In this document: positions 1 through 64,000 of the stretch, one piece after another
How the letters are laid out: each line of letters begins with the position of its first letter
Position numbering within the stretch: position 1 is the first letter of the stretch
Notes under the pieces: model-generated
Told to the model about the DNA's origin: nothing
The model's database searches: none
Seen by the model: the letters and a program-made list of their open reading frames with translations, nothing else
NCBI GenBank assembly: GCA_027489955.1
Contig: JAIXYZ010000013.1
Location: forward strand, 930,001-994,000
DNA length: 64,000 nt
Direction: 5' to 3'
Source of the DNA: Hyphomicrobiales bacterium
GTDB taxonomy: Bacteria > Pseudomonadota > Alphaproteobacteria > Rhizobiales > Beijerinckiaceae
Program-made: the position numbers and the translations under genes

Positions 1-21
1 CGGCTTCATCGCACGAAAGAA

Positions 22-45
22 GGCCGCCCCACCGGGCGGCCTTTT
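22..45. terminator. Intrinsic terminator, probably bidirectional
   Basis: An 8-bp GC stem (GGCCGCCC / GGGCGGCC) around a CACC loop is followed by TTTTGCTTT on the plus strand. The upstream flank GAAAGAA would give a short T-rich tail on the minus strand. It probably ends a plus-strand gene lying left of the window and also phaC, which stops at 120 on the minus strand. Confidence 0.8.
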
Positions 46-119
46 GCTTTGCGTCAGGGACAAGCGGGGACGTCGAAGCGCCGTCGCCCTGGCCACGAAC
101 GTGACTATGGCTGAATGGC

Positions 120-2183
120 TTAGGCCTTGATCTTCACGTAGCTGCCCGGTGCGTCGCCCAGCGCCTTGAGCTTGCCTGCGCCGGGGACGCGCGCCTTTAC
201 CCGCTCCGGCGCCTGCGCCTCGATCCAGGCGAACCAGTGGGGCCACCAGGAACCGGGATGTTCGGTCGCGCTGGCGATCCAGGCATCGACATTCGTGCCC
301 GTGCCGCCCGTCCAGTACTGGTACTTCTTCTTGTCCGGCGGATTGACCACGCCGGCGATATGGCCGGACCCGGCCAGCACGTATTCCACGGGCCCGCCGA
401 AGAACTGCGACCCCACCAGCACCGAGCGGGCCGGGGCGATGTGGTCCTCACGCGTCGCCAGATTGTAGACCGGCACCTTGACCTTCTTCAGGTCGAGCCG
501 GGTGTTGTCGATCACCATCTGGCCCTTCGTGAGCCGGTTCTCCAGGTAGCAGTTGCGCAGGTAGAACGAGTGGTTCCGCGCCGGCATCCGGGTCGAATCG
601 GCGTTCCAGTAGAGCAGGTCGAACGGGAAGGGCGCCTGGCCCTTCAGATAGACGTTGACGACATAGGGCCAGATCAGGTCGTTCGGCCGCAGCATGTTGA
701 AGGCCTTGGCCATGCGCCCGCCCGGCAGGAAGCCGCGGGCCGCCATCATCTCCTCGGTGGCCTTGATCTGCCCCTCGTCGACGAAGACCTTCAGGTCCCC
801 CGCATGGGTGAAGTCCACCTGCGTGGTGAAGAAGGTCGCGCTCGCGATCCGCTTGTCCTTCTTGGCGGCCATGTAGGCGAGGGTCACCGCCAGCAGCGTA
901 CCGCCGACGCAATATCCGATCGCCGAGACGGAGGTTTCGCCCGTCGCCGCCTCGATCGCCTCAAGCGCCGCGAAGATGCCGAGGCGCATATACTCCTCGA
1001 ACCCCATCTCCGCGTGGCGCTCGTCCGGATTGACCCAGGAGATGCAGAAGACGGTCAGCCCCTGGTCGACCGCCCACTTGATGAAGCTCTTCTCCGGGTT
1101 CAGGTCGAGAATGTAGTACTTGTTGATCCACGGCGGCACGATCAGCAGCGGCCGCCTGATCACGGTTTCCGTCGACGGCGCGAACTGGAGCAACTCGATC
1201 AATTCGTTGCGGAACACGACCTTGCCGGGGGTCGTGGCGATGTTGCGCCCGATCTCGAACTTGGTCGGGTCGGACTGGCGCAGCTTCAATTCGCCGCCGC
1301 CGGCCTCGATGTCCTCGGCCAGCATCGCCATGCCGCGCACGAGGTTCTCGCCGCCTTCCTTGAACGTCTCCCGCAGGAGTTCGGGATTGGTCGCCACGAA
1401 ATTCGAGGGCGAGACGGCGCTTGAGATCTGGCGCACGTAGAAGCGCGCCTTCTGCCGCGTGTGCTCGTCGATGCCGTCCGCACGGTCCACCATGTCCTCG
1501 GCCCAGCGCGAGGTGAACAGGTAGGCCTGCTTGAGGAAGTCGAAGACCGGATGATCGGACCATTCCGGGTCCTTGAAGCGGTTGTCCCGCGGCTCCGGTG
1601 GCGCCACGGGCGGCACGTCCTCGCCCTGCATCCGGCGCAGCGTCGACGACCACAGGTCGATGAAGCCGGTCGCGAAGGTCTTCTGCGCCTCGATGGAGCG
1701 CGCTGGATCGATCATCCAGCTTTCCGCCACGTGGCCGAGCGTCTTGACCACGTCGCCGACCTCGTCGGCAAAGCCCCCCGTCGCCTGGCCTTCCTGGATC
1801 GGCTTGAGATAGGCGAGGGTAGCCTTGGTGGCCTCCTCCACGAGGCGCGTCGCGTTCTGGGACAGGCGCTCGAAATCGGGCATGTCGGCTTGCGGCGGGG
1901 CCTGTCCGGCATCGTGCCCGGCATCGCGCCCGGCATCGTGCCCGGCACCTGGCGGCACGGTCCGCTCGGGAGCCGGCGCCTTGGGCGCGGAAGCCGCTTT
2001 CGGCGAGGGCGAGGGTGCGGCGGCGGCCGGCTTCGCGTCCGTCCGGGCGCCGGCCCGGACTTGCGCCGGCTTCGCTCCGGCCGCGCGTCCGGTGGTGGCG
2101 ACCTTTACGGCGGCCTTGGCCTTGGCCTTGCCCGCGCTCTCGGCGGCTCGCTTGCCAGCTTCCTTGGCGGGCTTGTCGCCCAT
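120..2183 (-). CDS. phaC: Class I poly(3-hydroxyalkanoate) synthase PhaC
   Basis: Polymerises (R)-3-hydroxyacyl-CoA into polyhydroxyalkanoate at the surface of storage granules. The 687-residue protein has an alpha/beta-hydrolase core with the lipase-like box GYCVGG; the nucleophile is Cys425. The catalytic Asp lies in [10 protein letters not shown] and the His in GSGHIAGVV. The core is class I size (about 590 residues), but it follows a roughly 100-residue Ala/Lys/Pro-rich extension that looks disordered and basic. The ATG at 2183 has a good GGGAGAGAG site. The extension contains a three-copy 12-bp repeat at 1908-1943. No phaA, phaB, phaR or phasin gene is visible nearby. The family call is secure; the role of the extension is unknown. 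Confidence 0.96.
1908..1943 (-). repeat. 12-bp tandem repeat, three copies, inside phaC
   Basis: Three head-to-tail 12-bp units (GGCATCGTGCCC, with one base changed in the middle copy) encode Gly-His/Arg-Asp-Ala repeats in the N-terminal extension of PhaC. The period is a multiple of three, so copy-number change would keep the reading frame. Confidence 0.85.
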
Positions 2184-2298
2184 CGTCGCTCTCTCCCTGC
2201 CGCCCGCTTGACCGAATCCGGCCCGGCGTTCGAAACCCGAACACGGCGGATGCGTTCATTGAACCGAAGGCCTATCCTGGCTGCAACGCTTTTAGCTC

Positions 2299-2598
2299 GT
2301 GGTGACGTCAGTGAAGCTGCATAGGGTCATTTCCGTGGCGGCCATGGCCGCGCTGCTCGCCGGCTGCGAATCCGCCGCCCGCTCGACGGGGTTTGCCACC
2401 GAGGTGCCGCAGCGGCCCGATTTCATCGAGCAGTCGCGCCCGGCCACGCTGGAATACGTGCCCGTGGGCACCACAGCGCCGGAGCGCGCCAAGCCGAAGA
2501 CGCCGGACGAGGTGAAGCGCGCCGAGGCCGAGCTCGAGGCCCTGCGCAAGCGCCATGCGGGCGAGGCGGCCGCCACGTCAAAGCCGCCGACGAACTGA
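2299..2598 (+). CDS. Small predicted lipoprotein
   Basis: A 99-residue protein beginning with a short basic stretch, a hydrophobic segment and the lipobox LLAGC, so the mature protein should start at a lipidated Cys near residue 23 and be anchored in the envelope. The rest is charged and Pro/Glu/Lys-rich, with a likely helix near the C-terminus (EVKRAEAELEALRKR). Three GTG codons (2299, 2302, 2311) compete as start and none has a clear ribosome site; all keep the signal. It lies between phaC (divergent) and an aminotransferase gene. Function unknown. Confidence 0.75.
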   Translation: MVTSVKLHRVISVAAMAALLAGCESAARSTGFATEVPQRPDFIEQSRPATLEYVPVGTTAPERAKPKTPDEVKRAEAELEALRKRHAGEAAATSKPPTN

Positions 2599-2736
2599 CC
2601 GCCGGAAGAGAGGCGCGCCGCCACGCGCCGGCATGGCGCGATCGACCGCAAACCGCTACAGGGCTTCCGTTAGGCCCGGCGGTCCCTGTGTGGTACGTTC
2701 GGGCTGCCCGAAGGGATGGGCCGAGGAACGAGGACC

Positions 2737-3954
2737 ATGAGCGACTTCCACCGAATCAAGCGTCTGCCGCCTTACGTCTTTGAGCAGGTCAATCGCATCA
2801 AGGCGGCCGCGCGAGCTCGGGGAGCCGACATCATCGACCTCGGCATGGGCAATCCGGACCTGCCGGCGCCCAAGCACGTCATCGAGAAGCTGGTGGAAAC
2901 CGCTGGCAAGTCCCGCACGGACCGCTATTCCGCGTCCAAGGGCATCGGCGGGCTGCGCCGCGCCCAGGCCGGCTATTACGAGCGCCGCTTCGGCGTGAAG
3001 CTCAATCCGGACACGCAGGTCGTGGCGACGCTCGGCTCCAAGGAGGGCTTCGCCAACATGGCGCAGGCCATCACCGCGCCCGGCGACGTCGTGATCGTGC
3101 CCAATCCGAGCTACCCGATCCACGCCTTCGGCTTCCTGATGGCGGGCGGCGTCATCCGCTCGGTCCCGGCCGAGCCGAACGAGGAGTTCTTCCGGGCCAT
3201 GGAGCGGGCGGTCGCCCATTCCATCCCCAAGCCCATCGCGGTCGTGACCTGCTATCCCGCAAACCCCACCGCCTACGTGGCGTCGCTGGATTTCTACCGC
3301 GACCTCGTCGCCTTCGCGAAGAAGCACGAGCTCATCGTCCTGTCGGACCTCGCCTATTCCGAGGTCTATTTCGACGACAACCCGCCGCCCTCCGTCCTGC
3401 AGGTGCCCGGCGCCTTCGACGTGACGGTGGAATTCACCTCCATGTCGAAGACCTTCTCCATGGCCGGCTGGCGCATGGGCTTCGCCGTCGGCAACGAGCG
3501 CCTGCTCGCGGCGCTGACGCGCGTGAAGTCCTATCTGGATTACGGCGCCTACACGCCGATCCAGGTGGCCGCGACGGCCGCCCTCAACGGGCCGGACGAT
3601 TGCATCCGCGAGATGCGCGACATCTACCGCAAGCGCCGGGACGCGCTGGTGGAGAGCTTCAGCCGCGCCGGCTTCCAGGTGCCGACCCCGGCGGCCTCCA
3701 TGTTCGCATGGGCGAAGATTCCCGAGCCGTTCCGGCAGATGGGGAGCCTGGAATTCTCCAAGCTCCTGTTGGAGAAGTCGGACGTCGCGGTGGCGCCGGG
3801 CATCGGCTTCGGCGAGTACGGCGACGAGTATGTCCGCATCGCCATGGTGGAGAACGAGCAGCGCATCCGGCAGGCTGCGCGCAACATCCGCCGCTTCCTT
3901 GAAACGGCCGAGGATACGTTGCACAACGTCGTCCCGCTTCAAGCCAGGGGCTGA
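2737..3954 (+). CDS. PLP-dependent class I/II aminotransferase (AlaC / LL-DAP aminotransferase type)
   Basis: A cytosolic fold-type I aminotransferase of 405 residues. The PLP lysine is Lys238 in SMSKTFSMAGWR; the substrate-binding Arg lies in the C-terminal EYVRIAMVEN. Such proteins are variously annotated as LL-diaminopimelate aminotransferase or alanine-pyruvate transaminase AlaC; sequence alone does not settle the substrate. I use the ATG at 2737, which has a GAGGAACGAGGA ribosome site, rather than the in-frame ATG at 2716. It is followed after 27 nt by hom, so a link to Asp-family or alanine metabolism is plausible. Confidence 0.92.
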   Translation: MSDFHRIKRLPPYVFEQVNRIKAAARARGADIIDLGMGNPDLPAPKHVIEKLVETAGKSRTDRYSASKGIGGLRRAQAGYYERRFGVKLNPDTQVVATLGSKEGFANMAQAITAPGDVVIVPNPSYPIHAFGFLMAGGVIRSVPAEPNEEFFRAMERAVAHSIPKPIAVVTCYPANPTAYVASLDFYRDLVAFAKKHELIVLSDLAYSEVYFDDNPPPSVLQVPGAFDVTVEFTSMSKTFSMAGWRMGFAVGNERLLAALTRVKSYLDYGAYTPIQVAATAALNGPDDCIREMRDIYRKRRDALVESFSRAGFQVPTPAASMFAWAKIPEPFRQMGSLEFSKLLLEKSDVAVAPGIGFGEYGDEYVRIAMVENEQRIRQAARNIRRFLETAEDTLHNVVPLQARG

Positions 3955-3981
3955 CGCCCCGACCGTTCACGGGAAGGTTTC

Positions 3982-5301
3982 ATGGATCAGCCGCTTCGGG
4001 TCGGCGTCGCCGGCCTCGGGACCGTTGGCGCATCGGTCGTGCGCATCCTGTCGCGCCGCGAGAACGCCCTCGGCCGCGCAGGCCGCGGCGTCCGGCTGGT
4101 CGCGGTCTCCTCCCGCACGCGCAACCGCGATCGCGGGATCGACATCGAGCGCTGCGCCTGGTTCGACGATCCGGTCGCGCTTGCCCGCTCGAGCGAGCTC
4201 GATTGCTTCGTCGAGCTGATCGGCGGCTCCGACGGCGTCGCCAAGGCCGCCGTGGAAGCCGCGCTGGAATCGGGCAAGCACGTCGTCACCGCCAACAAGG
4301 CGCTGCTGGCGGCGCACGGCTTGGACCTTGCCCGCCTCGCGGAGAAGAACGGCGTGGCCCTGGCCTTCGAGGCCTCCGCCGCCGGCGGCATTCCCATCGT
4401 CAAGACGCTGCGCGAGGCGCTCGCCGGCAACGAGATCACCCGCGTGTCGGGCATTCTCAACGGCACCTGCAACTACATCCTCTCGCGGATGGAGCACGAG
4501 GGCCTGTCCTTCGAGGATTGCCTGGCCGATGCCCAGCGCCTGGGCTACGCCGAAGCCGACCCGACCTTCGACGTCGGCGGCTTCGACACGGCCCACAAGC
4601 TCTCGATCCTGGCGAGCCTCGCCTTCGGCACCGAGATCGACGCCGACGCGATCTATGTCGAGGGCATTTCCTCGATCACGCCGCTCGACCTGAAGATGGC
4701 CGACGACCTCGGCTTCCGGATCAAGCTCCTGGGCGTCGCAGAGCGCAACAAGAGCGGCATCGAGCAGCGCGTGCACCCCACCATGGTGCCGAAGGATTCC
4801 GCGATCGCGCAGGTCATGGGCGTGACCAACGCGGTCACGATCGATGCCGACGCCGTCGGCGAGATCACGCTCGTCGGCCCCGGCGCCGGCGGCGACGCCA
4901 CCGCCTCCGCGGTCGTTGCCGACATCGCGGACGTGGCCCGCGGCCGCTTCGGTGCGCCGTTCGGCCTGCCGATCGCGCGGCTTGAAAAGATGAAGCGCGC
5001 GCCGATGCAGCGCCACGAGGGCGGCTATTACGTGCGCCTGTCGGTCCTCGACCGGCCCGGCGCCGCGGCCGCCATCGCCACTCGACTGGCCCAGGCGGAC
5101 ATCTCGCTGGAGAGCATCGTCCAGCGGCGCGCGGAAGGCCCGGTCCACGACGATCCCGAGCAGCGCTCCCTGCGGGCCGTGCCCGTCGTGCTCACCACCT
5201 ACGCGACGTCGGAGACGGCGATCCGCGCGGCTCTCGACAAGGTTTCGGCCGACGGCCACATCACCGAGCCGCCCCAGCTCATCCGAATCGAACGCGAATA
5301 G
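3982..5301 (+). CDS. hom: Homoserine dehydrogenase
   Basis: Reduces L-aspartate semialdehyde to homoserine with NAD(P)H, the branch toward Thr and Met. The 439-residue protein has an N-terminal Rossmann domain (GVAGLGTVGASV), the catalytic domain with DPTFDVGGFDTAHKLSIL carrying the conserved Asp and Lys, and a C-terminal ACT domain (about residues 350-430), suggesting feedback control by threonine. It is monofunctional, without an aspartokinase. It sits in a same-strand run with the aminotransferase upstream and glpX downstream. Confidence 0.96.
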   Translation: MDQPLRVGVAGLGTVGASVVRILSRRENALGRAGRGVRLVAVSSRTRNRDRGIDIERCAWFDDPVALARSSELDCFVELIGGSDGVAKAAVEAALESGKHVVTANKALLAAHGLDLARLAEKNGVALAFEASAAGGIPIVKTLREALAGNEITRVSGILNGTCNYILSRMEHEGLSFEDCLADAQRLGYAEADPTFDVGGFDTAHKLSILASLAFGTEIDADAIYVEGISSITPLDLKMADDLGFRIKLLGVAERNKSGIEQRVHPTMVPKDSAIAQVMGVTNAVTIDADAVGEITLVGPGAGGDATASAVVADIADVARGRFGAPFGLPIARLEKMKRAPMQRHEGGYYVRLSVLDRPGAAAAIATRLAQADISLESIVQRRAEGPVHDDPEQRSLRAVPVVLTTYATSETAIRAALDKVSADGHITEPPQLIRIERE

Positions 5302-5372
5302 GCCTTCACGCGGCGCGTGGAGGCGTTACAAGGGCCCGGCGCGCGAAAAGGCCGGCCGGAGGAAACACAGCG

Positions 5373-6371
5373 ATGAACCGACAGCTCACCGTCATGCCCG
5401 AACAGCTCATCGAGCGCGTTCTCTCGATGGAGCTGGTGCGCGTCACCGAGCGCGCGGCGGTGGCGTCCGCCCGCTGGCGTGGCCGCGGCAACGAGAAGGC
5501 CGCCGACCAGGCCGCCGTCGATGCCATGCGCCGCGAGCTGAACCGCCTGCCGATCGACGGGACCGTCGTCATCGGCGAGGGCGAGCGCGACGAGGCTCCG
5601 ATGCTGTTCATCGGCGAGCGCGTCGGCAACCAGGCAGGCCCCAAGGTCGACATCGCCGTCGATCCGCTGGAAGGCACGACCCTCTGCGCCAAGGACATTC
5701 CGGGCTCCATCGCCGTCATGGCCATGGCCGAGGCGGGCACGCTGCTCGCCGCGCCGGACGTCTACATGCACAAGATCGCCATCGGCCCGGGCTATCCGAC
5801 CGGCATCGTCGATCTCGACGCGACGCCCGCCGACAACATCAACGCCCTCGCCAAGGCTAAGGGCGTGAAGCCGAGCGAGATCACCGCGCTCATCCTCGAC
5901 CGTCCGCGCCACCAGGACCTGATCGCCGCCGTGCGCGCCACCGGCGCCGGTGTCCGCCTGATCACCGACGGCGACGTCGCGGGCGTGATCTTCACCACCA
6001 TGCCGGCCGAGACCGGCATCGACATCTATCTCGGCATCGGCGCCGCCCCCGAGGGCGTGCTCGCGGCGGGCGCGCTGCGCTGCGTCGGCGGGCAGATGCA
6101 GGGCCGGCTGATCCTCGACACCGAGGAGCGCCGCACCCGCGCCTTCGCCATGGGCGTCAAGGACCCCAACAAGAAGTACGACATGAAGGAGCTCGCCTCC
6201 GGCGACGTGGTCGTGGCCGCCACGGGTGTCACCGACGGCGCCCTCCTGTCGGGCGTCAAGTTCCGCGGCAATGTCATCGAGACCGAGACGGTCGTGTACC
6301 GCTCCGTCACGGGCACCGTCCGCCGGATCCGCGGCGAGCACCGCGAGCTCAGCAAGTTCAGCCTCGACTGA
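5373..6371 (+). CDS. glpX: Class II fructose-1,6-bisphosphatase
   Basis: Hydrolyses fructose-1,6-bisphosphate to fructose-6-phosphate in gluconeogenesis. The 332-residue protein shows the GlpX metal and phosphate sites: VIGEGERDEAPML near residue 68 and DPLEGTTLCAK near residue 98. The ribosome site GGAGGAAA precedes the ATG well. The stop shares one base with the start of the GNAT gene (TGATG), so the two are translationally coupled. Confidence 0.96.
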   Translation: MNRQLTVMPEQLIERVLSMELVRVTERAAVASARWRGRGNEKAADQAAVDAMRRELNRLPIDGTVVIGEGERDEAPMLFIGERVGNQAGPKVDIAVDPLEGTTLCAKDIPGSIAVMAMAEAGTLLAAPDVYMHKIAIGPGYPTGIVDLDATPADNINALAKAKGVKPSEITALILDRPRHQDLIAAVRATGAGVRLITDGDVAGVIFTTMPAETGIDIYLGIGAAPEGVLAAGALRCVGGQMQGRLILDTEERRTRAFAMGVKDPNKKYDMKELASGDVVVAATGVTDGALLSGVKFRGNVIETETVVYRSVTGTVRRIRGEHRELSKFSLD

Positions 6372-6823
6372 TGGCAGGCGCCGCGCCCGTCATCCGCGCC
6401 CCGCGCCCCGACGACCGGGAGGCGTGGGAACCGCTCTGGCGCGGCTACCTGACATTCTACCGCGCCGATCTGGCGCCGGACGTCACCGACTTCACGTGGA
6501 ATCGCCTTGTCGATCCCGCCGGGCCGATCAACGGCTTCGTGGCGGAAATGGACGGCCGGCTGGTCGGCATCACGCACTACCTGTTCCATCCCTCGTGCTG
6601 GACGCGCGGGGACTATTGCTACCTGCAGGATCTGTTCGTGGACGCGCGCGCCCGGGGCGGGGGCGTCGCCCGCCGCCTGATCGCAGCCGTCGAGGAGGCC
6701 GCGCGCGCGGCCGGCGCGAGCCGCCTTTACTGGCTGACCCAGGAGCACAATCACGACGCCCGGGCCCTCTACGACAAGGTCGCCGAGCGCTCCGGCTTCA
6801 TCCAGTACCGCAAGATCCTGTGA
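6371..6823 (+). CDS. GNAT family N-acetyltransferase
   Basis: A 150-residue protein covering one GNAT fold. The acetyl-CoA pyrophosphate loop is seen as DARARGGGVARRLI (the Q/RxxGxG/A pattern) after the strand YLQDLFV, and the C-terminal part ends in ALYDKVAERSGF, typical of small-molecule or peptide acetyltransferases. The ATG overlaps the glpX stop by one base and recJ follows after 19 nt, so it is probably in that operon. The acceptor substrate cannot be read from sequence. Confidence 0.9.
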   Translation: MAGAAPVIRAPRPDDREAWEPLWRGYLTFYRADLAPDVTDFTWNRLVDPAGPINGFVAEMDGRLVGITHYLFHPSCWTRGDYCYLQDLFVDARARGGGVARRLIAAVEEAARAAGASRLYWLTQEHNHDARALYDKVAERSGFIQYRKIL

Positions 6824-6842
6824 GGCGACCGGACACGGCCCC

Positions 6843-8639
6843 ATGACGTCCACGGCAGGCACGCGGCCCCTGTTCGGCGTGGAGCGCTCGGCGCTCGGCC
6901 GCCGCTGGCTGGCGCGCTGTGCCGGTCCGGCGGAGATGGAGGCCCTCGCCATCGCCCAGCAGCACGGCACGGGAGAGATCCTCGCGCGGGTCCTGGCCGG
7001 ACGCGGCGTCAGGGCCTCGGCGCTGCCGGGCTATCTGGAACCCCGCCTGAAGGACCTTCTTCCGGACCCGCTCGTGCTGCGCGACATGGAGGCCGCCGCC
7101 ACCCGCCTGGCGCTCGCCGTCGAGCGGCGCGAGCGTGTCGCAATCTTCGGCGACTATGACGTGGACGGCGCGGCGAGCGCGGCGCTGCTGGCCGAATTCC
7201 TCATCGGCCACGGCGTCGACGCCGTCATCCGCATCCCGGACCGGATCACGGAAGGCTACGGCCCCAACGTGCCGGCCATCCGCCAGTTGCGGGAGGAGGG
7301 CGCGCAGCTCCTCGTCACGGTCGATTGCGGCACCGCCAGCCATGAGCCGCTGGCGGAGGCGGCGCGGCTCGGCCTGGACGCCGTCGTGCTCGACCACCAC
7401 CAGGCGCCGGAGCAGCTTCCGCAGGCCCTCGCCATCGTCAATCCCAACCGCCAGGACGACCTGTCGGGCCTCGGCCATCTGTGCGCGGCGGGCGTCGTCT
7501 TCCTCACGGTGGTCGCGCTCAATCGCCTGCTGGGCGAGCGGGGCCTGCCGCGCCGCGACCTCAGCGACGCGCTGGACCTGGTGGCGCTCGCCACCGTCGC
7601 GGACGTGGTGCCGCTCGTGGGGCTGAACCGCGCCCTGGTGCGCCAGGGCCTGGCGGCCATGGCCCAGCGCCGCAGGCCGGGGCTCAACGCGCTGCTCGAC
7701 ATCGCCGCGCTCAACGGACCGCCGCAGGCCTGGCATCTGGGCTTCCTGGTGGGCCCGCGCATCAATGCCGGCGGCCGCATCGGCGATGCCGCCCTCGGGT
7801 CGCGCCTGTTGCTTGCGCGCGATCCGCTCCAGGCAGGGCCCATCGCGGCCGAGCTCGACCGCCTGAACCGCGAGCGGCAGGTCGTCGAGCAGGCGGCGGT
7901 GATCGAGGCGGAGGCTCTGGCCCAGCGCGCGCTCCACGACGACCCCGGCCTTGGCGCCCTGGTCTTCGGCGATCCCGACTGGCACCCGGGGATCGTGGGG
8001 CTCATCGCGGCGCGGGTGAAGGAGCGCACGGGCCGCCCGGCCTTCGCCTTCGCGCTCGATGCCGGGGGTGGCGGCACCGGCTCCGGGCGCTCCGTGCCCG
8101 GCGTCGATCTCGGGCTGGCGGTTCGCGCGGCCGTGTCGGCGGGCGTTGCGGTGAAGGGCGGCGGCCACGCCATGGCCGCGGGCGTCACCGTGCCGGCCGG
8201 CGGCCTTCCCGCCTTCGCCCGGTACATCGAGGCGGCCCTGCGCGAAGCGGTCGCCGCGCGCAGCGCCGTCACAGATCTAGCCGTGGACGGCTCCCTCGCG
8301 GCTGCGGCGCTCCAGCCGGACCTCGTCGCCTCGCTCGATCGCGCCGGACCGTACGGATCGGGCAATCCTGAGCCCGTCTTCGTGCTGCCCCATCACCGGC
8401 TGACGGACGCGACCGTCGTCGGCCAGGGCCATGTGCGCGGGCGCGTGCGGTCGGGCGATGGCGCGGTCGCGTCCTTCGTCGCGTTCCGCAGCGCCGAATC
8501 CGATCTCGGGCGCTTCCTGCTCGCGGCCCGGGGCGAGAGCGTGCACCTTGCCGGCATGCTCGCCGTGGACCGATGGGGCGGGGCGGAACGGGTGGAATTG
8601 CGGGTGACCGACGCCGCACCGGCAAGACCCGGCCCATAA
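6843..8639 (+). CDS. recJ: Single-stranded-DNA 5'-3' exonuclease RecJ
   Basis: Degrades single-stranded DNA 5' to 3' in RecF-pathway recombination, mismatch repair and base-excision repair. The 598-residue protein has the DHH phosphoesterase motifs FGDYDVDGAAS, the LLVTVDCG motif and LDHHQAP in the first half, DHHA1 with GGGHAMAAGV near residue 440, and a C-terminal OB-like domain. Length is normal for RecJ. It is the last protein gene of the hom-glpX-GNAT-recJ run and is followed by a separately promoted tRNA-Glu. Confidence 0.96.
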   Translation: MTSTAGTRPLFGVERSALGRRWLARCAGPAEMEALAIAQQHGTGEILARVLAGRGVRASALPGYLEPRLKDLLPDPLVLRDMEAAATRLALAVERRERVAIFGDYDVDGAASAALLAEFLIGHGVDAVIRIPDRITEGYGPNVPAIRQLREEGAQLLVTVDCGTASHEPLAEAARLGLDAVVLDHHQAPEQLPQALAIVNPNRQDDLSGLGHLCAAGVVFLTVVALNRLLGERGLPRRDLSDALDLVALATVADVVPLVGLNRALVRQGLAAMAQRRRPGLNALLDIAALNGPPQAWHLGFLVGPRINAGGRIGDAALGSRLLLARDPLQAGPIAAELDRLNRERQVVEQAAVIEAEALAQRALHDDPGLGALVFGDPDWHPGIVGLIAARVKERTGRPAFAFALDAGGGGTGSGRSVPGVDLGLAVRAAVSAGVAVKGGGHAMAAGVTVPAGGLPAFARYIEAALREAVAARSAVTDLAVDGSLAAAALQPDLVASLDRAGPYGSGNPEPVFVLPHHRLTDATVVGQGHVRGRVRSGDGAVASFVAFRSAESDLGRFLLAARGESVHLAGMLAVDRWGGAERVELRVTDAAPARPGP

Positions 8640-8652
8640 GGCCATCGCGTCG

Positions 8653-8681
8653 CTTGCGGGTGAGGCGGAAGCCATCTATAC
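8653..8681 (+). promoter_or_regulatory. Sigma-70 promoter of tRNA-Glu
   Basis: CTTGCG (8653-8658) and CTATAC (8676-8681) are separated by exactly 17 bp, close to the alphaproteobacterial housekeeping consensus. The predicted start is about 8688, ten bases before the mature tRNA. Confidence 0.7.
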
Positions 8682-8697
8682 GGTCCGCGCGCCGGAT

Positions 8698-8772
8698 GCG
8701 GTCTTCGTCTATCGGTTAGGACACCAGCCTTTCACGCTGGGAAGACGGGTTCGATTCCCGTAGACCGCGCCA
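8698..8772 (+). tRNA. tRNA-Glu (anticodon TTC)
   Basis: Full cloverleaf: 7-bp acceptor GCGGTCT / AGACCGC, anticodon stem CCAGC / GCTGG with loop CTTTCAC (anticodon TTC at 8731-8733), T-arm with GGTTCGATTCC, discriminator G, and an encoded CCA at 8770-8772. Confidence 0.98.
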
Positions 8773-8843
8773 TCCCGCCGCTTCTTTTCCCAAGCATGAA
8801 TCCGATTGTCAGCGGGCGGCCGCAAGCCGTTGGCGTGCTTTGG

Positions 8844-8940
8844 AAAAAGAAAGGACCGCACGCGGTGAGCGGCGGTCCGAAGTCCAAGGAGGAAACGCCC
8901 CGCGAAGGGCAGGAGCGCCGACGCCAATCGGCTTTCCATG
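8844..8940 (-). ncRNA. Predicted trans-acting small RNA with anti-Shine-Dalgarno motif
   Basis: On the minus strand a promoter at 8947-8975 would start an RNA near 8940. The roughly 97-nt transcript folds as hairpin 1 (GCCGA / TCGGC, 8917-8932), hairpin 2 (GCCC / GGGC, 8897-8910), an unpaired stretch containing CCTCCTT (8886-8892), then a 7-bp terminator stem GGACCGC / GCGGTCC (8853-8878) and the tail TTTCTTTTT. Several hairpins, a CU-rich exposed anti-ribosome-site and a terminator are typical of rhizobial small RNAs such as the alpha-r14 type; I cannot assign a family by eye. Convergent to tRNA-Glu. Confidence 0.5.
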
Positions 8941-8946
8941 ACCTAA

Positions 8947-8975
8947 GGGTAGTGCCGCCCCGGCAGTGTCTCAAG
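8947..8975 (-). promoter_or_regulatory. Promoter of the predicted small RNA, with upstream palindrome
   Basis: On the minus strand CTTGAG (complement of 8970-8975) and CTACCC (complement of 8947-8952) are 17 bp apart. The -35 is near consensus; the -10 is weak. The palindrome GGACAG-CAATC-CTGTCC (8983-8999) is centred about 51 bp before the predicted start, a usual place for an activator. Confidence 0.45.
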
Positions 8976-9174
8976 GCGAAATGGACAGCAATCCTGTCCG
9001 AACGCCGGTGAGATGTGCGGCAACCGCTCAAAATTCGGGCAGAATCGCAGACGTGAGCGGAATCGCGCACGATGAGGCAATCGACCGGAGGCACGAACGC
9101 CCATACCGATCTGGCACGCGGACCGCGCGAGGCCACTGGACGAACCTTCCGGCCCGGGTGTTCAAGGGGGCCTG

Positions 9175-10605
9175 ATGGAGGGATCGATGGACAATACCAG
9201 CCCGCTCTGGCGTCACGTGGATGCGCTCGGCGACGATTTCGCGGCCCTGGCGGACCGCGTCTGGGCGACGCCCGAGGTCTGCTACACCGAGGCCCGCTCC
9301 GCCGCCGAGCATCGCGCCATGCTGGAACGCCACGGCTTCCGCATCACGGATAACGTGGCCGGCATCCCGACGGCCCTGATCGGCGAAGCGGGCGAGGGCG
9401 GACCCGTCATCGCGTTCCTGGGCGAATACGACGCGCTCCCGGGCCTCAGCCAGGAGGCGGGGCTCGACCGGCCTAGCCCGGTGGAAGCGGGCGGCCACGG
9501 CCACGGCTGCGGCCACAACCTGCTGGGATCGGCGGCCCTGCTCGCCGCCACGGCCACCAGGAACTGGCTGCAGCAGGCGGGGCTGCCGGGCCGGGTTCGC
9601 TATTACGGATGCCCGGCGGAAGAAGGCGGCGCCGCCAAGGCCTTCATGGTGCGCTCGGGCGCGTTCTCGGACGCCGACATCGCCATCTCCTGGCATCCCT
9701 ACAGCTTCTGGGAGGTGACCCCGCCGGTGTCCCTCGCCAATACCCGCGCGGATTTCACTTTCTTCGGCCGCGCCTCGCACGCGGCGGCCTCGCCCCATCT
9801 CGGCCGGTCGGCGCTCGATGCCGTCGAGCTGATGAGCGTCGGGGTGAATTACATGCGCGAGCACATGCCGAGCGACGCGCGCGTCCACTACGCCGTGCTG
9901 GAAACGGGCGGGATCGCGCCGAACGTCGTCCAGGCCCGCGCCCGGGTGCGCTATTCGATCCGTGCCCGGGACCTGCCGGGGATGCTGGAACTGGTGGAGC
10001 GCGTGCGCAAGGTCGCCGAGGGCGCGGCGCTGATGACCGAGACGCGGATGGAGATGCGGGTCGTCAGCGCGGTCTCCAACATCGTCGGCAACACGCCGCT
10101 GGAAGCCGCGCTGCAGACGATCCTGGAGGATCTCGGCCCGCCCGTGTTCGACGAAGCCGACAGGGACTTCGCCCGGCGCATCCAGGCCACCCTGACGGAG
10201 GGCGACATCGCCGCCGTCTACCGCGCCATCGGCATGGCGCCGCGGGACGTGCCGCTGGCGGACTTCACAGTGCCGGCGGACGCGCGCCGCCAGCCGCTGC
10301 TCGGCTCCACGGACCTCGGGGACGTGAGCTGGGTCGTGCCGACCGTGCAGGCCCATGCGCCGACCATGGCGGTGGGAACGCCGCTCCACACCTGGCAGGT
10401 CGTGGCGCAGGGCAAGGCGCCCGCGGCGCACAAGGCGATGATGCACGTCGCCAGGGCCATGGCAATGCTCGCGGCCCGCGCCGTCGAGGATCCCTCGCTC
10501 ATCGCCGCCGCCAGGGCCGACCTTGCCGCCCGGACCGCCGATACGCCCTATGTCTCCCCGATCCCCGCCGGCGTCGAGCCGCCGCTCGACATGTCGACGG
10601 CCTGA
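9175..10605 (+). CDS. M20 family amidohydrolase, AbgB-like
   Basis: A 476-residue zinc-dependent amidohydrolase of the M20D group, closest in style to subunit B of p-aminobenzoyl-glutamate hydrolase. The metal-site signature GHGHGCGHNLLG is near residue 108, and PAEEGGAAK (conserved Glu pair) follows. The dimerisation insert is in the middle and a final His-containing segment (HAPTMAVGTPLHTWQ) is present. Two ATG codons, 9175 and 9187, both have purine-rich ribosome sites, so the true N-terminus may be four residues shorter. The substrate, an N-acyl or aminobenzoyl amino acid, is not determined. No AbgA partner or AbgT carrier is adjacent. Confidence 0.9.
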   Translation: MEGSMDNTSPLWRHVDALGDDFAALADRVWATPEVCYTEARSAAEHRAMLERHGFRITDNVAGIPTALIGEAGEGGPVIAFLGEYDALPGLSQEAGLDRPSPVEAGGHGHGCGHNLLGSAALLAATATRNWLQQAGLPGRVRYYGCPAEEGGAAKAFMVRSGAFSDADIAISWHPYSFWEVTPPVSLANTRADFTFFGRASHAAASPHLGRSALDAVELMSVGVNYMREHMPSDARVHYAVLETGGIAPNVVQARARVRYSIRARDLPGMLELVERVRKVAEGAALMTETRMEMRVVSAVSNIVGNTPLEAALQTILEDLGPPVFDEADRDFARRIQATLTEGDIAAVYRAIGMAPRDVPLADFTVPADARRQPLLGSTDLGDVSWVVPTVQAHAPTMAVGTPLHTWQVVAQGKAPAAHKAMMHVARAMAMLAARAVEDPSLIAAARADLAARTADTPYVSPIPAGVEPPLDMSTA

Positions 10606-10704
10606 ACGGCACGGACCCGAACCTGGATCAATGATCGCCGGGCTGGCGGCGTCTACCTCGCCCGGCGACGGCCGCTGGCCGTCCCCGCGGCTGGAGGCGC
10701 CCCC

Positions 10705-11088
10705 ATGATCCGAACCGTTCCGATCCTTCTCGTGCTGCTGGCTTCGGCCGGTGCGGCGCCGGCGCAGGACGCCGGGGTGGGCGAGAAGGTCTTCGCCAAA
10801 TGCCGCCCCTGCCATCAGGTGGGCGAGACGGCGAAGAACGGCGCAGGTCCGATCCTCAACGGCATTTTCGGCCGGCCTGCGGGTTCCGTTCCCGGCTTCG
10901 CCTATAGCCCGGCCAACAAGGGGTCCGGCGTTGTCTGGGACGAGGCGGTCTTCGCCGACTATATCCGCGATCCGCGCGCGAAAATGCCCGGGAACCGCAT
11001 GGCGTTTCCCGGCCTGAAGGACGATGGGGAGATCGCGGGGCTCACCGCCTTCCTGAAGCAGTTCGGCCCCGACGGCCGCAAGCTGTAG
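10705..11088 (+). CDS. Periplasmic c-type cytochrome
   Basis: A 127-residue class I cytochrome c. A signal peptide (about residues 1-21, ending APAQ) is followed by the haem site CRPCH (Cys33, Cys36, His37), the loop GAGPILNGIFGRPAG typical of the c2/c550 group, and the axial Met within PGNRMAFPGL. Likely a soluble periplasmic electron carrier. The ribosome site GGAGG is well placed. It stands alone; no oxidase or dehydrogenase gene is next to it, so its partners are unknown. Confidence 0.93.
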   Translation: MIRTVPILLVLLASAGAAPAQDAGVGEKVFAKCRPCHQVGETAKNGAGPILNGIFGRPAGSVPGFAYSPANKGSGVVWDEAVFADYIRDPRAKMPGNRMAFPGLKDDGEIAGLTAFLKQFGPDGRKL

Positions 11089-11220
11089 GGCCGCTGGGCG
11101 TCATCGAACCGCAACCGAAACGACATCGCGGCGTCGTGCCGCCGTGGTCTTGCCTGCGCCGGGGCGGAACGCCGCCGGCGATTCCGCTCCGAACTGCCAT
11201 GGCGCATGCGGAGCGAGGCG

Positions 11221-12117
11221 ATGCCATTCTTCAACCCAGCCCTGGACGGCGGCTTCCCGGCGCTTCCGGCCCGGTGGCGCCTGTCCATCCCGTCACCGTT
11301 TCCGTTCGGCGTGGACGCTTCCGAGGAGCCGGCGGACGAGCTCGCCCGCATCGGCGAGCTGGCGGTCAGGCTGGTCCGCTCTCCGGCCGAACTGCGGCAG
11401 GTACAGCGCCTGCGCTACCGGGTGTTCTTCGAGGACGGCGGCGCCCGCGCCGGCGCGCTCGCCCGGCTGACCCGCCGCGACGCGGACGCCTATGACCGGC
11501 TCTGCCGCCATCTTGTCGTCACGGACGGGACCGGCCCGTCGGCAGAGACCGTGGGGACATACCGCCTGCTGGACCGGCGCGCCGCCGAGCGCGGCCCCGG
11601 CTTCTACAGCGCGGGCGAGTTCGATCTCGGCCCGATGCTCGCGGCCAACCCGGCCGCGCGGATCCTCGAACTCGGCCGCTCCTGCGTGCTGCCGTCCCAT
11701 CGCGGCAAGCGCACGATCGAGCTGCTGTGGCAGGGCATTTCGGCATGCATGACGCGGGACGGGCATGACGTCCTGATGGGCTGCGCGAGCTTCCCGACGA
11801 CCGACCTCGCCGCGCTGCGCCTGCCCCTGTCCTTCCTGCATCATCATGCTCGCGCGCAGGGCCGCTGGAGCGTGTCCGCACGGCCGGACCGGGCTGCCGT
11901 CTTCACCCCCCTGGAGCGGGACGACATCGACGTGAAGGCGGCGAAGAAGGCGCTTCCGCCGCTGATCAAGGGCTATCTGCGCGTCGGCGCGCGCTTCGGG
12001 ACCGGAGCCGTCATCGACGCCGCCTTCGGCACGACAGACGTCTTCGTCGTGCTGCCCGCGTCCCATATCGGCGGCCGCTACCGCGACTATTTCGGCGCGC
12101 CGGAACCGGCTTCCTGA
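11221..12117 (+). CDS. olsB: L-ornithine N-alpha-acyltransferase, OlsB-like
   Basis: Transfers a 3-hydroxyacyl group from acyl-ACP to ornithine, the first step of ornithine-lipid synthesis. The 298-residue protein has the OlsB/autoinducer-synthase-like fold: LRQVQRLRYRVFFEDGG near residue 60, LELGRSCVLPSHRGK and the later MGCASFPTTDL. I chose the ATG at 11221, preceded by GGAGCGAGG, over 11206. The convergent neighbour is a PlsC-type acyltransferase, matching the known olsB/olsA pairing, though here tail-to-tail with a 31-bp overlap rather than in one operon. Some homologues acylate other amino acids. Confidence 0.87.
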   Translation: MPFFNPALDGGFPALPARWRLSIPSPFPFGVDASEEPADELARIGELAVRLVRSPAELRQVQRLRYRVFFEDGGARAGALARLTRRDADAYDRLCRHLVVTDGTGPSAETVGTYRLLDRRAAERGPGFYSAGEFDLGPMLAANPAARILELGRSCVLPSHRGKRTIELLWQGISACMTRDGHDVLMGCASFPTTDLAALRLPLSFLHHHARAQGRWSVSARPDRAAVFTPLERDDIDVKAAKKALPPLIKGYLRVGARFGTGAVIDAAFGTTDVFVVLPASHIGGRYRDYFGAPEPAS

Positions 12118-13262
12118 TCGCCGGGCGCTAGCGGCACGACGGGCCGCCCGAGGCAGGCCGAAAGGGTCGCCCGCGCAGGGCCCGCGGGCGGGGCGTCGGC
12201 CAGGACGAAGGCCCGCACGGCGTGGAAGCTCCATGCGCCCGCAATGGTGGTGAGCGCTGAAATCTGCGCCGCGCGGCCCACCACGATCGCGGCATTGCCG
12301 ATATAGATCCGCTCCAGCGCGGCGCGCGGCGGCGTCCGGTCGCCGATCTGAAGCAGCCTTGCGCCGCTCGCGATGGCGGCGCAGGCGGCTGTCCCGCCCT
12401 CCGGTGTGTTAAGCGGCAGAAGGTTCGCCACCCGGTCCTCCGCATCGACCGGCCAGGACTGCATTGCCCGTGCGACCGCCCGGCGCGCATCCTCCGTCGC
12501 TGCCGCGAGGTCGAGCGCGCGGGCAAGGTCCGGCGCATCGCCCCGCAGGATCGCCGCCGCGTCCGCCCTCGCGCCGTCCGGCCCTTCGGCCAGGATCGCG
12601 GATGCGCCCGCGCGGCGGGTCGCGCAGCCTAGGACGCCATGCCTGCGCAGCATCGCGGCGCGGTCGTCGGCGTCGAGCATGGCGATCGCGCCGCGAAGCC
12701 GCGCGGTGAAGGCGCGATGGGTCTCGCCGGGCAGCGCGTGGAGGCTGCCGCCGATCCGCACCGTCACCTGCGGCCGCGCGCTGCGGCGGACCTGGGTCGC
12801 CCGCAGGCGGCTGAGGCCGCTTGTCTCCATCCCGCCGATGTGGACCGGCAGGACCGGCGCGCCGCTGCGAACCGCGAGGAAGCCGACGCCGGAATAGAAG
12901 TCCATGAGCGCGGTGGTCACCGTCAGGCGGCTTTCGGGAAAGATGACCCCGGTCCCGCCATCCCGGATCGCTTGCAGCAGGCCCCGGAGCGGGAAGGGAC
13001 GGGCCGGATCGACGGGAAATGTCCGCGCCAGCGCCGCGACGGGGCGGACCCAGGAGAGGCGCGCCATGGCCGGATCGATCGCGTAGGCGAGATCGCGCGC
13101 GAGGACCGCGCGCAGCACGACCGGATCGGCGAACCCAACATGGTTCGCGGCGACGATCAGCGGACCGCCGGCCGGGATCCTTTCCAGCCCGTGGACGTCC
13201 ACCGCGAACGCGGCCCGTGTGGCGAGCCTTGCGAGCAGCGTGACGACGTCGGTGCGGTCCAT
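12087..13262 (-). CDS. PlsC-type lysophospholipid/lyso-ornithine-lipid acyltransferase with a degenerate C-terminal domain
   Basis: The N-terminal half (about residues 20-210) is a PlsC acyltransferase with the catalytic NHVGFAD box and a FPESRLT block, consistent with OlsA, which adds the second acyl chain to ornithine lipid. The remaining 170 residues are not PlsC. DRVANLLPL, ASGARLLQIGD and LGRPVVPLAPGDQEAG line up in order with conserved parts of the AMP-binding acyl-CoA/ACP synthetase fold, but the P-loop TSGSTGxPKG and everything after the adenylate motif are missing. It resembles a decayed Aas-type fusion. I use ATG 13262; the frame continues upstream to 13394 but would run into the divergent gene. 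Confidence 0.82.
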   Translation of the reverse strand: MDRTDVVTLLARLATRAAFAVDVHGLERIPAGGPLIVAANHVGFADPVVLRAVLARDLAYAIDPAMARLSWVRPVAALARTFPVDPARPFPLRGLLQAIRDGGTGVIFPESRLTVTTALMDFYSGVGFLAVRSGAPVLPVHIGGMETSGLSRLRATQVRRSARPQVTVRIGGSLHALPGETHRAFTARLRGAIAMLDADDRAAMLRRHGVLGCATRRAGASAILAEGPDGARADAAAILRGDAPDLARALDLAAATEDARRAVARAMQSWPVDAEDRVANLLPLNTPEGGTAACAAIASGARLLQIGDRTPPRAALERIYIGNAAIVVGRAAQISALTTIAGAWSFHAVRAFVLADAPPAGPARATLSACLGRPVVPLAPGDQEAGSGAPK

Positions 13263-13383
13263 GAAGCGGGCGATGCCACGGGCCCGTGACGTCTCCGTGA
13301 CGGGGATGCGACACGGGATGCGGCTCACCGCCCGTGGCGTTCGCGCGCGCCCTGTCGCAGGATCGGCCGCAAGGAGCGGGACG

Positions 13384-15003
13384 ATGGCCAGCAACGGGAC
13401 GGCTGAGGCCGGCGAGTTCGACTACGTCGTGGTGGGGGCCGGCTCGGCCGGCTGCGTGATGGCGAACCGCCTCTCCGCCGATCCGCGCAACCGCGTCCTC
13501 CTGCTGGAAGCCGGCGGGCGGGACAACTGGATCTGGTTCCACATCCCGGTCGGCTACCTGTTCGCCATCGGCAATCCCCGCGCCGACTGGATGTTCAGGA
13601 CCGAGCCGGAGCCGGGGCTCAACGGCCGGGATCTCGCTTATCCCCGCGGCAAGGTGATCGGCGGCTCGTCGGCGATCAACGCCATGATCTACATGCGCGG
13701 CCAGGCGGCCGACTATGACGGCTGGCGGCAGCTGGGCCTGGAGGGGTGGGGCTGGGACGACGTCCTGCCGTATTTCCTGCGCCACCAGGACCACGCCGTG
13801 CCGGTCGAGGGGATGCATCGCGGCGGCGGGGAATGGCGCGTGGAGCTGCCGCGCGTGCGCTGGGACATCCTGGACGCAATCCGCGACGCCGCCGTCGCCG
13901 CCGGCATTCCCCGCGTCGAGGACTTCAACACCGGCGACAATTCCGGTGTCGCCTACTTCCAGGTCAACCAGCGCCGCGGCCGCCGCTGGAGCGCGGCGCG
14001 CGGGTTCCTGAGGCCGGCGCTCAACCGTCCGAACCTGCGGCTGGAGACGGGCGTCACCGCCGAGCGCGTCATCATGGAGGGGGGCAGGGCAACCGGCGTC
14101 GCCTATCGCGTCGGCGGCGAATTGCGGATCGCCCGTGCGCGGGCCGAAACGATCCTGTGCGCCGGCGCCATCGGCACGCCCATCCTGCTGGAACGGTCGG
14201 GCATCGGCCGTCCCGACGTGCTGGCGTCCAGGGGCCTGCCCGTCGTGCTGGAGAGCTCAGGCGTCGGCGAGAACCTGCAGGACCATCTCCAGCTCCGGCC
14301 GGTCTACAAGGTCAGCGGCGTGCGCACGCTGAACGCCGACTATGCGGTGCCCCTCAAGCGGGCGCTGATGGCGCTGGACTATGCGTTCCGGCGGCGCGGG
14401 CCCCTGACGATGGCGCCCTCGCAGCTTGGCGCCTTCGCCCGTTCTTCGCCCGATTACGCGACGCCCAACCTGCAGTTCCACTTCCAGCCGCTGTCGCTGG
14501 AGAAGTTCGGGGACGCGCTCCACCCGTTCCCCGCCTTCACGGCGAGCGTATGCAATCTGCGCCCGTCCAGCCGCGGGAGCGTCCACCTCAAGGACCCGTC
14601 CGGCGCGCCGGCGATCCGCCCGAACTACCTGGCGACGGACGAGGACCGCCGCGTCGCCGCCGATTCGATCCGGCTCACGCGCCATATCGTGGCGCAGGCG
14701 CCGCTCGCACGGTTCACGCCGGAGGAGTTCCGGCCCGGCGCGGACATCCGGGACGAGGAGGGGCTGGTGAAAGCGGCGGGGGACATCGGCACGACGATCT
14801 TCCATCCGGTCGGCACCGCGCGGATGGGGCCGGACGGCGACCGGGAGGCGGTGCTGGACGCCCGGCTGCGCGTGCGCGGCATCGAGGGCCTGCGGGTGGC
14901 GGACGCCTCGGCCATGCCGCGCATCACGTCCGGCAACACCAATTCCCCGACCATGATGATCGCCGAGAAGGCGAGCGCCATGATCCTGGAGGACCGGCGC
15001 TAG
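13384..15003 (+). CDS. GMC family FAD-dependent oxidoreductase
   Basis: A 539-residue glucose-methanol-choline oxidoreductase, choline-dehydrogenase-like. The FAD dinucleotide site is YVVVGAGSAGCVMANRL near the N-terminus; the GMC signatures are GGSSAINAMIYMRG and GAIGTPILLERSGIG. The active-site His is in HPVGTARMG and the C-terminal SGNTNSPTMMIAEKA is typical. ATG 13384 is preceded by AAGGAG. It oxidises an alcohol of unknown identity; absence of betB, betI or a choline carrier nearby argues against a betaine role. Divergent from the PlsC gene. Confidence 0.93.
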   Translation: MASNGTAEAGEFDYVVVGAGSAGCVMANRLSADPRNRVLLLEAGGRDNWIWFHIPVGYLFAIGNPRADWMFRTEPEPGLNGRDLAYPRGKVIGGSSAINAMIYMRGQAADYDGWRQLGLEGWGWDDVLPYFLRHQDHAVPVEGMHRGGGEWRVELPRVRWDILDAIRDAAVAAGIPRVEDFNTGDNSGVAYFQVNQRRGRRWSAARGFLRPALNRPNLRLETGVTAERVIMEGGRATGVAYRVGGELRIARARAETILCAGAIGTPILLERSGIGRPDVLASRGLPVVLESSGVGENLQDHLQLRPVYKVSGVRTLNADYAVPLKRALMALDYAFRRRGPLTMAPSQLGAFARSSPDYATPNLQFHFQPLSLEKFGDALHPFPAFTASVCNLRPSSRGSVHLKDPSGAPAIRPNYLATDEDRRVAADSIRLTRHIVAQAPLARFTPEEFRPGADIRDEEGLVKAAGDIGTTIFHPVGTARMGPDGDREAVLDARLRVRGIEGLRVADASAMPRITSGNTNSPTMMIAEKASAMILEDRR

Positions 15004-15031
15004 CCGGCAATGGAAACGAGCGGGCCGCGTC

Positions 15032-16012
15032 CTAGCCCCAGAGCGCGCCCTGCGGCGGATGCACCGTGCTGCCTTCGAACAGAAGGCCGGGCTCCCGGTC
15101 GCGCGCCAGCAGCAGCGGCCCGTCGAGGTCGACGAAGGCGGCGCCGGGCGTGAGATACATGGCCGGCGCCATGGCCAGCGACGTGCCCAGCATGCAGCCG
15201 ACCATGATGTCCAGGCCCATGGCGCGCGCGTCGCGGGCGACGAGAAGCGCCTCGGTCAGCCCGCCGGTCTTGTCGAGCTTGATGTTGATCGCGTCGTAGC
15301 GGCGCGCCACGTCCGCAAGGCTCTTGCGGTCGTGCATGCTTTCGTCGGCGCAGATCGGGATGACGCGGTCGATGTCGGCGAGCAGGTCGTCCTTGCCCGC
15401 GGGCAGGGGCTGCTCGATCAGCTTCACGCCCGCGTCGCGGCAGGCCGCGAGGTTGTCGCGGATGGTCGATGCGTCCCACGCCTCGTTGGCATCGACGACC
15501 AGGACCGCGGCGGGCGCCCCCCGACGCACCGCCGCGATCCGGGCCGTGTCCCCGGCGCCACCGAGCTTGACCTTCAGGATCGGTCTGTCGGCGGCCGCAC
15601 GGGCGGCTCCCTCCATGGTTTCGGGATCGCCCAGGCTGATCGTGTAGCAGGTGGTCACCGGCTTCGGAGCAGCGATCTCGGCAATCTCGGCCACGGGCGT
15701 GCGCGTGCGCTTGGCCTCGAAGTCCCACAGCGCGCAGTCGAGCGCGTTACGAGCGGCGCCCGCCTTCATGCGCGTGAGCAGTTCGGTGCGCGTGCAACCC
15801 CAGGCTATCGGTTCCGCCTGCGCCGCGATCAGGTCCCGGACCCCCTCGACCGTCTCGCCGTAGCGGGCATAGGGCACGCACTCGCCGCGCCCCACCGTGC
15901 CGTCCTCGCTGATCGTCGCGGTGACGACGACGGCCTCGGTGCGGCTTCCGCGGGAGATGGTGAAGGTCCCCGCGATGGGGAAACGCTCGATCTCGACGGT
16001 CAGGCGGCGCAT
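15032..16012 (-). CDS. dgcA: Enolase-superfamily epimerase, DgcA-type N-acetyl-D-glutamate racemase
   Basis: A 326-residue muconate-lactonising-type enolase-superfamily enzyme. Catalytic lysine motif KVKLGG, metal ligands in VVDANEAW, LIEQPLPAG and CADES, and the second catalytic lysine in INIKLDKTGG are all visible. Alone it would be called a dipeptide (L-Ala-D/L-Glu) epimerase. Because it follows a dgcN-type gene by 7 nt, I prefer DgcA, reported to racemise N-acetyl-D-glutamate in bacterial D-glutamate use. The two substrates cannot be separated by motif alone. Confidence 0.85.
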   Translation of the reverse strand: MRRLTVEIERFPIAGTFTISRGSRTEAVVVTATISEDGTVGRGECVPYARYGETVEGVRDLIAAQAEPIAWGCTRTELLTRMKAGAARNALDCALWDFEAKRTRTPVAEIAEIAAPKPVTTCYTISLGDPETMEGAARAAADRPILKVKLGGAGDTARIAAVRRGAPAAVLVVDANEAWDASTIRDNLAACRDAGVKLIEQPLPAGKDDLLADIDRVIPICADESMHDRKSLADVARRYDAINIKLDKTGGLTEALLVARDARAMGLDIMVGCMLGTSLAMAPAMYLTPGAAFVDLDGPLLLARDREPGLLFEGSTVHPPQGALWG

Positions 16013-16019
16013 GGCGGGA

Positions 16020-17054
16020 TCAGCTCGCCGCCTTGGCGCGGACCGTCTGCGGGTAGTCCGCGGCGATCCGGTCCACGATCACGTCGACGCCGAAGCGGAT
16101 CGGATCGGTGGCGGGCAGGTCGTGCTCCCGGGACACCTGCGCCAGGTAGGCGCGCGCCTCATCCTCACCCAGGGCCTGGGTGTTGACGGCGATCCCGACC
16201 GGACGGATGGCCGGGTTGGTGAGCGTGCCGGTGGCGATCGTCAGGTCGATGACCTGGCGGATGGTCGGCAGCGGCGTCTTCACGCCGCGCATCGTCGTGC
16301 GGGTCGGCTCGTGGCAGACCACGAAGGCGTCCGGCTGCGCGCCATGGAGCAGGCCGAGCGACACGCCGGCAAAGGACGGGTGGAACAGCGAGCCTTGGCC
16401 CTCGATGAGGTCCCAGTGATTGGCGTCAGCCGCGGGCGAGATCCACTCCACCGCGCCGGAGATGAAGTCGGCGACGACCGCGTCGATGGCGACGCCGCGG
16501 CCCGAAATGAAGATGCCCGTCTGTCCCGTTGCGCGGAAATCGGCGTCGAAGCCGCGGTCGCGCATGGCCTTCTCCAGCGCGAGCGCCGTGTACTTCTTGC
16601 CGGCCGAGCAATCGGTGCCGACGGTCAGGAGCCGCATGCCGGGGCGCTTGTCGCCCTTGCCCGTGTCGAACCGCATGTCGGAATGACGCACGTCGAAGAG
16701 CTGGCGGCCGTTGCGCCGCGCCGCATCGGCGATCTCCGCCTTGGAGCCGAGGCGCGTATGCAGGCCGCTGGCGACGTCGAACCCGGCGTCGAGCGCTTCC
16801 ACGATGGTACGCACCCAATGGTCGGGCAGCACGCCGCCGGCGTTGGCGACGCCGACGATCATCGTGCGCGTGCCCGCCTTCGCCGCATCCGCGATCGACA
16901 TGTCGGCGATCCCGAGATCGGCCTTGCAGCCGGGGAGGCGGAGCTGGCCGATGCACCAGTCCCGGCGCCAGTCCACGATGCCGGCGGCGGTCTTGGCCGC
17001 GAGCTGGTCGGGAACGTCGCCGAGGAACATCAGGTAGGGAGGGTTGATCTGCAT
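16020..17054 (-). CDS. dgcN: DUF1611-family protein, DgcN-type
   Basis: A 344-residue DUF1611 protein. It opens with PPYLMFLGDVPDQLAAK and contains a P-loop-like VGTDCSAGKKYTAL near the middle, with DLIEGQGSLFHPSF after it. Members next to a DgcA epimerase have been described as DgcN, forming N-acetyl-D-glutamate from D-glutamate. ATG 17054 has GGAGAG six bases before it; the frame extends to 17168 but lacks a ribosome site and would cover an operator. First gene of a two-gene operon with dgcA, divergent from a LysR regulator. Confidence 0.87.
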   Translation of the reverse strand: MQINPPYLMFLGDVPDQLAAKTAAGIVDWRRDWCIGQLRLPGCKADLGIADMSIADAAKAGTRTMIVGVANAGGVLPDHWVRTIVEALDAGFDVASGLHTRLGSKAEIADAARRNGRQLFDVRHSDMRFDTGKGDKRPGMRLLTVGTDCSAGKKYTALALEKAMRDRGFDADFRATGQTGIFISGRGVAIDAVVADFISGAVEWISPAADANHWDLIEGQGSLFHPSFAGVSLGLLHGAQPDAFVVCHEPTRTTMRGVKTPLPTIRQVIDLTIATGTLTNPAIRPVGIAVNTQALGEDEARAYLAQVSREHDLPATDPIRFGVDVIVDRIAADYPQTVRAKAAS

Positions 17055-17106
17055 GCCGCTCTCCATCGCGAGTGACGGCAGATTGCCGCCTCGCCGCGCG
17101 AAATTC

Positions 17107-17125
17107 CAATGCACGTTCTGCATCG
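17107..17125. promoter_or_regulatory. LysR-type operator 1 (CNATGC-N7-GCATNG)
   Basis: A 19-bp interrupted palindrome with a T-N11-A core, arms CAATGC and GCATCG, 7-bp spacer. It lies in the probable dgcN leader, about 47 bp downstream of the predicted minus-strand start. Confidence 0.65.
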
Positions 17126-17169
17126 CGGCGCTGGCCGCAGCCATTAATTCAAGCGTTCTCAACGGCATG

Positions 17170-17175
17170 GTATAA
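17170..17175 (-). promoter_or_regulatory. Probable -10 element of dgcNA
   Basis: TTATAC on the minus strand, with no good -35 at 17 bp, as expected for an activator-dependent promoter. Operator 2 covers the -35 zone. The predicted start is near 17163, giving a dgcN leader of about 110 nt. Confidence 0.4.
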
Positions 17176-17178
17176 GTG

Positions 17179-17197
17179 CGATGCTATTTTCGCATTG
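17179..17197. promoter_or_regulatory. LysR-type operator 2 (CNATGC-N7-GCATNG)
   Basis: Same 19-bp pattern: arms CGATGC and GCATTG around TATTTTC, T-N11-A core. It sits about 25 bp upstream of the predicted dgcN start, beside the -10. Confidence 0.72.
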
Positions 17198-17208
17198 GCC
17201 GCGCATGC

Positions 17209-17227
17209 CCATGCAGCGCTAGCATTG
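17209..17227. promoter_or_regulatory. LysR-type operator 3 (CNATGC-N7-GCATNG)
   Basis: Arms CCATGC and GCATTG around AGCGCTA. Its centre is exactly 30 bp from that of operator 2, about three helical turns, so a LysR tetramer could bind both on one DNA face. Confidence 0.72.
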
Positions 17228-17268
17228 TGAAACTTCAGGGACCGGTGCCGCACCGGCAGGAGCCCATC

Positions 17269-18180
17269 GTGGACGTTCGCTGGCTGCAGGATTTCCTCAC
17301 CCTCGCGGAGACCCGGAACTTCACCCGCGCGGCGGCGATGCGCAACGCATCCCAGGCGGCGTTCAGCCGGCGCATCCAGTCGCTGGAAGCCTGGCTCGGC
17401 GCCCCGCTGCTCGACCGCTCCATCTTCCCCACGCGCCTGACGCCCGAGGGCGAGCAGTTCCGCACCTATGCCAGCGAGATCCTGCGCCAGGTCGTGGACG
17501 CGCGCACCGAGCTCAGCGGCAAGCCGACCCAGCGCCCGGAGCACATCCGCATCGCGCTGCCCTATACGCTCGCCACCGCGCGCCTGCCCGACTGGTGGGC
17601 CGACTGGACCAAGGGGCGGCGGCTCAGCTCGTCTCTCGTCCTGGGCAACGTGCACGACATCGTCACGGCTTTGGTCTCGGGCAACGTCGACCTGATGATC
17701 TGCTTCCATAATGCGCAGCAGCCGATCCATCTCGATCCGGACCGGTACGAGCGCCTGCGCATCGAGACGGACACGCTGCGTCCCTATATCAGCCGGGACC
17801 TGCTCGCCCGGGAGCGCTACGCCTTCCCCGGCCGCGAGAACCGGCCCCTGCCGCTCCTCATGTATTCGTCCGGCGTCTATGCCGCGCGCCTCGTCGACCT
17901 GATCTTCGAGGCCGCGCCGGAGAAGATCGTCGGCACCAAGGTCATGGAGAGCGACATGTCGGACGTGCTGCGCGACATGGCGGTGCGCGGCTACGGCATC
18001 GCCTGGCTGTCGGACAGCACCGTCGCCGCCTCGGGAAGGGACGACCTCGTTCCGCTGGGCGGGGCCGGCTGGACGCTGCCTCTGTCCACGCTCGCCTTCC
18101 GCGAGCGCTCCAACGACAAACCGTCGGTGCGCCGCCTGTGGTCTGTCCTCAGCGAGCGGGCGGCGCAGGCCAGCGGCTGA
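17269..18180 (+). CDS. LysR-family transcriptional regulator, probable regulator of dgcNA
   Basis: A 303-residue LysR regulator: winged helix-turn-helix in residues 1-60 (WLQDFLTLAETRNFTRAAAMRNASQAAFSRRIQSLE split over helices 1-3) and a periplasmic-binding-like effector domain after residue 90. The start is the GTG at 17269, with AGGAG six bases upstream; the frame extends to 17176 but that would add an atypical tail. Divergent from dgcN with three matching LysR boxes between them, so autoregulation and control of dgcNA by an acidic amino-acid ligand is the natural reading; the ligand itself is inference. A LysR regulator called DgcR has been linked to dgcN-dgcA elsewhere. Confidence 0.9.
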   Translation: MDVRWLQDFLTLAETRNFTRAAAMRNASQAAFSRRIQSLEAWLGAPLLDRSIFPTRLTPEGEQFRTYASEILRQVVDARTELSGKPTQRPEHIRIALPYTLATARLPDWWADWTKGRRLSSSLVLGNVHDIVTALVSGNVDLMICFHNAQQPIHLDPDRYERLRIETDTLRPYISRDLLARERYAFPGRENRPLPLLMYSSGVYAARLVDLIFEAAPEKIVGTKVMESDMSDVLRDMAVRGYGIAWLSDSTVAASGRDDLVPLGGAGWTLPLSTLAFRERSNDKPSVRRLWSVLSERAAQASG

Positions 18181-18277
18181 TTCCCGCAATTTTAGCGAAT
18201 CGAGCCCGCCTGACGTGGCGGAAACCGACACATACGGGGCAACGAGACGGCAAAAACGGCGGAAAAAAGGTTTCTTC

Positions 18278-18296
18278 ACCGCAATCGGCGGTTTTC
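18278..18296 (+). terminator. Weak intrinsic terminator after the LysR gene
   Basis: 5-bp stem ACCGC / GCGGT with loop AATCG, followed by TTTT. Short, but correctly placed between the LysR gene and the HU promoter. Confidence 0.4.
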
Positions 18297-18308
18297 CGAC
18301 GATCTGTG

Positions 18309-18337
18309 CTTGATCCCCGTGCCGCTTCGCGTAGCGT
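18309..18337 (+). promoter_or_regulatory. Sigma-70 promoter of the HU gene
   Basis: CTTGAT (18309-18314), 17-bp spacer, TAGCGT (18332-18337). Start near 18344 gives a leader of about 22 nt before the ATG at 18366. Confidence 0.5.
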
Positions 18338-18365
18338 CTGCGCTCTCTCAAACAAGGGGGTGCCC

Positions 18366-18632
18366 ATGAGCATTCAAGACATCGTCGATAAGGTCGCCGC
18401 CGACCACAAGCTGACCAAGGCCGAGGCGCGCAGCGTCGTCGACACGGTCCTCGCCTCCATCGCGTCCGGCGCGAAGAAGGGCGAGGTCAGCCTGCCGGGC
18501 TTCGGCAAGTTCAAGGTGACCTCCCGTCCGGCCCGCACCGGTCGCAACCCCCGCACGGGCGAGACGATCAAGATCGCCGCGTCCAAGAAGCTCGGCTTCA
18601 CCGCCGCCAAGGCGCTGCGCGACTCGCTCTGA
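18366..18632 (+). CDS. hup: HU-family DNA-binding protein
   Basis: An 88-residue histone-like protein that bends and compacts DNA as a dimer. The N-terminal helical part is followed by GFGKFKV and the arm segment RPARTGRNPRTGETIKI, the HU/IHF signature; Pro63-region RNPRTG is the DNA-intercalating tip. The start at 18366 has an AAGGGGG site and fits the family exactly; the frame upstream of it is not coding. Single-gene unit with its own promoter and a strong terminator at 18705. It may be a paralogue; nothing shows whether it is the main HU. Confidence 0.96.
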   Translation: MSIQDIVDKVAADHKLTKAEARSVVDTVLASIASGAKKGEVSLPGFGKFKVTSRPARTGRNPRTGETIKIAASKKLGFTAAKALRDSL

Positions 18633-18704
18633 TGCCGGCGCATCGCCGGCGGCTTCGGCCGTCAGCCGCGCCACCATCGACGAAATTCCCTTAAACGGGC
18701 GAAC

Positions 18705-18729
18705 GGCCGGCGGAGACGCCGGCCTTTTT
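18705..18729 (+). terminator. Strong intrinsic terminator of the HU gene
   Basis: 8-bp perfect stem GGCCGGCG / CGCCGGCC with a GAGA loop, then TTTTT. Confidence 0.9.
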
Positions 18730-18856
18730 CGTGCCCGGAATGCACGGCGCCCACGAAACATCCTCCACGCTCGCACGTTGTCGCAGCGGATGGCGGCCGC
18801 CACCGAGGCAGCCGCAGAACCACACCGATATGACCGAGCACGAGAGAGGATACGTC

Positions 18857-19360
18857 ATGGGCCTGTTTTCCCCCGACATCGAGACCATGGAAGATCTCTT
18901 CAAGCACCAGCTCCAGGACGTCTATTACGCCGAGAAGCAGATCCTGAAGGCGCTGCCCGACATGATCGAGAAGGCGACCGATCCCGAGCTGAAGCAGGGC
19001 TTCCAGACCCATCTCGCCGAGACCGAGCGCCAGGTCGAGCGCCTGCGCCAGGCCTTCCAGAGCTTGGGCCAGGAGCCCAAGGGCGTGGATTGCCCGGCCA
19101 TCGACGGCATTATCGAGGAAGCCAACGAAGTGGCTGGCGAAGTCGGCGACAAGGAGGTCCTCGACGCCGCCCTGATCGCCGCCGCGCAGGCGGTCGAGCA
19201 CTACGAGATCACCCGCTACGGCACGCTGGCCGCCTGGGCCAAGCAGCTCGGCCACACCGAGTGCGCGCGGCTCTTCGAGGAGACGCTCGCCGAGGAGCGG
19301 GCGACCGACAAGAAGCTGACCGAGCTGGCCGAGCGCAAGATCAACCAGCGCGCCGCCTGA
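18857..19360 (+). CDS. YciE/YciF ferritin-like (DUF892) protein
   Basis: A 167-residue four-helix ferritin-like protein. The N-terminus METMEDLFKHQLQDVYYAEKQI and the Glu/His positions along helices (EKQILKALP, HLAETERQ, AQAVEHYEI, ETLAEERA) match the DUF892 di-metal scaffold. Such genes are often induced in general stress, but I found no clear EcfG-type promoter (GGAAC-N16/17-GTT) here. ATG 18857 has GAGAGG seven bases before it; an ATG at 18830 is a weaker alternative. Single-gene unit closed by the terminator at 19385. Confidence 0.92.
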   Translation: MGLFSPDIETMEDLFKHQLQDVYYAEKQILKALPDMIEKATDPELKQGFQTHLAETERQVERLRQAFQSLGQEPKGVDCPAIDGIIEEANEVAGEVGDKEVLDAALIAAAQAVEHYEITRYGTLAAWAKQLGHTECARLFEETLAEERATDKKLTELAERKINQRAA

Positions 19361-19384
19361 TCGATCCGGTTTCGACCTGGAACG

Positions 19385-19414
19385 GGGCCTCTCCGCAAGG
19401 AGGGGCCCTTTTCT
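19385..19414 (+). terminator. Intrinsic terminator between yciF-like gene and epmB
   Basis: 10-bp stem GGGCCTCTCC / GGAGGGGCCC (one G-T pair) with GCAA loop, then TTTTCT. It abuts the stop codon of convergent epmB. Confidence 0.88.
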
Positions 19415-20444
19415 ATTCGGGAGGGTAGGCGTGCTCGCGCCCGCGATAATCGCGGACATGCTCTCCGGACACGTAGTCCGGCCCGATCGGCGACTTGCCG
19501 AAGCCGCCGGGAATGTCGAGCACGTAGGTCGGCTGGCAGAGCCCCGACAGACGGCCCCGTAACGCTTCGACCAAGGCGCGACCCTCTGCCAGGCTCACGC
19601 GGAAATGCGCCGTTCCCGGCGCCATGTCCGCCTGGTGCAGGTAATAGGGCCGAACCCGCGCCGCCACGAAGCCGCGCATGAGGGCGGCCAGCGTCTCGAC
19701 ATCGTCGTTGACGCCCTTGAGCAGCACGGTCTGGCTCAGCAGCGGCACGCCCGCATCCGCCAGCAGCCGGATCGCCGCCAGCGCCTCCGGCGTCAGTTCG
19801 CGCGGGTGATTGGCGTGGATGGCGACGAAGCTTGCGCCGCGGAACGCCCGCAGTGCCTTCACCAGCGCCGGCGTGACCGTCTCCGGCGCGGCGACGGGCA
19901 CCCGGCTGTGCCAGCGCACCACCGCCACATGCGGGATCGCCGACAGCCGGTCAACGAGCGCCCGGATGCGCCGCGGCGACAGGATGAGCGGGTCGCCGCC
20001 CGTGACGATCACCTCCCAGATGCCGGGATCCGCGGCGATGTAGGCGAGCGCGGCATCCAGCTCGGACGGCGTCAGCGCGGGCCGGCCGCCGGGGCCGACC
20101 ATCTCGCGGCGGAAGCAGAAGCGGCAATAGACCGGGCAGACATGGACCGGCTTTAGCAGCACGCGATCGGGATAGCGGTGGACGATCCCCGTCACAGGCG
20201 AATGCGCGTCATCGCCGATCGGGTCGGCCAGCTCGGAAGGCAGGATGTCCAGTTCCTGCACCGACGGGAGATATTGCCGCGCGATCGGGTCGGCGGGATC
20301 CCCAGGCTCGATCAGGCGCGCCACCGCCGGCGTCACCGCCACGGCATAGCGGTCTGCCACCGCCCGAAGGCGGGCATCGTCCGCGTCGACGGGAAGGCCC
20401 GCGTCGCGAAGCTCTGCAAGGGTCCTGAGGGTCCGTGTCGTCAT
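19413..20444 (-). CDS. epmB: EF-P (R)-beta-lysine synthase EpmB, lysine 2,3-aminomutase family
   Basis: A 343-residue radical-SAM, PLP-dependent aminomutase converting L-lysine to beta-lysine for EF-P modification. The Fe-S cluster motif is CPVYCRFC (CxxxCxxC) near residue 112, followed by the SAM site VTGGDPL; the PLP region includes IPGGFGKSPI near the C-terminus. The length equals E. coli EpmB, shorter than catabolic KamA (about 415 residues). Adjacent epmA (40 nt upstream) and divergent efp make the assignment firm. Its 3' end meets the terminator at 19385. Confidence 0.94.
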   Translation of the reverse strand: MTTRTLRTLAELRDAGLPVDADDARLRAVADRYAVAVTPAVARLIEPGDPADPIARQYLPSVQELDILPSELADPIGDDAHSPVTGIVHRYPDRVLLKPVHVCPVYCRFCFRREMVGPGGRPALTPSELDAALAYIAADPGIWEVIVTGGDPLILSPRRIRALVDRLSAIPHVAVVRWHSRVPVAAPETVTPALVKALRAFRGASFVAIHANHPRELTPEALAAIRLLADAGVPLLSQTVLLKGVNDDVETLAALMRGFVAARVRPYYLHQADMAPGTAHFRVSLAEGRALVEALRGRLSGLCQPTYVLDIPGGFGKSPIGPDYVSGEHVRDYRGREHAYPPE

Positions 20445-20484
20445 CGCGCCCTCGATAGCCGCCGCGGGCCGGCGGCGCCAGCTT

Positions 20485-21540
20485 TCAGCCGAACGGATCG
20501 GCGACCGGCGCCCAGATCACCTGGTCGATGCGCTCCGCCCCTGCGGCGAGCATGGCGAGCCTGTCGAAGCCCAGGGCGGCCCCGCTCGCGGCCGGCATCT
20601 CGCCCACGGCCGCGATGAAGTCCTCGTCGATGGGGTAGGAGCGCCCGTAGACGCGTTCCTTCTCGGCCATCTCGGCCTCGAAGCGCCGCCGCTGCTCCTG
20701 CGGGTCGGTCAGCTCGCCGAACGCGTTGGCGAGCTCGATGCCGCAAACATACAGCTCGAACCGCTCGCTGACCCGCGGGTCGGAGGCCTTGCGGCGGGCG
20801 AGCGCCGCCTCGCAGGCCGGATAGTCCGTCAGGATCGTCGCCCGGCCGCGACCGAGCCTGGGCTCGATCCGGTCGCTGAGCACCCGGCTGAACAGGTCGC
20901 TCCAGCTGTCGTCCGGCGCGATCCGCAAGCCGAGGCCCAGCACCTGATCGCGCAGGCGCGCAGTGTCCGGCTCCCCGCCGGGCAGGGTCGCCATGAGATC
21001 GATCCCCGCATGCCGCGCGAAAGCCTCCGCTACCGTCAGGCGCTCGGGAACGGCGAACGGATCGGCCGTCCGACCGCGCCAGGTGAACGCCGCCGCGCCT
21101 GTCGCCTCGGCGGCCAGCGCGAGCAGCGCGCCGCAATCGTCCATGAGGACCTGATACGTCTCGCCGGTCCGGTACCATTCCAGCATCGTGAATTCGGGAT
21201 GGTGGAGGGGGCCGCGTTCCCGGTTCCGGTAGACCGGAGCCAGCGTGAAGATGCGCGTCTCGCCGGCCGCCAGCAGCTTCTTGCAGGCGAATTCCGGCGA
21301 CGTATGGAGAAACAGCTCCGCGGCTCGCCCGTCGATCGATTCCAGCCGCGCGGCGATGCCGTGAAGATGCGCCTCGTTGCCGGGCGAAACCTGCAGCGCC
21401 GACGTCTCCACCTCCACGAAGCCGCCCGCCTCGAAATGACGCCGGATCGCCGCACGGACGCGGTTGCGCTTCATCAGGAAGGGACGCCGGTCGGCATGGA
21501 CATGCGGTCGCCACCAGGGCGAGGGCGGGGCAGGGGGCAA
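20485..21540 (-). CDS. epmA: EF-P--lysine ligase EpmA (GenX/PoxA)
   Basis: A 351-residue lysyl-tRNA-synthetase paralogue that lacks the anticodon domain and attaches beta-lysine to a lysine of EF-P. Class II motifs are visible: motif 2 [20 protein letters not shown] and motif 3 [12 protein letters not shown]. The protein is about 25 residues longer than E. coli EpmA, all at the N-terminus, so the start may lie at an internal Met (near 21474). Forms an operon with epmB and is divergent from efp. Confidence 0.95.
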
Positions 21541-21572
21541 GGCGGGCTCCGTGGCGGTCCTGGCCGAAATCG

Positions 21573-21601
21573 CTTGGCCGCTGGGGCGGCGGCGTCTATG
21601 T
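21573..21601 (+). promoter_or_regulatory. Sigma-70 promoter of efp
   Basis: CTTGGC (21573-21578), 17-bp spacer, CTATGT (21596-21601); start near 21608, about 55 nt before the GTG. Overlaps the 5' side of divergent epmA. Confidence 0.6.
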
Positions 21602-21662
21602 AGCGCCGCGAGATCATTCCCGCGACGGCCGATGCCGGGCGGATCAGACCGAGAGGCTTTTC

Positions 21663-22232
21663 GTGGTCAAGGTTATCGCCAGCTCGCTGCGCAAGGGCAA
21701 CGTGGTCGACATCGACGGCAGGCTCTACGTCGTGCTCAGCGCCGAGAGCTTCCACCCGGGCAAGGGCACGCCGACGACCCAGATCGACATGCGGCGCATC
21801 AGCGACGGCGTGAAGGTGTCGGAGCGCTATAAGACCACCGAGCAGGTGGAGCGCGCCTATATCGAGGACCGCGAGTTCACCTACCTGTACCAGGACGGTG
21901 ACGGGTACACGTTCATGAACCAGGAGACCTACGACCAGGTCACGGTTCCCGCCGACATCGTCGGCGACCAGTCGGTCTACCTCGCCGAGAACATGACGGT
22001 GACGCTCAGCCTGCATCAGGGCGTGCCGGTCTCCATCGTCCTGCCCGCGCGCGTCGTGCTGGAGATCGTGGACACCGAGCCCACCGTGAAGGGCCAGACG
22101 GCCTCCTCGTCCTACAAGCCGGCTGTTCTGTCCAACGGCGTGCGCACCTCGGTTCCGCCGCATATCGCGACCGGCACGCGCGTGGTCGTGATGACCGCCG
22201 ACGGCTCCTACGTCGAGCGCGCCAAGGACTGA
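21663..22232 (+). CDS. efp: Translation elongation factor P
   Basis: Relieves ribosome stalling at polyproline stretches. The 189-residue protein has the three beta-barrel domains of EF-P; the modified lysine is Lys34 in HPGKGTP, as expected for the beta-lysylated class. The C-terminal domain shows [19 protein letters not shown]. The start is a GTG at 21663 with GAGAGG upstream, and the residue count to Lys34 supports it. Divergent from the epmA-epmB operon encoding its modification enzymes. Confidence 0.97.
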
Positions 22233-22236
22233 CCGC

Positions 22237-23244
22237 TTAGGGCGCTGGCGGCGGGTCCGCCGGCTGCCCCGGCACCTGCCGGCTGCACATGGCGACGACC
22301 CCCTGGATGCGCGCCTGCGCCGCCGGATCGGCCGTGTTGCCGGTCACGGCGGTCCACACGCCCTCGCGCTTCAGCCCAGTCTCCGCGCAGGCGCAGAATC
22401 GCCGGCACGCCGCGATGTCCCCGCCCGTCGCCTCGCACTGCGCGCGGCAGCCCTGGCGGAACTCGCGCGTCTCCGCGAGTTGCGCGCCGCCGCCCGACAG
22501 CGTCACGAACAGGTAGAGCAGACCCACCAGGACCGGCTGGTGCACGAGGTAGATCGGCAGGCTGTGCCGCCCGAGAAACGCGACCGGCCCCGCCGCCGCC
22601 GGCAGCGCTGCCGGGCGCGACGGGTTCTTCCGCTCGCTCGCCAGCCAAATCTTCCCCACCGCCATGCCGATCAGCACGCAGCCGAACCACGGCAGGATCG
22701 GCACGTAGTCGTTGGTGCGCGGTTCGATCGTCCCGAGCCCGATCCAGTATGCGGCCGGATGGTTGAACACGTCCGCCGTGGCGAAAAGCGGCGCGGCGAG
22801 GGCGGCCGCGGCGAAGGCGAGCAGCACCAGCGCCGGCAGCCGCAGGAAGGCGAGGCCGAGGACGCTCGACAGGGCGATGCAATGGAGGATGCCGAACCAG
22901 ATCGTGCCCTGCGGCATGGCGACATAGGTGCCGGCCGTCACCAGCGCCGCCGCGCCGGCGATCACCGCGAGCCGCCGCAGGAACGGTCCCCGGCGCAGGC
23001 CGTTCGCGTGGGCCAGGACAAGGCTGAAACCGACGATGCCGAGGAACGATCCGGCGATGGCGCGGGCGAACCAGCGCCAGCCGGGCTCACCGACGACGTC
23101 CACCGACGTCAGGGCGAAGTACTGGAGATCCCAGGCGAAATGGTAGACGAACATCGCCAGCACGGCGACGCCGCGCGCCACATCGAGCCAGGCCAGGCGA
23201 AGCGGCGTGGCGGGCTCAGGGATCGGCTGCGAGAGGAAGGTCAT
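22237..23244 (-). CDS. DUF1624/HGSNAT-like membrane acyltransferase with a Cys-rich tail
   Basis: A 335-residue polytopic protein of the heparan-alpha-glucosaminide N-acetyltransferase-like group. RLAWLDVARGVAVLAMFVYHFAWDLQYF gives the typical first helix with the conserved Asp and His; about seven hydrophobic segments follow. The last roughly 80 residues are hydrophilic and carry six Cys (GCRAQCE, AACRRFCAC, AMCSRQ), not usual for the family. Substrate unknown. I start at ATG 23244; the frame to 23370 has no ribosome site. The stop is 4 nt from the efp stop (convergent). Confidence 0.82.
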   Translation of the reverse strand: MTFLSQPIPEPATPLRLAWLDVARGVAVLAMFVYHFAWDLQYFALTSVDVVGEPGWRWFARAIAGSFLGIVGFSLVLAHANGLRRGPFLRRLAVIAGAAALVTAGTYVAMPQGTIWFGILHCIALSSVLGLAFLRLPALVLLAFAAAALAAPLFATADVFNHPAAYWIGLGTIEPRTNDYVPILPWFGCVLIGMAVGKIWLASERKNPSRPAALPAAAGPVAFLGRHSLPIYLVHQPVLVGLLYLFVTLSGGGAQLAETREFRQGCRAQCEATGGDIAACRRFCACAETGLKREGVWTAVTGNTADPAAQARIQGVVAMCSRQVPGQPADPPPAP

Positions 23245-23410
23245 CGGCGGTTCCGGCGGGATCGTGCGGCGAGGCCTAACATGCCGTCGGGGGACGCCGA
23301 TAGGCGGGCCGCCATGTCGCGGAGCTTCGCGCGGAGCCCGATAGCGGGCCTCACGGGTCTGTGATATCAATCGTTCTCACCGATCTTCGTTCCGGAACCA
23401 GACCCGCTTC

Positions 23411-24262
23411 ATGGCCACGTCCCGTCCCGGTGGCATCGCCGCCGCTACCGTCCTGCGGTCCATCGGCATCGCGGCGGCTCTGTTCCTCGGCCTTGCGGCT
23501 GTCCCCGTCCGGGCGGAACCTTCTGTTCCCGCCGATCCGGCCTGCACCGGCGTCGCAACGCCCGGCCTGCGCGACGGGTTGCTGCTCACCGGCGCCAAGC
23601 TGCGCCAGAAGCAGGCGATCTCCATCCTCGCCATCGGCTCCTCGTCGACCGAAGGCGCCGGCGCGTCGAGCCCGGTCATGGCCTATCCCCAGACGCTGGC
23701 GCGGTCCCTGGTCGACCGGCTCGGCCGCAGTACGATCGAGGTGGTGAATGCGGGAATCGGCGGCGAGACGGCCTCGCAGACGATCGAGCGACTCACCCGC
23801 CTGACGCGCGAGCGCCATTTCGACCTCGTCATCTGGCAGGTCGGCACCAACGACGCCGTGCGCGGGGAGAGCGAGGAGCGCTTCCGCGACCTGCTGACCT
23901 CGGGAATCGAGGCCGTGCTGGAGCGCGGCTCCGATTTGCTGCTCATGGACCAGCAATTCTTCCCCACGGTGCGCGATCCCGCCCGCTACGAGCGCTACGT
24001 GGACATCCTTGGCGAGGTCGCGGCCGATCGCGGCGTGCCGGTCTTCCATCGCTACAAGGCGATGCAGGCCTGGGCGCTGAAGACCCCGGCGGACTTTCCC
24101 GCCATGCTCTCCGGCGACCGCTTCCACATGAGCGACCGCGGCTATGCCTGCATCGCCCATCTCCTGAGCGACGAGCTCGCGGGCCTGGAAGGCACGCCGC
24201 TCGTGGCGCGCGGGCCCAAGCGCGAACGCCCGGCGGACCGCCCGGTCATCGGACGTCCCTGA
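23411..24262 (+). CDS. Secreted SGNH/GDSL-type hydrolase
   Basis: A 283-residue esterase/lipase-like protein. A signal peptide covers about residues 1-36 (ending VRAEP). The four SGNH blocks are in order: Ser in [11 protein letters not shown], Gly in NAGIGGET, Asn in WQVGTNDA and Asp/His in [10 protein letters not shown]. Likely acts in the periplasm on an ester of unknown nature, possibly acetylated polysaccharide or lipid. Single gene between the convergent-side acyltransferase and the cold-shock gene. Confidence 0.92.
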
Positions 24263-24287
24263 TCGCAGGCACGGCTGGCGTGTGGAG

Positions 24288-24306
24288 AAGGGCCCGCAGA
24301 GCCCTT
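24288..24306 (+). terminator. Weak stem-loop after the SGNH hydrolase gene
   Basis: 6-bp stem AAGGGC / GCCCTT with a 7-nt loop, followed by TGCTCG; poor T-tract. Confidence 0.3.
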
Positions 24307-24328
24307 TGCTCGCCCTCGCACGATGCTA

Positions 24329-24342
24329 TCCTGTCGACAGGA
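24329..24342. promoter_or_regulatory. 14-bp perfect palindrome at the cold-shock gene start site
   Basis: TCCTGTCGACAGGA is a perfect palindrome overlapping a -10-like CTATCC (24326-24331), 27 bp before the ATG of the double cold-shock gene. It could be a repressor operator or the first stem of the leader RNA. Confidence 0.45.
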
Positions 24343-24368
24343 CGCTCCTGCGATTCGGATGTGTAAGC

Positions 24369-24974
24369 ATGTCTGACGATGCCGTTTCCGGACCACAGGT
24401 CAGGCCCGACGAGATCGCGCCCTCTTCGGAGCGCGACCGGGCCCTGGAAACCCCCGCCGAACTCATCGAGGTGGCGGGGCACATCAAGTGGTTCGACGTG
24501 GCCAAGGGCTACGGCTTCATCGTCCCCGACAGCGGCCTGCCCGACGTTCTCCTCCACGTGACGTGCCTTCGCCGCGAGGGTTACGAGACGGCGAACGAGG
24601 GCGCCCGCATCGTCTGCCAGGCCCAGCAGCGGCCGCGCGGACTGCAGGTCTTCCGCATCCTCGCCCTGGACAACACGACGGCGCTGCACGTCTCCGAGCT
24701 GCAGGCGCCACGCACGCACGTGACGGTGACCCCCTCCAGCGGGCTGGAGCGCGCGGTGGTGAAGTGGTTCAACCGCCTGCGCGGCTTCGGCTTCGTCACG
24801 ACCGGCGAAGGCCAGCCCGACATCTTCGTGCACATGGAGACCATGCGCCGCTACGGCTTTGCCGAGCTGAAGCCGGGGCAGGAGGTTCTGGTGCGCTACG
24901 GCGACGGGCCCAAGGGCCTGATGGCCGCCGAGATCCGTCCGGTCGAGGGCACGTCGACGCCCTTCTCGCACTGA
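24369..24974 (+). CDS. Double cold-shock-domain protein
   Basis: A 201-residue protein with two cold-shock domains: the first (about residues 36-105) has [18 protein letters not shown] with the RNP1-like motif and a degenerate second half; the second (about 128-195) has [27 protein letters not shown], carrying good RNP1 and RNP2. Binds single-stranded nucleic acid. This two-domain form is typical of alphaproteobacteria. ATG 24369 starts the conserved part. A DUF192 gene follows 14 nt later, a common arrangement in this class. Confidence 0.94.
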
Positions 24975-24988
24975 GCCCGGCCTGGCCC

Positions 24989-25441
24989 ATGCGGCACGGT
25001 CTCGTCCTTCTCGTCCTCGCTTTCGTCGCCGTGCTCGCGGGTGCGCCGCGTGTTGCCGCGCAGGGCGTCGAGCGGCTGTCCATCGCCACGGTCGGCGGCG
25101 AGCGCGTGTTCTCGGTCGAGGTCATGCGCACCGACGCGGAGCGCGCCAAGGGCCTGATGTTCCGCCGCTACATGCCCGAGGACCGGGGCATGCTCTTCGA
25201 CTTCAAGCAGGTCGCGCCGGTCGCGATGTGGATGCAGAACACCTACATCCCGCTCGACATGCTCTTCATCCGCGCCGACGGCACGATCGCGCGCATCGAG
25301 GAGCACACCGAGCCGCTGTCGACGCGCACCATCCCGTCCGGCGAACCGGTTCTCGCCGTGCTGGAACTCAATGCGGGGGTCAGCGCCAGGCTCGGGATCA
25401 AGCCCGGCGACCGGGTCGCCCATTCGCTGTTCAAGCCCTAA
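24989..25441 (+). CDS. Secreted DUF192 family protein
   Basis: A 150-residue protein with a signal peptide (about residues 1-25, ending RVAAQG) and one DUF192 domain: EVMRTDAERAKGLMFRRYMPEDRGMLFDF, MWMQNTYIPLDMLFI and VLELNAGVSARLGIKPGD are the standard blocks. Function unknown for the family. It lies 14 nt after the double cold-shock gene, probably cotranscribed. Confidence 0.93.
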   Translation: MRHGLVLLVLAFVAVLAGAPRVAAQGVERLSIATVGGERVFSVEVMRTDAERAKGLMFRRYMPEDRGMLFDFKQVAPVAMWMQNTYIPLDMLFIRADGTIARIEEHTEPLSTRTIPSGEPVLAVLELNAGVSARLGIKPGDRVAHSLFKP

Positions 25442-25543
25442 GCGCGACAAGGGTCCGGCGTGCGCCGCCACCCGTCCGCAATTGGCCATCCGCAACCGGG
25501 CCGTCCGCGCTAGGATCGGGAAAACCGGAACGAGGAGGCCGTC

Positions 25544-26827
25544 ATGACAGCGCCAAAACCGTCGCGGACCCATCTGGGCAACCATCCGCTCCATCCCGAG
25601 ACGCTCATGCTCGGCTATGGCTACGACCCGCTCCTGTCCGAGGGCGCAGTGAAGCCGCCGGTCTTCCTGACCTCGACCTTCGTCTTCCGGTCCGCGGAGG
25701 AGGGGAAGGACTTCTTCGACTACACCGCCGGCCGCAGGAAGCCGCCGGAAGGCGAGGGCGCCGGCCTCGTCTATTCGCGGTTCAACCATCCCAACAGCGA
25801 AATCGTCGAGGACCGGCTGGCCGTCTACGAGGGCGCGGAATCCTGCATCCTCTTTTCATCCGGCATGTCGGCGATCGCGACGACGCTGCTCGCCTTCGCG
25901 CGCCCGGGCGATGTCGTCCTCCATTCGCAGCCGCTCTATGGCGGGACCGAGACGCTCCTCAGCCGCTTCATGGCGTCCATGGGCATCCTCGCCGAACCCT
26001 TCGCCGACGGCGTGTCGGAGGAGGCGATCCGCAGCGCCGCGAAGGCGGCGCAGGCCCGCGGACGGGTATCCGTCATCATGATAGAAACCCCATCCAACCC
26101 CTTGAACACGCTGATCGATATCGCGCTCATCGCGCGGATCGCGGACGATATCGGCAAGGCCCAGGGGCACCGGCCGCTGGTCGCCTGCGACAACACGCTG
26201 CTCGGTCCGGTCTTCCAGCGTCCGCTCGACCACGGAGCCGACGTGTCGCTCTATTCGCTCACCAAATATGTGGGCGGCCATTCCGACCTGATCGCGGGGG
26301 CCGCGCTTGCCCGCAAGCCGCACGCGCAGACGATCCGGCTGCTGCGCGGCGCCATCGGTACGCAGCTCGATCCCCATTCCTGCTGGATGCTCGGCCGTTC
26401 GCTGGAGACGCTCGGCATCCGCTTCGAGCGGGCGGACCGCAATGCCCGCGTCGTCGCGGAGTTCCTGCGAACCCATCCCAAGGTCAGGCACGTGCATTAT
26501 CTCGGCTTCCTGCCCGAAGGCTCGCCCTCGCGGCAGGTGCACGACCGCCAGGCCACCGGCGCCGGTTCCACCTTCTCCTTCGACATCGTGGGCGGCCAGC
26601 CGGCCGCCTTCCGCTTCCTGAACGCGCTGCAGATCCTCAAGCTCGCCGTCAGCCTCGGCGGCACGGAATCGCTGGCGAGCCACCCGGCCTCCACGACGCA
26701 TTCCGGCGTCCCGCTCGACGTGCGCGACCGGATCGGCGTGCTCGACAGCACGGTGCGCCTCTCCATCGGCATCGAGCATGCGGACGACCTTCTGGCCGAC
26801 ATCTCCCAGGCCCTCGACCAGGCGTGA
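25544..26827 (+). CDS. Cystathionine gamma-synthase family PLP enzyme
   Basis: A 427-residue trans-sulfuration enzyme. The PLP lysine lies in [12 protein letters not shown]; the family blocks [17 protein letters not shown] and [14 protein letters not shown] are present and the C-terminus holds [17 protein letters not shown]. Length slightly above the usual 380-400 because of an N-terminal extension. Whether it is a synthase, a gamma-lyase or an O-acetylhomoserine-type enzyme cannot be told; a second member, metC, is at 31437. The ribosome site GAGGAGG is good. Confidence 0.9.
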
Positions 26828-26835
26828 GACGCGGC

Positions 26836-27219
26836 ATGCGCGGGACCGCCTTCGCCCTGGCCAGCCTGCTCGCTGCGGGATGGGCCGCCGCGCCGGCGCT
26901 CGCGCAGGCCCCGGACCGGTCGCAACCTCCGGCCCCGCGCGTCGTCGCGCCTCCCGCGCCCGTGGCGCGCGACAACGCCGCCATCGACCGGGCGCTGGCG
27001 CTCTGCCGCCGCCGGCCGGGCGCGAGCTTCATCGGCATCCGGATCGATCCGGACGGCCGCGTGGGCTGCATCGCCGCCCGCTCGCGGGAAGCCGCCGCCG
27101 AATCCGAGCGGCTCGGCCGCGACTATTGCCTCGCCGTGCAGAGCCGGGCCTTCCTCGGCTACGTGGAGCGGCAGGGCCGTCTGACCTTCCGCTGCGGGAA
27201 GGCGAATTCGGCCCGCTGA
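26836..27219 (+). CDS. Small secreted protein of unknown function
   Basis: A 127-residue protein with a signal peptide (about residues 1-24, ending ALAQ), then a Pro/Ala-rich stretch and a conserved-looking C-terminal half with four Cys (ALCRRR, GCIAARS, DYCLAVQ, FRCGK), so two disulfides are possible in the periplasm. ATG 26836 lies 8 nt after the stop of the PLP enzyme, suggesting cotranscription. No family recognised. Confidence 0.75.
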   Translation: MRGTAFALASLLAAGWAAAPALAQAPDRSQPPAPRVVAPPAPVARDNAAIDRALALCRRRPGASFIGIRIDPDGRVGCIAARSREAAAESERLGRDYCLAVQSRAFLGYVERQGRLTFRCGKANSAR

Positions 27220-27365
27220 GGGCGGCACGCCGCCTTGCGCGCCGGGCGAAGTTTGTGTTCCCAACGGGAAAACCGGGTGCTATTGCCTGTCCCGCATCCC
27301 CAAGCCTCGCGGCCCGGACGCACCGGCTTCAAAACCGGCAACCGGATCAGCGGGTTAGGGGGCGT

Positions 27366-27442
27366 CGGGGTGTAGCGCAGCCTGGTAGCGCATCTGCTTT
27401 GGGAGCAGAGGGTCGCAGGTTCAAATCCTGCCGCCCCGACCA
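27366..27442 (+). tRNA. tRNA-Pro (anticodon TGG)
   Basis: Acceptor CGGGGTG / CGCCCCG (one G-T), D-arm with AGCGCAGCCTGGTAGCGCA, anticodon stem TCTGC / GCAGA with loop TTTGGGA (TGG at 27400-27402), T-arm GGTTCAAATCC, discriminator A, encoded CCA. Confidence 0.98.
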
Positions 27443-27497
27443 ATCGGTTTGAACGCCTGCGATCCGCGAAACGGACCTGCACGAGGACGAGCGAGCG

Positions 27498-27803
27498 ATG
27501 ACCGCAAGAATCTACAAGCCCACCCGCAGCGCCATGCAGTCCGGCAAGGGCCGCGCCAAGCTCTGGCTGCTCGAATACGAGCCCGAGGTGCCGCGGTCGG
27601 TCGAGCCGCTCATGGGCTGGACGAGCTCGCGCGACATGAAGCAGCAATTGCGCCTGCGCTTCGAGACCAAGGAAGAGGCGGTGGCCTATGCCGAGCGCAA
27701 CGGCATCGCCTACCGCGTCGACGAGCCCAAGCCCGTGGCCCACCGGACCATGGCCTATTCCGACAATTTCAAGTTCAACCGCGTCGGTCAGTGGACCCAC
27801 TGA
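27498..27803 (+). CDS. NDUFS4-type NADH:ubiquinone oxidoreductase accessory subunit
   Basis: A 101-residue protein matching the mitochondrial 18-kDa (AQDQ) subunit of complex [49 protein letters not shown] and [15 protein letters not shown] are the family blocks. Soluble, thought to sit on the peripheral arm of complex I. As usual in alphaproteobacteria it stands outside the nuo operon. It lies 55 nt after tRNA-Pro and 11 nt before tRNA-Arg. Confidence 0.95.
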
Positions 27804-27814
27804 CCGCCGCGTCC

Positions 27815-27892
27815 GGCCCCGTAGCTCAGCTGGATCAGAGCAGCCGCCTTCTAAGCGGCAGGTCGCAGGTTCGAGCCCTGCCGGGGTCGCCA
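27815..27892 (+). tRNA. tRNA-Arg (anticodon TCT)
   Basis: Acceptor GGCCCCG / CGGGGTC (one G-T), anticodon stem GCCGC / GCGGC with loop CTTCTAA (TCT at 27850-27852), T-arm GGTTCGAGCCC, discriminator G and encoded CCA. Starts 11 nt after the NDUFS4-type stop with no room for its own promoter, so it is probably processed from that mRNA. Confidence 0.97.
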
Positions 27893-27903
27893 TCGGCTCG
27901 CCG

Positions 27904-27976
27904 GGACCGCCCGCCGCGTTGACAAAGCCCGGGAAAAACCGCACGCCTCCGCCGCTTTTGTCACGGCGGGCGGTCC
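27904..27976. repeat. Perfect 13-bp inverted repeat with 47-nt loop
   Basis: GGACCGCCCGCCG (27904-27916) and CGGCGGGCGGTCC (27964-27976) flank a loop that holds TTGACA at 27919-27924, a possible -35. It lies between tRNA-Arg and the glycosyltransferase gene. Could be a large terminator-like hairpin or a regulatory site. Confidence 0.75.
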
Positions 27977-27992
27977 GCCGGCGGAACCTTGC

Positions 27993-29696
27993 ATGAGCAT
28001 CGACGCGCGCCCCGACCTGCCCGGCCTCACCTCCCGCTCCCGGCTGGAATCGGCCTTGTACTGGCTCGCGGCCGCCCGTGCCCGGGCCGTCGTCGCCCTC
28101 GTCCTTCTGTCGCTCGCGTGCTTCCTGCCGGGCTTCGCCTCGCTACAGCCCATGGACCGGGACGAGCCGCGCTTCGCGCAGGCATCCAAGCAGATGCTGG
28201 AGACCGGCGACTTCGTCGATATCCGCTTCCAGGACGAGGCGCGCCACAAGAAGCCCGTTGGCATCTACTGGCTCCAGAGCGCCACCGTCGCGACCGCGGA
28301 GGCGCTCGGCGTTCCCGAGGCGCGCACGCGCATCTTTCTCTACCGGCTGCCCTCGCTGGCTGCGGCGATCGGCACCGTGCTGGCGACCTACTGGGCGGCG
28401 CTGGCCTTCCTCGGCCCGGTCGGCGCGCTGCTCTCGGCGGCTCTCATGGCCGCCTCGATCCTGCTCGGGGTCGAGGCCCGCCTCGCCAAGACCGATGCGA
28501 CGCTCGCCCTTGCCGCGACGCTCGTCTTCGGCGGACTGGCGCGCGCCTACCTGCGCCAGGGGCTGGCGGTGTCGCGCGCGACGCTCGCAGCCTTCTGGTC
28601 CGGCATGGCGCTCGGCATCCTGGTGAAGGGCCCCATCGTGCTCATGGTGGCCGGTCTGGCGCTCGCCGTGCTGGCGATCAAGGACCGCAGCCTGCGCTGG
28701 GTCGCGGCGCTGCGTCCGCTCTACGGAGCCCTGTTCGTGCTGGTGGCGGTGCTGCCCTGGTTCGCGGCGATCCTCCACAAGACCGGCGGCGCGTTCCTGG
28801 CGGAATCGGTCGGCAAGGACATGCTTGGCAAGGTCGGTAGCGCGCAGGAAAAGCATGGCGCGCCGCCCGGCTTCTACCTCCTGGCCTTCTTCGGCACGTT
28901 CTGGCCCGCCGCGCCCTTCGCGGCCATCGCGGCGCCGTTCGCCTGGCAGACGCGGCGGGAGCCCGGCGTCGCGCTGGCGCTGGCCTGGATCATCCCGTCC
29001 TGGATCGTCTTCGAGCTCGTGCCCACCAAGCTGCCGCACTACGTGCTGCCGCTCTATCCGGCCATCGCGATCCTCACGGTGCACACGCTGATCGCCGGCG
29101 GCTTCTGGCGCCGCGGGGCGTGGATCACCGCACTGCTCGTGCCGCTGATCGCGCTCGGCCTGCTGGTCGGCCTGCCCGCCGCCGCGTGGTGGCTGGACGG
29201 GTCGATTCCCTTCGCCGGCATCCCGGTTCTCGCGGCCGCCGTCCTCGTCGCCGTCTATGCCTGGAACGGGTATCGCAGGCGGGACGGCGTCAAGGCGCTC
29301 GTGGCCTCGGTGCTCGCATCCGTGCTCCTGGCGGCCGGCGTGTTCGGCCTCGTCCAGCCCGGCCTGCGCGCGCTCAAGCTGTCGCCCCGGCTCGCGGAGG
29401 CCGCCCGCGCCGTCGGCTGTGCGGATCCGCAGATCGCCACCGCCGGCTATCGCGAACCCAGCCTCGTCTTCCTCACGCGCACCGATCTTGCCATGCCCGC
29501 AACGGGCGGGGAGGCGGCGCGATTCCTGTCCGGCGGGGGGTGCCGGGTCGCGTTCGTGACCAGCCGCGAGGAGCCCGATTTCGCCGCGGAGACGGCGCGT
29601 CTCAACCTGACGCCGCGCCTCGTGACCCGTGTCGCCGGGTTCAACATCAATGGCGGCCGCCGGATCGACATCGGCGTCTACGCAATCAGCCCGTGA
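27993..29696 (+). CDS. GT39-family integral-membrane glycosyltransferase (ArnT-like)
   Basis: A 567-residue polytopic GT-C glycosyltransferase. After the first helix the periplasmic loop carries the catalytic acidic motif MDRDEPRFAQASKQM and RHKKPVGIYWLQ, hallmark of the PMT/ArnT group, followed by ten or more membrane segments and a soluble C-terminal domain. It probably moves a sugar from an undecaprenyl-phosphate carrier onto an envelope acceptor. The GT2 and LAB_N genes that follow suggest lipid A or another envelope glycolipid as acceptor. Confidence 0.9.
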   Translation: MSIDARPDLPGLTSRSRLESALYWLAAARARAVVALVLLSLACFLPGFASLQPMDRDEPRFAQASKQMLETGDFVDIRFQDEARHKKPVGIYWLQSATVATAEALGVPEARTRIFLYRLPSLAAAIGTVLATYWAALAFLGPVGALLSAALMAASILLGVEARLAKTDATLALAATLVFGGLARAYLRQGLAVSRATLAAFWSGMALGILVKGPIVLMVAGLALAVLAIKDRSLRWVAALRPLYGALFVLVAVLPWFAAILHKTGGAFLAESVGKDMLGKVGSAQEKHGAPPGFYLLAFFGTFWPAAPFAAIAAPFAWQTRREPGVALALAWIIPSWIVFELVPTKLPHYVLPLYPAIAILTVHTLIAGGFWRRGAWITALLVPLIALGLLVGLPAAAWWLDGSIPFAGIPVLAAAVLVAVYAWNGYRRRDGVKALVASVLASVLLAAGVFGLVQPGLRALKLSPRLAEAARAVGCADPQIATAGYREPSLVFLTRTDLAMPATGGEAARFLSGGGCRVAFVTSREEPDFAAETARLNLTPRLVTRVAGFNINGGRRIDIGVYAISP

Positions 29697-29730
29697 CGCC
29701 GCCCGGCGCTTGATGTAAGCGAGCGGCCCG

Positions 29731-30486
29731 ATGATCGAGTCCAGCCCCAGCCCGGGCCCGGCCCCCACGCCGCGTCTGTCCGTCGTCGTTCCGGTGCGGA
29801 ACGAGGCGGGAAATATCGCGCCCCTGGTGGCGGAGATCGAGGCGGCCTGCGCCGCTTTGGCCCCGTTCGAGGTCATCTACGTCGACGACGGTTCGAGCGA
29901 CGGAACGCCCGCCGAGCTGGCGCGCCTGCGCGCCGAGCGTCCCTGGCTCCGCCAGATCCGGCATGAGGCGAGCTGCGGGCAGAGCGCGGCCGTCCGCACT
30001 GGCGTCCTCGCCGCCCGCGCGCCGGTGGTCGCCACGATCGACGGCGACGGGCAGAACGACCCGGCCTTCTTCGCCGCGCTCCATGCGGCGCTCACGTCCG
30101 ATCCCGCCGTGGGTCTCGTCGCGGGCCAGCGCGTCGGCCGCAAGGACACCGGCTTCAAGCGCCTCCAGTCGCGGATCGCCAACGCGGTGCGCGTGCGCAT
30201 CCTGAAGGACGGCACGCGGGACACGGGCTGCGGCCTCAAGTGCTTCCGCCGGGACGTCTACCTCGCCCTGCCGTATTTCGACGCGCTGCACCGGTTCATG
30301 CCGGCCCTGGTCCGCCGCGAGGGTTATGCCATCGCGCATGTGGACGTCGTGGACCGCCCGCGCCATTCGGGCGTTTCCAATTACGGGTTCTTCGACCGGC
30401 TCTGGGTCGGCATTCTCGACCTGGCCGGCGTGTGGTGGCTCATCCGCCGCCGCAGGAAGGCCCCGGTGTCGCGGGAGATCGTGTGA
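29731..30486 (+). CDS. GT2 family glycosyltransferase, dolichol-phosphate-mannosyltransferase type (ArnC-like)
   Basis: A 251-residue GT-A glycosyltransferase: SVVVPVRNEAGNIAPL, YVDDGSSDGTP and the DxD-type TIDGDGQNDP are clear. A C-terminal hydrophobic stretch (RLWVGILDLAGVWWLIRRRR) may associate it with the membrane, though it lacks the two full helices of ArnC. Likely loads a sugar onto undecaprenyl phosphate for the preceding GT39 enzyme. The stop shares one base with the next start (TGATG). Confidence 0.92.
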   Translation: MIESSPSPGPAPTPRLSVVVPVRNEAGNIAPLVAEIEAACAALAPFEVIYVDDGSSDGTPAELARLRAERPWLRQIRHEASCGQSAAVRTGVLAARAPVVATIDGDGQNDPAFFAALHAALTSDPAVGLVAGQRVGRKDTGFKRLQSRIANAVRVRILKDGTRDTGCGLKCFRRDVYLALPYFDALHRFMPALVRREGYAIAHVDVVDRPRHSGVSNYGFFDRLWVGILDLAGVWWLIRRRRKAPVSREIV

Positions 30487-30830
30487 TGCTCGTCGATCTG
30501 CAGCAGGCGATCGGCACCTACTTCCACGACGTCTTCGTCAACAACGTGGACTGGTGGGTGCTGCTCGGCGTGGTGGCGCAAGCACTGTTCACGATGAGGT
30601 TCGTGGTCCAGTGGCTGGCGAGCGAGCGCGCCCAGCGCTCCGTCGTGCCGATGACGTTCTGGTGGTTCTCCATCGGCGGCGGGGCGCTGCTGCTGATCTA
30701 TGCGCTGTACCGGCGCGATCCGGTCTTCATCGTCGGCCAGGGCTTCGGCCTGTTCGTGTATCTGCGGAACCTGCAATTCGTCCTGCGTGCCCGGGCGCGG
30801 GGCGAGGATTCCAACGCAGGTCCGGGCTGA
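30486..30830 (+). CDS. Lipid-A-disaccharide-synthase N-terminal-domain (LAB_N) membrane protein
   Basis: A 114-residue protein with three predicted membrane helices and the LAB_N pattern: ALFTMRFVVQWLASERAQRSVVP, FWWFSIGGGALLLIYA, GQGFGLFVYLRNLQF. Stand-alone LAB_N proteins are small SMR/flippase-like membrane proteins found with ArnC/ArnT-like genes. Its start overlaps the GT2 stop by one base, so the two are coupled; a carrier-lipid flipping role is inference. Confidence 0.9.
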   Translation: MLVDLQQAIGTYFHDVFVNNVDWWVLLGVVAQALFTMRFVVQWLASERAQRSVVPMTFWWFSIGGGALLLIYALYRRDPVFIVGQGFGLFVYLRNLQFVLRARARGEDSNAGPG

Positions 30831-30838
30831 GCGCCGCG

Positions 30839-31432
30839 ATGCACGCCCCCGACGATCCGGCCGCGATCCTCGAGGACATCTACCGCCGGCTCGACGCCGG
30901 CGTTCGCGATCGGGAAAGCCCGCTCCATACGCCGTCCCTCGGGACCATCGGCCTTGACGGCACCCCTCGCCAGCGGATCGTCGTGCTGCGGGCGTTCGAT
31001 GCCCAGGAGCCGTGCCTGCGCATCCACACCGACAGCCGCTCCGCCAAGGTGGCCGAACTCGCCGCCGACCCGCGCGCCTCGCTCCTGTTCTACGATCACG
31101 GCGCCGCCGTGCAGATCCGGATCGAGGGCCGCGCCACGGTCCATGGCACGGACGCGATCGCCGATGCAGCCTGGGAGGCATCGCGCCGGCTGAGCCGCAT
31201 CTGCTACGGCCAGCAGCCGGGCCCGGGCGCAGCGCTTCAGGCGCCCGGCGCCTTCGACCTGCCGGAGACGGACGAGGCGATCGCGGCGGGGCGGGCGAAC
31301 TTCCGCGCCGTCCTCGTGCGGCCGCTGGCGCTGGAATGGCTGCACCTGCGCCACGGCGCGCACCGGCGCCTGCGCCTTGCCTTCGAGCCGGGCGCGCGCC
31401 TGCCGTCCACCGCCCGCTGGCTAGCCCCCTGA
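30839..31432 (+). CDS. Pyridoxamine 5'-phosphate oxidase-like flavin-binding protein
   Basis: A 197-residue split-barrel protein of the PNPOx superfamily. GTPRQRIVVLRAFDAQEP, HTDSRSAKVAELAADPRASLLFYD and VQIRIEGRATVH form the FMN-binding barrel. It lacks the C-terminal segment of true PdxH and so is unlikely to make PLP; a general flavin reductase or haem-related role is open. ATG 30839 follows the LAB_N stop by 8 nt. Converges on metC with a 4-nt gap. Confidence 0.87.
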   Translation: MHAPDDPAAILEDIYRRLDAGVRDRESPLHTPSLGTIGLDGTPRQRIVVLRAFDAQEPCLRIHTDSRSAKVAELAADPRASLLFYDHGAAVQIRIEGRATVHGTDAIADAAWEASRRLSRICYGQQPGPGAALQAPGAFDLPETDEAIAAGRANFRAVLVRPLALEWLHLRHGAHRRLRLAFEPGARLPSTARWLAP

Positions 31433-31436
31433 GCGC

Positions 31437-32624
31437 TCAGGACGCCGCCGCCAGCCTGGCGAAACCGGCCTCGATATCCGCCTTCAGGTCGTCCATGTCC
31501 TCCAGCCCCACCTGGAACCGCAGGGCCGGCCCGCCGGGCTCCCACCGCGTGGCGGTGCGGTAGGACGAGCAGTCGAACGGGATGACGAGGCTCTCGTAGC
31601 CGCCCCAGGAATAGCCGAGGCCGAACAGCTCCAGCCCGTCGAGGAACGCGGCGACCGCCTTCTTCGGGTACGGCTTCAGGATGACCGAGAACAGCCCGGT
31701 CGAGCCCAGGAAGTCGCGCTTCCAGATGGCGTGGCCGGGATGGGAGGGCAGGGCGGGGTGCAGGACCTGGCTCACCTCGGGCCGCTGCTCGAGCCACGCG
31801 GCGAGCGCCAGGCCCCGGGCCTCGGCCTCCTTCAGCCGCAGCGACATGGTGCGCATGCCCCTGAGCGCGAGGAACGCATCCTCCGGCCCGGCGCACATGG
31901 CCATGGCGTCGAACGTTTCCCGCAGGGCAGGGAAGGCGCGGGCGTTGGCCGAGACGAGGCCGAGCAGCAGGTCGGAATGCCCGCCGAGATACTTGGTCCC
32001 GGCTTCGATGGCGAGGTCGACGCCGCGCTCGTGGGGCGGGAAGAAGATCGGCGTTGCCCAGGTATTGTCCATGGCGACGAGGGCGCCCTCCGCATGGGCG
32101 GCCTGCGCTATGGCGGGAATGTCCTGCATCTCGAAGGACTGGGAGCCGGGGGCTTCCGTCAGGACGAGCGACGTACGCGCGCGCATGAGAGCCGCGATTC
32201 CGCCGCCCAGGAGCGGGTCGTAATACTCGGTCTCGACGCCGAGACGCTTCAGGACGCCGTCGCAGAAGATGCGGGTCGGCCTGTAGGCGCTGTCGGGCAC
32301 GAGGATGTGATCGCCGGCCTTCACCACCGAAAGGATCGCGACCGTGATCGCGGCGAGGCCCGATGGCGTCAGCACGGTGCCCGCCGCGCCGCTCAGCTCC
32401 GTCCACGCCTCTTCCAGCGCCCGGATCGTCGGCGTTCCCTTCGTGCCGTAGACGTAAGGCACGTCCCGCGTCTCCAGCGAGCGCGCGTTGGGGTGAAGCA
32501 CCGTCGAACCCCGGTAGATCGGGGTGTTGATGAAGCCGAACTGCTCGTCCGGGCGACGTCCGGCATGCACGAGACGCGTGCCGAGACCACGCGGTTTACG
32601 CGAACCTTCATCGAAATTTTGCAT
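31437..32624 (-). CDS. metC: Cystathionine beta-lyase
   Basis: Cleaves cystathionine to homocysteine, pyruvate and ammonia in methionine synthesis. A 395-residue PLP enzyme with TPIYRGSTVLHPN, YGTKGTPTIRALEEA, the PLP lysine in EAGTKYLGGHSD and the C-terminal RFQVGLEDMDDLKADI. I start at ATG 32624 (MQNFDEGSR), where family similarity begins; the ribosome site is poor and the frame is open to 32762. Divergent from aapJQMP, a neighbour relation common in Rhizobiales, which supports the MetC call over gamma-lyase. Confidence 0.92.
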   Translation of the reverse strand: MQNFDEGSRKPRGLGTRLVHAGRRPDEQFGFINTPIYRGSTVLHPNARSLETRDVPYVYGTKGTPTIRALEEAWTELSGAAGTVLTPSGLAAITVAILSVVKAGDHILVPDSAYRPTRIFCDGVLKRLGVETEYYDPLLGGGIAALMRARTSLVLTEAPGSQSFEMQDIPAIAQAAHAEGALVAMDNTWATPIFFPPHERGVDLAIEAGTKYLGGHSDLLLGLVSANARAFPALRETFDAMAMCAGPEDAFLALRGMRTMSLRLKEAEARGLALAAWLEQRPEVSQVLHPALPSHPGHAIWKRDFLGSTGLFSVILKPYPKKAVAAFLDGLELFGLGYSWGGYESLVIPFDCSSYRTATRWEPGGPALRFQVGLEDMDDLKADIEAGFARLAAAS

Positions 32625-32753
32625 TGAAAAGTCCGTTCCGATGCAGCTGGCCCTTCGGGCCGGATTTGGCGCCGGCAGGCGTCCGGCGAAAAAGTCGTAG
32701 CAGATTCCGTGGTTTGTGATGAAGAATGCGACAGGCGGCGAACAAAAGGTTCG

Positions 32754-32782
32754 CTTGACCATGTGTGGAACTTCGCTTTCGA
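32754..32782 (+). promoter_or_regulatory. Candidate promoter of aapJQMP
   Basis: CTTGAC (32754-32759, perfect alphaproteobacterial -35), 17-bp spacer, TTTCGA (weak -10). Start near 32789 leaves a leader of about 120 nt before aapJ. I looked for a SAM-II-type riboswitch on the metC side of this region and saw none. Confidence 0.45.
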
Positions 32783-32907
32783 TGCAGGCAAGGCGGGGGC
32801 ACGCACAAAGCGGCAGCCGCCCACGGCGTCACCGGCGCCGGTTTCAGAACGGCCGGAGCCGACGGATCGGTCCGGACTTAGAGTTCAGAGCGGGAGACGG
32901 AAAAATC

Positions 32908-33933
32908 ATGAAGAAGACAATCGCATCGATCGCGCTTGGCGTGGTTGCCGCCGTGGCGGCGACCGGAGCCTCTGCCCAGGGGCAGGGTACGCTGGCGGCG
33001 GTCAAGGCGCGCGGGCAGCTCGCTTGCGGCGCCAACACCGGCCTCGCCGGCTTCGGCGTTCCGGACGCCCAGGGCAACTGGACGGGCCTCGACGTGGACG
33101 CCTGCCGCGCCATCGCTGCCGCGATCTTCGACGATCCGACCAAGGTGCGCTTCGTGCCGCTGTCCGCCAAGGACCGTTTCACGGCGCTGCAGTCGGGCGA
33201 GGCGGACGTGCTGATCCGCAACACGACGTGGACGATGTCGCGCGACACGACGCTCGGCCTCAACTTCGTCGGCGTGAACTATTATGACGGCCAGGGCTTC
33301 ATGGTCCGCAAGAAGCTCGGCGTCTCCTCGGCGCTCGAGCTGAACGGCGCCTCGGTCTGCACGCAGCAGGGCACCACCACCGAGCTGAACCTCGCGGACT
33401 TCTTCCGCGCCAACAAGCTCAAGTACGAGGTCGTCGCCTTCGCCTCCGCCGACGAGACCGTGAAGGCCTACGACGCCGGCCGCTGCGACGCGTTCACCAC
33501 CGACGCCTCGGGCCTCTACGCGGAGCGCCTGAAGCTGGCCAACGCCGACGAGCACATCGTCCTGCCGGAGATCATCTCGAAGGAGCCGCTCGGCGCCTCC
33601 GTGCGTCACGGCGACGACCAGTGGTTCGACATCGTGAAGTGGGTCCACTTCGCGATGCTGAACGCCGAGGAGCTCGGCGTCACCAAGGCGAACGTCAACG
33701 ACATGCTCAAGTCCGACAACCCGGAGATCAAGCGTCTCCTGGGCGTGGAGGGCAATTTCGGTGAGTCGATCGGCCTGACGAAGGACTGGGTCGTCCGCAT
33801 CGTGAAGCACGTCGGCAATTACGGCGAGAGCTTCGAGCGCAACGTCGGCGAGGGTTCCCGCCTGAAGATCAAGCGCGGCCAGAACGCGCTGTGGTCGAAG
33901 GGTGGCCTCCAGTACGCCCCCCCGATCCGCTGA
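32908..33933 (+). CDS. aapJ: General L-amino acid ABC transporter, substrate-binding protein AapJ
   Basis: Periplasmic receptor of the broad-specificity L-amino-acid importer. The 341-residue protein has a signal peptide (about residues 1-23, ending ASAQ) and the family-3 solute-binding fold: VKARGQLACGANTGLAGF, the amino-acid site around AQGNWTGLDVDACRA, and RNTTWTMSRD. ATG 32908 fits the signal peptide; the open frame further upstream is not coding. First gene of aapJQMP; a strong hairpin follows its stop, fitting higher expression than the membrane parts. Confidence 0.96.
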   Translation: MKKTIASIALGVVAAVAATGASAQGQGTLAAVKARGQLACGANTGLAGFGVPDAQGNWTGLDVDACRAIAAAIFDDPTKVRFVPLSAKDRFTALQSGEADVLIRNTTWTMSRDTTLGLNFVGVNYYDGQGFMVRKKLGVSSALELNGASVCTQQGTTTELNLADFFRANKLKYEVVAFASADETVKAYDAGRCDAFTTDASGLYAERLKLANADEHIVLPEIISKEPLGASVRHGDDQWFDIVKWVHFAMLNAEELGVTKANVNDMLKSDNPEIKRLLGVEGNFGESIGLTKDWVVRIVKHVGNYGESFERNVGEGSRLKIKRGQNALWSKGGLQYAPPIR

Positions 33934-33955
33934 TCGGATCGACATCGTGAAACGG

Positions 33956-33981
33956 GGAGCGCCCGCGACCGCGGGCGCTCC
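33956..33981 (+). other. Strong stem-loop between aapJ and aapQ
   Basis: 11-bp perfect GC-rich stem GGAGCGCCCGC / GCGGGCGCTCC with a GACC loop and no T-tract. In binding-protein operons such hairpins usually protect the 3' end of the receptor message or partly block read-through. Confidence 0.75.
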
Positions 33982-34060
33982 TCATCCAACGTCCGGACAA
34001 GGCATGGGGTGCCGCCGGACCGAGGATGGCCGCCATGGCCGCGTTTGGGAGGGGTAGGAC

Positions 34061-35467
34061 GTGTCAAGCGTGCCAGAGAGGCCGCCCGCGCGCGGGTCGG
34101 TTCTCTATGATCCTAAGATTCGTGCCGTCGCGTACCAGGTCCTGCTGCTCGCAGCGTTGGGCTTCCTGGTCTACAGCGCCACGACGAACGCCATCGAGAA
34201 CCTCAGGGCCGCGAAGATCGCGTCCGGGTTCGACTTCCTTGGCGTCACCGCCGGTTTCGACATCAACCAGAAGCTGATCTATTTCGACGGCGCCGTGTCC
34301 AGCTACGGCCGCGCCTTCTGGGTCGGCCTGCTCAACACGCTGCTCGTCGGCGCGATCGGCATCGTCCTCGCGACGATCCTGGGCTTCATCGTGGGCGTCG
34401 CCCGCCTGTCGCCGAACTGGATCATCTCCAAGATCGCCAAGTGGTACGTCGAGGTCATCCGGAACCTGCCGCTGCTGCTGCAGCTGGTGTTCTGGTACAA
34501 CGCCGTGCTCAAGCCGCTGCCCGAGCCGCGCAATTCCGTCCAGCTCAACGGCATCCGCTTCGGCACGCCGGACTTTGCCGGCATCCTGTGGATGATCATG
34601 GCCTTCGGCCTGTCCTACGCGCTGTATGTCGGCGCCGGACGGATCGGCCGCAACGACACCGAGCGGCAGATCGGCAAGGTCGCCGCCGCCATCGTGGCGG
34701 CTCTCGGCGCCTGGTACCTGCTGCCGGGCATCGGCATCCTGCGCCCGACGGAGGGCGGCCTGTTCTTTCTGAACAATCGCGGCCTCTACATGCCCGAGCC
34801 GATCTTCGACGAGATGGCCAGGCTGCTGCCTCGCATGCTCATAGTGGGCGTTGTCCTCGCTTTCATGTTTCGCCGCTGGGCGCGGCGCCGGCAGTCCGCG
34901 ACCGGGAAGCAATATCCGGTGGGGCTGGTGGCCATCGCCCTGATCCTCGGCTTGCCGGCGCTGACCTGGGCGGCGTTGGCGCTCTTCGACGTCAATCCGG
35001 TGACCTTCCGGTACGCCACGCAGGGGCGCTTCAACCTCACCGGCGGCATGCAGATTTATCCGGAGTTCGTGGCGCTGACCTTCGGGCTCGTGATCTACAC
35101 CGCCGCCTTCATCGCCGAGATCGTCCGCGCGGGCATCATGGCGGTGTCCCGCGGGCAGACGGAGGCCGCCGGCGCGCTGGGCCTGCGGCCCGGCCCGACG
35201 CTGCGGCTCGTGGTGATCCCGCAAGCCATGCGGGTCATCATCCCCCCGCTCACGAGCCAGTACCTGAACCTCGTCAAGAACTCGACGCTCGCGGTCGCCA
35301 TCGGCTACCCCGACCTCGTCCAGATCTTCGCGGGCACCGTTCTCAACCAGACCGGTCAGGCCGTGGAGGTCCTGGCGATCACCATGGCGGTCTACCTGAC
35401 CATCTCGCTGGTCACCTCGGCGGCCATGAACATCTACAATCGCCGCGTGGCGATCGTCGAAAGGTGA
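34061..35467 (+). CDS. aapQ: General L-amino acid ABC transporter permease AapQ
   Basis: Inner-membrane permease of 468 residues. The HisM-type domain includes FWVGLLNTLLVGAIGI, WYVEVIRNLPLLLQ and the cytoplasmic coupling helix EAAGALGLRPGPTLRLVVIPQAMR. A long insert between the two parts of the permease domain (about residues 175-320) carries extra hydrophobic segments, so the protein is larger than the roughly 400 residues of rhizobial AapQ. GTG 34061 start with a GGGAGGGG site. Followed after 4 nt by aapM. Confidence 0.95.
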   Translation: MSSVPERPPARGSVLYDPKIRAVAYQVLLLAALGFLVYSATTNAIENLRAAKIASGFDFLGVTAGFDINQKLIYFDGAVSSYGRAFWVGLLNTLLVGAIGIVLATILGFIVGVARLSPNWIISKIAKWYVEVIRNLPLLLQLVFWYNAVLKPLPEPRNSVQLNGIRFGTPDFAGILWMIMAFGLSYALYVGAGRIGRNDTERQIGKVAAAIVAALGAWYLLPGIGILRPTEGGLFFLNNRGLYMPEPIFDEMARLLPRMLIVGVVLAFMFRRWARRRQSATGKQYPVGLVAIALILGLPALTWAALALFDVNPVTFRYATQGRFNLTGGMQIYPEFVALTFGLVIYTAAFIAEIVRAGIMAVSRGQTEAAGALGLRPGPTLRLVVIPQAMRVIIPPLTSQYLNLVKNSTLAVAIGYPDLVQIFAGTVLNQTGQAVEVLAITMAVYLTISLVTSAAMNIYNRRVAIVER

Positions 35468-35471
35468 TCCC

Positions 35472-37019
35472 GTGACCGACGCAACCCACTCCTTCGTCAG
35501 CCGGACGCCGATCGACCCGGCCCCGCCGCCGGTGCTGGTCGGCGGCCCCATCGCCTGGATCCGCGACAAGCTGTTCTCCAGCGTGCTGAACGCGGTCCTG
35601 ACGCTCATCGGCATCGCGCTCATCTACCTGATCGTCCCGCCGCTGGTGAAATTCCTGATCACCAACGCGGTCTGGACGGGCACCGACCGCGACGCCTGCC
35701 TCAGCGAGCGCGTCGGCTTCCAGGTCGGCGCCTGCTGGGCCTATGTGGCCGACCGCTTCAGCTACTTCGTCTACGGGTCCTATCCCGTGGCGGAGCGCTG
35801 GCGCGTCGACATCGTCTTCGTGCTCGGTGCCATCGGCATCGTCTGGCTGCTCTGGCTGGATGCGCCGCGGCGGGACCTCGGCGCGGGCTATTTCTTCCTC
35901 GCCTTTCCGGTGCTCGGCTTCATCCTGCTCATCGGCGGGGACTACGACTTCAACCGCTTCGTCCTCGGGCGGCTGGCCACGTCCGTCCCGGCGCTTTGGG
36001 CCTGGCCGATCGCGCTGGACTTCGGCTCGGTCAGCTTCGGATCCGGCATAGGGGGGATCATCGGCGGCTTGTTCGAACTGGTAGGTGCGATCCTGTCGCC
36101 CTTCGTCGGCATCCTGGCCAAGCTGCTCGCCCTCGTCCTGTTCCCCTTCGCCATCGTCGGGGCCCAGCTCGTCAAGCTCGGCGGCTCGGCATCCTTCTGG
36201 TCCGACTTCCTGCTGACCGCGGCCATCGTCACCGGCCTGTCGGCGCTCGTCGGCCGCGCCTTCGGCAAGACCCCCCGGGAGGCGACGCTGCCGAGCCTGG
36301 TCATCTTCGCTGGGCTCGGGGTGATGCTCTTTGCCCTGTCCATCGACTGGGGCCTGGAATACGTGCCGACCAACCTGTGGGGCGGCATCCTCGTCACCAT
36401 GGTGGTCTCGCTGGTCGGCATCGTGTTCTCGCTGCCGGTGGGCATCCTGCTAGCCCTCGGCCGGCGCTCGCGCCTGCCGATCATCCGCATGTTCAGCGTC
36501 ATCTTCATCGAGTTCGTCCGGGGCGTGCCGCTCATCACGGTCCTGTTCATGGCGAACACGATGCTGCCGCTGTTCCTGCCGGGCAGCGCCAGCCCCGACC
36601 GCCTCCTGCGCGCGCTGGTGGGCGTCGCCATGTTCGCCTCCGCCTACATGGCCGAGGTGATCCGCGGCGGCCTGCAGGCCATGCCCAAGGGCCAGTACGA
36701 GGGGGCCATGTCGCTGGGCCTGGGCTACTGGCAGATGATGCGCCTCATCATCCTGCCGCAGGCGCTGCGCATCGTGATCCCCGGCATCGTCAACACGTTC
36801 ATCGGGCTGTTCAAGGACACGACGCTGGTCTTCATCGTCGGCATCTTCGACTTCCTGAAGACCATCGACGCGACGCTGGTCGATCCGACCTGGGCCACCC
36901 CGACGAGCCGCTATACGGGCTATGCCTTCGCCGCGATCTTCTATTTCATATGCTGTTACGGGATGTCCCGGTACTCGCTGTCCGTCGAGAGACGCATGGC
37001 GGCCGGGCACAAGAGGTAA
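35472..37019 (+). CDS. aapM: General L-amino acid ABC transporter permease AapM, enlarged
   Basis: Inner-membrane permease of 515 residues, about 130 more than classical AapM (near 384). The HisM-type domain occupies roughly residues 300-505 with [30 protein letters not shown] and coupling helix [24 protein letters not shown]. The N-terminal half has a two-Cys periplasmic loop ([17 protein letters not shown]) and a Gly-rich hydrophobic stretch at about 195-235 ([19 protein letters not shown]) that I do not know from other AapM. Same operon as aapQ and aapP. Confidence 0.93.
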
Positions 37020-37024
37020 GCGAT

Positions 37025-37813
<789 letters not shown>

Positions 37814-37855
37814 GAGCCGGCCGGCGGCTCTTGCGCCGCCAAAGTGATCGCGGAC

Positions 37856-37890
37856 AGGAAAAGGGCGGCGTCGCGAGACGCCGCCCTTGA
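37856..37890. terminator. Bidirectional intrinsic terminator between aapP and sseA
   Basis: 10-bp perfect stem GGGCGGCGTC / GACGCCGCCC with a GCGA loop at 37863-37886. The minus strand gives the T-tract TTTTCCT; the plus side has only TTGATCGTT, so it acts best on sseA read-out. Confidence 0.8.
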
Positions 37891-37955
37891 TCGTTCCGGC
37901 CGCCCGACGGGAGTAGCCGCCGCAACCGGTCAGCGCCGCGCGAATGTCGGGCGCG

Positions 37956-38804
37956 TCAATCCTTGCCGGTCGCCACCGGTAGGTCCTGCCGGCTGCCCCA
38001 TTCGGCCCAGGACCCGTCGTAGATGCGCGGGCTCGCCGCCCCCAGCCGCTCGGCCGCGATCGCCACGATGCAGGCGCTGACGCCGGAGCCGCAGCTGGTC
38101 ACCATGGGCTGCGACAGGTCCACGCCGGCCCGGTCGAACGCGGCCTTCAGCTCCGCATCCGGCCGCAGGCGCCCGTCTGCCACGAGTTCGGAATAGGGCA
38201 GGTTGAGGCTTCCCGGCATGTGGCCGGAGCGCACGCCGGGTCTTGGCTCGGCGGCGTCCCCGCGGAAGCGGTCCGCCGGCCGGGCATCGACGACCTGCGC
38301 CGAGCGGCTCGCGAGCGCGTCGCGCACGTCGGTCCAGGGCGCCACGGCCGCGCCGGGATCGCGGGCCGCGAACCGGGCAGGGGGACGCGGCCGGGCAGGG
38401 CCGGTCTCCAGAGGCAGGCCCGCGGCCTTCCACGACGGCAGCCCGCCATCGAGGAGGAACACGGACGACGCGCCGAACTGCCGGAACATCCAGGCCACGC
38501 GCGGCGCGGAGAACAGGCCGATGCCGTCATAGACGACGATGGACATGTCGTCGGCGATGCCGAGCGCCCCCATGTCCCGTCCGAAGGCCTCGGCGGAAGG
38601 CATGGTGTGGGGCAGCCCGGACGAGGCGTCGCTGACCGCATCCAGGTCGAGCCGCACCGCGCCGGGGACGTGACCGGCCAGGAATTCGGCCGCGGGGTCG
38701 CGGGCATGGGCCGGAAGGTACCAGGAACCGTCGACCGCGATGATCCGCGGGTCGCCCAGGTTCTCGGCCAGCCATCCTGCACTGACGAACGGCGTTCCGG
38801 CCAT
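37956..38804 (-). CDS. sseA: 3-mercaptopyruvate/thiosulfate sulfurtransferase
   Basis: A 282-residue two-domain rhodanese. The N-terminal inactive domain holds IIAVDGSWYLP; the C-terminal catalytic domain ends with the active loop SCGSGVSACI, whose CGSGVS form points to mercaptopyruvate as sulfur donor rather than thiosulfate. I start at ATG 38804, 10 nt after the trpE stop; the frame runs upstream into trpE. Third gene of the ppiD-like/trpE/sseA run. Confidence 0.92.
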   Translation of the reverse strand: MAGTPFVSAGWLAENLGDPRIIAVDGSWYLPAHARDPAAEFLAGHVPGAVRLDLDAVSDASSGLPHTMPSAEAFGRDMGALGIADDMSIVVYDGIGLFSAPRVAWMFRQFGASSVFLLDGGLPSWKAAGLPLETGPARPRPPARFAARDPGAAVAPWTDVRDALASRSAQVVDARPADRFRGDAAEPRPGVRSGHMPGSLNLPYSELVADGRLRPDAELKAAFDRAGVDLSQPMVTSCGSGVSACIVAIAAERLGAASPRIYDGSWAEWGSRQDLPVATGKD

Positions 38805-38814
38805 GACTTTGCTC

Positions 38815-40326
38815 CTATTGTCCGCGGCGCGCCCGGCTCGCGAACCGCACCGCCTCGTCGGCGGCACGGAACAGGGCGGCGGCCTTGTTGACGCATTCCT
38901 GATGCTCGGACTGCGGATCGGAATCGTAGACGATCCCGGCGCCCGCCTGAACGTGCATCTGTCCGTCCTTCACCAGGGCGGTCCTGAGCACGATGCAGGT
39001 GTCCATGTCGCCGTTGGCGCCGAAATAGCCGATGCAGCCGCCATAGGGGCCGCGCTTGTCGGCCTCCAGCTCGTCGATGATCTCCATCGCCCGCACCTTG
39101 GGCGCGCCGGAGACGGTCCCGGCCGGAAAGCCCGCCGCCAGCGCGTCGAGGGCGTCGTGGCGTGGGTCGAGCCGCGCCTCGACGTTCGAGACGATGTGCA
39201 TGACCTGGCTGTAGCGCTCGATGAAGAAGGAATCGGTTACGCTGACCGAGCCGATCTGCGCCACGCGGCCGGCATCGTTGCGCCCCAGGTCGAGCAGCAT
39301 GAGGTGTTCGGCGAGTTCCTTCGGATCGGCCAGCAACTCGCTCGCCAGCGCCTCGTCCTCCGCAGGGCTCGCCCCGCGCCGGCGCGTGCCGGCGATCGGG
39401 CGGATCGTGACCTTGCCGTCCCGTACCCGCACCAGGATTTCCGGGCTGGAGCAGACGATCTGGAAATCCAGGAAGTCGAGATAGCAGAGGAACGGCGCGG
39501 GATTGATCCGGCGCAGCGCCCGGTAGAGCGAGAACGGCGACAGCGCGAAGGGCTGGTCGAACCGCTGCGACAGCACGACCTGGAAGATGTCGCCCGCGCG
39601 GATGTAGTCCTTGGCCGCGGCCGTCATCTCGTAGAACCGGTCCGGCGTCATGTTGGACACCGGCGCGCTCTCGAAGGACACGGCCGCGACGTCCTGGGAC
39701 TCGTCGATGACCAGCGGGCTTTCCAGCGCCGCGACGGCCGCCTCGATCCTCTCCAGGGCGGATTCGTACAGGGCCTTGGCCGAGCGCCCGTCCCGGGGAC
39801 GCACCGTCGTGATGATCGACACCTCGTCCCGCACCGCGTCGAACACGACCATGATCGTGGGTCGGATCATGATGGCGTCCGGCACGCCGAGAATGTCCTG
39901 GTTCGGCTGCGGCAGGCGCTCCATCTGGCGCACCATGTCGTAGCCGAGATAGCCGAACAGGCCCGCGGCCATGGGCGGCAGCCTCTCGTCGACCGGCAGC
40001 GCGCTTTCCGCCACCAGCGCCCTCAGGCTCTGGAGCGGGGGAAGCTCCTGCGGGACGAAGGCTCCGCCGTCGCGCGCGATCTCGGCAGCATCGCCCTGGC
40101 AGCGCCAGACGAGGTCGGGCGAAAGGCCGATCATGGAATAGCGGCCGCGCGTGGCGCCGCCTTCAACCGATTCCAGGAGGAACGCGGCGCCGCGAAATGC
40201 CTTGCGCAGCTTCAGATAGGCGGCGACCGGCGTCTCCAGGTCGGCGACCAGCGTGGTGGACAGGACCACGCCCTCGCCGCGCCCCAGCGCCGCGAGGCAA
40301 TCCTGCTCGGAAGGCGTGACCGTCAT
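38815..40326 (-). CDS. trpE: Anthranilate synthase component I
   Basis: Converts chorismate plus ammonia to anthranilate, first step of Trp synthesis. The 503-residue chorismate-binding enzyme shows the Trp-feedback site near the N-terminus (LLESVEGGATRGRYSMIG, the LLES pattern), PIAGTRRRG, ELAEHLMLLDLGRND and GTVSGAPKVRAMEII. It is a separate TrpE, not a TrpEG fusion; trpG is not in the window. Because it starts 4 nt after the ppiD-like stop, there is no room for a trpL attenuator directly upstream. Confidence 0.97.
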   Translation of the reverse strand: MTVTPSEQDCLAALGRGEGVVLSTTLVADLETPVAAYLKLRKAFRGAAFLLESVEGGATRGRYSMIGLSPDLVWRCQGDAAEIARDGGAFVPQELPPLQSLRALVAESALPVDERLPPMAAGLFGYLGYDMVRQMERLPQPNQDILGVPDAIMIRPTIMVVFDAVRDEVSIITTVRPRDGRSAKALYESALERIEAAVAALESPLVIDESQDVAAVSFESAPVSNMTPDRFYEMTAAAKDYIRAGDIFQVVLSQRFDQPFALSPFSLYRALRRINPAPFLCYLDFLDFQIVCSSPEILVRVRDGKVTIRPIAGTRRRGASPAEDEALASELLADPKELAEHLMLLDLGRNDAGRVAQIGSVSVTDSFFIERYSQVMHIVSNVEARLDPRHDALDALAAGFPAGTVSGAPKVRAMEIIDELEADKRGPYGGCIGYFGANGDMDTCIVLRTALVKDGQMHVQAGAGIVYDSDPQSEHQECVNKAAALFRAADEAVRFASRARRGQ

Positions 40327-40330
40327 GGCG

Positions 40331-42223
40331 TCAGCCGTCCGTGCCGCCGGTGGCGGTGCGCAGGGACTGCTGGTTCACCGTCAGGCCATAGGCCTTCTGA
40401 AGGCCGACGACATATTCGGACAGGTAATCGTCCGAGATCGCCTCGCGCAGGCGGGCCTCCAGGGTCGTCGCCTCCTGCGTGGTGCGGACCAGCGGCGGCA
40501 CGCTGGCGCTCTCCACCAGGAAGACCACGCGGTCCGCGCCCATGGCCGCGCTGCCGGCCTTGCCGACGCGGGTGGCGAAGACCTGGGTGGTCACGTTGAC
40601 GGGAAGGCCGGCGCTGGCCGCGCGCGCCACGTCGGTGGCCTGGCGGGCCTCGAGCCCGGCCTGCTGCGCGACGGTCGCCATCGGCGTGCCCTTGTCGAGC
40701 TCGGCGACGAGCGCGCGGGCGCGCTCGGACAGCCGGCGGCTGACCTCGTCCTCGCGCCATTGCCGCTCCACCGTGGCGCGAACCTCCTCGAAGGCGCGCT
40801 CGCGGGCGGGCTCGATCGCGGCGATCTCGAACCAGAGATAGCCGCCGTCGCTCAGCCGCAGGGACTCGTTGTCGACGCCGACGTCGGAATTGAAGATCGC
40901 CTGCAACACGCCCGCGCGGTCGGGAATGTCCGCCACCGGGGCGAAGGCCTTGTCGAAGCCCTGGGCATCGACGGCCGGGATCTGGCGGAGCGTCAGGCCG
41001 AGATCCTGCGCGATCTGCGCCAGCGGCCGGGCGGAGAGGCGCTGGTCCTCCACCTTGTCGTGCAGCTCCGTGACGGTCGAGCGGGCGCGCTCGGCGGCGA
41101 TCTGGCCCTTGATCTCGGCCGCGACCTCCTCGAAGGCCCGCACGCCGCCCGGCGCGATGCCGGAGACGCGCGCCACCGTGAAGCCGAAGCGGCCGGAGAT
41201 CGGCTCGCTTACCTGGCCCTCGGCCAGGGCGAAGGCGGCGTCGCGCACCGCGGGGTCGAAGATGTCGGCTCCCGTGACGGTGCCCAGATCGGTAACGCCC
41301 AGCTGGCCGGCGGCCTGCTCCAGCGTCTCGCCGGCCTTCACCTTGGCGGCGGCCTCGCGGGCCGCGTCCTCGCTGGGGAAGACGACGATCTGGATCGCGC
41401 GGCGCTCCGGCGAGGTGAACCTCGCATCCTTGACCCGGTCGTAATAGGCGCGGGCATCGGCGTCCGACACATCCTGCGGCCGCGTCACCGAGGCGGGCGT
41501 GACCGTCAGGACCGCAACGTTGCGGTATTCGGGGGCGCGGAAGGCGGCCTTGCGCGCCTCGAAGAACGACTTGAGGGTCGCATCGTCGGGCGCGGCGAGC
41601 TCGCCGGCGGCCGAGGCGGGCAGGGTGACATAGGAAATCGTGCGCCGCTCCGCGCCGTAGCGCTGGATCGCCTCCAGCATCGCGATCGGCGGTTGCGCGC
41701 CGCCGGAAATGGCCTCGGCAAGATGCAGCCGCACGACCGACTGCTGCTGCGCCCGCAGGAAGCCCGCCTCGCTGAGATTGTTCTCGCGCAGCAGGTTGAC
41801 GAAACGCTCGCGGTCGAACGCCCCGTTGGCGCCGGCGAAGGCCGGGTTGGTGACGACGCTCTGCACGACCGTCGCCTCGGAGATGCTCAGGCCATGGCGG
41901 CGGGCGTATTCGTCGAGCGAGGCTTCCGTGACCAGGCGGCCGAAGACCTGCTGGTCGATGCCCCGGGCCCGCGCCTCGGCGGGCGTAATGGCCCGGCGCG
42001 ACTCCCGGATGAGGCGCTGGATCTCGGTCTGGTAGGCGCTGCGGACCGCTTCCTGGCTGATATCCGTCGAGCCGACGCTGGCCACGTTGTTGCGCCCGTA
42101 GCCGCCGCGGAAGATGTCGCCGATGCCCCAGATGGCGAAGGACAGGATGAGGAACCCGAAGAGGATGGATACGACGAGCTTGCCGATCCAGCTCTGACCG
42201 AGTCTGCGCATGCCTTGCATCAT
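40331..42223 (-). CDS. PpiD/SurA-type periplasmic peptidyl-prolyl isomerase
   Basis: A 630-residue membrane-anchored chaperone. One N-terminal helix (WIGKLVVSILFGFLILSFAIWGIGDIF) anchors it, the SurA-N-like region follows (QEAVRSAYQTEIQRLI), and a parvulin domain is at about 245-365 (ARAYYDRVKDARFTSPERRAIQIVVF to ISGRFGFTVARV). Helps fold outer-membrane and secreted proteins near the Sec exit. First gene of the operon with trpE and sseA; divergent from tpiA. ATG 42223 has AAGGAA upstream. Confidence 0.93.
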   Translation of the reverse strand: MMQGMRRLGQSWIGKLVVSILFGFLILSFAIWGIGDIFRGGYGRNNVASVGSTDISQEAVRSAYQTEIQRLIRESRRAITPAEARARGIDQQVFGRLVTEASLDEYARRHGLSISEATVVQSVVTNPAFAGANGAFDRERFVNLLRENNLSEAGFLRAQQQSVVRLHLAEAISGGAQPPIAMLEAIQRYGAERRTISYVTLPASAAGELAAPDDATLKSFFEARKAAFRAPEYRNVAVLTVTPASVTRPQDVSDADARAYYDRVKDARFTSPERRAIQIVVFPSEDAAREAAAKVKAGETLEQAAGQLGVTDLGTVTGADIFDPAVRDAAFALAEGQVSEPISGRFGFTVARVSGIAPGGVRAFEEVAAEIKGQIAAERARSTVTELHDKVEDQRLSARPLAQIAQDLGLTLRQIPAVDAQGFDKAFAPVADIPDRAGVLQAIFNSDVGVDNESLRLSDGGYLWFEIAAIEPARERAFEEVRATVERQWREDEVSRRLSERARALVAELDKGTPMATVAQQAGLEARQATDVARAASAGLPVNVTTQVFATRVGKAGSAAMGADRVVFLVESASVPPLVRTTQEATTLEARLREAISDDYLSEYVVGLQKAYGLTVNQQSLRTATGGTDG

Positions 42224-42373
42224 GGTCGGCGCGTTCCTTCTTCCCGTTTGTGCCGGCGCCCGAAGCGGCCCGGCGCGACAGCGCTCCCCTTACAGCATAG
42301 GAGGGCGCGATTGCCAGCGTCGTAGCGCTCTGGTAGCGCCTCGACGCCGATCGCATCACGGAGACAGGACCCC

Positions 42374-43141
42374 ATGGCCGCTGCCAAGCCGCGCCCGCTC
42401 GTCGCGGGCAACTGGAAGATGAACGGGCTCAGGCGCTCTCTCGCCACCCTGGATGCGGTCGCCGCCGGCTACGACGCTTCCCTGAAGGCCCGCGCCGACC
42501 TGCTCGTCTGCCCGCCGGCGACGCTGCTGTCGGCCTTCGCCCAGCGCGCCGTCGGCACGCGGGTCGCCATCGGCGGGCAGGACTGCCATGCGCGCGAAGC
42601 CGGCGCCTATACGGGCGAGATCTCGGCCGAGATGCTGGCCGATGCCGGAGCGAGCGCGGTGATCCTCGGTCATTCCGAGCGCCGGCAATACTTCCTGGAG
42701 ACCGACGCCATCGTGGCGGAGAAGACGCTGGCCGCCTGGCGGGCCGGGCTCGTCGCCATCGTCTGCGTCGGGGAGACGCAGGCCGAGCGCGAGGCGGGCA
42801 AGACGCTCTCGGTCGTGCGCCGCCAGCTGCGCCGGTCCATTCCGGCCGGCGCGACCCCCGCCAACCTCGTCGTGGCCTACGAGCCGGTCTGGGCGATCGG
42901 CACCGGCCTGACGCCGACCGCGCGGGACGTCGCCGAGGTGCACGCGCTGATCCGCGGCGACCTGCGCCGCATCGTCGGCGCGGCCGCGGCCGGCCAGGTC
43001 CGCATCCTCTACGGCGGTTCGGTGAAGCCCTCCAACGCCGCCGAGCTCATGGGCGTGGACAATGTCGACGGCGCACTCGTCGGCGGCGCCAGCCTCAAGG
43101 CCGAGGACTTCCTGGGCATCGCGGCCGCCTACCGCGACTGA
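42374..43141 (+). CDS. tpiA: Triose-phosphate isomerase
   Basis: Interconverts dihydroxyacetone phosphate and glyceraldehyde-3-phosphate. 255 residues, TIM barrel: substrate Asn/Lys in GNWKMNG, catalytic His100 in ILGHSERR, catalytic Glu in [11 protein letters not shown], phosphate loop [10 protein letters not shown]. All catalytic residues intact. Precedes secG and pyrG, a widespread order in this class. Confidence 0.97.
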
Positions 43142-43148
43142 CCGGCCC

Positions 43149-43167
43149 GGCGGGGTAGCGCCCCGCC
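43149..43167 (+). other. Stem-loop between tpiA and secG
   Basis: 7-bp stem GGCGGGG / CCCCGCC with loop TAGCG, no T-tract. Probably an mRNA 3' structure, not a terminator. Confidence 0.5.
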
Positions 43168-43242
43168 GCCACCCGTGCTAGAGGCGCGGCCGAAGCGGAA
43201 TGCCCCGTGCAATCGCGCGCGGCTGCACCTATCTGTGGGACC

Positions 43243-43626
43243 ATGCAGCAAGTTCTCATCGTCATCCATCTCATCATCGTCCTCGCGCTGGTCGGCGTCG
43301 TGCTGCTCCAGCGCTCGGAGGGCGGCGGCCTCGGCATGGGTGGGGGCGGCGTCTCGGGCTTCATGACCGGGCGGAGCCAGGCCAACGCGCTGACCCGCGC
43401 GACCGCCATCCTCGCGGCCATGTTCTTCACCACGAGCCTCGTCCTTGCGGTCATGGCGACCTCGGGACGCGCGCCCTCGGCCATCTTCAACGCCCCGGCC
43501 TCCGCGCCGTCGGCGCCCGCAGGCCAGGGCGGCCAGCAGGGCGGCGGCGTGCTGGACCAGCTGCGGCAGCTCCAGCCTCCGGCTCCCTCGGCGCCGGCGG
43601 CCCCGGAAGCGCCCACCTCCCGCTAG
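43243..43626 (+). CDS. secG: Preprotein translocase subunit SecG
   Basis: A 127-residue inner-membrane protein of the Sec translocon. Two membrane helices (VLIVIHLIIVLALVGVVLLQ and ATAILAAMFFTTSLVLAVMA) flank the Gly-rich loop EGGGLGMGGGGVSGFMTGR, the SecG signature. A Pro/Ala/Gln-rich C-terminal tail of about 45 residues is usual in alphaproteobacteria. ATG 43243 starts the first helix. Confidence 0.95.
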   Translation: MQQVLIVIHLIIVLALVGVVLLQRSEGGGLGMGGGGVSGFMTGRSQANALTRATAILAAMFFTTSLVLAVMATSGRAPSAIFNAPASAPSAPAGQGGQQGGGVLDQLRQLQPPAPSAPAAPEAPTSR

Positions 43627-43649
43627 CGGCAGGCAGGCACGCGACGATC

Positions 43650-43676
43650 GGGCCGGTTCGCCGGCCCTTTCTCTTT
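43650..43676 (+). terminator. Intrinsic terminator after secG
   Basis: 7-bp stem GGGCCGG / CCGGCCC with a TTCG tetraloop, then TTTCTCTTT. Separates secG from pyrG. Confidence 0.85.
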
Positions 43677-43737
43677 GGGGCGAGCGCGGGAAGGACCCTG
43701 TGGACGGGGCTTCCTCAAGCTCGCCGAATCGGCATGA

Positions 43738-45387
<1,650 letters not shown>

Positions 45388-45400
45388 CGGGGGCCGGCCG

Positions 45401-46177
45401 TCAGCGGCCGAGCGTCCTCAGCCAGTCCATGACCGCCCCGGAGGACGAGCCGAGCGCCGTCCGCCCGTCGCCGTTGACCACCACATAGGCGCTGCGCGGG
45501 TTGCGCAATTGCTGGAAGCCATAGGCGCGGCCGCGCTGCGTGGTGTCGCTCGCCCCCGCCACCCAGAGCATGGGCGCCTCGAGCCGGGCCGCGTTCTCCT
45601 GCACGTTCGTCAGGCCCGCGGGATCGAAATAGCTCGCATAGATGCGCGGCGTGGTCCGGATCGGAACCGGCCGCCGTCCGTCGACATCGGCGAAGGTCGA
45701 AGCCTGCTCGGCGCGCGGGGTCCGCAGCGCGCCCAGGGCCTCCTCGAGGCTGGCCGCGATATCCGGCCGCTGCGCCAGCATATCGGGATAATGGCTCATG
45801 GAGATCGCGAAGGCGCCCTCCACCGTGCGGCGGGCCGCATAGGCGAGGGCGGCATTCGCGCCGAAGCCGTGGCCGCCGATGAACACCGCGCTCGCCCCGT
45901 TGCGCCGCAGCGTCTCGACGACCTTGTCGAGCGCCACCAGACACGTGGCCAGGTCGTCGTCCATGCGCCGCCGGTCGGACCAGCACATTTCCGGCACGCT
46001 CACCCGGTAGCCCGCGCTGGACAGCGATCCCGCCAGGGTGCCGAGCGTGTCGGGCTGGGAATAGCGGTCATGCAGGATGACGAGAGCCGTCGTGCCCCCG
46101 AACGCCAGCGTCGGAACGGCGGCGAACATGAAGGCGAGGGCGGCGATCGCCGCGCGGGTGGGGCGCATGATTCCCAT
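45401..46177 (-). CDS. Secreted alpha/beta-hydrolase-fold protein lacking the nucleophile Ser
   Basis: About 258 residues with a signal peptide ([20 protein letters not shown]). The fold is recognisable: first strand [10 protein letters not shown], nucleophile elbow region [17 protein letters not shown], later [16 protein letters not shown]. The elbow reads G-H-G-F-G, with Gly where the GxSxG serine should be, so it may be non-catalytic, as in DUF3530-type proteins. Several Met codons compete (46231, 46198, 46177, 46168); I choose 46177, a compact signal-peptide start. Function unknown. Confidence 0.72.
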
Positions 46178-46242
46178 GGCGCAAGCCTGCGGCGTCATGG
46201 CTAACCATTCGTGAACGCGGCATGGTTGCACCGCCCGGCCGG

Positions 46243-46270
46243 TTGAACGCGCCCCGCGGCTTGGCTAACA
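46243..46270 (+). promoter_or_regulatory. Candidate promoter of the VOC-DUF350 genes
   Basis: TTGAAC (46243-46248), 16-bp spacer, CTAACA (46265-46270); start near 46277, about 18 nt before the TTG start codon. Confidence 0.4.
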
Positions 46271-46294
46271 CGGACGCCCCGCCGGAGAACCGCC

Positions 46295-47167
46295 TTGTCC
46301 CGTTCCGTCGACCATCTCGTCCTCGCCGTCCACGACCTGGACGCGGCCGGAGACTTCTACGGCCGCCTGGGCTTCCAGGTCGGCCGGCGCAACCGCCATC
46401 CCTGGGGCACCGAGAACCGGCTCGTCCAGTTCAACGGCGCGTTCCTCGAACTCGTGACCGTGGCGGACCCGGCGCTGATCCCCGAGCATGCGCAGAACGC
46501 CTTCTCCTTCGGCGCCTTCGTGCGCGACAGGCTGCGGGGCACGGGGGAGGGGCTTGCCATGCTCGCCCTGTCCTCTTCCGACGCGGTCGCGGACGCCGCC
46601 GCCTTCCGCGCGGCGGGGATCGGCCTCGGCGAGCCCTTCCACTTCGAGCGCACGGGCATCGGCCCGGACGGAAGCGAGGTGCGCGTGGCCTTTTCCCTGG
46701 CCTTCGCGCGCGATCCGGCTGCGACCGCCACCGGCTATTTCGTCTGCCAGCACCGGGCGCCGGAGAGCTTCTGGAATCCGGCGGCCCAGCGCCACGACAA
46801 CGGCGCGCTGGGCATCGGCTGCGTCGTCGCCATCGCCGAGAACCCCACCGACCATCACATTCCGCTGGAAGCGTTCACGGGCGTGCGCGCGCCCCGCTCC
46901 ACCTCCCGCGGCCTCACCTTCACGCTGGCCGACGGGGCCGCGCTCGACGTGTTCGACGCCGTGGCGGCGGGGCAGGTCTTCGGCGCCGGGGCGCTGCCCT
47001 CCGGTCCCGATGGATCTCTGGCCGCGTTCTCCGTGCGTGTCGCCGACCTGCCCGCCGTCGCGGCCCGGCTTTCCCAGGCGGGCACGACTCATGCCACCAT
47101 CGCCGGGCGCATCGTGGTGCCGGCCGCCGTGGCGGGCGGCGTCGCGATCGCGTTCGAGCAAGCCTGA
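46295..47167 (+). CDS. VOC-superfamily (glyoxalase-like) protein
   Basis: 290 residues with two halves of vicinal-oxygen-chelate fold, of the larger glyoxalase-like group. The N-terminal half has [28 protein letters not shown] with the metal-type His and [11 protein letters not shown] with the Glu; the second half is less conserved. It starts with TTG at 46295, preceded by GGAGAA eight bases away, and no ATG fits. Substrate unknown. DUF350 and kdsA follow on the same strand. Confidence 0.85.
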
Positions 47168-47191
47168 GGCGGCTCACTGGGGGAGGGTGCC

Positions 47192-47596
47192 ATGTCCTAT
47201 GCGGCCATCGACGGTCTTCTGGCCTTCGCGACCTATTTCGGGACCGGGCTGGTCCTGACCGTGCTCTACGTCGCGGTCTACACCTTCGCGACGTCGCACA
47301 ACGAGCTCGCCCTCATCCGACAGAACGTCACGGCCGCCGCCGTCGCGCTGGGGCTGAGCCTCATCGGTTTCGCCCTGCCCATGTCGAGCGCCATCGTCAA
47401 CGCCCGCCGCATTGGCGACGCGGTGATGTGGGGGCTGATCGCCATCGTGGTCCAGATCCTGACCTACTGGCTGGTGCGGCTCGTCCTGCCCAACCTGTCC
47501 CAGCGCATCGCCAACGGCGAGATGAGCGCGGCGCTCTTCCTGGGCGCGGCCTCGCTCGCCATCGGCATCGTCAACGCCGCTTCGATGACCTATTGA
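47192..47596 (+). CDS. DUF350 membrane protein
   Basis: A 134-residue inner-membrane protein with four predicted helices and the DUF350 pattern: [16 protein letters not shown], the conserved [22 protein letters not shown], and [24 protein letters not shown]. Family function unclear; often near stress or spermidine-synthase-like genes, not so here. The short gap after the VOC gene (24 nt) suggests cotranscription. Confidence 0.92.
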
Positions 47597-47649
47597 GCCC
47601 TGCGCCGGCGCGGGGTGCATCCCCCGCGCAAAAGCGCTATAGCGCCGCC

Positions 47650-48507
47650 ATGAACAGCCACGCCCCGCATTCCTCGACCGTCGCCGCCGGCAACGTCCGG
47701 TTCGGCAACGCGCTTCCCCTCGTGCTGATCGCCGGCCCCTGCCAGATGGAGAGCCGGGAGCACGCCCTGATGATGGCCGAGGCCCTGAAGGGCATGGCGG
47801 ACCGGCTCTCGCTGCCGCTGGTCTTCAAGGCCTCCTTCGACAAGGCGAACCGCACCTCCGCCAGGGGCGCGCGCGGCATCGGCATCGAGCGGGCGCTGCC
47901 GGTCTTTTCCGAGATCAAGGAGCGCTTCGGCGTGCCGGTCACCACCGACGTGCACACGGAGGCCCAGTGCGCGGCCGTCGCGGACGTGGTGGACATCCTG
48001 CAGATCCCGGCCTTCCTCTGCCGCCAGACGGACCTGCTCGTCGCCGCCGCCGCCACAGGCCGCGTCGTCAACGTGAAGAAGGGGCAGTTCCTCGCGCCCT
48101 GGGACATGGCGAACGTCGCCGACAAGGTGCGCGGCGCGGGCAATCCGAACGTCATGGTCACCGAGCGCGGCGCCTCCTTCGGCTACAACACGCTGGTGTC
48201 CGACATGCGCTCCCTGCCGATCATGGCCGAGACGTGCGGCGCGCCCGTCATCTTCGACGCCACCCATTCCGTGCAGCAGCCCGGCGGCAAGGGTTCGTCC
48301 TCCGGCGGCCAGCGGGAATTCGTGCCTGTCCTGGCGCGGGCGGCCGTCGCGGTCGGTGTCGCGGCCGTGTTCATCGAGACCCACGAGGACCCGGACCGCG
48401 CCCCGTCCGACGGCCCCAACATGATCCCCCTGGCGGAGCTCGAGGGGTTGATGGCGAGCCTCCAGGCCTTCGACGCGCTGGCCAAGGGGCGCCCGGCAGC
48501 GCGCTGA
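47650..48507 (+). CDS. kdsA: 3-deoxy-8-phosphooctulonate (KDO-8-P) synthase
   Basis: Condenses PEP with arabinose-5-phosphate to KDO-8-P for the LPS inner core, so the organism makes LPS. 285 residues, TIM barrel: [58 protein letters not shown]. The Cys in AGPCQMES is the metal-ligand position of class II (metal-dependent) enzymes, but Asn in VVNVKKGQF fits class I, as in many proteobacteria. Clear RBS absent; ATG 47650 matches the family. Confidence 0.95.
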
Positions 48508-48603
48508 ACGCAGGTCCGACTTGCGCGGACGGGCGTTTGCCGCTGCACTGCCGGCAACTTAAAGACGAGGCCGGGCCGTGCCGGCCCGCAGGCGCGGCCG
48601 TCC

Positions 48604-49581
48604 ATGTCGGAACTCCTCCAGCTCGTCAATCTGCTTGCGCCGTTCTTCGGCCTGATCGCGCTCGGCTACGCCTTCGGCTGGCACGGGCGGCGGCGGCGCG
48701 GGGAGGCCGGGCTGGCCTGGATGCAGTTCTTCCTGATCTACGTCTCGCTGCCGGCCCTGTTCTTCCGTCTGATCGCCGACAAGCCGCTGGAGCAGCTGAC
48801 GAACTGGCCCTTCGTCATCGCCACGACGCTCTGCACCTACATCGCCTTCGTGCTGGCCCTCATCGCGGGCCTGGTCTTCACGCGCGGGGACATGCCGCAA
48901 TCGGTGATGCAGGGCGTCGCCGGCTCCTATTCCAACATCGGCTATATGGGGCCGCCTCTGGTGCTCTCGGCGCTGGGGGCCGGCGCGGCGGCGCCCGTGG
49001 CCCTGATTTTCGTGTTCGACAACATCCTGCTGTTCTCGCTCGTCCCGTTCCTCATGGCGATCGCGGGCGTCGAGAAGAAGAGCTTCGCGGCGACCGCGCG
49101 CGAGGTCGTGTGGAAGGTCGTCACCCATCCGTTCAACATGGCGACCGCCGCCGGCGTCATCGCCAGCGTGACCCATCTCCAGCTGCCCGAACCCGCCGAC
49201 AAGATGGTGACCTGGCTGTCCCAGGCGGCCGCGCCCTGCGCGCTGTTCCTTCTGGGTGTCACGGTGGCCCTGCGCCCCATCGTGCGCATGCCGGGGGAGG
49301 TGCCCTTCCTCGTCGTCATCAAGCTGATCCTGCACCCGCTGCTGGTCTGGCTGATGCTCGGCCTGATGGGCAATTTCGATCCGGTCTGGGTCTTCGCCGC
49401 CGTCACGATGGCTGCCCTGCCGCCGGCGCTGAACATCTTCGTGATCTCCACGCAATACGGCGTGGGCGTGGAGCGCGCCTCGGCCTGCGTGCTCACCGGG
49501 ACGATCGCCTCGATGGCGACGCTGACCTTCATCCTCTGGCTGATCAAGACGGGCCGGCTGCCGCCGAACCCGTTTCTCTGA
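48604..49581 (+). CDS. AEC family transporter (auxin efflux carrier)
   Basis: 325 residues, about ten membrane helices in two halves: LLAPFFGLIALGYAFGW at the N-terminus, then the conserved crossover region GSYSNIGYMGPPL (Asn-containing break). The C-terminal half begins near ATAAGVIASVTHLQLP and has APCALFLLGVTVALRP. Bacterial members export organic acids such as malate or malonate, or amino acids; the substrate here is unknown. Single gene; converges on the FAD hydroxylase. Confidence 0.92.
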   Translation: MSELLQLVNLLAPFFGLIALGYAFGWHGRRRRGEAGLAWMQFFLIYVSLPALFFRLIADKPLEQLTNWPFVIATTLCTYIAFVLALIAGLVFTRGDMPQSVMQGVAGSYSNIGYMGPPLVLSALGAGAAAPVALIFVFDNILLFSLVPFLMAIAGVEKKSFAATAREVVWKVVTHPFNMATAAGVIASVTHLQLPEPADKMVTWLSQAAAPCALFLLGVTVALRPIVRMPGEVPFLVVIKLILHPLLVWLMLGLMGNFDPVWVFAAVTMAALPPALNIFVISTQYGVGVERASACVLTGTIASMATLTFILWLIKTGRLPPNPFL

Positions 49582-49585
49582 CCCG

Positions 49586-50845
49586 TCAGGCCGCGTCCGC
49601 CCGGCGCATGAGCGAGGGCGTCGTGGGCTCGTCGGCCGCCAGTCCCGTGCGCATGACCGCGCGGCGCAAGGGTCCGATCCGGTCCAGCAGCGACAGGCCG
49701 ATCCCGCGCGCCAGATCGACCGGCAGCAGGCCGGACAGGAGCGACCGGTTGAGGAGGTCGACGCCCCGCGTCCGCAGGCCGACATCGAGCCTCCGGCCCC
49801 GGTCGTAGGCCGCGAGCCCCGCCGCCTCGCCCGGATCGGCCGTATCGACCACGCAGTCGCGCAGGGTGGCGACGTCGCGCAGGCCGAGATTGAGCCCCTG
49901 CGCGCCGATCGGCGGGAAGACGTGGGCCGCTTCGCCCACCAGCGCGATCCGCCCCGAGGCATAGCGCTTCACCGACAGCCCGCCCATGGGCACCACGCCG
50001 CGGGGGCCGTCGACCGCCATCGGGCCCAGAAGCGAATGTGCCCGCCGCTCCACCGCCGCGGCCAGAGCGGCATCGTCCAGCGCACGAACGCGCTCGGCGC
50101 GGTCCGGGCTCATCATCCAGACCAGGCTCGACCGGTGCGCGCCGCCCGTGGAAGCGGGCAGGGGCACGAGCGTGAAGGCGCCCTCGCGCGTGTGGAACTC
50201 AGTGGACGTGTCCTGATGCGGCAGGCGGTGCGAGAAGATCGCCGTCAGCGCCACCTGGGGGTAGGACCAGTCCCTCGTCTCGATCCCGGCCCGGTCGCGC
50301 GCCTGCGAGCGGCGGCCGTCGGCGGCGACGACGAGGCAGGCCATCGCCTGGCTCCCGTCCGCCAGGACGAGGCGCACGGCCTCGCCTTCGTCGGCGAGCG
50401 ACTGAAGTTCGGTTCCCGGGAAGGCGATGCCCTCCTGCCGGGCCGCGAGGTCCGCGAGAGCCGTGACGAGGTCCGCGTTCTCTACGTTGAAACCGAAGGC
50501 GGCCAGGCCGATCTCTGCGGAATCGAAGGAGACCGGCGGCGCCCGCACGAGCGATCCCGTATCGTCGACGATGCGCATGGTCGCCAGCGGCGCGGCGTGC
50601 GCCTCGATGGACGGCCACGCGCCCAGGCGCTTCAACAGGCTCACCGAGCCGTCGAGCAGCGCGACCGTGCGCCCGTCCCGGACGGGACGCGCGGCCCCCA
50701 TTAGCAGGACGGAATAGCCATCGCGCGCAAAGACCAGCGCTGCGACGAGCCCGGCCGCCCCCGCGCCGATCACCGCCACGTCGTAGCGCGCCGCCTGCGG
50801 GGCGGGTGCCATGGAACCGTTTGCCGTGTCGTTTAGTTGTGGCAT
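49586..50845 (-). CDS. UbiH/UbiF/Coq6-type FAD-dependent hydroxylase
   Basis: 419 residues, group A flavoprotein monooxygenase for ubiquinone-ring hydroxylation. The FAD sites are YDVAVIGAGAAGLVAALVF near the N-terminus, CLVVAADGRRSQAR in the middle and VGEAAHVFPPIGAQGLNLGLRD near residue 290. The position of hydroxylation (C5, C6 or C1) cannot be told from sequence. Start at ATG 50845; an internal ATG at 50812 just before the FAD motif is possible. Divergent from terC. Confidence 0.92.
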   Translation of the reverse strand: MPQLNDTANGSMAPAPQAARYDVAVIGAGAAGLVAALVFARDGYSVLLMGAARPVRDGRTVALLDGSVSLLKRLGAWPSIEAHAAPLATMRIVDDTGSLVRAPPVSFDSAEIGLAAFGFNVENADLVTALADLAARQEGIAFPGTELQSLADEGEAVRLVLADGSQAMACLVVAADGRRSQARDRAGIETRDWSYPQVALTAIFSHRLPHQDTSTEFHTREGAFTLVPLPASTGGAHRSSLVWMMSPDRAERVRALDDAALAAAVERRAHSLLGPMAVDGPRGVVPMGGLSVKRYASGRIALVGEAAHVFPPIGAQGLNLGLRDVATLRDCVVDTADPGEAAGLAAYDRGRRLDVGLRTRGVDLLNRSLLSGLLPVDLARGIGLSLLDRIGPLRRAVMRTGLAADEPTTPSLMRRADAA

Positions 50846-50854
50846 CGCGCTGCA

Positions 50855-50860
50855 CTATAC
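50855..50860 (+). promoter_or_regulatory. Likely -10 element of terC
   Basis: CTATAC, a perfect match to the -10 of the tRNA-Glu promoter; the -35 zone at 17 bp (TTTAGT) is poor. The predicted leader is about 24 nt. Lies in the 45-bp divergent gap with the hydroxylase gene. Confidence 0.4.
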
Positions 50861-50890
50861 TCGTCGCGAGAGCGGGAAAAGGGACGGACC

Positions 50891-51727
50891 ATGGCCGAGC
50901 TGGACTTCTTCACCTGGATGACGAGCCCGGCGGGCTGGGCGGCGCTGCTGACCCTGTCGGCGATGGAGATCGTGCTCGGCATCGACAACGTCGTGTTCAT
51001 TTCCGTCCTCTGCGCCAAGCTGCCGCCCGACAAGGCCGAACGCGCCCGGCGCATCGGCCTGGCCATGGCCCTCATCTTCCGCGTGGCGCTGCTCTTCACG
51101 CTGACCGCCATCATCCGCCTGACCACGCCGGTCGTCACCATTCTCGGCCAGGGCTTCTCCTGGCGCGACATCATCCTGATCGCCGGCGGCGTGTTCCTGA
51201 TCGCCAAGGCCACCCACGAGATTCATAACGAGATCGAGGGCGAAACGGGCCATGACAACGCGTCGCGCGCCGCCACCGCCTCGTTCGGCCTGATCGTCGG
51301 GCAGATCGCCGTCATCGACCTTGTCTTCTCGGTGGATTCGATCATCACCGCCGTCGGCATGTCGAGCGATATCGGCGTAATGGTGACGGCGGTCATCATC
51401 GCGGTCGCCGTCATGTACCTCGCCGCCGGGGCCGTGGGCCGCTTCATCGAGCGCCACCCCACCACCAAGACGCTCGCGCTCAGCTTCCTGATCTTGATCG
51501 GCGTCGCCCTGTGCGCCGACGGCTTCGGCATGCACATCCCGCGCGGCTACATCTATTCGGCCATGGCGTTCTCGGCGATCGTGGAGATCCTCAACATCGC
51601 CGCCCGCCGCCGCAAGGGGCACAAGCCCCGGACGGGAACGGTCGACCCGACCATCGCGGGCGCCATGGGCGGCGCGCCGTCCCGCGCGGCCGGTCTGGCG
51701 GAAGGCGTTCGCAGGCGCGAGCCCTGA
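50891..51727 (+). CDS. TerC family integral membrane protein
   Basis: 278 residues, seven helices with acidic membrane residues typical of TerC: TLSAMEIVLGIDNVVFISVL and GQIAVIDLVFSVDSIITAVGM, whose Asp pairs likely bind a metal ion. Members have been linked to manganese export and metalation of secreted proteins and, historically, to tellurite resistance. No manganese-sensing yybP-ykoY riboswitch fits in the roughly 24-nt leader. A charged C-terminal tail of about 45 residues. Confidence 0.93.
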   Translation: MAELDFFTWMTSPAGWAALLTLSAMEIVLGIDNVVFISVLCAKLPPDKAERARRIGLAMALIFRVALLFTLTAIIRLTTPVVTILGQGFSWRDIILIAGGVFLIAKATHEIHNEIEGETGHDNASRAATASFGLIVGQIAVIDLVFSVDSIITAVGMSSDIGVMVTAVIIAVAVMYLAAGAVGRFIERHPTTKTLALSFLILIGVALCADGFGMHIPRGYIYSAMAFSAIVEILNIAARRRKGHKPRTGTVDPTIAGAMGGAPSRAAGLAEGVRRREP

Positions 51728-51730
51728 CGC

Positions 51731-53362
51731 TCAGTCCGTGGCGGCGGCGCCGGGGGTGGCGACATACGTCACGCCCGGCTCCCGCAGACCCTCGCGCTCC
51801 AGGGCTTCCCGCGCCGCGGCCTGCGCTCCCGCGACGACCACGCGCGAGCCGCCGCGCATGGCATCCTCCGCCAGGACCGACAGCGCGACCGCGCCGCTGG
51901 AATCCAGGAACGGCACCGCTGACAGGTCGATGACCAGCCGCTGCGGGTGATAGCCGATCCGGTCCATGGTCGCGGCGACGGTGGAAGCCGAGCCGAAGAA
52001 GAGCGGCCCCGCGGGCCGGTACACGAAGACGTCGCGTCCCGCCGCAGTTTCGCCAGGCCCCGTCTGGGGCATCGTGGGCGATGCGATCCCCGCCATGCGG
52101 TGGACGAACATCAGGCTGCCGAGAACCACGCCCGCCGCGATGCCCTCCACCACGCCATAGGCGAGCGTGAGGCCGAACGTCGCCAGCAGAACGGCGGCCT
52201 CGCCCCGCCAGTGGCGCAGGATGGCGGCGAAGGCATCCCGCTCGATCATGTTCCACGACACGAAGAGCAGCATGCCCGACAGGCACGCGAGCGGGATGTA
52301 GCCGGCCAGCGGCGCGGCGACCATCAATGCGGCGAGCAGGACCGCCGCGTGCAGCATGCCTGCGACCGGCGTGCGCCCGCCGGCGCGGATGTTGGTCGCC
52401 GTGCGCGCGATGGTGCCGGTGACGCAGGTGCCGCCGAACAGGGCGGTCGCGACGTTGGCGACGCCCTGCGCGGTCAGCTCCGTGTTCGGCCGATGCCGGT
52501 CGCCGGACATGGCGTCGGCGACGACCGCCGACAGCAGCGACTCGATCCCGCCCAGGAGGGCGATGGCGAAGGCATCGGGGATGAGATCGACGACCTGCGC
52601 CAGCGTCACGGACGGCAGGTGCGGGACCGGCAGCCCGTGCGGCAGTTCGCCGAAGCGCGAGGCGACGGTCTCCACCGGCAGGGAGAGCGCCGCCGCCAGG
52701 GCCGACGCGACGATCGTGACGACGAGCAGGCCCGGAATGCGCGGCACGTAGCGGCGCATCAGGGCCACCCCGGCGATGGTGCCGGCCGCGATGGCGACGC
52801 TCGCCGGATTGATCGTGGCGATGGCGCTCCAGAGCGTTTCGATCTTGGGCCACAGGGCCGCCGGCTCGCGCCCGGGAAGCGTAAGGCCCAGCGCATCGCG
52901 CAGCTGGCTTGCCGCGATGATGATGGCGATGGCCGCCGTGAACCCGACGGTCACCGGATGGGGAATGTAGCGGATATACGTTCCCAGCCTGAGCCACCCC
53001 GCCGCCAGCATGATCGCGCCGGCCATGGCCGTGGCGACGACGAGGCCGTCGACCCCGTGGCGCTCGACGATGCCGGCCACCAGCACGATGAACGCACCGG
53101 CCGGCCCGCCGATCTGGTAGCGGCTGCCGCCGAGTGCCGAGACGAGGAAGCCCCCGACGATCGCCGCGATGAGCCCACGGTCGGGGCTCAGACCGCTGCC
53201 GATGGCGATCGCCATGGACAGGGGCAGGGCGACGATGGCGACCGTAACCCCCGAAATGGCATCGGCGCGGAACGTGGCGGGCCGGTAGGACTTCAGCGCC
53301 TCCGCCAGGCGGGGACGGAAGGCGGCGTCCTGCCGGGCGGCCCGATCGGCACCTGTATCCAT
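51731..53362 (-). CDS. SulP family inorganic-anion transporter with STAS domain
   Basis: 543 residues. The membrane part (residues about 30-410, 14-helix UraA fold) starts with the SulP pattern DAISGVTVAIVALPLSMAIAIGSG and contains GGFLVSALGGSRYQIGGPAGAF. The C-terminal STAS domain (about 435-535) has RLVIDLSAVPFLDSSGAVAL. Likely carries sulfate, bicarbonate or a dicarboxylate. No carbonic anhydrase gene is adjacent. Converges on terC with a 3-nt gap. Confidence 0.94.
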   Translation of the reverse strand: MDTGADRAARQDAAFRPRLAEALKSYRPATFRADAISGVTVAIVALPLSMAIAIGSGLSPDRGLIAAIVGGFLVSALGGSRYQIGGPAGAFIVLVAGIVERHGVDGLVVATAMAGAIMLAAGWLRLGTYIRYIPHPVTVGFTAAIAIIIAASQLRDALGLTLPGREPAALWPKIETLWSAIATINPASVAIAAGTIAGVALMRRYVPRIPGLLVVTIVASALAAALSLPVETVASRFGELPHGLPVPHLPSVTLAQVVDLIPDAFAIALLGGIESLLSAVVADAMSGDRHRPNTELTAQGVANVATALFGGTCVTGTIARTATNIRAGGRTPVAGMLHAAVLLAALMVAAPLAGYIPLACLSGMLLFVSWNMIERDAFAAILRHWRGEAAVLLATFGLTLAYGVVEGIAAGVVLGSLMFVHRMAGIASPTMPQTGPGETAAGRDVFVYRPAGPLFFGSASTVAATMDRIGYHPQRLVIDLSAVPFLDSSGAVALSVLAEDAMRGGSRVVVAGAQAAAREALEREGLREPGVTYVATPGAAATD

Positions 53363-53529
53363 CCTTGTCCTCCCGTCCGGCCATCGGGCGTCGGCCCGGA
53401 TCTACATACGGTGCATGTGATTTTCGCGCAGCAGAGAATCGCAACGCCGGACACGATGATGCGCCCGGCCGCCACCATTGCCGAGCCAGGCGGCCGATCC
53501 CTATGATCCGGATCAACAGGAGGCCTCCC

Positions 53530-54504
53530 ATGACCCACGCCATCGTCGTCCGCCAGCCCGGCGGACCCGAGTCCATGCTCTACGAGGAGGTCGCCATCGG
53601 CCGTCCGGGTGCGGGCGAGGTCCATGTCCGCCACCGCGCCATCGGCATCAACTTCATCGACGTCTATTTCCGCACCGGCGCCTATGCCGCGCCGCTGCCG
53701 GTCACGCCGGGCGGCGAGGGCGCAGGCGACGTCGTCGCCGTGGGCGAGGGCGTGACGCATGTCGCGGTGGGCGACCGCGTGGCCTATGCCGGCCCGGGCT
53801 TCGGCTCCTACGCCCAGGAGCGGATCATGCCGGCCCAGACGCTGGTGCGCCTGCCGGACTCCATCTCCTACGAAGTCGGCGCCGCCATGATGCTGAAAGG
53901 CCTGACGGCTCAATACCTTCTGCGGCGAACCTATCGCGTGAAGGCAGGCGACACCGTGCTCATGCACGCCGCCGCGGGCGGCGTCGGGCTGCTCGTCTGC
54001 CAATGGGCCAAGCATCTGGGCTGCACGGTGATCGGCACGGTCGGCTCGCGGGACAAGGGCGACCTCGCCAAGGCCCATGGCTGCGATCACGTGATCTACT
54101 ACCGCGAGGAGGATTTCGCCGCGCGGGTCAAGGAGATCACCGCAGGCGCCCTTTGCGACGTCGTCTATGACGGCATCGGCAAGGCGACGTTCCCCGCCTC
54201 GCTGGACTGCCTGAAGCCCTTCGGCATGTTCGCTTCGTTCGGCTCCTCGTCCGGCCCGATCGATGCGTTCAACATCGGGCTCCTGGCCCAGAAGGGGTCG
54301 CTCTACGCCACGCGGCCGACCCTGTTCACCCACATCGCCAAGCGCGAGACGCTGGATGAGATGGCGAGCGACCTGTTCGAGGTCGTCGGCAGCGGCGCGG
54401 TCAAGGTGGAGGTCCACGCCCGCTGGCCGCTGGCGCAGGCTGCGGATGCGCACCGCGCGCTCGAGGGGCGGTCCACAACCGGGGCGCTGATTCTGGTTCC
54501 GTGA
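53530..54504 (+). CDS. NADPH:quinone oxidoreductase, zeta-crystallin type (Qor)
   Basis: 324 residues, zinc-free medium-chain dehydrogenase. GIGINFIDVYFRTGAY and the Rossmann motif AAAGGVGLLVCQWAK near residue 155 are the Qor signatures; structural zinc cysteines are absent. ATG 53530 follows AGGAGGCCTCCC, a strong ribosome site. Its stop overlaps a possible GTG start of the ABC ATPase gene, and the two genes are probably cotranscribed. Confidence 0.93.
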   Translation: MTHAIVVRQPGGPESMLYEEVAIGRPGAGEVHVRHRAIGINFIDVYFRTGAYAAPLPVTPGGEGAGDVVAVGEGVTHVAVGDRVAYAGPGFGSYAQERIMPAQTLVRLPDSISYEVGAAMMLKGLTAQYLLRRTYRVKAGDTVLMHAAAGGVGLLVCQWAKHLGCTVIGTVGSRDKGDLAKAHGCDHVIYYREEDFAARVKEITAGALCDVVYDGIGKATFPASLDCLKPFGMFASFGSSSGPIDAFNIGLLAQKGSLYATRPTLFTHIAKRETLDEMASDLFEVVGSGAVKVEVHARWPLAQAADAHRALEGRSTTGALILVP

Positions 54505-54569
54505 GGTTTGACAAGGCCATCCCCGCCGTTTCTGAATCGCTTTCGCAACAGACCGGAAGCCGGGGATCG

Positions 54570-56123
54570 ATGGCGAGCGAACCGAGCGTGGATGTCGATC
54601 GTGCCGGCGGCGTCCCGCTCGTGTCGATGCGCGGCATCGTCAAGCGTTTCGGCGACTTCACCGCCAACGACGGCATCGACCTCGACATCCGCGCCGGCGA
54701 GATCCACGCCCTGCTGGGGGAGAACGGGGCCGGCAAGTCCACCCTCGTGAAGATCCTGTACGGCCTGCTCCAGCCCAGCGCCGGGGAGATCCTCTGGTCC
54801 GGTCGCCCGGTCGTGCTGGCAAGCCCGGTCGCGGCGCGGTCGCTGGGCATAGGCATGGTGTTCCAGCATTTCTCGCTCTTCGAGAACCTGACGGTGGCCG
54901 AGAACATCGCCGCCGCCATGGACCAGGGCCTGTCGCTGGGCGCGATCGCCGCCAGGGTGAAGGAGATCGGCGAGCGCTACGGCCTCCAGCTCGATCCGGG
55001 GCGGCCGGTCTGGACGCTCTCCGCCGGCGAGCGGCAGCGTATCGAGATCGTCCGCTGCCTGATGCAGGACCCGCGGCTTCTGGTTCTGGACGAGCCCACC
55101 TCCGTGCTGACCCCGCAGGAGGCCGAGCGCCTGTTCGAGACGCTGGAATCGCTGCGCGACCAGGGCACGGCCATCCTCTACATCTCCCACCGCCTGGAGG
55201 AGGTTCGGCGCCTGTGCACGCAGGCGACCATCCTCCGGCTCGGCCGCAAGGTCGGCACGGTCGATCCGCGCTCGGTCTCGGCGCGCCAGCTCGCCGCCAT
55301 GATGGTCGGCGCCGAAGTGGGCGAGGTCCGCGCCGATGCCGGCCCCGCGGGCGCGCCCGTCCTGTCGGTGCGCGACCTGTCGCTCCCGCCGGCCAGCGTG
55401 CACGGCATCGCCCTGCGCGATGTCGCGCTCGAGGTCCGGGCCGGCGAGATCGTGGGCATCGCCGGAATCGCGGGCAACGGCCAGTCCGAGCTCTTCGGCG
55501 CGCTCTCCGGCGAGCGCCCGGCGAACGCGGCATCCACGATCGTCATCGACGGCGTCCCGGTGGGCCTTCAGGGCGTCAATGCCCGCCGCGCGCTCGGCGC
55601 CGCCTTCGTGGCGGAGGAGCGGCTGGGGCACGGAGCGGTTCCCGCCCACGCGCTGAGCGACAACATCGTGCTGACCCGCCACGCCGAACCGGGCATATCG
55701 CGCCTCGGCTTCCTGCTGCCGGCGGCGGCGAAAGCCCTGGCGGAGCGGGTGCGCACCGCCTTCGACGTGCGCGCCGGTCGGGGCGATCCCGCCGCCGCGA
55801 CGTTGTCCGGCGGCAATCTTCAGAAATTCGTCGTCGGCCGGGAGATGACGCGCCAGCCGCGGCTGCTCGTCGTGAACCAGCCCACCTGGGGCGTGGACGC
55901 CGCCGCCGCCGCGCTGATCCGGCAGGCGCTCGTCGACGGGGCGAAGGCGGGAGCCGCCATCCTCGTCATCAGCCAGGACCTGGACGAATTGTTCGAGATT
56001 TCGGGGCGCATCGCGGTCATCCATGACGGAAGGCTCAGCGCCCCGCGCCCCGCCGGCGAGCTCACCCGCGAGGCTATCGGCCTGCTCATGGGCGGCAGCG
56101 GGGAGGGCGCCCATGCGCATTGA
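54570..56123 (+). CDS. BMP-type nucleoside ABC transporter, double ATPase subunit
   Basis: 517 residues with two ABC domains. Domain 1 (about 15-250): LLGENGAGKST, LSAGERQR, LLVLDEP. Domain 2 (about 265-510): degenerate Walker A GIAGNGQSE and signature LSGGNLQK, the asymmetric pattern of the BmpB/NupA/RbsA group. With the next two permeases it resembles purine-nucleoside importers. I use ATG 54570; a GTG at 54501 overlaps the Qor stop and could add 23 residues. It overlaps the first permease by 11 nt. Confidence 0.94.
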   Translation: MASEPSVDVDRAGGVPLVSMRGIVKRFGDFTANDGIDLDIRAGEIHALLGENGAGKSTLVKILYGLLQPSAGEILWSGRPVVLASPVAARSLGIGMVFQHFSLFENLTVAENIAAAMDQGLSLGAIAARVKEIGERYGLQLDPGRPVWTLSAGERQRIEIVRCLMQDPRLLVLDEPTSVLTPQEAERLFETLESLRDQGTAILYISHRLEEVRRLCTQATILRLGRKVGTVDPRSVSARQLAAMMVGAEVGEVRADAGPAGAPVLSVRDLSLPPASVHGIALRDVALEVRAGEIVGIAGIAGNGQSELFGALSGERPANAASTIVIDGVPVGLQGVNARRALGAAFVAEERLGHGAVPAHALSDNIVLTRHAEPGISRLGFLLPAAAKALAERVRTAFDVRAGRGDPAAATLSGGNLQKFVVGREMTRQPRLLVVNQPTWGVDAAAAALIRQALVDGAKAGAAILVISQDLDELFEISGRIAVIHDGRLSAPRPAGELTREAIGLLMGGSGEGAHAH

Positions 56124-57186
56124 GCTGGTCCGCCGCGCCCATCCGTCCGCCCTGGCGCGCGCCCTGGCGCCGCTCGCGGCTCTGGCTGTCGCGCTGGCCC
56201 TGGGCGCGCTGCTGATCTCAGCGCTCGGCCGGTCCCCGGCGGCGGCGTTCGACGTCTATATCCGCTCGCAGCTGACCGATCCGTGGGCGCTGACGGAGCT
56301 CGTCATCAAGGCGACGCCGCTCGTCCTGATCGCCATCGGCCTGTCCTTCTGCTTCCGGGCGAGCCTGTGGAACATCGGCGCGGAAGGCCAGTTCGTCGTC
56401 GGCGCGATCGTCGCCACCTGGCTCGCCCTGTCGGGCTTCGGCGCCTCGCCCTGGCTCCTGCCGGCGCTGCTGATTCTGGGCGCCGCAGGCGGCGCGCTCT
56501 ACGCCCTCATCCCCGCGATCCTGCGCGTGCGCTTCGGTGTCAGCGAGATCCTCACCAGCCTCATGCTCGTCTACGTGGCCGAGCTCCTGCTCGACTATCT
56601 GGTGCGCGGCCCCTGGCGCGATCCGCGCGGCTTCAACTTCCCCCAGACGCGCCTGTTCTCCGACGCGGCCATGTTGCCGACCTTCGGCGACGGCGGCCGG
56701 CTCCATCTGGGCGTCCTCATCGCGCTGGTCGCCGTGTTCGTGGCGTGGATCGTCATGTCGCGCACGCTGTTCGGCTACCGGCTGCGCGTGACCGGCGACG
56801 CGCCCCGCGCCGCCCGCTTCGCAGGCTTCCGCCCCGCCTCTACGACGCTGGCGGTCTTCGCCATCTCGGGCGCCATGGCGGGCCTTGCCGGCATCATCGA
56901 GATCACCGGCCAGATGCACCAGCTGCGGCCCGCGATCTCCCCCGGCTACGGCTTCACCGCGATCATCGTCGCCTTCCTCGGGCGGCTGCATCCGGTCGGC
57001 ATCCTGGCCGCCGGCCTCGTCCTGGCGCTGACCTTCATCGGTGGTGAATCGGCGCAGATCGCGCTCAAGCTCCCCTTCGACGTGACGCGCGCCTTCCAGG
57101 GCCTGCTGCTGTTCTGCGTGCTGGCGGCCGATTCCCTCGTCACCTACCGCATCCGCCTCGTCTCCGCCGCCGGGAGGCCCGCATGA
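56113..57186 (+). CDS. BMP-type nucleoside ABC transporter permease 1
   Basis: 357 residues, about ten hydrophobic segments, BPD_transp_2 family: LIAIGLSFCFRASLWNIGAEGQ is the standard block, with LRVRFGVSEILTSLMLVYVA and the coupling segment GDAPRAARFAGF. Starts inside the ATPase gene (11-nt overlap) and its stop overlaps the next start (ATGA). Confidence 0.93.
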   Translation: MRIELVRRAHPSALARALAPLAALAVALALGALLISALGRSPAAAFDVYIRSQLTDPWALTELVIKATPLVLIAIGLSFCFRASLWNIGAEGQFVVGAIVATWLALSGFGASPWLLPALLILGAAGGALYALIPAILRVRFGVSEILTSLMLVYVAELLLDYLVRGPWRDPRGFNFPQTRLFSDAAMLPTFGDGGRLHLGVLIALVAVFVAWIVMSRTLFGYRLRVTGDAPRAARFAGFRPASTTLAVFAISGAMAGLAGIIEITGQMHQLRPAISPGYGFTAIIVAFLGRLHPVGILAAGLVLALTFIGGESAQIALKLPFDVTRAFQGLLLFCVLAADSLVTYRIRLVSAAGRPA

Positions 57187-58100
57187 CCCTTGCCGAGGCT
57201 GTCCTCCTCACGGTCATCACCGCGTCGACGCCGCTGCTCATCGCCGCCATCGGGGAACTGTTGGCGGAGCGGGCAGGCGTCCTGAACCTTGGCGTGGAAG
57301 GCATGATGGCGGTCGGCGCGGCCTGCGCCTTCGCGGCCGCGGTCTCGCTCGACTCCACTCTCGGCGGCTTCGTCGCGGGGGCGGGGGCCGGCATGGCCCT
57401 CTCTCTCGTCTTCGCCTTCGCCGTGCTCGGCGTCGCCGCGAACCAGGTGGCCTCGGGGCTTGCGCTCACGATCCTGGGGCTTGGCCTGTCGGGCGTCATC
57501 GGCGCCCCGTTCGTGGGCGCGCGCCGCGATCCGATCGCCCACCTGTCGCTGCCGGGGCTGACCGACCTTCCGTTCATCGGCCGCCCGCTCTTCGGGCAGG
57601 ACCCGATCGTCTACCTGTCCTTCGCGCTCGCGGCCGCGATGGCCTGGTTCCTGTTCCGCACCCGCGGCGGTCTGACCCTGCGCGCCATCGGCGAGGACCA
57701 CGCCTCGGCCCACGCGCTGGGACTGCCGGTCCTGAAGGCCCGCTTCCTCGCCATCCTGTTCGGAGGTGCGTGCGCAGGGCTCGCGGGAGCGTATCTCTCG
57801 CTCGTCTACACGCGCTTCTGGTCACCGGGCATGACCGGCGGTCGCGGCTGGATCGCGCTTGCCCTGGTGGTCTTCGCCGCCTGGAGGCCGGGTAGAGCGC
57901 TGGCCGGCGCCTATCTCTTCGGCCTCGCCACCGTGCTGCAGCTCCACGCCCAGGCGGGCGCGATCCGGCTGCCGTCCCAGCTCCTCTCCGCCATGCCGTA
58001 TCTCGTGACGATCCTGGCGCTGGTCATCCTGGCGGCGCGGGACCGGCGGTCCACGGGCGCCCCGGCCTCCCTCGGCATTCCCTTCGTGCCCGACCGGTAG
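57183..58100 (+). CDS. BMP-type nucleoside ABC transporter permease 2
   Basis: 305 residues, BPD_transp_2 family: TPLLIAAIGELLAERAGVLNLGVEGMM and the coupling segment GEDHASAHALGLPVLKARF. ATGA overlap with permease 1. No binding-protein gene follows; ychF is next with its own promoter, so the receptor must be encoded elsewhere. Confidence 0.93.
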   Translation: MTLAEAVLLTVITASTPLLIAAIGELLAERAGVLNLGVEGMMAVGAACAFAAAVSLDSTLGGFVAGAGAGMALSLVFAFAVLGVAANQVASGLALTILGLGLSGVIGAPFVGARRDPIAHLSLPGLTDLPFIGRPLFGQDPIVYLSFALAAAMAWFLFRTRGGLTLRAIGEDHASAHALGLPVLKARFLAILFGGACAGLAGAYLSLVYTRFWSPGMTGGRGWIALALVVFAAWRPGRALAGAYLFGLATVLQLHAQAGAIRLPSQLLSAMPYLVTILALVILAARDRRSTGAPASLGIPFVPDR

Positions 58101-58112
58101 CCGGCTGCCGCA

Positions 58113-58140
58113 TTGCCAAGGCGGCCTTCCTCGTCTATCG
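58113..58140 (+). promoter_or_regulatory. Candidate promoter of ychF
   Basis: TTGCCA (58113-58118), 16-bp spacer, CTATCG (58135-58140); start near 58147, leader about 26 nt. Confidence 0.45.
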
Positions 58141-58172
58141 CCCGTGCCCATCCTCCCACCGAGTGACGGTCC

Positions 58173-59270
58173 ATGGGTTTCAAGTGCGGCATCGTCGGCC
58201 TGCCGAACGTCGGCAAGTCGACCCTCTTCAACGCTCTCACGCAGACGGCGGCGGCGCAGGCCGCCAATTATCCGTTCTGCACGATCGAGCCGAATGTGGG
58301 CGACGTCGCCGTGCCCGATCCGCGCCTCGACGCGCTGGCCGGCATCGCCTCCTCGGCGCAGATCATCCCGACCCGGATCACCTTCGTCGATATCGCCGGC
58401 ATCGTGCGCGGCGCATCCAAGGGCGAGGGGCTCGGCAACCAGTTCCTCGCCAACATCCGCGAGGTGGACGCCATCGTCCACGTCGTGCGCTGCTTCGAGG
58501 ACGGCGACATCACCCACGTGGAAGGCCGTGTCGACCCGATCGCCGACGTGGAGACGATCGAGACCGAGCTGATGCTCGCGGACCTGGAGAGCCTGGAAAA
58601 GCGCATCCTGCCGCTGGAGAAGAAGGCCAAATCTGGCGACAAGGACGCCAAGGAGCAGGTGGCGCTCATCGAGCAGTGCCTCGTCCTGCTGCGCGAGGGC
58701 AAGCCGGCCCGCCTGGTGGAGCGCCGGCCGGAGGACGAGAAGGCCTTCGCCATGCTTAACCTCCTGACCTCCAAGCCCGTCCTCTACGTCTGCAACGTCG
58801 AGGAGGCTTCGGCCCGCGACGGCAACGATTTCTCCGCCCGCGTCTTCGAGCGCGCCCGCGCCGAGGGCGCCAGCGCGGTCGTCGTGTCCGCCAAGATCGA
58901 GAGCGAGATCGCGGTCCTGCCGCCGGGCGAGCAGGCGGAATACCTGGAGGCGGTCGGCCTCGACGAGCCGGGCCTGAACCGCGTCATCCGCGCCGGCTAC
59001 GAGCTGCTCGCCCTGGTGACCTACTTCACCGTGGGGCCGAAGGAGGCCCGCGCCTGGACGATCACCCGCGGCACCAAGGCGCCGCAGGCGGCCGGCGTGA
59101 TCCACACCGACTTCGAGAAGGGCTTCATCCGCGCGGAGACCATCGCCTACGCGGACTATGTCTCGCTGAAGGGCGAGGCGGGTGCCCGCGAGGCCGGCAA
59201 GCTGCGGCTGGAAGGCAAGGAATACGTCGTGCAGGACGGGGACGTCCTGCATTTCCGCTTCGCGAACTGA
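58173..59270 (+). CDS. ychF: Redox-regulated ribosome-associated ATPase YchF (OLA1 family)
   Basis: 365 residues. Obg-like P-loop ATPase: G1 GLPNVGKSTLFNALT, G3 with DIAGIVRGASKGEGLGN, the NVEE variant in place of NKxD, which explains ATP rather than GTP preference, and the C-terminal TGS domain (about 280-365) with FHF ending VLHFRFAN. Binds the ribosome and acts in translation and oxidative-stress responses. Converges on the DUF2892 gene. Confidence 0.97.
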   Translation: MGFKCGIVGLPNVGKSTLFNALTQTAAAQAANYPFCTIEPNVGDVAVPDPRLDALAGIASSAQIIPTRITFVDIAGIVRGASKGEGLGNQFLANIREVDAIVHVVRCFEDGDITHVEGRVDPIADVETIETELMLADLESLEKRILPLEKKAKSGDKDAKEQVALIEQCLVLLREGKPARLVERRPEDEKAFAMLNLLTSKPVLYVCNVEEASARDGNDFSARVFERARAEGASAVVVSAKIESEIAVLPPGEQAEYLEAVGLDEPGLNRVIRAGYELLALVTYFTVGPKEARAWTITRGTKAPQAAGVIHTDFEKGFIRAETIAYADYVSLKGEAGAREAGKLRLEGKEYVVQDGDVLHFRFAN

Positions 59271-59277
59271 GCGCGCT

Positions 59278-59466
59278 TCAACGCGCGCAGGTATCGAAGC
59301 CCAGGAGGCTGTAGGCCGGGCAGCGGCCCGCAAGGCCCGTGGCCAGCGGGATGAGGCCGAGCCAGCCCCAGGCGGTCTTGGGACCCACGAAGACGATCGC
59401 CAGGAGCGCGAGCCCCAGGACGATGCGCGCGGCCCGATCGATCGTACCGACATTGACGGCGAACAT
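59278..59466 (-). CDS. DUF2892 small membrane protein
   Basis: 62 residues: NVGTIDRAARIVLGLALLAIVFVGP is the DUF2892 N-terminus (N-x-G-x-x-DR), then a second hydrophobic segment and the end CPAYSLLGFDTCAR with the conserved CPxY-LG---C. Same fold as the membrane part of YgaP-type sulfurtransferases. ATG 59466 has GGGAG upstream. An FNR/FixK-like box about 65 bp upstream suggests induction at low oxygen. Confidence 0.92.
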   Translation of the reverse strand: MFAVNVGTIDRAARIVLGLALLAIVFVGPKTAWGWLGLIPLATGLAGRCPAYSLLGFDTCAR

Positions 59467-59523
59467 GGCGTGCTCCCGGCCGTTGAACAGGCGGCATGAT
59501 CGGGCATCGCGCGCGCCTGCGCC

Positions 59524-59537
59524 GTGATCCATGTCAA
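59524..59537 (-). promoter_or_regulatory. FNR/FixK-like box upstream of the DUF2892 gene
   Basis: On the minus strand TTGAC-ATGG-ATCAC, matching TTGAT-N4-ATCAA at 8 of 10 positions. If centred at -41.5, the start would be near 59489, leaving a 23-nt leader. It overlaps the region upstream of divergent nfi. Confidence 0.45.
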
Positions 59538-59549
59538 GGGAGCCGCGCC

Positions 59550-60221
59550 TTGCAATTCCGCCGCCTTCACGACTGGAACGTGACGCCCAAGGAGGCCGTA
59601 GCGATCCAGAAGCGGCTTCGCGGCGAACTGGTCGTGGCCGGCCGGATCGACCCGAAGGCGCTCCGGCTCGTCGCAGGGGTGGACGTCAGCGTGCGCGGCG
59701 GCATCTCCCAGGCCGCGGTCGTGGTGTGCCGCATGCCGGACTTCGCCGTGGTCGAGACGCGCATCGCCCGGCGCCCGACGCCCTTTCCCTACGTGCCCGG
59801 CCTGCTCACCTTCCGCGAGGGGCCGGTGCTGGAGGACGCCTTCGCAGCGCTTGCAAGCGAGCCGGACCTGTTCCTGGTGGACGGGGCGGGCATCGCCCAT
59901 CCCCGACGACTGGGCGTTGCCGCCCATCTCGGCCTCATTCTGGACCGGCCGACCGTCGGCTGCGCCAAGACGCGGCTGTGCGGCACCCATGACCCCGTGC
60001 CGGAGGCCCGCGGCGCGGCGGTTCCGCTGGTCGACCGGGGGGAGGAGGTCGGCATCGTGCTGCGGACGCGCGCGGGCGTCGCGCCGCTCTTCGTGTCGCC
60101 AGGCCATCGCTGCGCCCTTTCCGACGTCGCCGCCGCCGTGATGGCCTGCACGCCGCGCTGGCGCCTGCCGGAGCCGATCCGCCGGGCGCACGAGGCCGCA
60201 GGACGCGAGCCGGACGCCTGA
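59550..60221 (+). CDS. nfi: Endonuclease V
   Basis: 223 residues. Nicks DNA one base 3' of deoxyinosine in deaminated-base repair. The catalytic acidic residues are in LVAGVDVSV (Asp), LTFREGPV (Glu) and FLVDGAGIAHPRRLGVAAHLG (Asp plus the HPR block). The start is TTG 59550 with AAGGGAG eight bases before it; no ATG fits. Divergent from DUF2892, followed by the agmatinase gene. Confidence 0.93.
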   Translation: MQFRRLHDWNVTPKEAVAIQKRLRGELVVAGRIDPKALRLVAGVDVSVRGGISQAAVVVCRMPDFAVVETRIARRPTPFPYVPGLLTFREGPVLEDAFAALASEPDLFLVDGAGIAHPRRLGVAAHLGLILDRPTVGCAKTRLCGTHDPVPEARGAAVPLVDRGEEVGIVLRTRAGVAPLFVSPGHRCALSDVAAAVMACTPRWRLPEPIRRAHEAAGREPDA

Positions 60222-60282
60222 CCGGCCGCTCGTTGTTGCGCTGCCACATCCCGCCGCTAAGCTGGCGCTCTGGAGGGCAGCC

Positions 60283-61233
60283 GTGACCGATCCGATTCCG
60301 TCCATCGACAACGCCATCCATGGCCCCATCCGCGGCGGCGCGTCCGATCCCACCTATGCCGGCGTCCTGTCCTTCATGCGCAGGCGCTACACCCGGGACC
60401 TGGACGGCGTCGACGTGGCGGTGCTGGGCGTTCCCTTCGACGGCGCGGTCACCAACCGGCCGGGTGCCCGCTTCGGGCCCCAGGCCATCCGGCGCGCCTC
60501 GGCGATCTTCGACGGCGACCCGCAATTCCCCTCGGGGCTCGATCCGTTCGACCGGCTGAACGTCGTCGATTTCGGCGATTGCCATCTCGACACCCGCCGC
60601 CCCGCAACGATCCCCGGCGCCATCGAGGAGCAGGCGCAGGCGATCGTCGACACCGGGTGCCACCTGGTGACGCTCGGCGGCGACCATTTCATCACCCTGC
60701 CGCTGCTGCGCGCCCACGCCATGCGCCACGGCCCGCTGGCGCTCGTCCAGTTCGACGCGCACCAGGACACCTGGGAGGACGAGGGGGACTGCATGTCCCA
60801 CGGCACTTTCGTCAGCCGCGCGGTGTCCGAGGGGCTGATCGATCCCGTCCGCTCCATCCAGATCGGCATCCGCACCGTGGCGCCCGCCGATTTCGGCATC
60901 GAGATCCTCGATGCCCATGAGGCCCATCGCCTGGGCGCCGACGGCATCGCCGCCGAGATCGGCGCCCGGGTCGGCGACGCGCCGGCCTACCTCACCTTCG
61001 ACATCGACTGCCTCGATCCGGCCTATGCGCCCGGGACGGGCACGCCGGTTTCGGGCGGGCTGTCGAGCCACATCGCGCTCGCCGCCCTGTGGGGCACGCG
61101 CGGCATCGACTGGCGCGGCATGGACATCGTCGAGGTATCCCCGCCCTACGACCATGCCGACATCACCGCCATAGCCGGGGCGACGGTCGTCCAGCACTAC
61201 CTGCAGATCCTGGCGGAGAAGCACGCCGGCTGA
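60283..61233 (+). CDS. Agmatinase/ureohydrolase family enzyme
   Basis: 316 residues of the arginase/agmatinase fold. Binuclear manganese ligands lie in LGGDHFIT, FDAHQDTWE and FDIDCLDPAYAPGTGTP; the region EVSPPYDHADITA completes the site. The overall type is SpeB-like agmatinase (agmatine to putrescine plus urea), but close relatives act on guanidinobutyrate or other guanidino acids. FDAHQDT rather than the common FDAHxDT with Tyr/Ser is normal. GTG start at 60283 with GGAGGG. A strong -35 (TTGACA) abuts its stop codon and belongs to the argC leader. Confidence 0.9.
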   Translation: MTDPIPSIDNAIHGPIRGGASDPTYAGVLSFMRRRYTRDLDGVDVAVLGVPFDGAVTNRPGARFGPQAIRRASAIFDGDPQFPSGLDPFDRLNVVDFGDCHLDTRRPATIPGAIEEQAQAIVDTGCHLVTLGGDHFITLPLLRAHAMRHGPLALVQFDAHQDTWEDEGDCMSHGTFVSRAVSEGLIDPVRSIQIGIRTVAPADFGIEILDAHEAHRLGADGIAAEIGARVGDAPAYLTFDIDCLDPAYAPGTGTPVSGGLSSHIALAALWGTRGIDWRGMDIVEVSPPYDHADITAIAGATVVQHYLQILAEKHAG

Positions 61234-61262
61234 TTGACAGGGGCCGGGCCTTCCGGCACATC
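61234..61262 (+). promoter_or_regulatory. Candidate argC leader promoter
   Basis: Perfect TTGACA (61234-61239), 17-bp spacer, CACATC (weak -10). The predicted start falls on or next to the ATG at 61269, so a transcript from here would be leaderless. Confidence 0.4.
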
Positions 61263-61268
61263 AGCGCC

Positions 61269-61325
61269 ATGTTCACGGTCCCGACCCGCCCCCGACGTAC
61301 GATCGCCGCCCTGACCGCGCGATGA
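61269..61325 (+). CDS. Possible 18-residue leader peptide of argC
   Basis: ATG at 61269 opens an 18-codon frame (MFTVPTRPRRTIAALTAR, stop TGA at 61323). Four codons are Arg, three of them within positions 7-10, and they use CGA twice and CGT once, rare choices in such a GC-rich genome. There is no ribosome site, but the promoter would place the RNA 5' end at the ATG. A terminator follows 25 nt after the stop, then argC. This is the layout of a transcription-attenuation leader; coding is not proven. Confidence 0.35.
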   Translation: MFTVPTRPRRTIAALTAR

Positions 61326-61349
61326 CCGGGGACGTGTGTCCGCTCGGAA

Positions 61350-61374
61350 GCCGCGCCGCAAGCGCGGCTTTTTT
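61350..61374 (+). terminator. Intrinsic terminator upstream of argC
   Basis: 7-bp perfect stem GCCGCGC / GCGCGGC with loop CGCAA, then six T. It could end the agmatinase transcript (117 nt after its stop) or act as an attenuator for argC, which starts 67 nt further on. Confidence 0.9.
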
Positions 61375-61440
61375 CGTATCCGGGGGCCGCGGCGCGGTCC
61401 CGTACCGCCCCTGATTCATCCGCCATCTGAGGAGACAGAC

Positions 61441-62514
61441 ATGGCCGTCCTGGCAAGGAACGCGAAGGCGCGCGTCGGCATTCTCGGCGCTTCCGGCTAT
61501 ACCGGCGCGGAGCTCTTGCGCATGCTGCTGCGCCATCCGCGCGTGGAGATCGCCGTCCTCACCGCCGACCGCAAGGCCGGCCAGGCCATGGCCGACGTCT
61601 TCCCGCAATTCGCGCCGTTCGCCCTGCCGCAGCTCGTCGCCATCGACAGCATCGACTGGGCGAGGGAGAAGCTGGACGTCGTCTTCTGCGCGCTGCCCCA
61701 CGGCACGACGCAGACGGTCATCACCGACCTGATGGCCAAGGCGCCCCAGACCCGGATCGTCGACCTGTCGGCCGATTTCCGCCTGTCCGATCCCGAGGCC
61801 TATGCCCGCTGGTACGGCCACGCGCACCAGGCGCTCGACCTGCAGAAGGACGCCGTCTACGGCCTGTCCGAAATGTACCGGAAGGATATCCGCCAGGCGC
61901 GGCTCGTCGCCAATCCCGGCTGCTACACCACGAGCGGCCAGCTTCCGGTGATCCCGCTGCTGAAGGCCAAGGCCATCGAGACCGACCCGATCGTCATCGA
62001 CGCCAAGTCGGGCGTCACCGGCGCGGGCAGGGCGGCCAAGGAGGCCAACCTCTTCACCGAGGTCTCCGAGGGCTTCCACGCCTACGGCGTCGGCCATCAC
62101 CGCCACATGGCGGAGCTGGACCAGGAATTCTCGAAGGCCGCGGGCAAGGCGGTCGTGCCGACCTTCACGCCGCACCTCCTGCCCATGAACCGGGGCATCC
62201 TGTCCACGATCTACGTGCGCTGCCGCAAGGGGCGCACGCCGGAGGACCTGCACGCCATCCTCGCCAAGACCTACGCGAAGGAGCCGTTCGTCCACGTCAT
62301 GCTCTTCGGCCAGACGCCGCAGACGCGCCACGTGCGCGGCTCCAACATGACGATGATCGGCGTCGCCGCGGACCGCCAGCCGGGGCGGGCGATCCTCGTC
62401 AGCGCGCTGGACAACCTGGTGAAGGGCGCCTCGGGCCAGGCGATCCAGAACATGAACATCGTGCTCGGGCTCCCCGAGACGACGGGCATCGACCAGATCG
62501 CGCTGTTCCCCTGA
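61441..62514 (+). CDS. argC: N-acetyl-gamma-glutamyl-phosphate reductase
   Basis: 357 residues. Third step of arginine synthesis: NADPH reduction of N-acetyl-glutamyl phosphate to the semialdehyde. Rossmann motif VGILGASGYTGAEL at the N-terminus, catalytic Cys161 in NPGCYTT, and the general-base His region YGVGHHRHMAEL. Length is that of the longer ArgC class. ATG 61441 is preceded by GAGGAGACAGAC, a strong site. It is separated from upstream genes by the terminator at 61350. Confidence 0.97.
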   Translation: MAVLARNAKARVGILGASGYTGAELLRMLLRHPRVEIAVLTADRKAGQAMADVFPQFAPFALPQLVAIDSIDWAREKLDVVFCALPHGTTQTVITDLMAKAPQTRIVDLSADFRLSDPEAYARWYGHAHQALDLQKDAVYGLSEMYRKDIRQARLVANPGCYTTSGQLPVIPLLKAKAIETDPIVIDAKSGVTGAGRAAKEANLFTEVSEGFHAYGVGHHRHMAELDQEFSKAAGKAVVPTFTPHLLPMNRGILSTIYVRCRKGRTPEDLHAILAKTYAKEPFVHVMLFGQTPQTRHVRGSNMTMIGVAADRQPGRAILVSALDNLVKGASGQAIQNMNIVLGLPETTGIDQIALFP

Positions 62515-62524
62515 CGAAGCCGGC

Positions 62525-62546
62525 CCGGGCGGAGCGATCCGCCCGG
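62525..62546. repeat. Inverted repeat between convergent argC and the small secreted-protein gene
   Basis: 9-bp perfect stem CCGGGCGGA / TCCGCCCGG with a GCGA loop; no T-tract on either side. Probably a factor-dependent or structural 3' end for both genes. Confidence 0.6.
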
Positions 62547-62550
62547 CGCC

Positions 62551-62823
62551 TCAGGCCCGCGCGGCCTTGAGGCGCTTGTTGCAGGCGCTCCAGTATTTCG
62601 GCCAGGTCTGGCCTGCCGTCTTGCCGGCGGCCTTGTCCTTCTTCCATTCCCCCGCGCAGGCCTTCTGCCGCTCCTTCGCGGCGATCTGGCCGGGCGTCAT
62701 CTTGCGCTTGGGCTTGGCCTCCGCCTCCACGGGCGGCTTGGCGGCGGGGGCCTGCGCCAGGGCAGGCACCGCGGGGAGGGCAAGGCAAAGGGCGGCCGCG
62801 GCCGCAACGAGCAATGACTTCAT
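62551..62823 (-). CDS. Small secreted basic protein, possibly PsiF-like
   Basis: 90 residues: signal peptide (about 1-23, ending ALAQ), a Lys/Pro/Ala linker, then a Lys-rich helical end with two Cys (QKACAGEWKKDKAAGK and WSACNKRLKAARA). The spacing of the repeated Cys/Lys units recalls PsiF-type periplasmic proteins, but I would not insist. ATG 62823 has GAGGAT upstream; the frame to 63039 is not coding. Single gene, convergent with argC. Confidence 0.72.
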   Translation of the reverse strand: MKSLLVAAAAALCLALPAVPALAQAPAAKPPVEAEAKPKRKMTPGQIAAKERQKACAGEWKKDKAAGKTAGQTWPKYWSACNKRLKAARA

Positions 62824-63025
62824 CGGCAATATCCTCGACAGCAAGGGCCGCAACCGGCCACAACCACGATGGCACAGGAACAAATCAGAAACAAACGGAT
62901 TCTTCGCATCGCGCGTGGCCCATCGCCCATCGGTCAAGCGAAACCGCGCCGGCGCGCGGGTCTTGTGCCGCATGGTCGCCGCACCCAAGTAGTGCCGCGA
63001 CACCGCGATCGCACAGGAGCCTGAC

Positions 63026-63736
63026 ATGGCCGCCGTCACCGGGAAGCCCTACGACCTCTATTACTGGCCGACGCCCAATGGCTGGAAGATCACCATCTTC
63101 TTCGAGGAGGCGGGGCTCCCCTACAACGTGATCCCGATCAACATCGGCAAGGGCGACCAGTTCAAGCCGGACTTCCTGGCCATCTCGCCCAACAACAAGA
63201 TGCCGGCCATCGTCGATCCCGACGGCCCCGGCGGGCAGCCGATCTCTGTCTTCGAATCCGGCGCCATCCTCCAGTATCTCGGCCGCAAGACCGGCCAGTT
63301 CTATCCCGCCGACGAGCGCGCGCGCACGGAGGTCGACCAGTGGCTGTTCTGGCAGATGGGCGGCCTCGGCCCCATGGCCGGCCAGACCCATCATTTCCGC
63401 ATCTATGCCCCCGAGAAGGTGCCCTACGCGATCAAGCGCTACACCGACGAGACGAACCGGCTCTACGGCGTGCTGAACAAGCGCCTGGCGGACCGGGAAT
63501 ACGTCGCGGGCGATTATTCCATCGCCGACATGGCCATCATCGGCTGGGCCAAGAACTGGGAGCGCCAGGGCCAGGACATCGCCGAGTTCCCCAACATGAA
63601 GCGGTGGATCGACACGATGCTCGCGCGCCCCGCCGTCCAGCGCGGTCTGGCCGTCGGCAGCGAGATCAAGAAGATGGACCTCGCGACCGACAAGGACGCC
63701 CAGGCGGTCCTGTTCGGCCAGCGCGCGCGCAGCTGA
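63026..63736 (+). CDS. Glutathione S-transferase-like protein (YfcG/YghU type)
   Basis: 236 residues: N-terminal thioredoxin-like domain with YYWPTPNGWKITIFFEEAGLPYNV, the cis-Pro region NNKMPAIVDPDG and the glutathione site VFESGAILQYLG; the C-terminal helical domain contains YSIADMAIIGW (the N-capping Asp motif). The Thr-Pro-Asn-Gly start is that of Ure2-like bacterial transferases with disulfide-reductase activity. The gene stops 1 nt before the convergent gene's stop. Confidence 0.94.
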   Translation: MAAVTGKPYDLYYWPTPNGWKITIFFEEAGLPYNVIPINIGKGDQFKPDFLAISPNNKMPAIVDPDGPGGQPISVFESGAILQYLGRKTGQFYPADERARTEVDQWLFWQMGGLGPMAGQTHHFRIYAPEKVPYAIKRYTDETNRLYGVLNKRLADREYVAGDYSIADMAIIGWAKNWERQGQDIAEFPNMKRWIDTMLARPAVQRGLAVGSEIKKMDLATDKDAQAVLFGQRARS

Positions 63737-63737
63737 C

Positions 63738-64000
63738 CTATCTGCGCAGCGCGGCCGCGATCTGCCCCGCGCCCGCCACCTCGCAGAACTCGAAGCCGAG
63801 CGTGGCGAGGTGCGCGGCGTGGATGGCCTCGGCCGGGATGGCCGCGCCATCCGGGCCGGGCAGGTCGAAACAGGCGCAGCAATCCTCCACCAGGATCGTC
63901 CGGTAGCCCAGATTGGCCGCCACCCGGACGGTCGTGGACACGCACATGTCCGTCGAGATGCCGAAAGCGACGATGCCCGTCGCGCCCAGCCTGCGCAATT
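63738..64000 (-). CDS. Isochorismatase-family cysteine hydrolase, cut by the window end
   Basis: The visible 87 or so residues are the C-terminal half. The nucleophilic Cys is in GISTDMCVSTTVRVAANLGY, followed by ILVEDCCACFD, standard for the family; the N-terminal Asp and the Lys lie beyond base 64000. Substrate (nicotinamide, N-carbamoyl compound, isochorismate or other) is not determinable here. Confidence 0.88.
   Translation of the reverse strand, partial: LRRLGATGIVAFGISTDMCVSTTVRVAANLGYRTILVEDCCACFDLPGPDGAAIPAEAIHAAHLATLGFEFCEVAGAGQIAAALRR

Follow-up and report, generated by a model that had tools for sequence, protein, structure and literature searches.

The locus described here raises the question of what is encoded by a short minus-strand unit with the parts of a small RNA (sRNA) gene, and which signal might control it. 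The unit lies in a 64,000-nucleotide stretch of DNA from a Hyphomicrobiales bacterium (the window), where the intergenic region 8770-9174 contains both the sRNA gene and an upstream palindrome. Two plus-strand genes are convergent with it: a tRNA gene (8698..8769; Rfam RF00005, 60.2 bits), assigned to glutamate because of its anticodon TTC, read by eye, and recJ (6843..8639; Pfam DHH, DHHA1 and RecJ_OB). The divergent neighbour, also on the plus strand, encodes an M20-family peptidase/amidohydrolase (9175..10605; Pfam Peptidase_M20). The best explanation, which is probably correct, is a paralogous trans-acting sRNA of the alpha-r8 family that would be controlled, through the palindrome, by the regulator of gltB, the gene for glutamate synthase, and would silence mRNAs for uptake and carbon metabolism.

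The sRNA gene and its family

The gene is read on the minus strand. Promoter-like boxes (8947..8975) consist of CTTGAG at 8975-8970, a 17-nt spacer and CTACCC at 8952-8947, from which a start is expected near 8940. The sRNA, of about 97 nt, is placed at 8844..8941, where the -10 box was used to estimate the 5' end and the T run marks the 3' end. A first hairpin, predicted by folding at 8912..8937, pairs GCCGAU with GUCGGC around a UGGC loop, within GGA/UCC; a second (8896..8911; UGCCCU, UCGC, GGGGCG), also predicted and found at an equal position in relatives, stands directly 5' of the anti-Shine-Dalgarno core UUUCCUCCUU (8886..8895). The intrinsic terminator (8844..8878) comprises a 7-bp stem, GGACCGC/GCGGUCC, followed by UUUCUUUUU; in the DNA, its arms GGACCGC (8878-8872) and GCGGTCC (8859-8853) precede TTTCTTTTT (8852-8844). 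Upstream, an operator-like palindrome (8983..8999) is formed by GGACAG (8999-8994), GATTG (8993-8989) and CTGTCC (8988-8983), with its centre at about -51 and 7 bp between it and the -35 sequence CTTGAG. The promoter, two 5' hairpins, terminator, palindrome and spacings listed in the original prediction are thus all present on the minus strand.

A generic consensus scan called neither a promoter nor a terminator at the window sRNA. The rules of that scan require a -10 box with A as its second base and a terminator loop of at most 8. We attribute the miss to the poor fit of CTACCC to TATAAT and to the terminator arms, which are uninterrupted, being 12 nt apart. Also on the minus strand, a 134-aa open frame (8732-9136) spans the tRNA gene as well as the terminator; it is probably not a gene.

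The Rfam covariance search proposed with the original prediction returned family RF00519 (suhB, described as MmgR in Rfam), which equals the alpha-r8 family of trans-acting sRNAs. The match (8839-8917, minus strand) covers model positions 1-77 of 77 and scores 53.9 bits against a gathering cut-off of 41, with an E value of 2.6e-8 for the whole window. An author-built covariance model, R1, scores the window sRNA at 50.3 bits, the window belonging to its training set. A second, canonical RF00519 copy elsewhere in this genome reaches 65.1 bits, and both copies are over the cut-off. The canonical copy sits between a gene for N-formylglutamate amidohydrolase (Pfam FGase) and a gene of the inositol-phosphatase family. 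Linkage to an FGase gene is absent at the window copy, whose neighbours are recJ/tRNA and the M20 peptidase gene, but this is no bar to membership, because the excerpted text of PMC12559287 describes paralogues at other places. By its sequence, the window copy is a paralogous alpha-r8 member, genuine and recognisable as belonging to a known sRNA family. The covariance search, the paralogue and the relatives all agree with the initial view of a rhizobial-type sRNA with its own promoter, terminator and anti-Shine-Dalgarno stretch.

RF00519 matches at E 0.001 or better were present in 55 of 60 genomes, this one included, and exceeded the cut-off in 49 of the 60. In the excerpts of PMC12559287, alpha-R8 RNAs are reported throughout the alphaproteobacteria except the Rickettsiales, many genera being multi-copy. 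In one relative (G014) there are 14 alpha-r8 matches, distributed between the largest contig and smaller contigs, and 12 of these exceed the cut-off.

Two genomes of the genus were compared, the present one and its congener G001, each with two copies over the cut-off. The second copy of G001 likewise lies between recJ/tRNA and an M20 gene (read by eye) and has the promoter CTTGAG-N17-CTACCG. A 60-copy covariance model detected no alpha-r8 RNA in the best 80 recJ loci of other species, which come from Microvirga, Chelatococcus, Bosea, Methylobacterium and many metagenome assemblies; RecJ identity to these relatives is at most 66%, which sets the organism close to Microvirga and Chelatococcus, within the Beijerinckiaceae broadly defined, and the strongest stray matches of the model in these loci had E values of 0.063, 0.23 and 0.77. 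At least two recJ loci, with 42 (L140) and 307 (L148) bases after recJ, are too short to judge. This confinement of the location to the genus, together with an altered core and a family score below that of the canonical copy (53.9 versus 65.1 bits), would suit a duplicate of the canonical sRNA that is decaying and no longer expressed. Such decay is quite improbable, given that both genus members retain the hairpins, the terminator and the core, the latter in an identical variant.

Fold, core and predicted targets

The window core UUUCCUCCUU matches the family 10-mer UUUCCUCCCU at 9 of 10 bases. The exact 10-mer is found in 84 of 88 alpha-r8 copies and the variant in two of the 88, those of the window and G001; since the gathering pattern for this set fixed GTTTCCTCC, with C or T allowed at base 9, other core changes would escape the count. 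The CCTCCTT within the core had been described as exposed, which is nearly correct: of the 10 core bases, 7 are unpaired in the best fold, while a weak stem of 3 bp takes up the other 3. Folding of 8943-8844 gives a free energy of -43.4 kcal/mol (z -2.5; 5 of 200 shuffles were equally good) and shows the two 5' hairpins and the terminator.

Compensatory changes in relatives, suggested originally as a check on the structure, were found in the terminator stem, but none was both-sided in the second hairpin. They were counted in alignment A2, which holds 60 hand-picked copies of the 88 and in which the second hairpin of the window and G001 rows is offset by one column. Both-side changes affect 6 of the 9 pairs predicted; these six all belong to the terminator, whose two inner pairs changed on both sides in 25 and 18 rows and were broken or gapped in 11 and 10. 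The second hairpin keeps its position in relatives with zero both-side changes across the 60 rows, so that covariation is silent about it. Although they differ in sequence, the 5' segments of the 88 copies have better folds than shuffled versions, with a mean z of -1.7.

Among known systems, the closest are alpha-R8 RNAs SisA-SisD of Caulobacter crescentus, which, in the excerpts of PMC12559287, share with the window sRNA the family, a core following a weak hairpin and the terminator, and likewise comprise several paralogues with separate promoters, one adjoining the FGase gene. They differ at the end of the core (CUU versus CCU, a CUU-for-CCU change here). MmgR of Sinorhizobium meliloti is of the same family and length class and has the anti-Shine-Dalgarno motif (PMC7143759; PMC12542648, both in excerpt). 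AbcR1/2 (alpha-r15, activated by LsrB/VtlR) belong to another family, but are likewise anti-Shine-Dalgarno sRNAs with an activator site upstream of the promoter and with transporter targets (excerpts of PMC7486931, PMC8844928 and PMC10746234). NfeR1 (alpha-r14) is also an anti-Shine-Dalgarno sRNA, tied to nitrogen control; it carries three CCUCCUCCC copies, whereas the window RNA has none and a single CCUCC core (PMC10746234, in excerpt).

SisA was reported to repress a large regulon in Caulobacter, with Hfq and likely by pairing of the 10-mer, and the sponge RNA CrfA to mask that 10-mer (excerpts of PMC12559287). By analogy with Caulobacter SisA and Sinorhizobium MmgR, the window sRNA would bind Hfq via its 3' part. 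Its core would then pair with ribosome-binding sites of the GGAGGAAA type and block translation of mRNAs for uptake and carbon metabolism.

The pattern GGAGGAAA-N2-10-ATG has 9 matches in this genome versus 0 in a backward control that is blind to ordinary purine-rich ribosome-binding sites. The best fit to the window copy, AGGAGGAAA-N2-10-ATG, has 0 matches in this genome and 2 in G001. Five of the nine predicted sites start recognisable genes, namely those for a DctP-type TRAP binding protein, an ABC-type solute-binding protein, glpX, cytochrome aa3 subunit IV and an FGGY kinase resembling glycerol kinase; the other four (L259, L260, L263 and L264) fell outside Pfam testing and may be spurious frames. 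Transporter mRNAs are accordingly named here as predicted targets of the sRNA. Predicted pairing of the canonical copy equals or betters that of the window copy at 7 of the 9 sites, and separate target sets for the two are therefore unsupported. The glpX gene (5373-6371, plus strand; Pfam FBPase_glpX) is 3.5 kb from the sRNA gene and starts behind GGAGGAAAC (5358-5375), a sequence complementary to the cores of the window and canonical copies alike; the candidate target site GGAGGAAACACAGCGATG at its start (5358..5375, plus strand) is predicted to pair.

The palindrome at alpha-r8 promoters

The motif GGNCAG-N5-CTGNCC stands 7 bp before the -35 box of alpha-r8 paralogues in four genera. Since the same motif with the same spacing precedes alpha-r8 RNAs in other genera, the window palindrome is considered to be beyond chance. 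Among 70 upstream regions gathered solely on account of the RNA, the full 10-of-10 motif occurs four times (window included), always exactly 7 nt before CTTG, and 20 shuffle rounds of these regions yielded 0 at full score; the free position 3 of the motif was fixed after inspection of sequences. At the next lower score, 4 instances were observed versus 0.25 expected, only one of which (L007) has the 7-nt spacing.

Across 298 genomes of the bacterial family, GGNCAG-N5-CTGNCC-N7-CTTG matched at 46 sites, spread over 42 genomes, and the backward control at 20. Thirty-two of the 46 sites were assessed, 30 of them from their loci. CTTG lies 67-77 nt before an alpha-r8 core at 19 of the 30 (window included; genera g1, g12 and g32) and does not at 11, and the two further sites, L003 (g32) and L036 (g34), are also alpha-r8 promoters. 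The operator was present in 21 of the 88 copies, a count that is biased because 18 of the 88 came via the operator pattern, and in 4 of 70 in the unselected set. A search reaching beyond the bacterial family found the operator in 7 of 199 genomes (this one and six others), and none of the six other sites precedes an alpha-r8 core. The loose palindrome is not enriched throughout this genome (8 sites versus 17 in the backward control). One promoter-like site outside the family, at position 1501 on the minus strand of L254 (G418), reads GGTCAG-N5-CTGTCC-N7-CTTG with no alpha-r8 core behind it, and perhaps serves another transcript with the same operator.

Frames were listed for eight loci. Seven of these belong to other genomes and have the operator or nearly so; their neighbours, read by eye, differ, and the palindrome therefore travels with the RNA. 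One operator-type copy (L182) is in tandem with another alpha-r8 copy. These differing neighbours, combined with the same spacing, speak against the notion that the palindrome controls not the sRNA but the divergent M20 peptidase gene. That notion draws on the position of the palindrome within the shared intergenic region 8770-9174 and is highly improbable, as G001 keeps its M20 neighbour (by eye) but not the palindrome.

It may also be asked whether the palindrome acts as a short terminator or insulator hairpin, or as an RNA element, and not as a protein site. An A tract and TTTT flank it in g32 and in some g12 copies, and the corresponding palindrome of gltB (see below) would fall near the mRNA 5' end. 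Position 3 of the arms is unpairable (T/T, G/A or A/C) at 8 of the 19 alpha-r8 sites, and G/T at 3, so that a protein site with a free position fits better than a hairpin; moreover, the window site lacks an A tract and is followed by ATTT only, and the distance to the -35 box is constant. A hairpin function is thus judged improbable.

The original prediction had placed the palindrome upstream of the sRNA, at about -51. The comparison supports it, at the level of sequence, as a promoter element common to alpha-r8 copies of other genera, but in the congener G001 it is degraded (GGGCCG-GTCTG-CCGACC, 8 of 10, with unchanged spacing), which counts against a vital role there. Retention of the RNA and its promoter, but not of the palindrome, in G001 is what would be expected if the window copy were an ordinary alpha-r8 paralogue, expressed from a plain constitutive promoter, and if the palindrome were in this genome no more than incidental or a relic. 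Caulobacter paralogues also have unrelated promoters, with no motif common to them in the excerpts of PMC12559287, whereas here the palindrome recurs across several genera. The fixed 7-bp spacing before alpha-r8 RNAs of other genera, recovered by a blind pattern scan, argues against a constitutive promoter, as does the identity with the gltB site given below; such a promoter is the less likely reading, though one with appreciable weight.

As candidates for the regulator, the patterns for NtrC, LsrB, VtlR, PhaR and sigma-54 were tried and rejected, being absent from both strands of the 260 nt upstream of the core. This holds for the NtrC-type TGC-N11-GCA on either strand and for the LsrB/VtlR motifs TGCA-N6-GCAT and GCAT-N3-TG-N3-T (0 in the same 260 nt, both strands), the latter motifs setting the window copy apart from AbcR1/2 (excerpts of PMC7486931, PMC8844928 and PMC10746234). 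The IscR motifs printed in the excerpted part of PMC11475020 bear no resemblance to the palindrome by eye. In S. meliloti, PhaR represses mmgR and binds to its promoter (PMC12542648, in excerpt). The mmgR gene has a PhaR/AniA site and is activated by NtrC, unlike the window copy, which lacks either motif and has another palindrome instead (excerpts of PMC7143759 and PMC12542648).

PhaR-type boxes (YGCRNYGCR) are a frequent feature of the family, occurring, often in pairs, in 72 of 88 alpha-r8 upstream regions versus 14.6 expected, and in 57 of the 70 promoters not chosen by operator. The canonical copy of this genome has 2 and the window copy 0. A PhaR box accompanies the operator in 17 of 21 copies (3 of 4 in the unselected set), and the operator is therefore not generally a replacement for PhaR control. 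The operator copies without a box are those of the window, L159, L173 and L182; the window-type copy of G001 has neither the full operator nor a PhaR box.

A palindrome shared with gltB

The strict sequence GGACAG-N5-CTGTCC occurs exactly twice in the 3.13-Mb assembly, in the window and at C4:57836. The latter site lies upstream of gltB, an open frame recognised by its Pfam domains GATase_2 and Glu_syn_central. All 12 palindrome bases are identical between the window site and the gltB site, an agreement that speaks against an incidental palindrome before a constitutive promoter. This palindrome was located 5' of gltB in 7 of 7 genomes first chosen. In the order, TAGGACAG-N5-CTGTCC was found in 63 of 199 genomes (17 control matches), and gltB begins behind the site in 28 of 30 such loci, L231 and L232 giving no gltB match. 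Of 190 genomes drawn from the class, only this one matched the strict TAGGACAG-N5-CTGTCC; the 187 that belong to other orders gave 0 matches.

The two settings of the palindrome differ. In 35 gltB rows, picked for an exact palindrome and with this genome counted twice, nearly all have a CTTG starting 39-43 nt before the palindrome (32 such starts), which puts the palindrome just past the -10 box, a repressor-like place. At the sRNA, its centre near -51 puts it in an activator-like place. As judged from these positions, the gltB regulator would also bind the window palindrome and probably activate the sRNA, and at gltB, with its site just downstream of the promoter, the same regulator would repress. 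That one protein serves both palindromes is what we infer, and the shared palindrome hints at a connection between nitrogen supply and the sRNA. Control of gltBD by NtrC has been described in some alphaproteobacteria (PMC5343134, in excerpt). In excerpts of the open-licence literature, neither a gltB regulator for this palindrome nor the palindrome itself was found.

It is tentatively proposed, with somewhat less than even confidence, that a regulator confined to the Hyphomicrobiales binds GGNCAG-N5-CTGNCC and controls gltB, and that in the Beijerinckiaceae it also drives a subclass of alpha-r8 RNAs from 7 bp before the -35 box. If so, one protein would switch nitrogen assimilation and the anti-Shine-Dalgarno silencing of uptake and carbon genes in opposite senses, and the sRNA subclass would have spread together with its operator as a unit. 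Lacking a PhaR box, the window copy would thus report nitrogen/glutamate status and not PHB status. The new part of this proposal is the operator common to alpha-r8 copies and gltB, the sRNA family itself being already known. The redundancy of alpha-R8 copies is left open in the excerpted text of PMC12559287, and the operator shared with gltB offers a testable answer, namely that the copies answer different signals.

No gene for the regulator was marked by a strict-consensus site in this genome or its congener, where palindromes with one mismatch, exact sites included, were no commoner than in the control (8 versus 14 and 9 versus 11, respectively). The palindrome itself could serve as a short DNA bait for finding a regulator of gltB in this order. 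A short open frame of 23-44 aa, mostly basic, separates the palindrome from gltB in 7 of 7 loci (L199, at 4906-5028, and the gltB upstream regions L200-L205). Behind this frame, inspection by eye shows a GC-rich inverted repeat, and the two are perhaps a leader peptide with an attenuator.

Follow-up and report, generated by a model that had tools for sequence, protein, structure and literature searches.

A palindromic motif at the dgcN–lysR intergenic region is probably the operator of a DarR-like LysR-type regulator

Bacterial cell walls supply a pool of D-glutamate that is overlooked as a nutrient; to our knowledge its sensing by bacteria is hardly known and the pathway is poorly studied. 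In Pseudoalteromonas sp. CF6-2 the regulator DgcR reportedly activates dgcN and dgcA, and DarR of Vibrio fischeri is said to respond to D-aspartate and to control racD. According to the title of Jones et al. 2018 (J Bacteriol 200:e00773-17, via PMC12502697), DarR directs responses to D-aspartate. In the textbook LysR layout a recognition site lies near −65, which is usual and not universal, and an activation site at −35 (PMC8407307). BenM and CatM, which act as LysR tetramers, have three T-N11-A palindromes, one strong and the others weaker (PMC6628147). LysR sites of ThnR, from tetralin degradation, are 55 bp apart, separated by whole helical turns, and a DNA-loop complex is formed at divergent promoters (PMC4834489).

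The locus described here lies in a 64-kb window (the whole stretch of DNA that was analysed) and contains a gene pair predicted to serve D-glutamate breakdown. Specifically, dgcN (16020–17054, minus strand) encodes a protein of the D-glutamate N-acetyltransferase family (Pfam DUF1611; NCBIfam NF041892 DgcN, 531 bits, cut-off 480) and is followed downstream by dgcA (15032–16012, minus strand), encoding an N-acetyl-D-Glu racemase (NF042940 DgcA, 478 bits, cut-off 400). Both products pass the curated NCBIfam equivalog cut-offs. Convergent with dgcA is a choline-dehydrogenase-like GMC oxidoreductase gene (13381–15003) that scores just under the cut-off of PRK02106 (549 vs 605). On the other side of dgcN, a divergent lysR gene is found at 17269–18180 (plus strand). 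Its start codon is probably the GTG at 17269, which is preceded by AGGAG, and other start codons are possible upstream. The product has both LysR domains above gathering threshold, an N-terminal HTH (HTH_1, PF00126, 64.2 bits) and a C-terminal substrate-binding domain (LysR_substrate, PF03466, 69.5 bits). The best PDB match is 7dwn/7dwo (E 2.4e-33, residues 2–295), which is DarR of V. fischeri (PMC12421958). The nearest NCBIfam LysR model, HypT (NF007488), gives 113 bits and thereby stays below its equivalog cut-off of 301 bits. By its full-length similarity to DarR and by the genes found beside it or its orthologues (racemase, D-amino-acid dehydrogenase and dgcN), the regulator would belong to the DarR group.

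An initial annotation had described three copies of the palindrome CNATGC-N7-GCATNG between dgcN and lysR. All of them are present as exact copies, at 17107–17125 (site 1), 17179–17197 (site 2) and 17209–17227 (site 3), with centres at 17116, 17188 and 17218 and thus 72 and 30 bp apart. Site 1 is proximal to dgcN and reads CGATGCAGAACGTGCATTG on the dgcN (minus) strand; site 3 is proximal to lysR. The 64-kb window has four literal matches as compared to 0.19 expected, and none of 100 shuffles reached four. The fourth match (12637) falls within a coding sequence and scores 0.9 bits by the matrix derived from relatives, which is chance level. Scanning all 3.13 Mb of the genome for the literal pattern gave 8 matches, close to the chance rate. 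It is therefore the clustering and not the pattern as such that is striking: when the 214-bp intergenic region was shuffled 20,000 times by dinucleotides, no shuffle contained two or more sites. Although the genome-wide rate would suit an origin of the palindromes by chance, this explanation is refuted by the clustering, the shuffles and the conservation across species, and we regard it as practically out of the question.

A position weight matrix was built from 30 distinct sites with the genus excluded. The refined consensus is YRATGCAAA-N-TTTGCATYR, a T-N11-A palindrome. When the window is ranked by this matrix, site 2 is at the top (20.6) and is followed by site 1 (18.4), a sequence at 32608 (16.2) and site 3, a weak site (9.5). 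The consensus and the ranking show that the outer C/G pair is dispensable and that the A/T-rich interior (AAA-N-TTT) belongs to the motif. The outer pair, taken at first as a shared feature of the operators, is indeed found in all three sites here and is not essential, since the consensus of the relatives has Y and R at these positions. The sequence at 32608 was rejected as an operator; it overlaps a probable start codon and is without counterpart in a relative.

The motif follows the LysR across relatives. About 110 dgcN loci were compared, and the 480 bp upstream of dgcN were searched for ATGC-N7-GCAT. It was found at every locus that has this LysR (26/26) and at none of the 84 loci without it, where the best matrix score was 3.2. 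Fisher's test gives 8e-26 for this split, a value that overstates the independent evidence because the loci share kinship and the 26 represent fewer independent events; the split is complete nevertheless. In the present genome, three of the eight literal matches are those of the dgcN–lysR locus. Regarding gene order, in another family of the class (L149, L150 and L156) the genes form a dgcN-dgcA-lysR operon with lysR downstream, and two sites 63–64 bp apart lie upstream of dgcN and not of lysR. This connects the sites with the promoter of dgcN, beyond mere proximity to lysR, and supports the earlier proposal that they belong to dgcNA control.

The motif also accompanies orthologues of the LysR that are located away from dgcN. 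Bradyrhizobium-like genomes have an orthologue (62–63% identical) that is divergent to a D-amino-acid-dehydrogenase-like gene (376.8 bits, cut-off 383), and exact sites are found beside that gene, two in L143 and three in the other loci. In this group (L114–L116, L140–L147) two adjacent palindromes are exactly 16 bp apart and share a GCAT-G-ATGC junction. The same 16-bp spacing occurs in L153 and L157, where the pair precedes an Asp/Glu-type racemase gene and lysR comes after this gene. The racemase of L153 passes the cut-off of the cysteate racemase model, which leaves room for a different acidic amino acid as effector. The three best genome-wide matches in one relative (G026) are upstream of dgcN, of the gene for a Glu/Asp-type ABC substrate-binding protein, and of a gene for a D-amino-acid transaminase (381 bits, cut-off 320). 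One orthologue, in L151 (G808; 62% identical), has no operator upstream and no dgcN adjacent. It is located just downstream of tad-type pilus genes in a 2.3-Mb genome and is possibly a displaced or decaying copy. Our comparison shows the identity of the motif and its co-occurrence with the LysR. As the motif tracks the LysR across many alphaproteobacteria, it is very probably the binding site of this protein, in agreement with the original suggestion that the sites serve the divergent LysR as operators. Another transcription factor working at the dgcN–lysR region would have to account for the perfect co-occurrence across dgcN loci, for the T-N11-A form and for the motif beside LysR orthologues that are not linked to dgcN, and we find such an owner very improbable.

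The motif had also been put forward as a regulon search pattern. In its literal form it is unfit for this in the present genome, since matches outside the dgcN–lysR locus occur at chance frequency; in relatives its refined form picks out a coherent D-amino-acid regulon. With the refined consensus the best-scoring operator-like site found in this genome outside the dgcN–lysR locus is at 57628–57646 of contig C4 (25.0 bits); it precedes a threonine-aldolase-like gene and lies about 500 bp before an apparent gltB. It was not counted as a regulon member because no counterpart turned up in the same-genus genome. In the same-genus genome, searched with up to three mismatches, there was no match beyond dgcN and the counterpart of another candidate, C2:5483. 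The latter was also set aside: although a counterpart exists in the relative, it is situated among TTGCA repeats, and an RpiR-type regulator is its likelier owner. This conserved repeat cluster (5483–5501 of contig C2, L158; also L171) lies between a PotD-like transporter gene and the gene of an RpiR/MurR-type regulator, and is probably the operator of that regulator itself.

For the placement of the sites relative to the dgcN promoter, 22 loci were aligned on the dgcN-proximal site. The only strongly TATAAT-like block of columns is at +31 to +36 from the centre of this site, with on average 3.0 matches to TATAAT as compared to about 1 at other offsets, and with at least 4 matches in 13 of the 22 loci. 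TTGG is present at +7 to +10 and is contributed by the arm of the proximal site itself, which gives a promoter of the form TTGGNN-18-CANNAT in the relatives. The comparison shows a fixed geometry between the proximal operator and the dgcN promoter. At the present locus the predicted −35 box is TTGGAA (17104–17109, minus strand), overlapping the arm of site 1, and the predicted −10 box is CAATCT (17080–17085, minus strand). Transcription of dgcN would then start near 17073, and the leader, about 20 nt long, would contain a likely ribosome-binding site, GGAGAG (17059–17064, minus strand). A strict promoter consensus scan found nothing here and the predicted −35 box is weak; the promoter has been assigned by comparison of the loci. 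Site 1 would thus be centred near −43. It had been thought to lie within the dgcN leader, which is probably wrong: one arm of the site supplies the predicted −35 box of a promoter that is conserved among the loci, so that the site would belong to the promoter. Site 2 is the counterpart of the strong distal site of the relatives, predicted at about −115 of dgcN. A candidate lysR promoter, TTCAAG-17-TATAAG (17148–17176), which would place site 2 on the lysR start, is not conserved in the same-genus relative and was kept only as a lead.

Spacing between the sites was compared among the dgcN loci. The common layout is a strong distal site and a weak −43 site 63–98 bp apart, and in nearly all loci the distance is 63–65, 72–77 or 95–98 bp. 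The distinct spacings cluster in helical phase (for a period of 10.5 bp, R 0.65 and p 0.006). When each lineage contributes a single value, R is 0.59 (p 0.03), so that the result depends on how lineages are counted, and periods of 10.5–11.75 bp fit about equally well. This tendency towards whole helical turns suggests contact between the sites on one face of the helix, as in looping. In a locus of the Rhodospirillales (L073:3525–4003) the operators are 274 bp apart, and the intervening DNA contains an apparent short repeat element whose ends are related (cacagatgaacgcagatgg and its reverse complement).

The same operator could also work with no long-range loop, if the strong site only repressed lysR and the −43 site alone drove dgcN. 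Such an arrangement is possible and in our opinion rather unlikely. In its favour, most genomes have the strong site close to lysR, a lone strong site is found in L117 at about 59 bp upstream of dgcN, and spacing ranges from 63 to 274 bp; on the other hand, the dgcN-dgcA-lysR operons keep both sites upstream of dgcN with lysR elsewhere, and the spacings fall into the three clusters given above. Moreover, the proximal site usually has one degenerate arm, which suggests that it needs help.

A looped or three-site switch had been proposed for this locus. Its looping part gains weak statistical support from the phasing. The three-site part is not general, because most relatives have two sites. Site 3 is retained in the same-genus relative (L013), where the spacing of the three sites is unchanged (30/72), 24/24 arm bases are identical and the sites show 82% identity as compared to 50% for the rest of the region. 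No site 3 was found at the dgcN loci of other genera. It is thus genuine within the genus and outside the common design. In Bradyrhizobium-like genomes the three-site layout is of a different kind. A switch resembling BenM, with the tetramer shifting between site pairs (30 vs 72 bp) depending on effector, would agree with the spacing being the same in the two genus members and has a precedent in BenM and CatM (PMC6628147). We consider it improbable given that site 3 is restricted to the genus and, in contrast to site 3 of BenM, lies beyond the other sites as seen from the dgcN promoter.

Based on these results our preferred reading, to which we give a probability of roughly 0.85, is that the motif is the operator of a divergent DarR-like LysR that controls dgcN-dgcA and probably its own gene through a distal and a −43 site, with an acidic D-amino acid as the likely effector. 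A LysR dimer would occupy the strong distal site (site 2), and the weak −43 site would be contacted by the second dimer of the same tetramer or by a second tetramer. This would require bending or looping of the intervening 63–98 bp. LysR bound at the −43 site would overlap the −35 box and may either recruit or block RNA polymerase. The acidic D-amino acid would be D-glutamate or its N-acetyl form. Site 3 may be a genus-specific auxiliary that stabilises binding or represses lysR. In a wider and more tentative interpretation, which we hold with somewhat less than even confidence, a DarR-like LysR subfamily in several alphaproteobacterial orders would use one operator sequence, rewired among enzymes of D-amino-acid degradation, and would activate dgcN via a loop that changes by whole helical turns between lineages. 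The predicted operator, promoter and regulon motif make the D-glutamate sensor and the genes that respond to it testable by binding and reporter assays, and the motif allows regulon mapping in genomes whose enzymes differ.

Compared with the known systems, the enzymes are the same as in DgcR-dgcN-dgcA of Pseudoalteromonas sp. CF6-2. The target of DarR, reportedly racD, is different from dgcNA here. The two systems are similar in that a LysR adjoins genes for acidic D-amino acids, and orthologues of the present LysR are also found beside Asp/Glu-type racemases; V. fischeri DarR (7DWN, Wang et al. 2021) is its closest solved relative over the full length. BenM and CatM likewise have three T-N11-A palindromes, one strong and the others weaker, but differ in their arms (ATAC...GTAT), in a compact layout near the promoter and in aromatic effectors. 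ThnR is a precedent for phased looping by a LysR; both of its sites are primary for two target promoters, whereas here a strong distal site is combined with a weak −43 site over 63–98 bp. With the textbook layout the locus shares a strong palindromic site and a weaker one touching the −35 box. The sites are predicted at about −43 and −115 of the target promoter and not near −65, and the strong site across the loci would be at about −105 to −140. Judged from sequence, the system would be of a known kind, a LysR operator-regulon, and what is unusual is the distant strong site.
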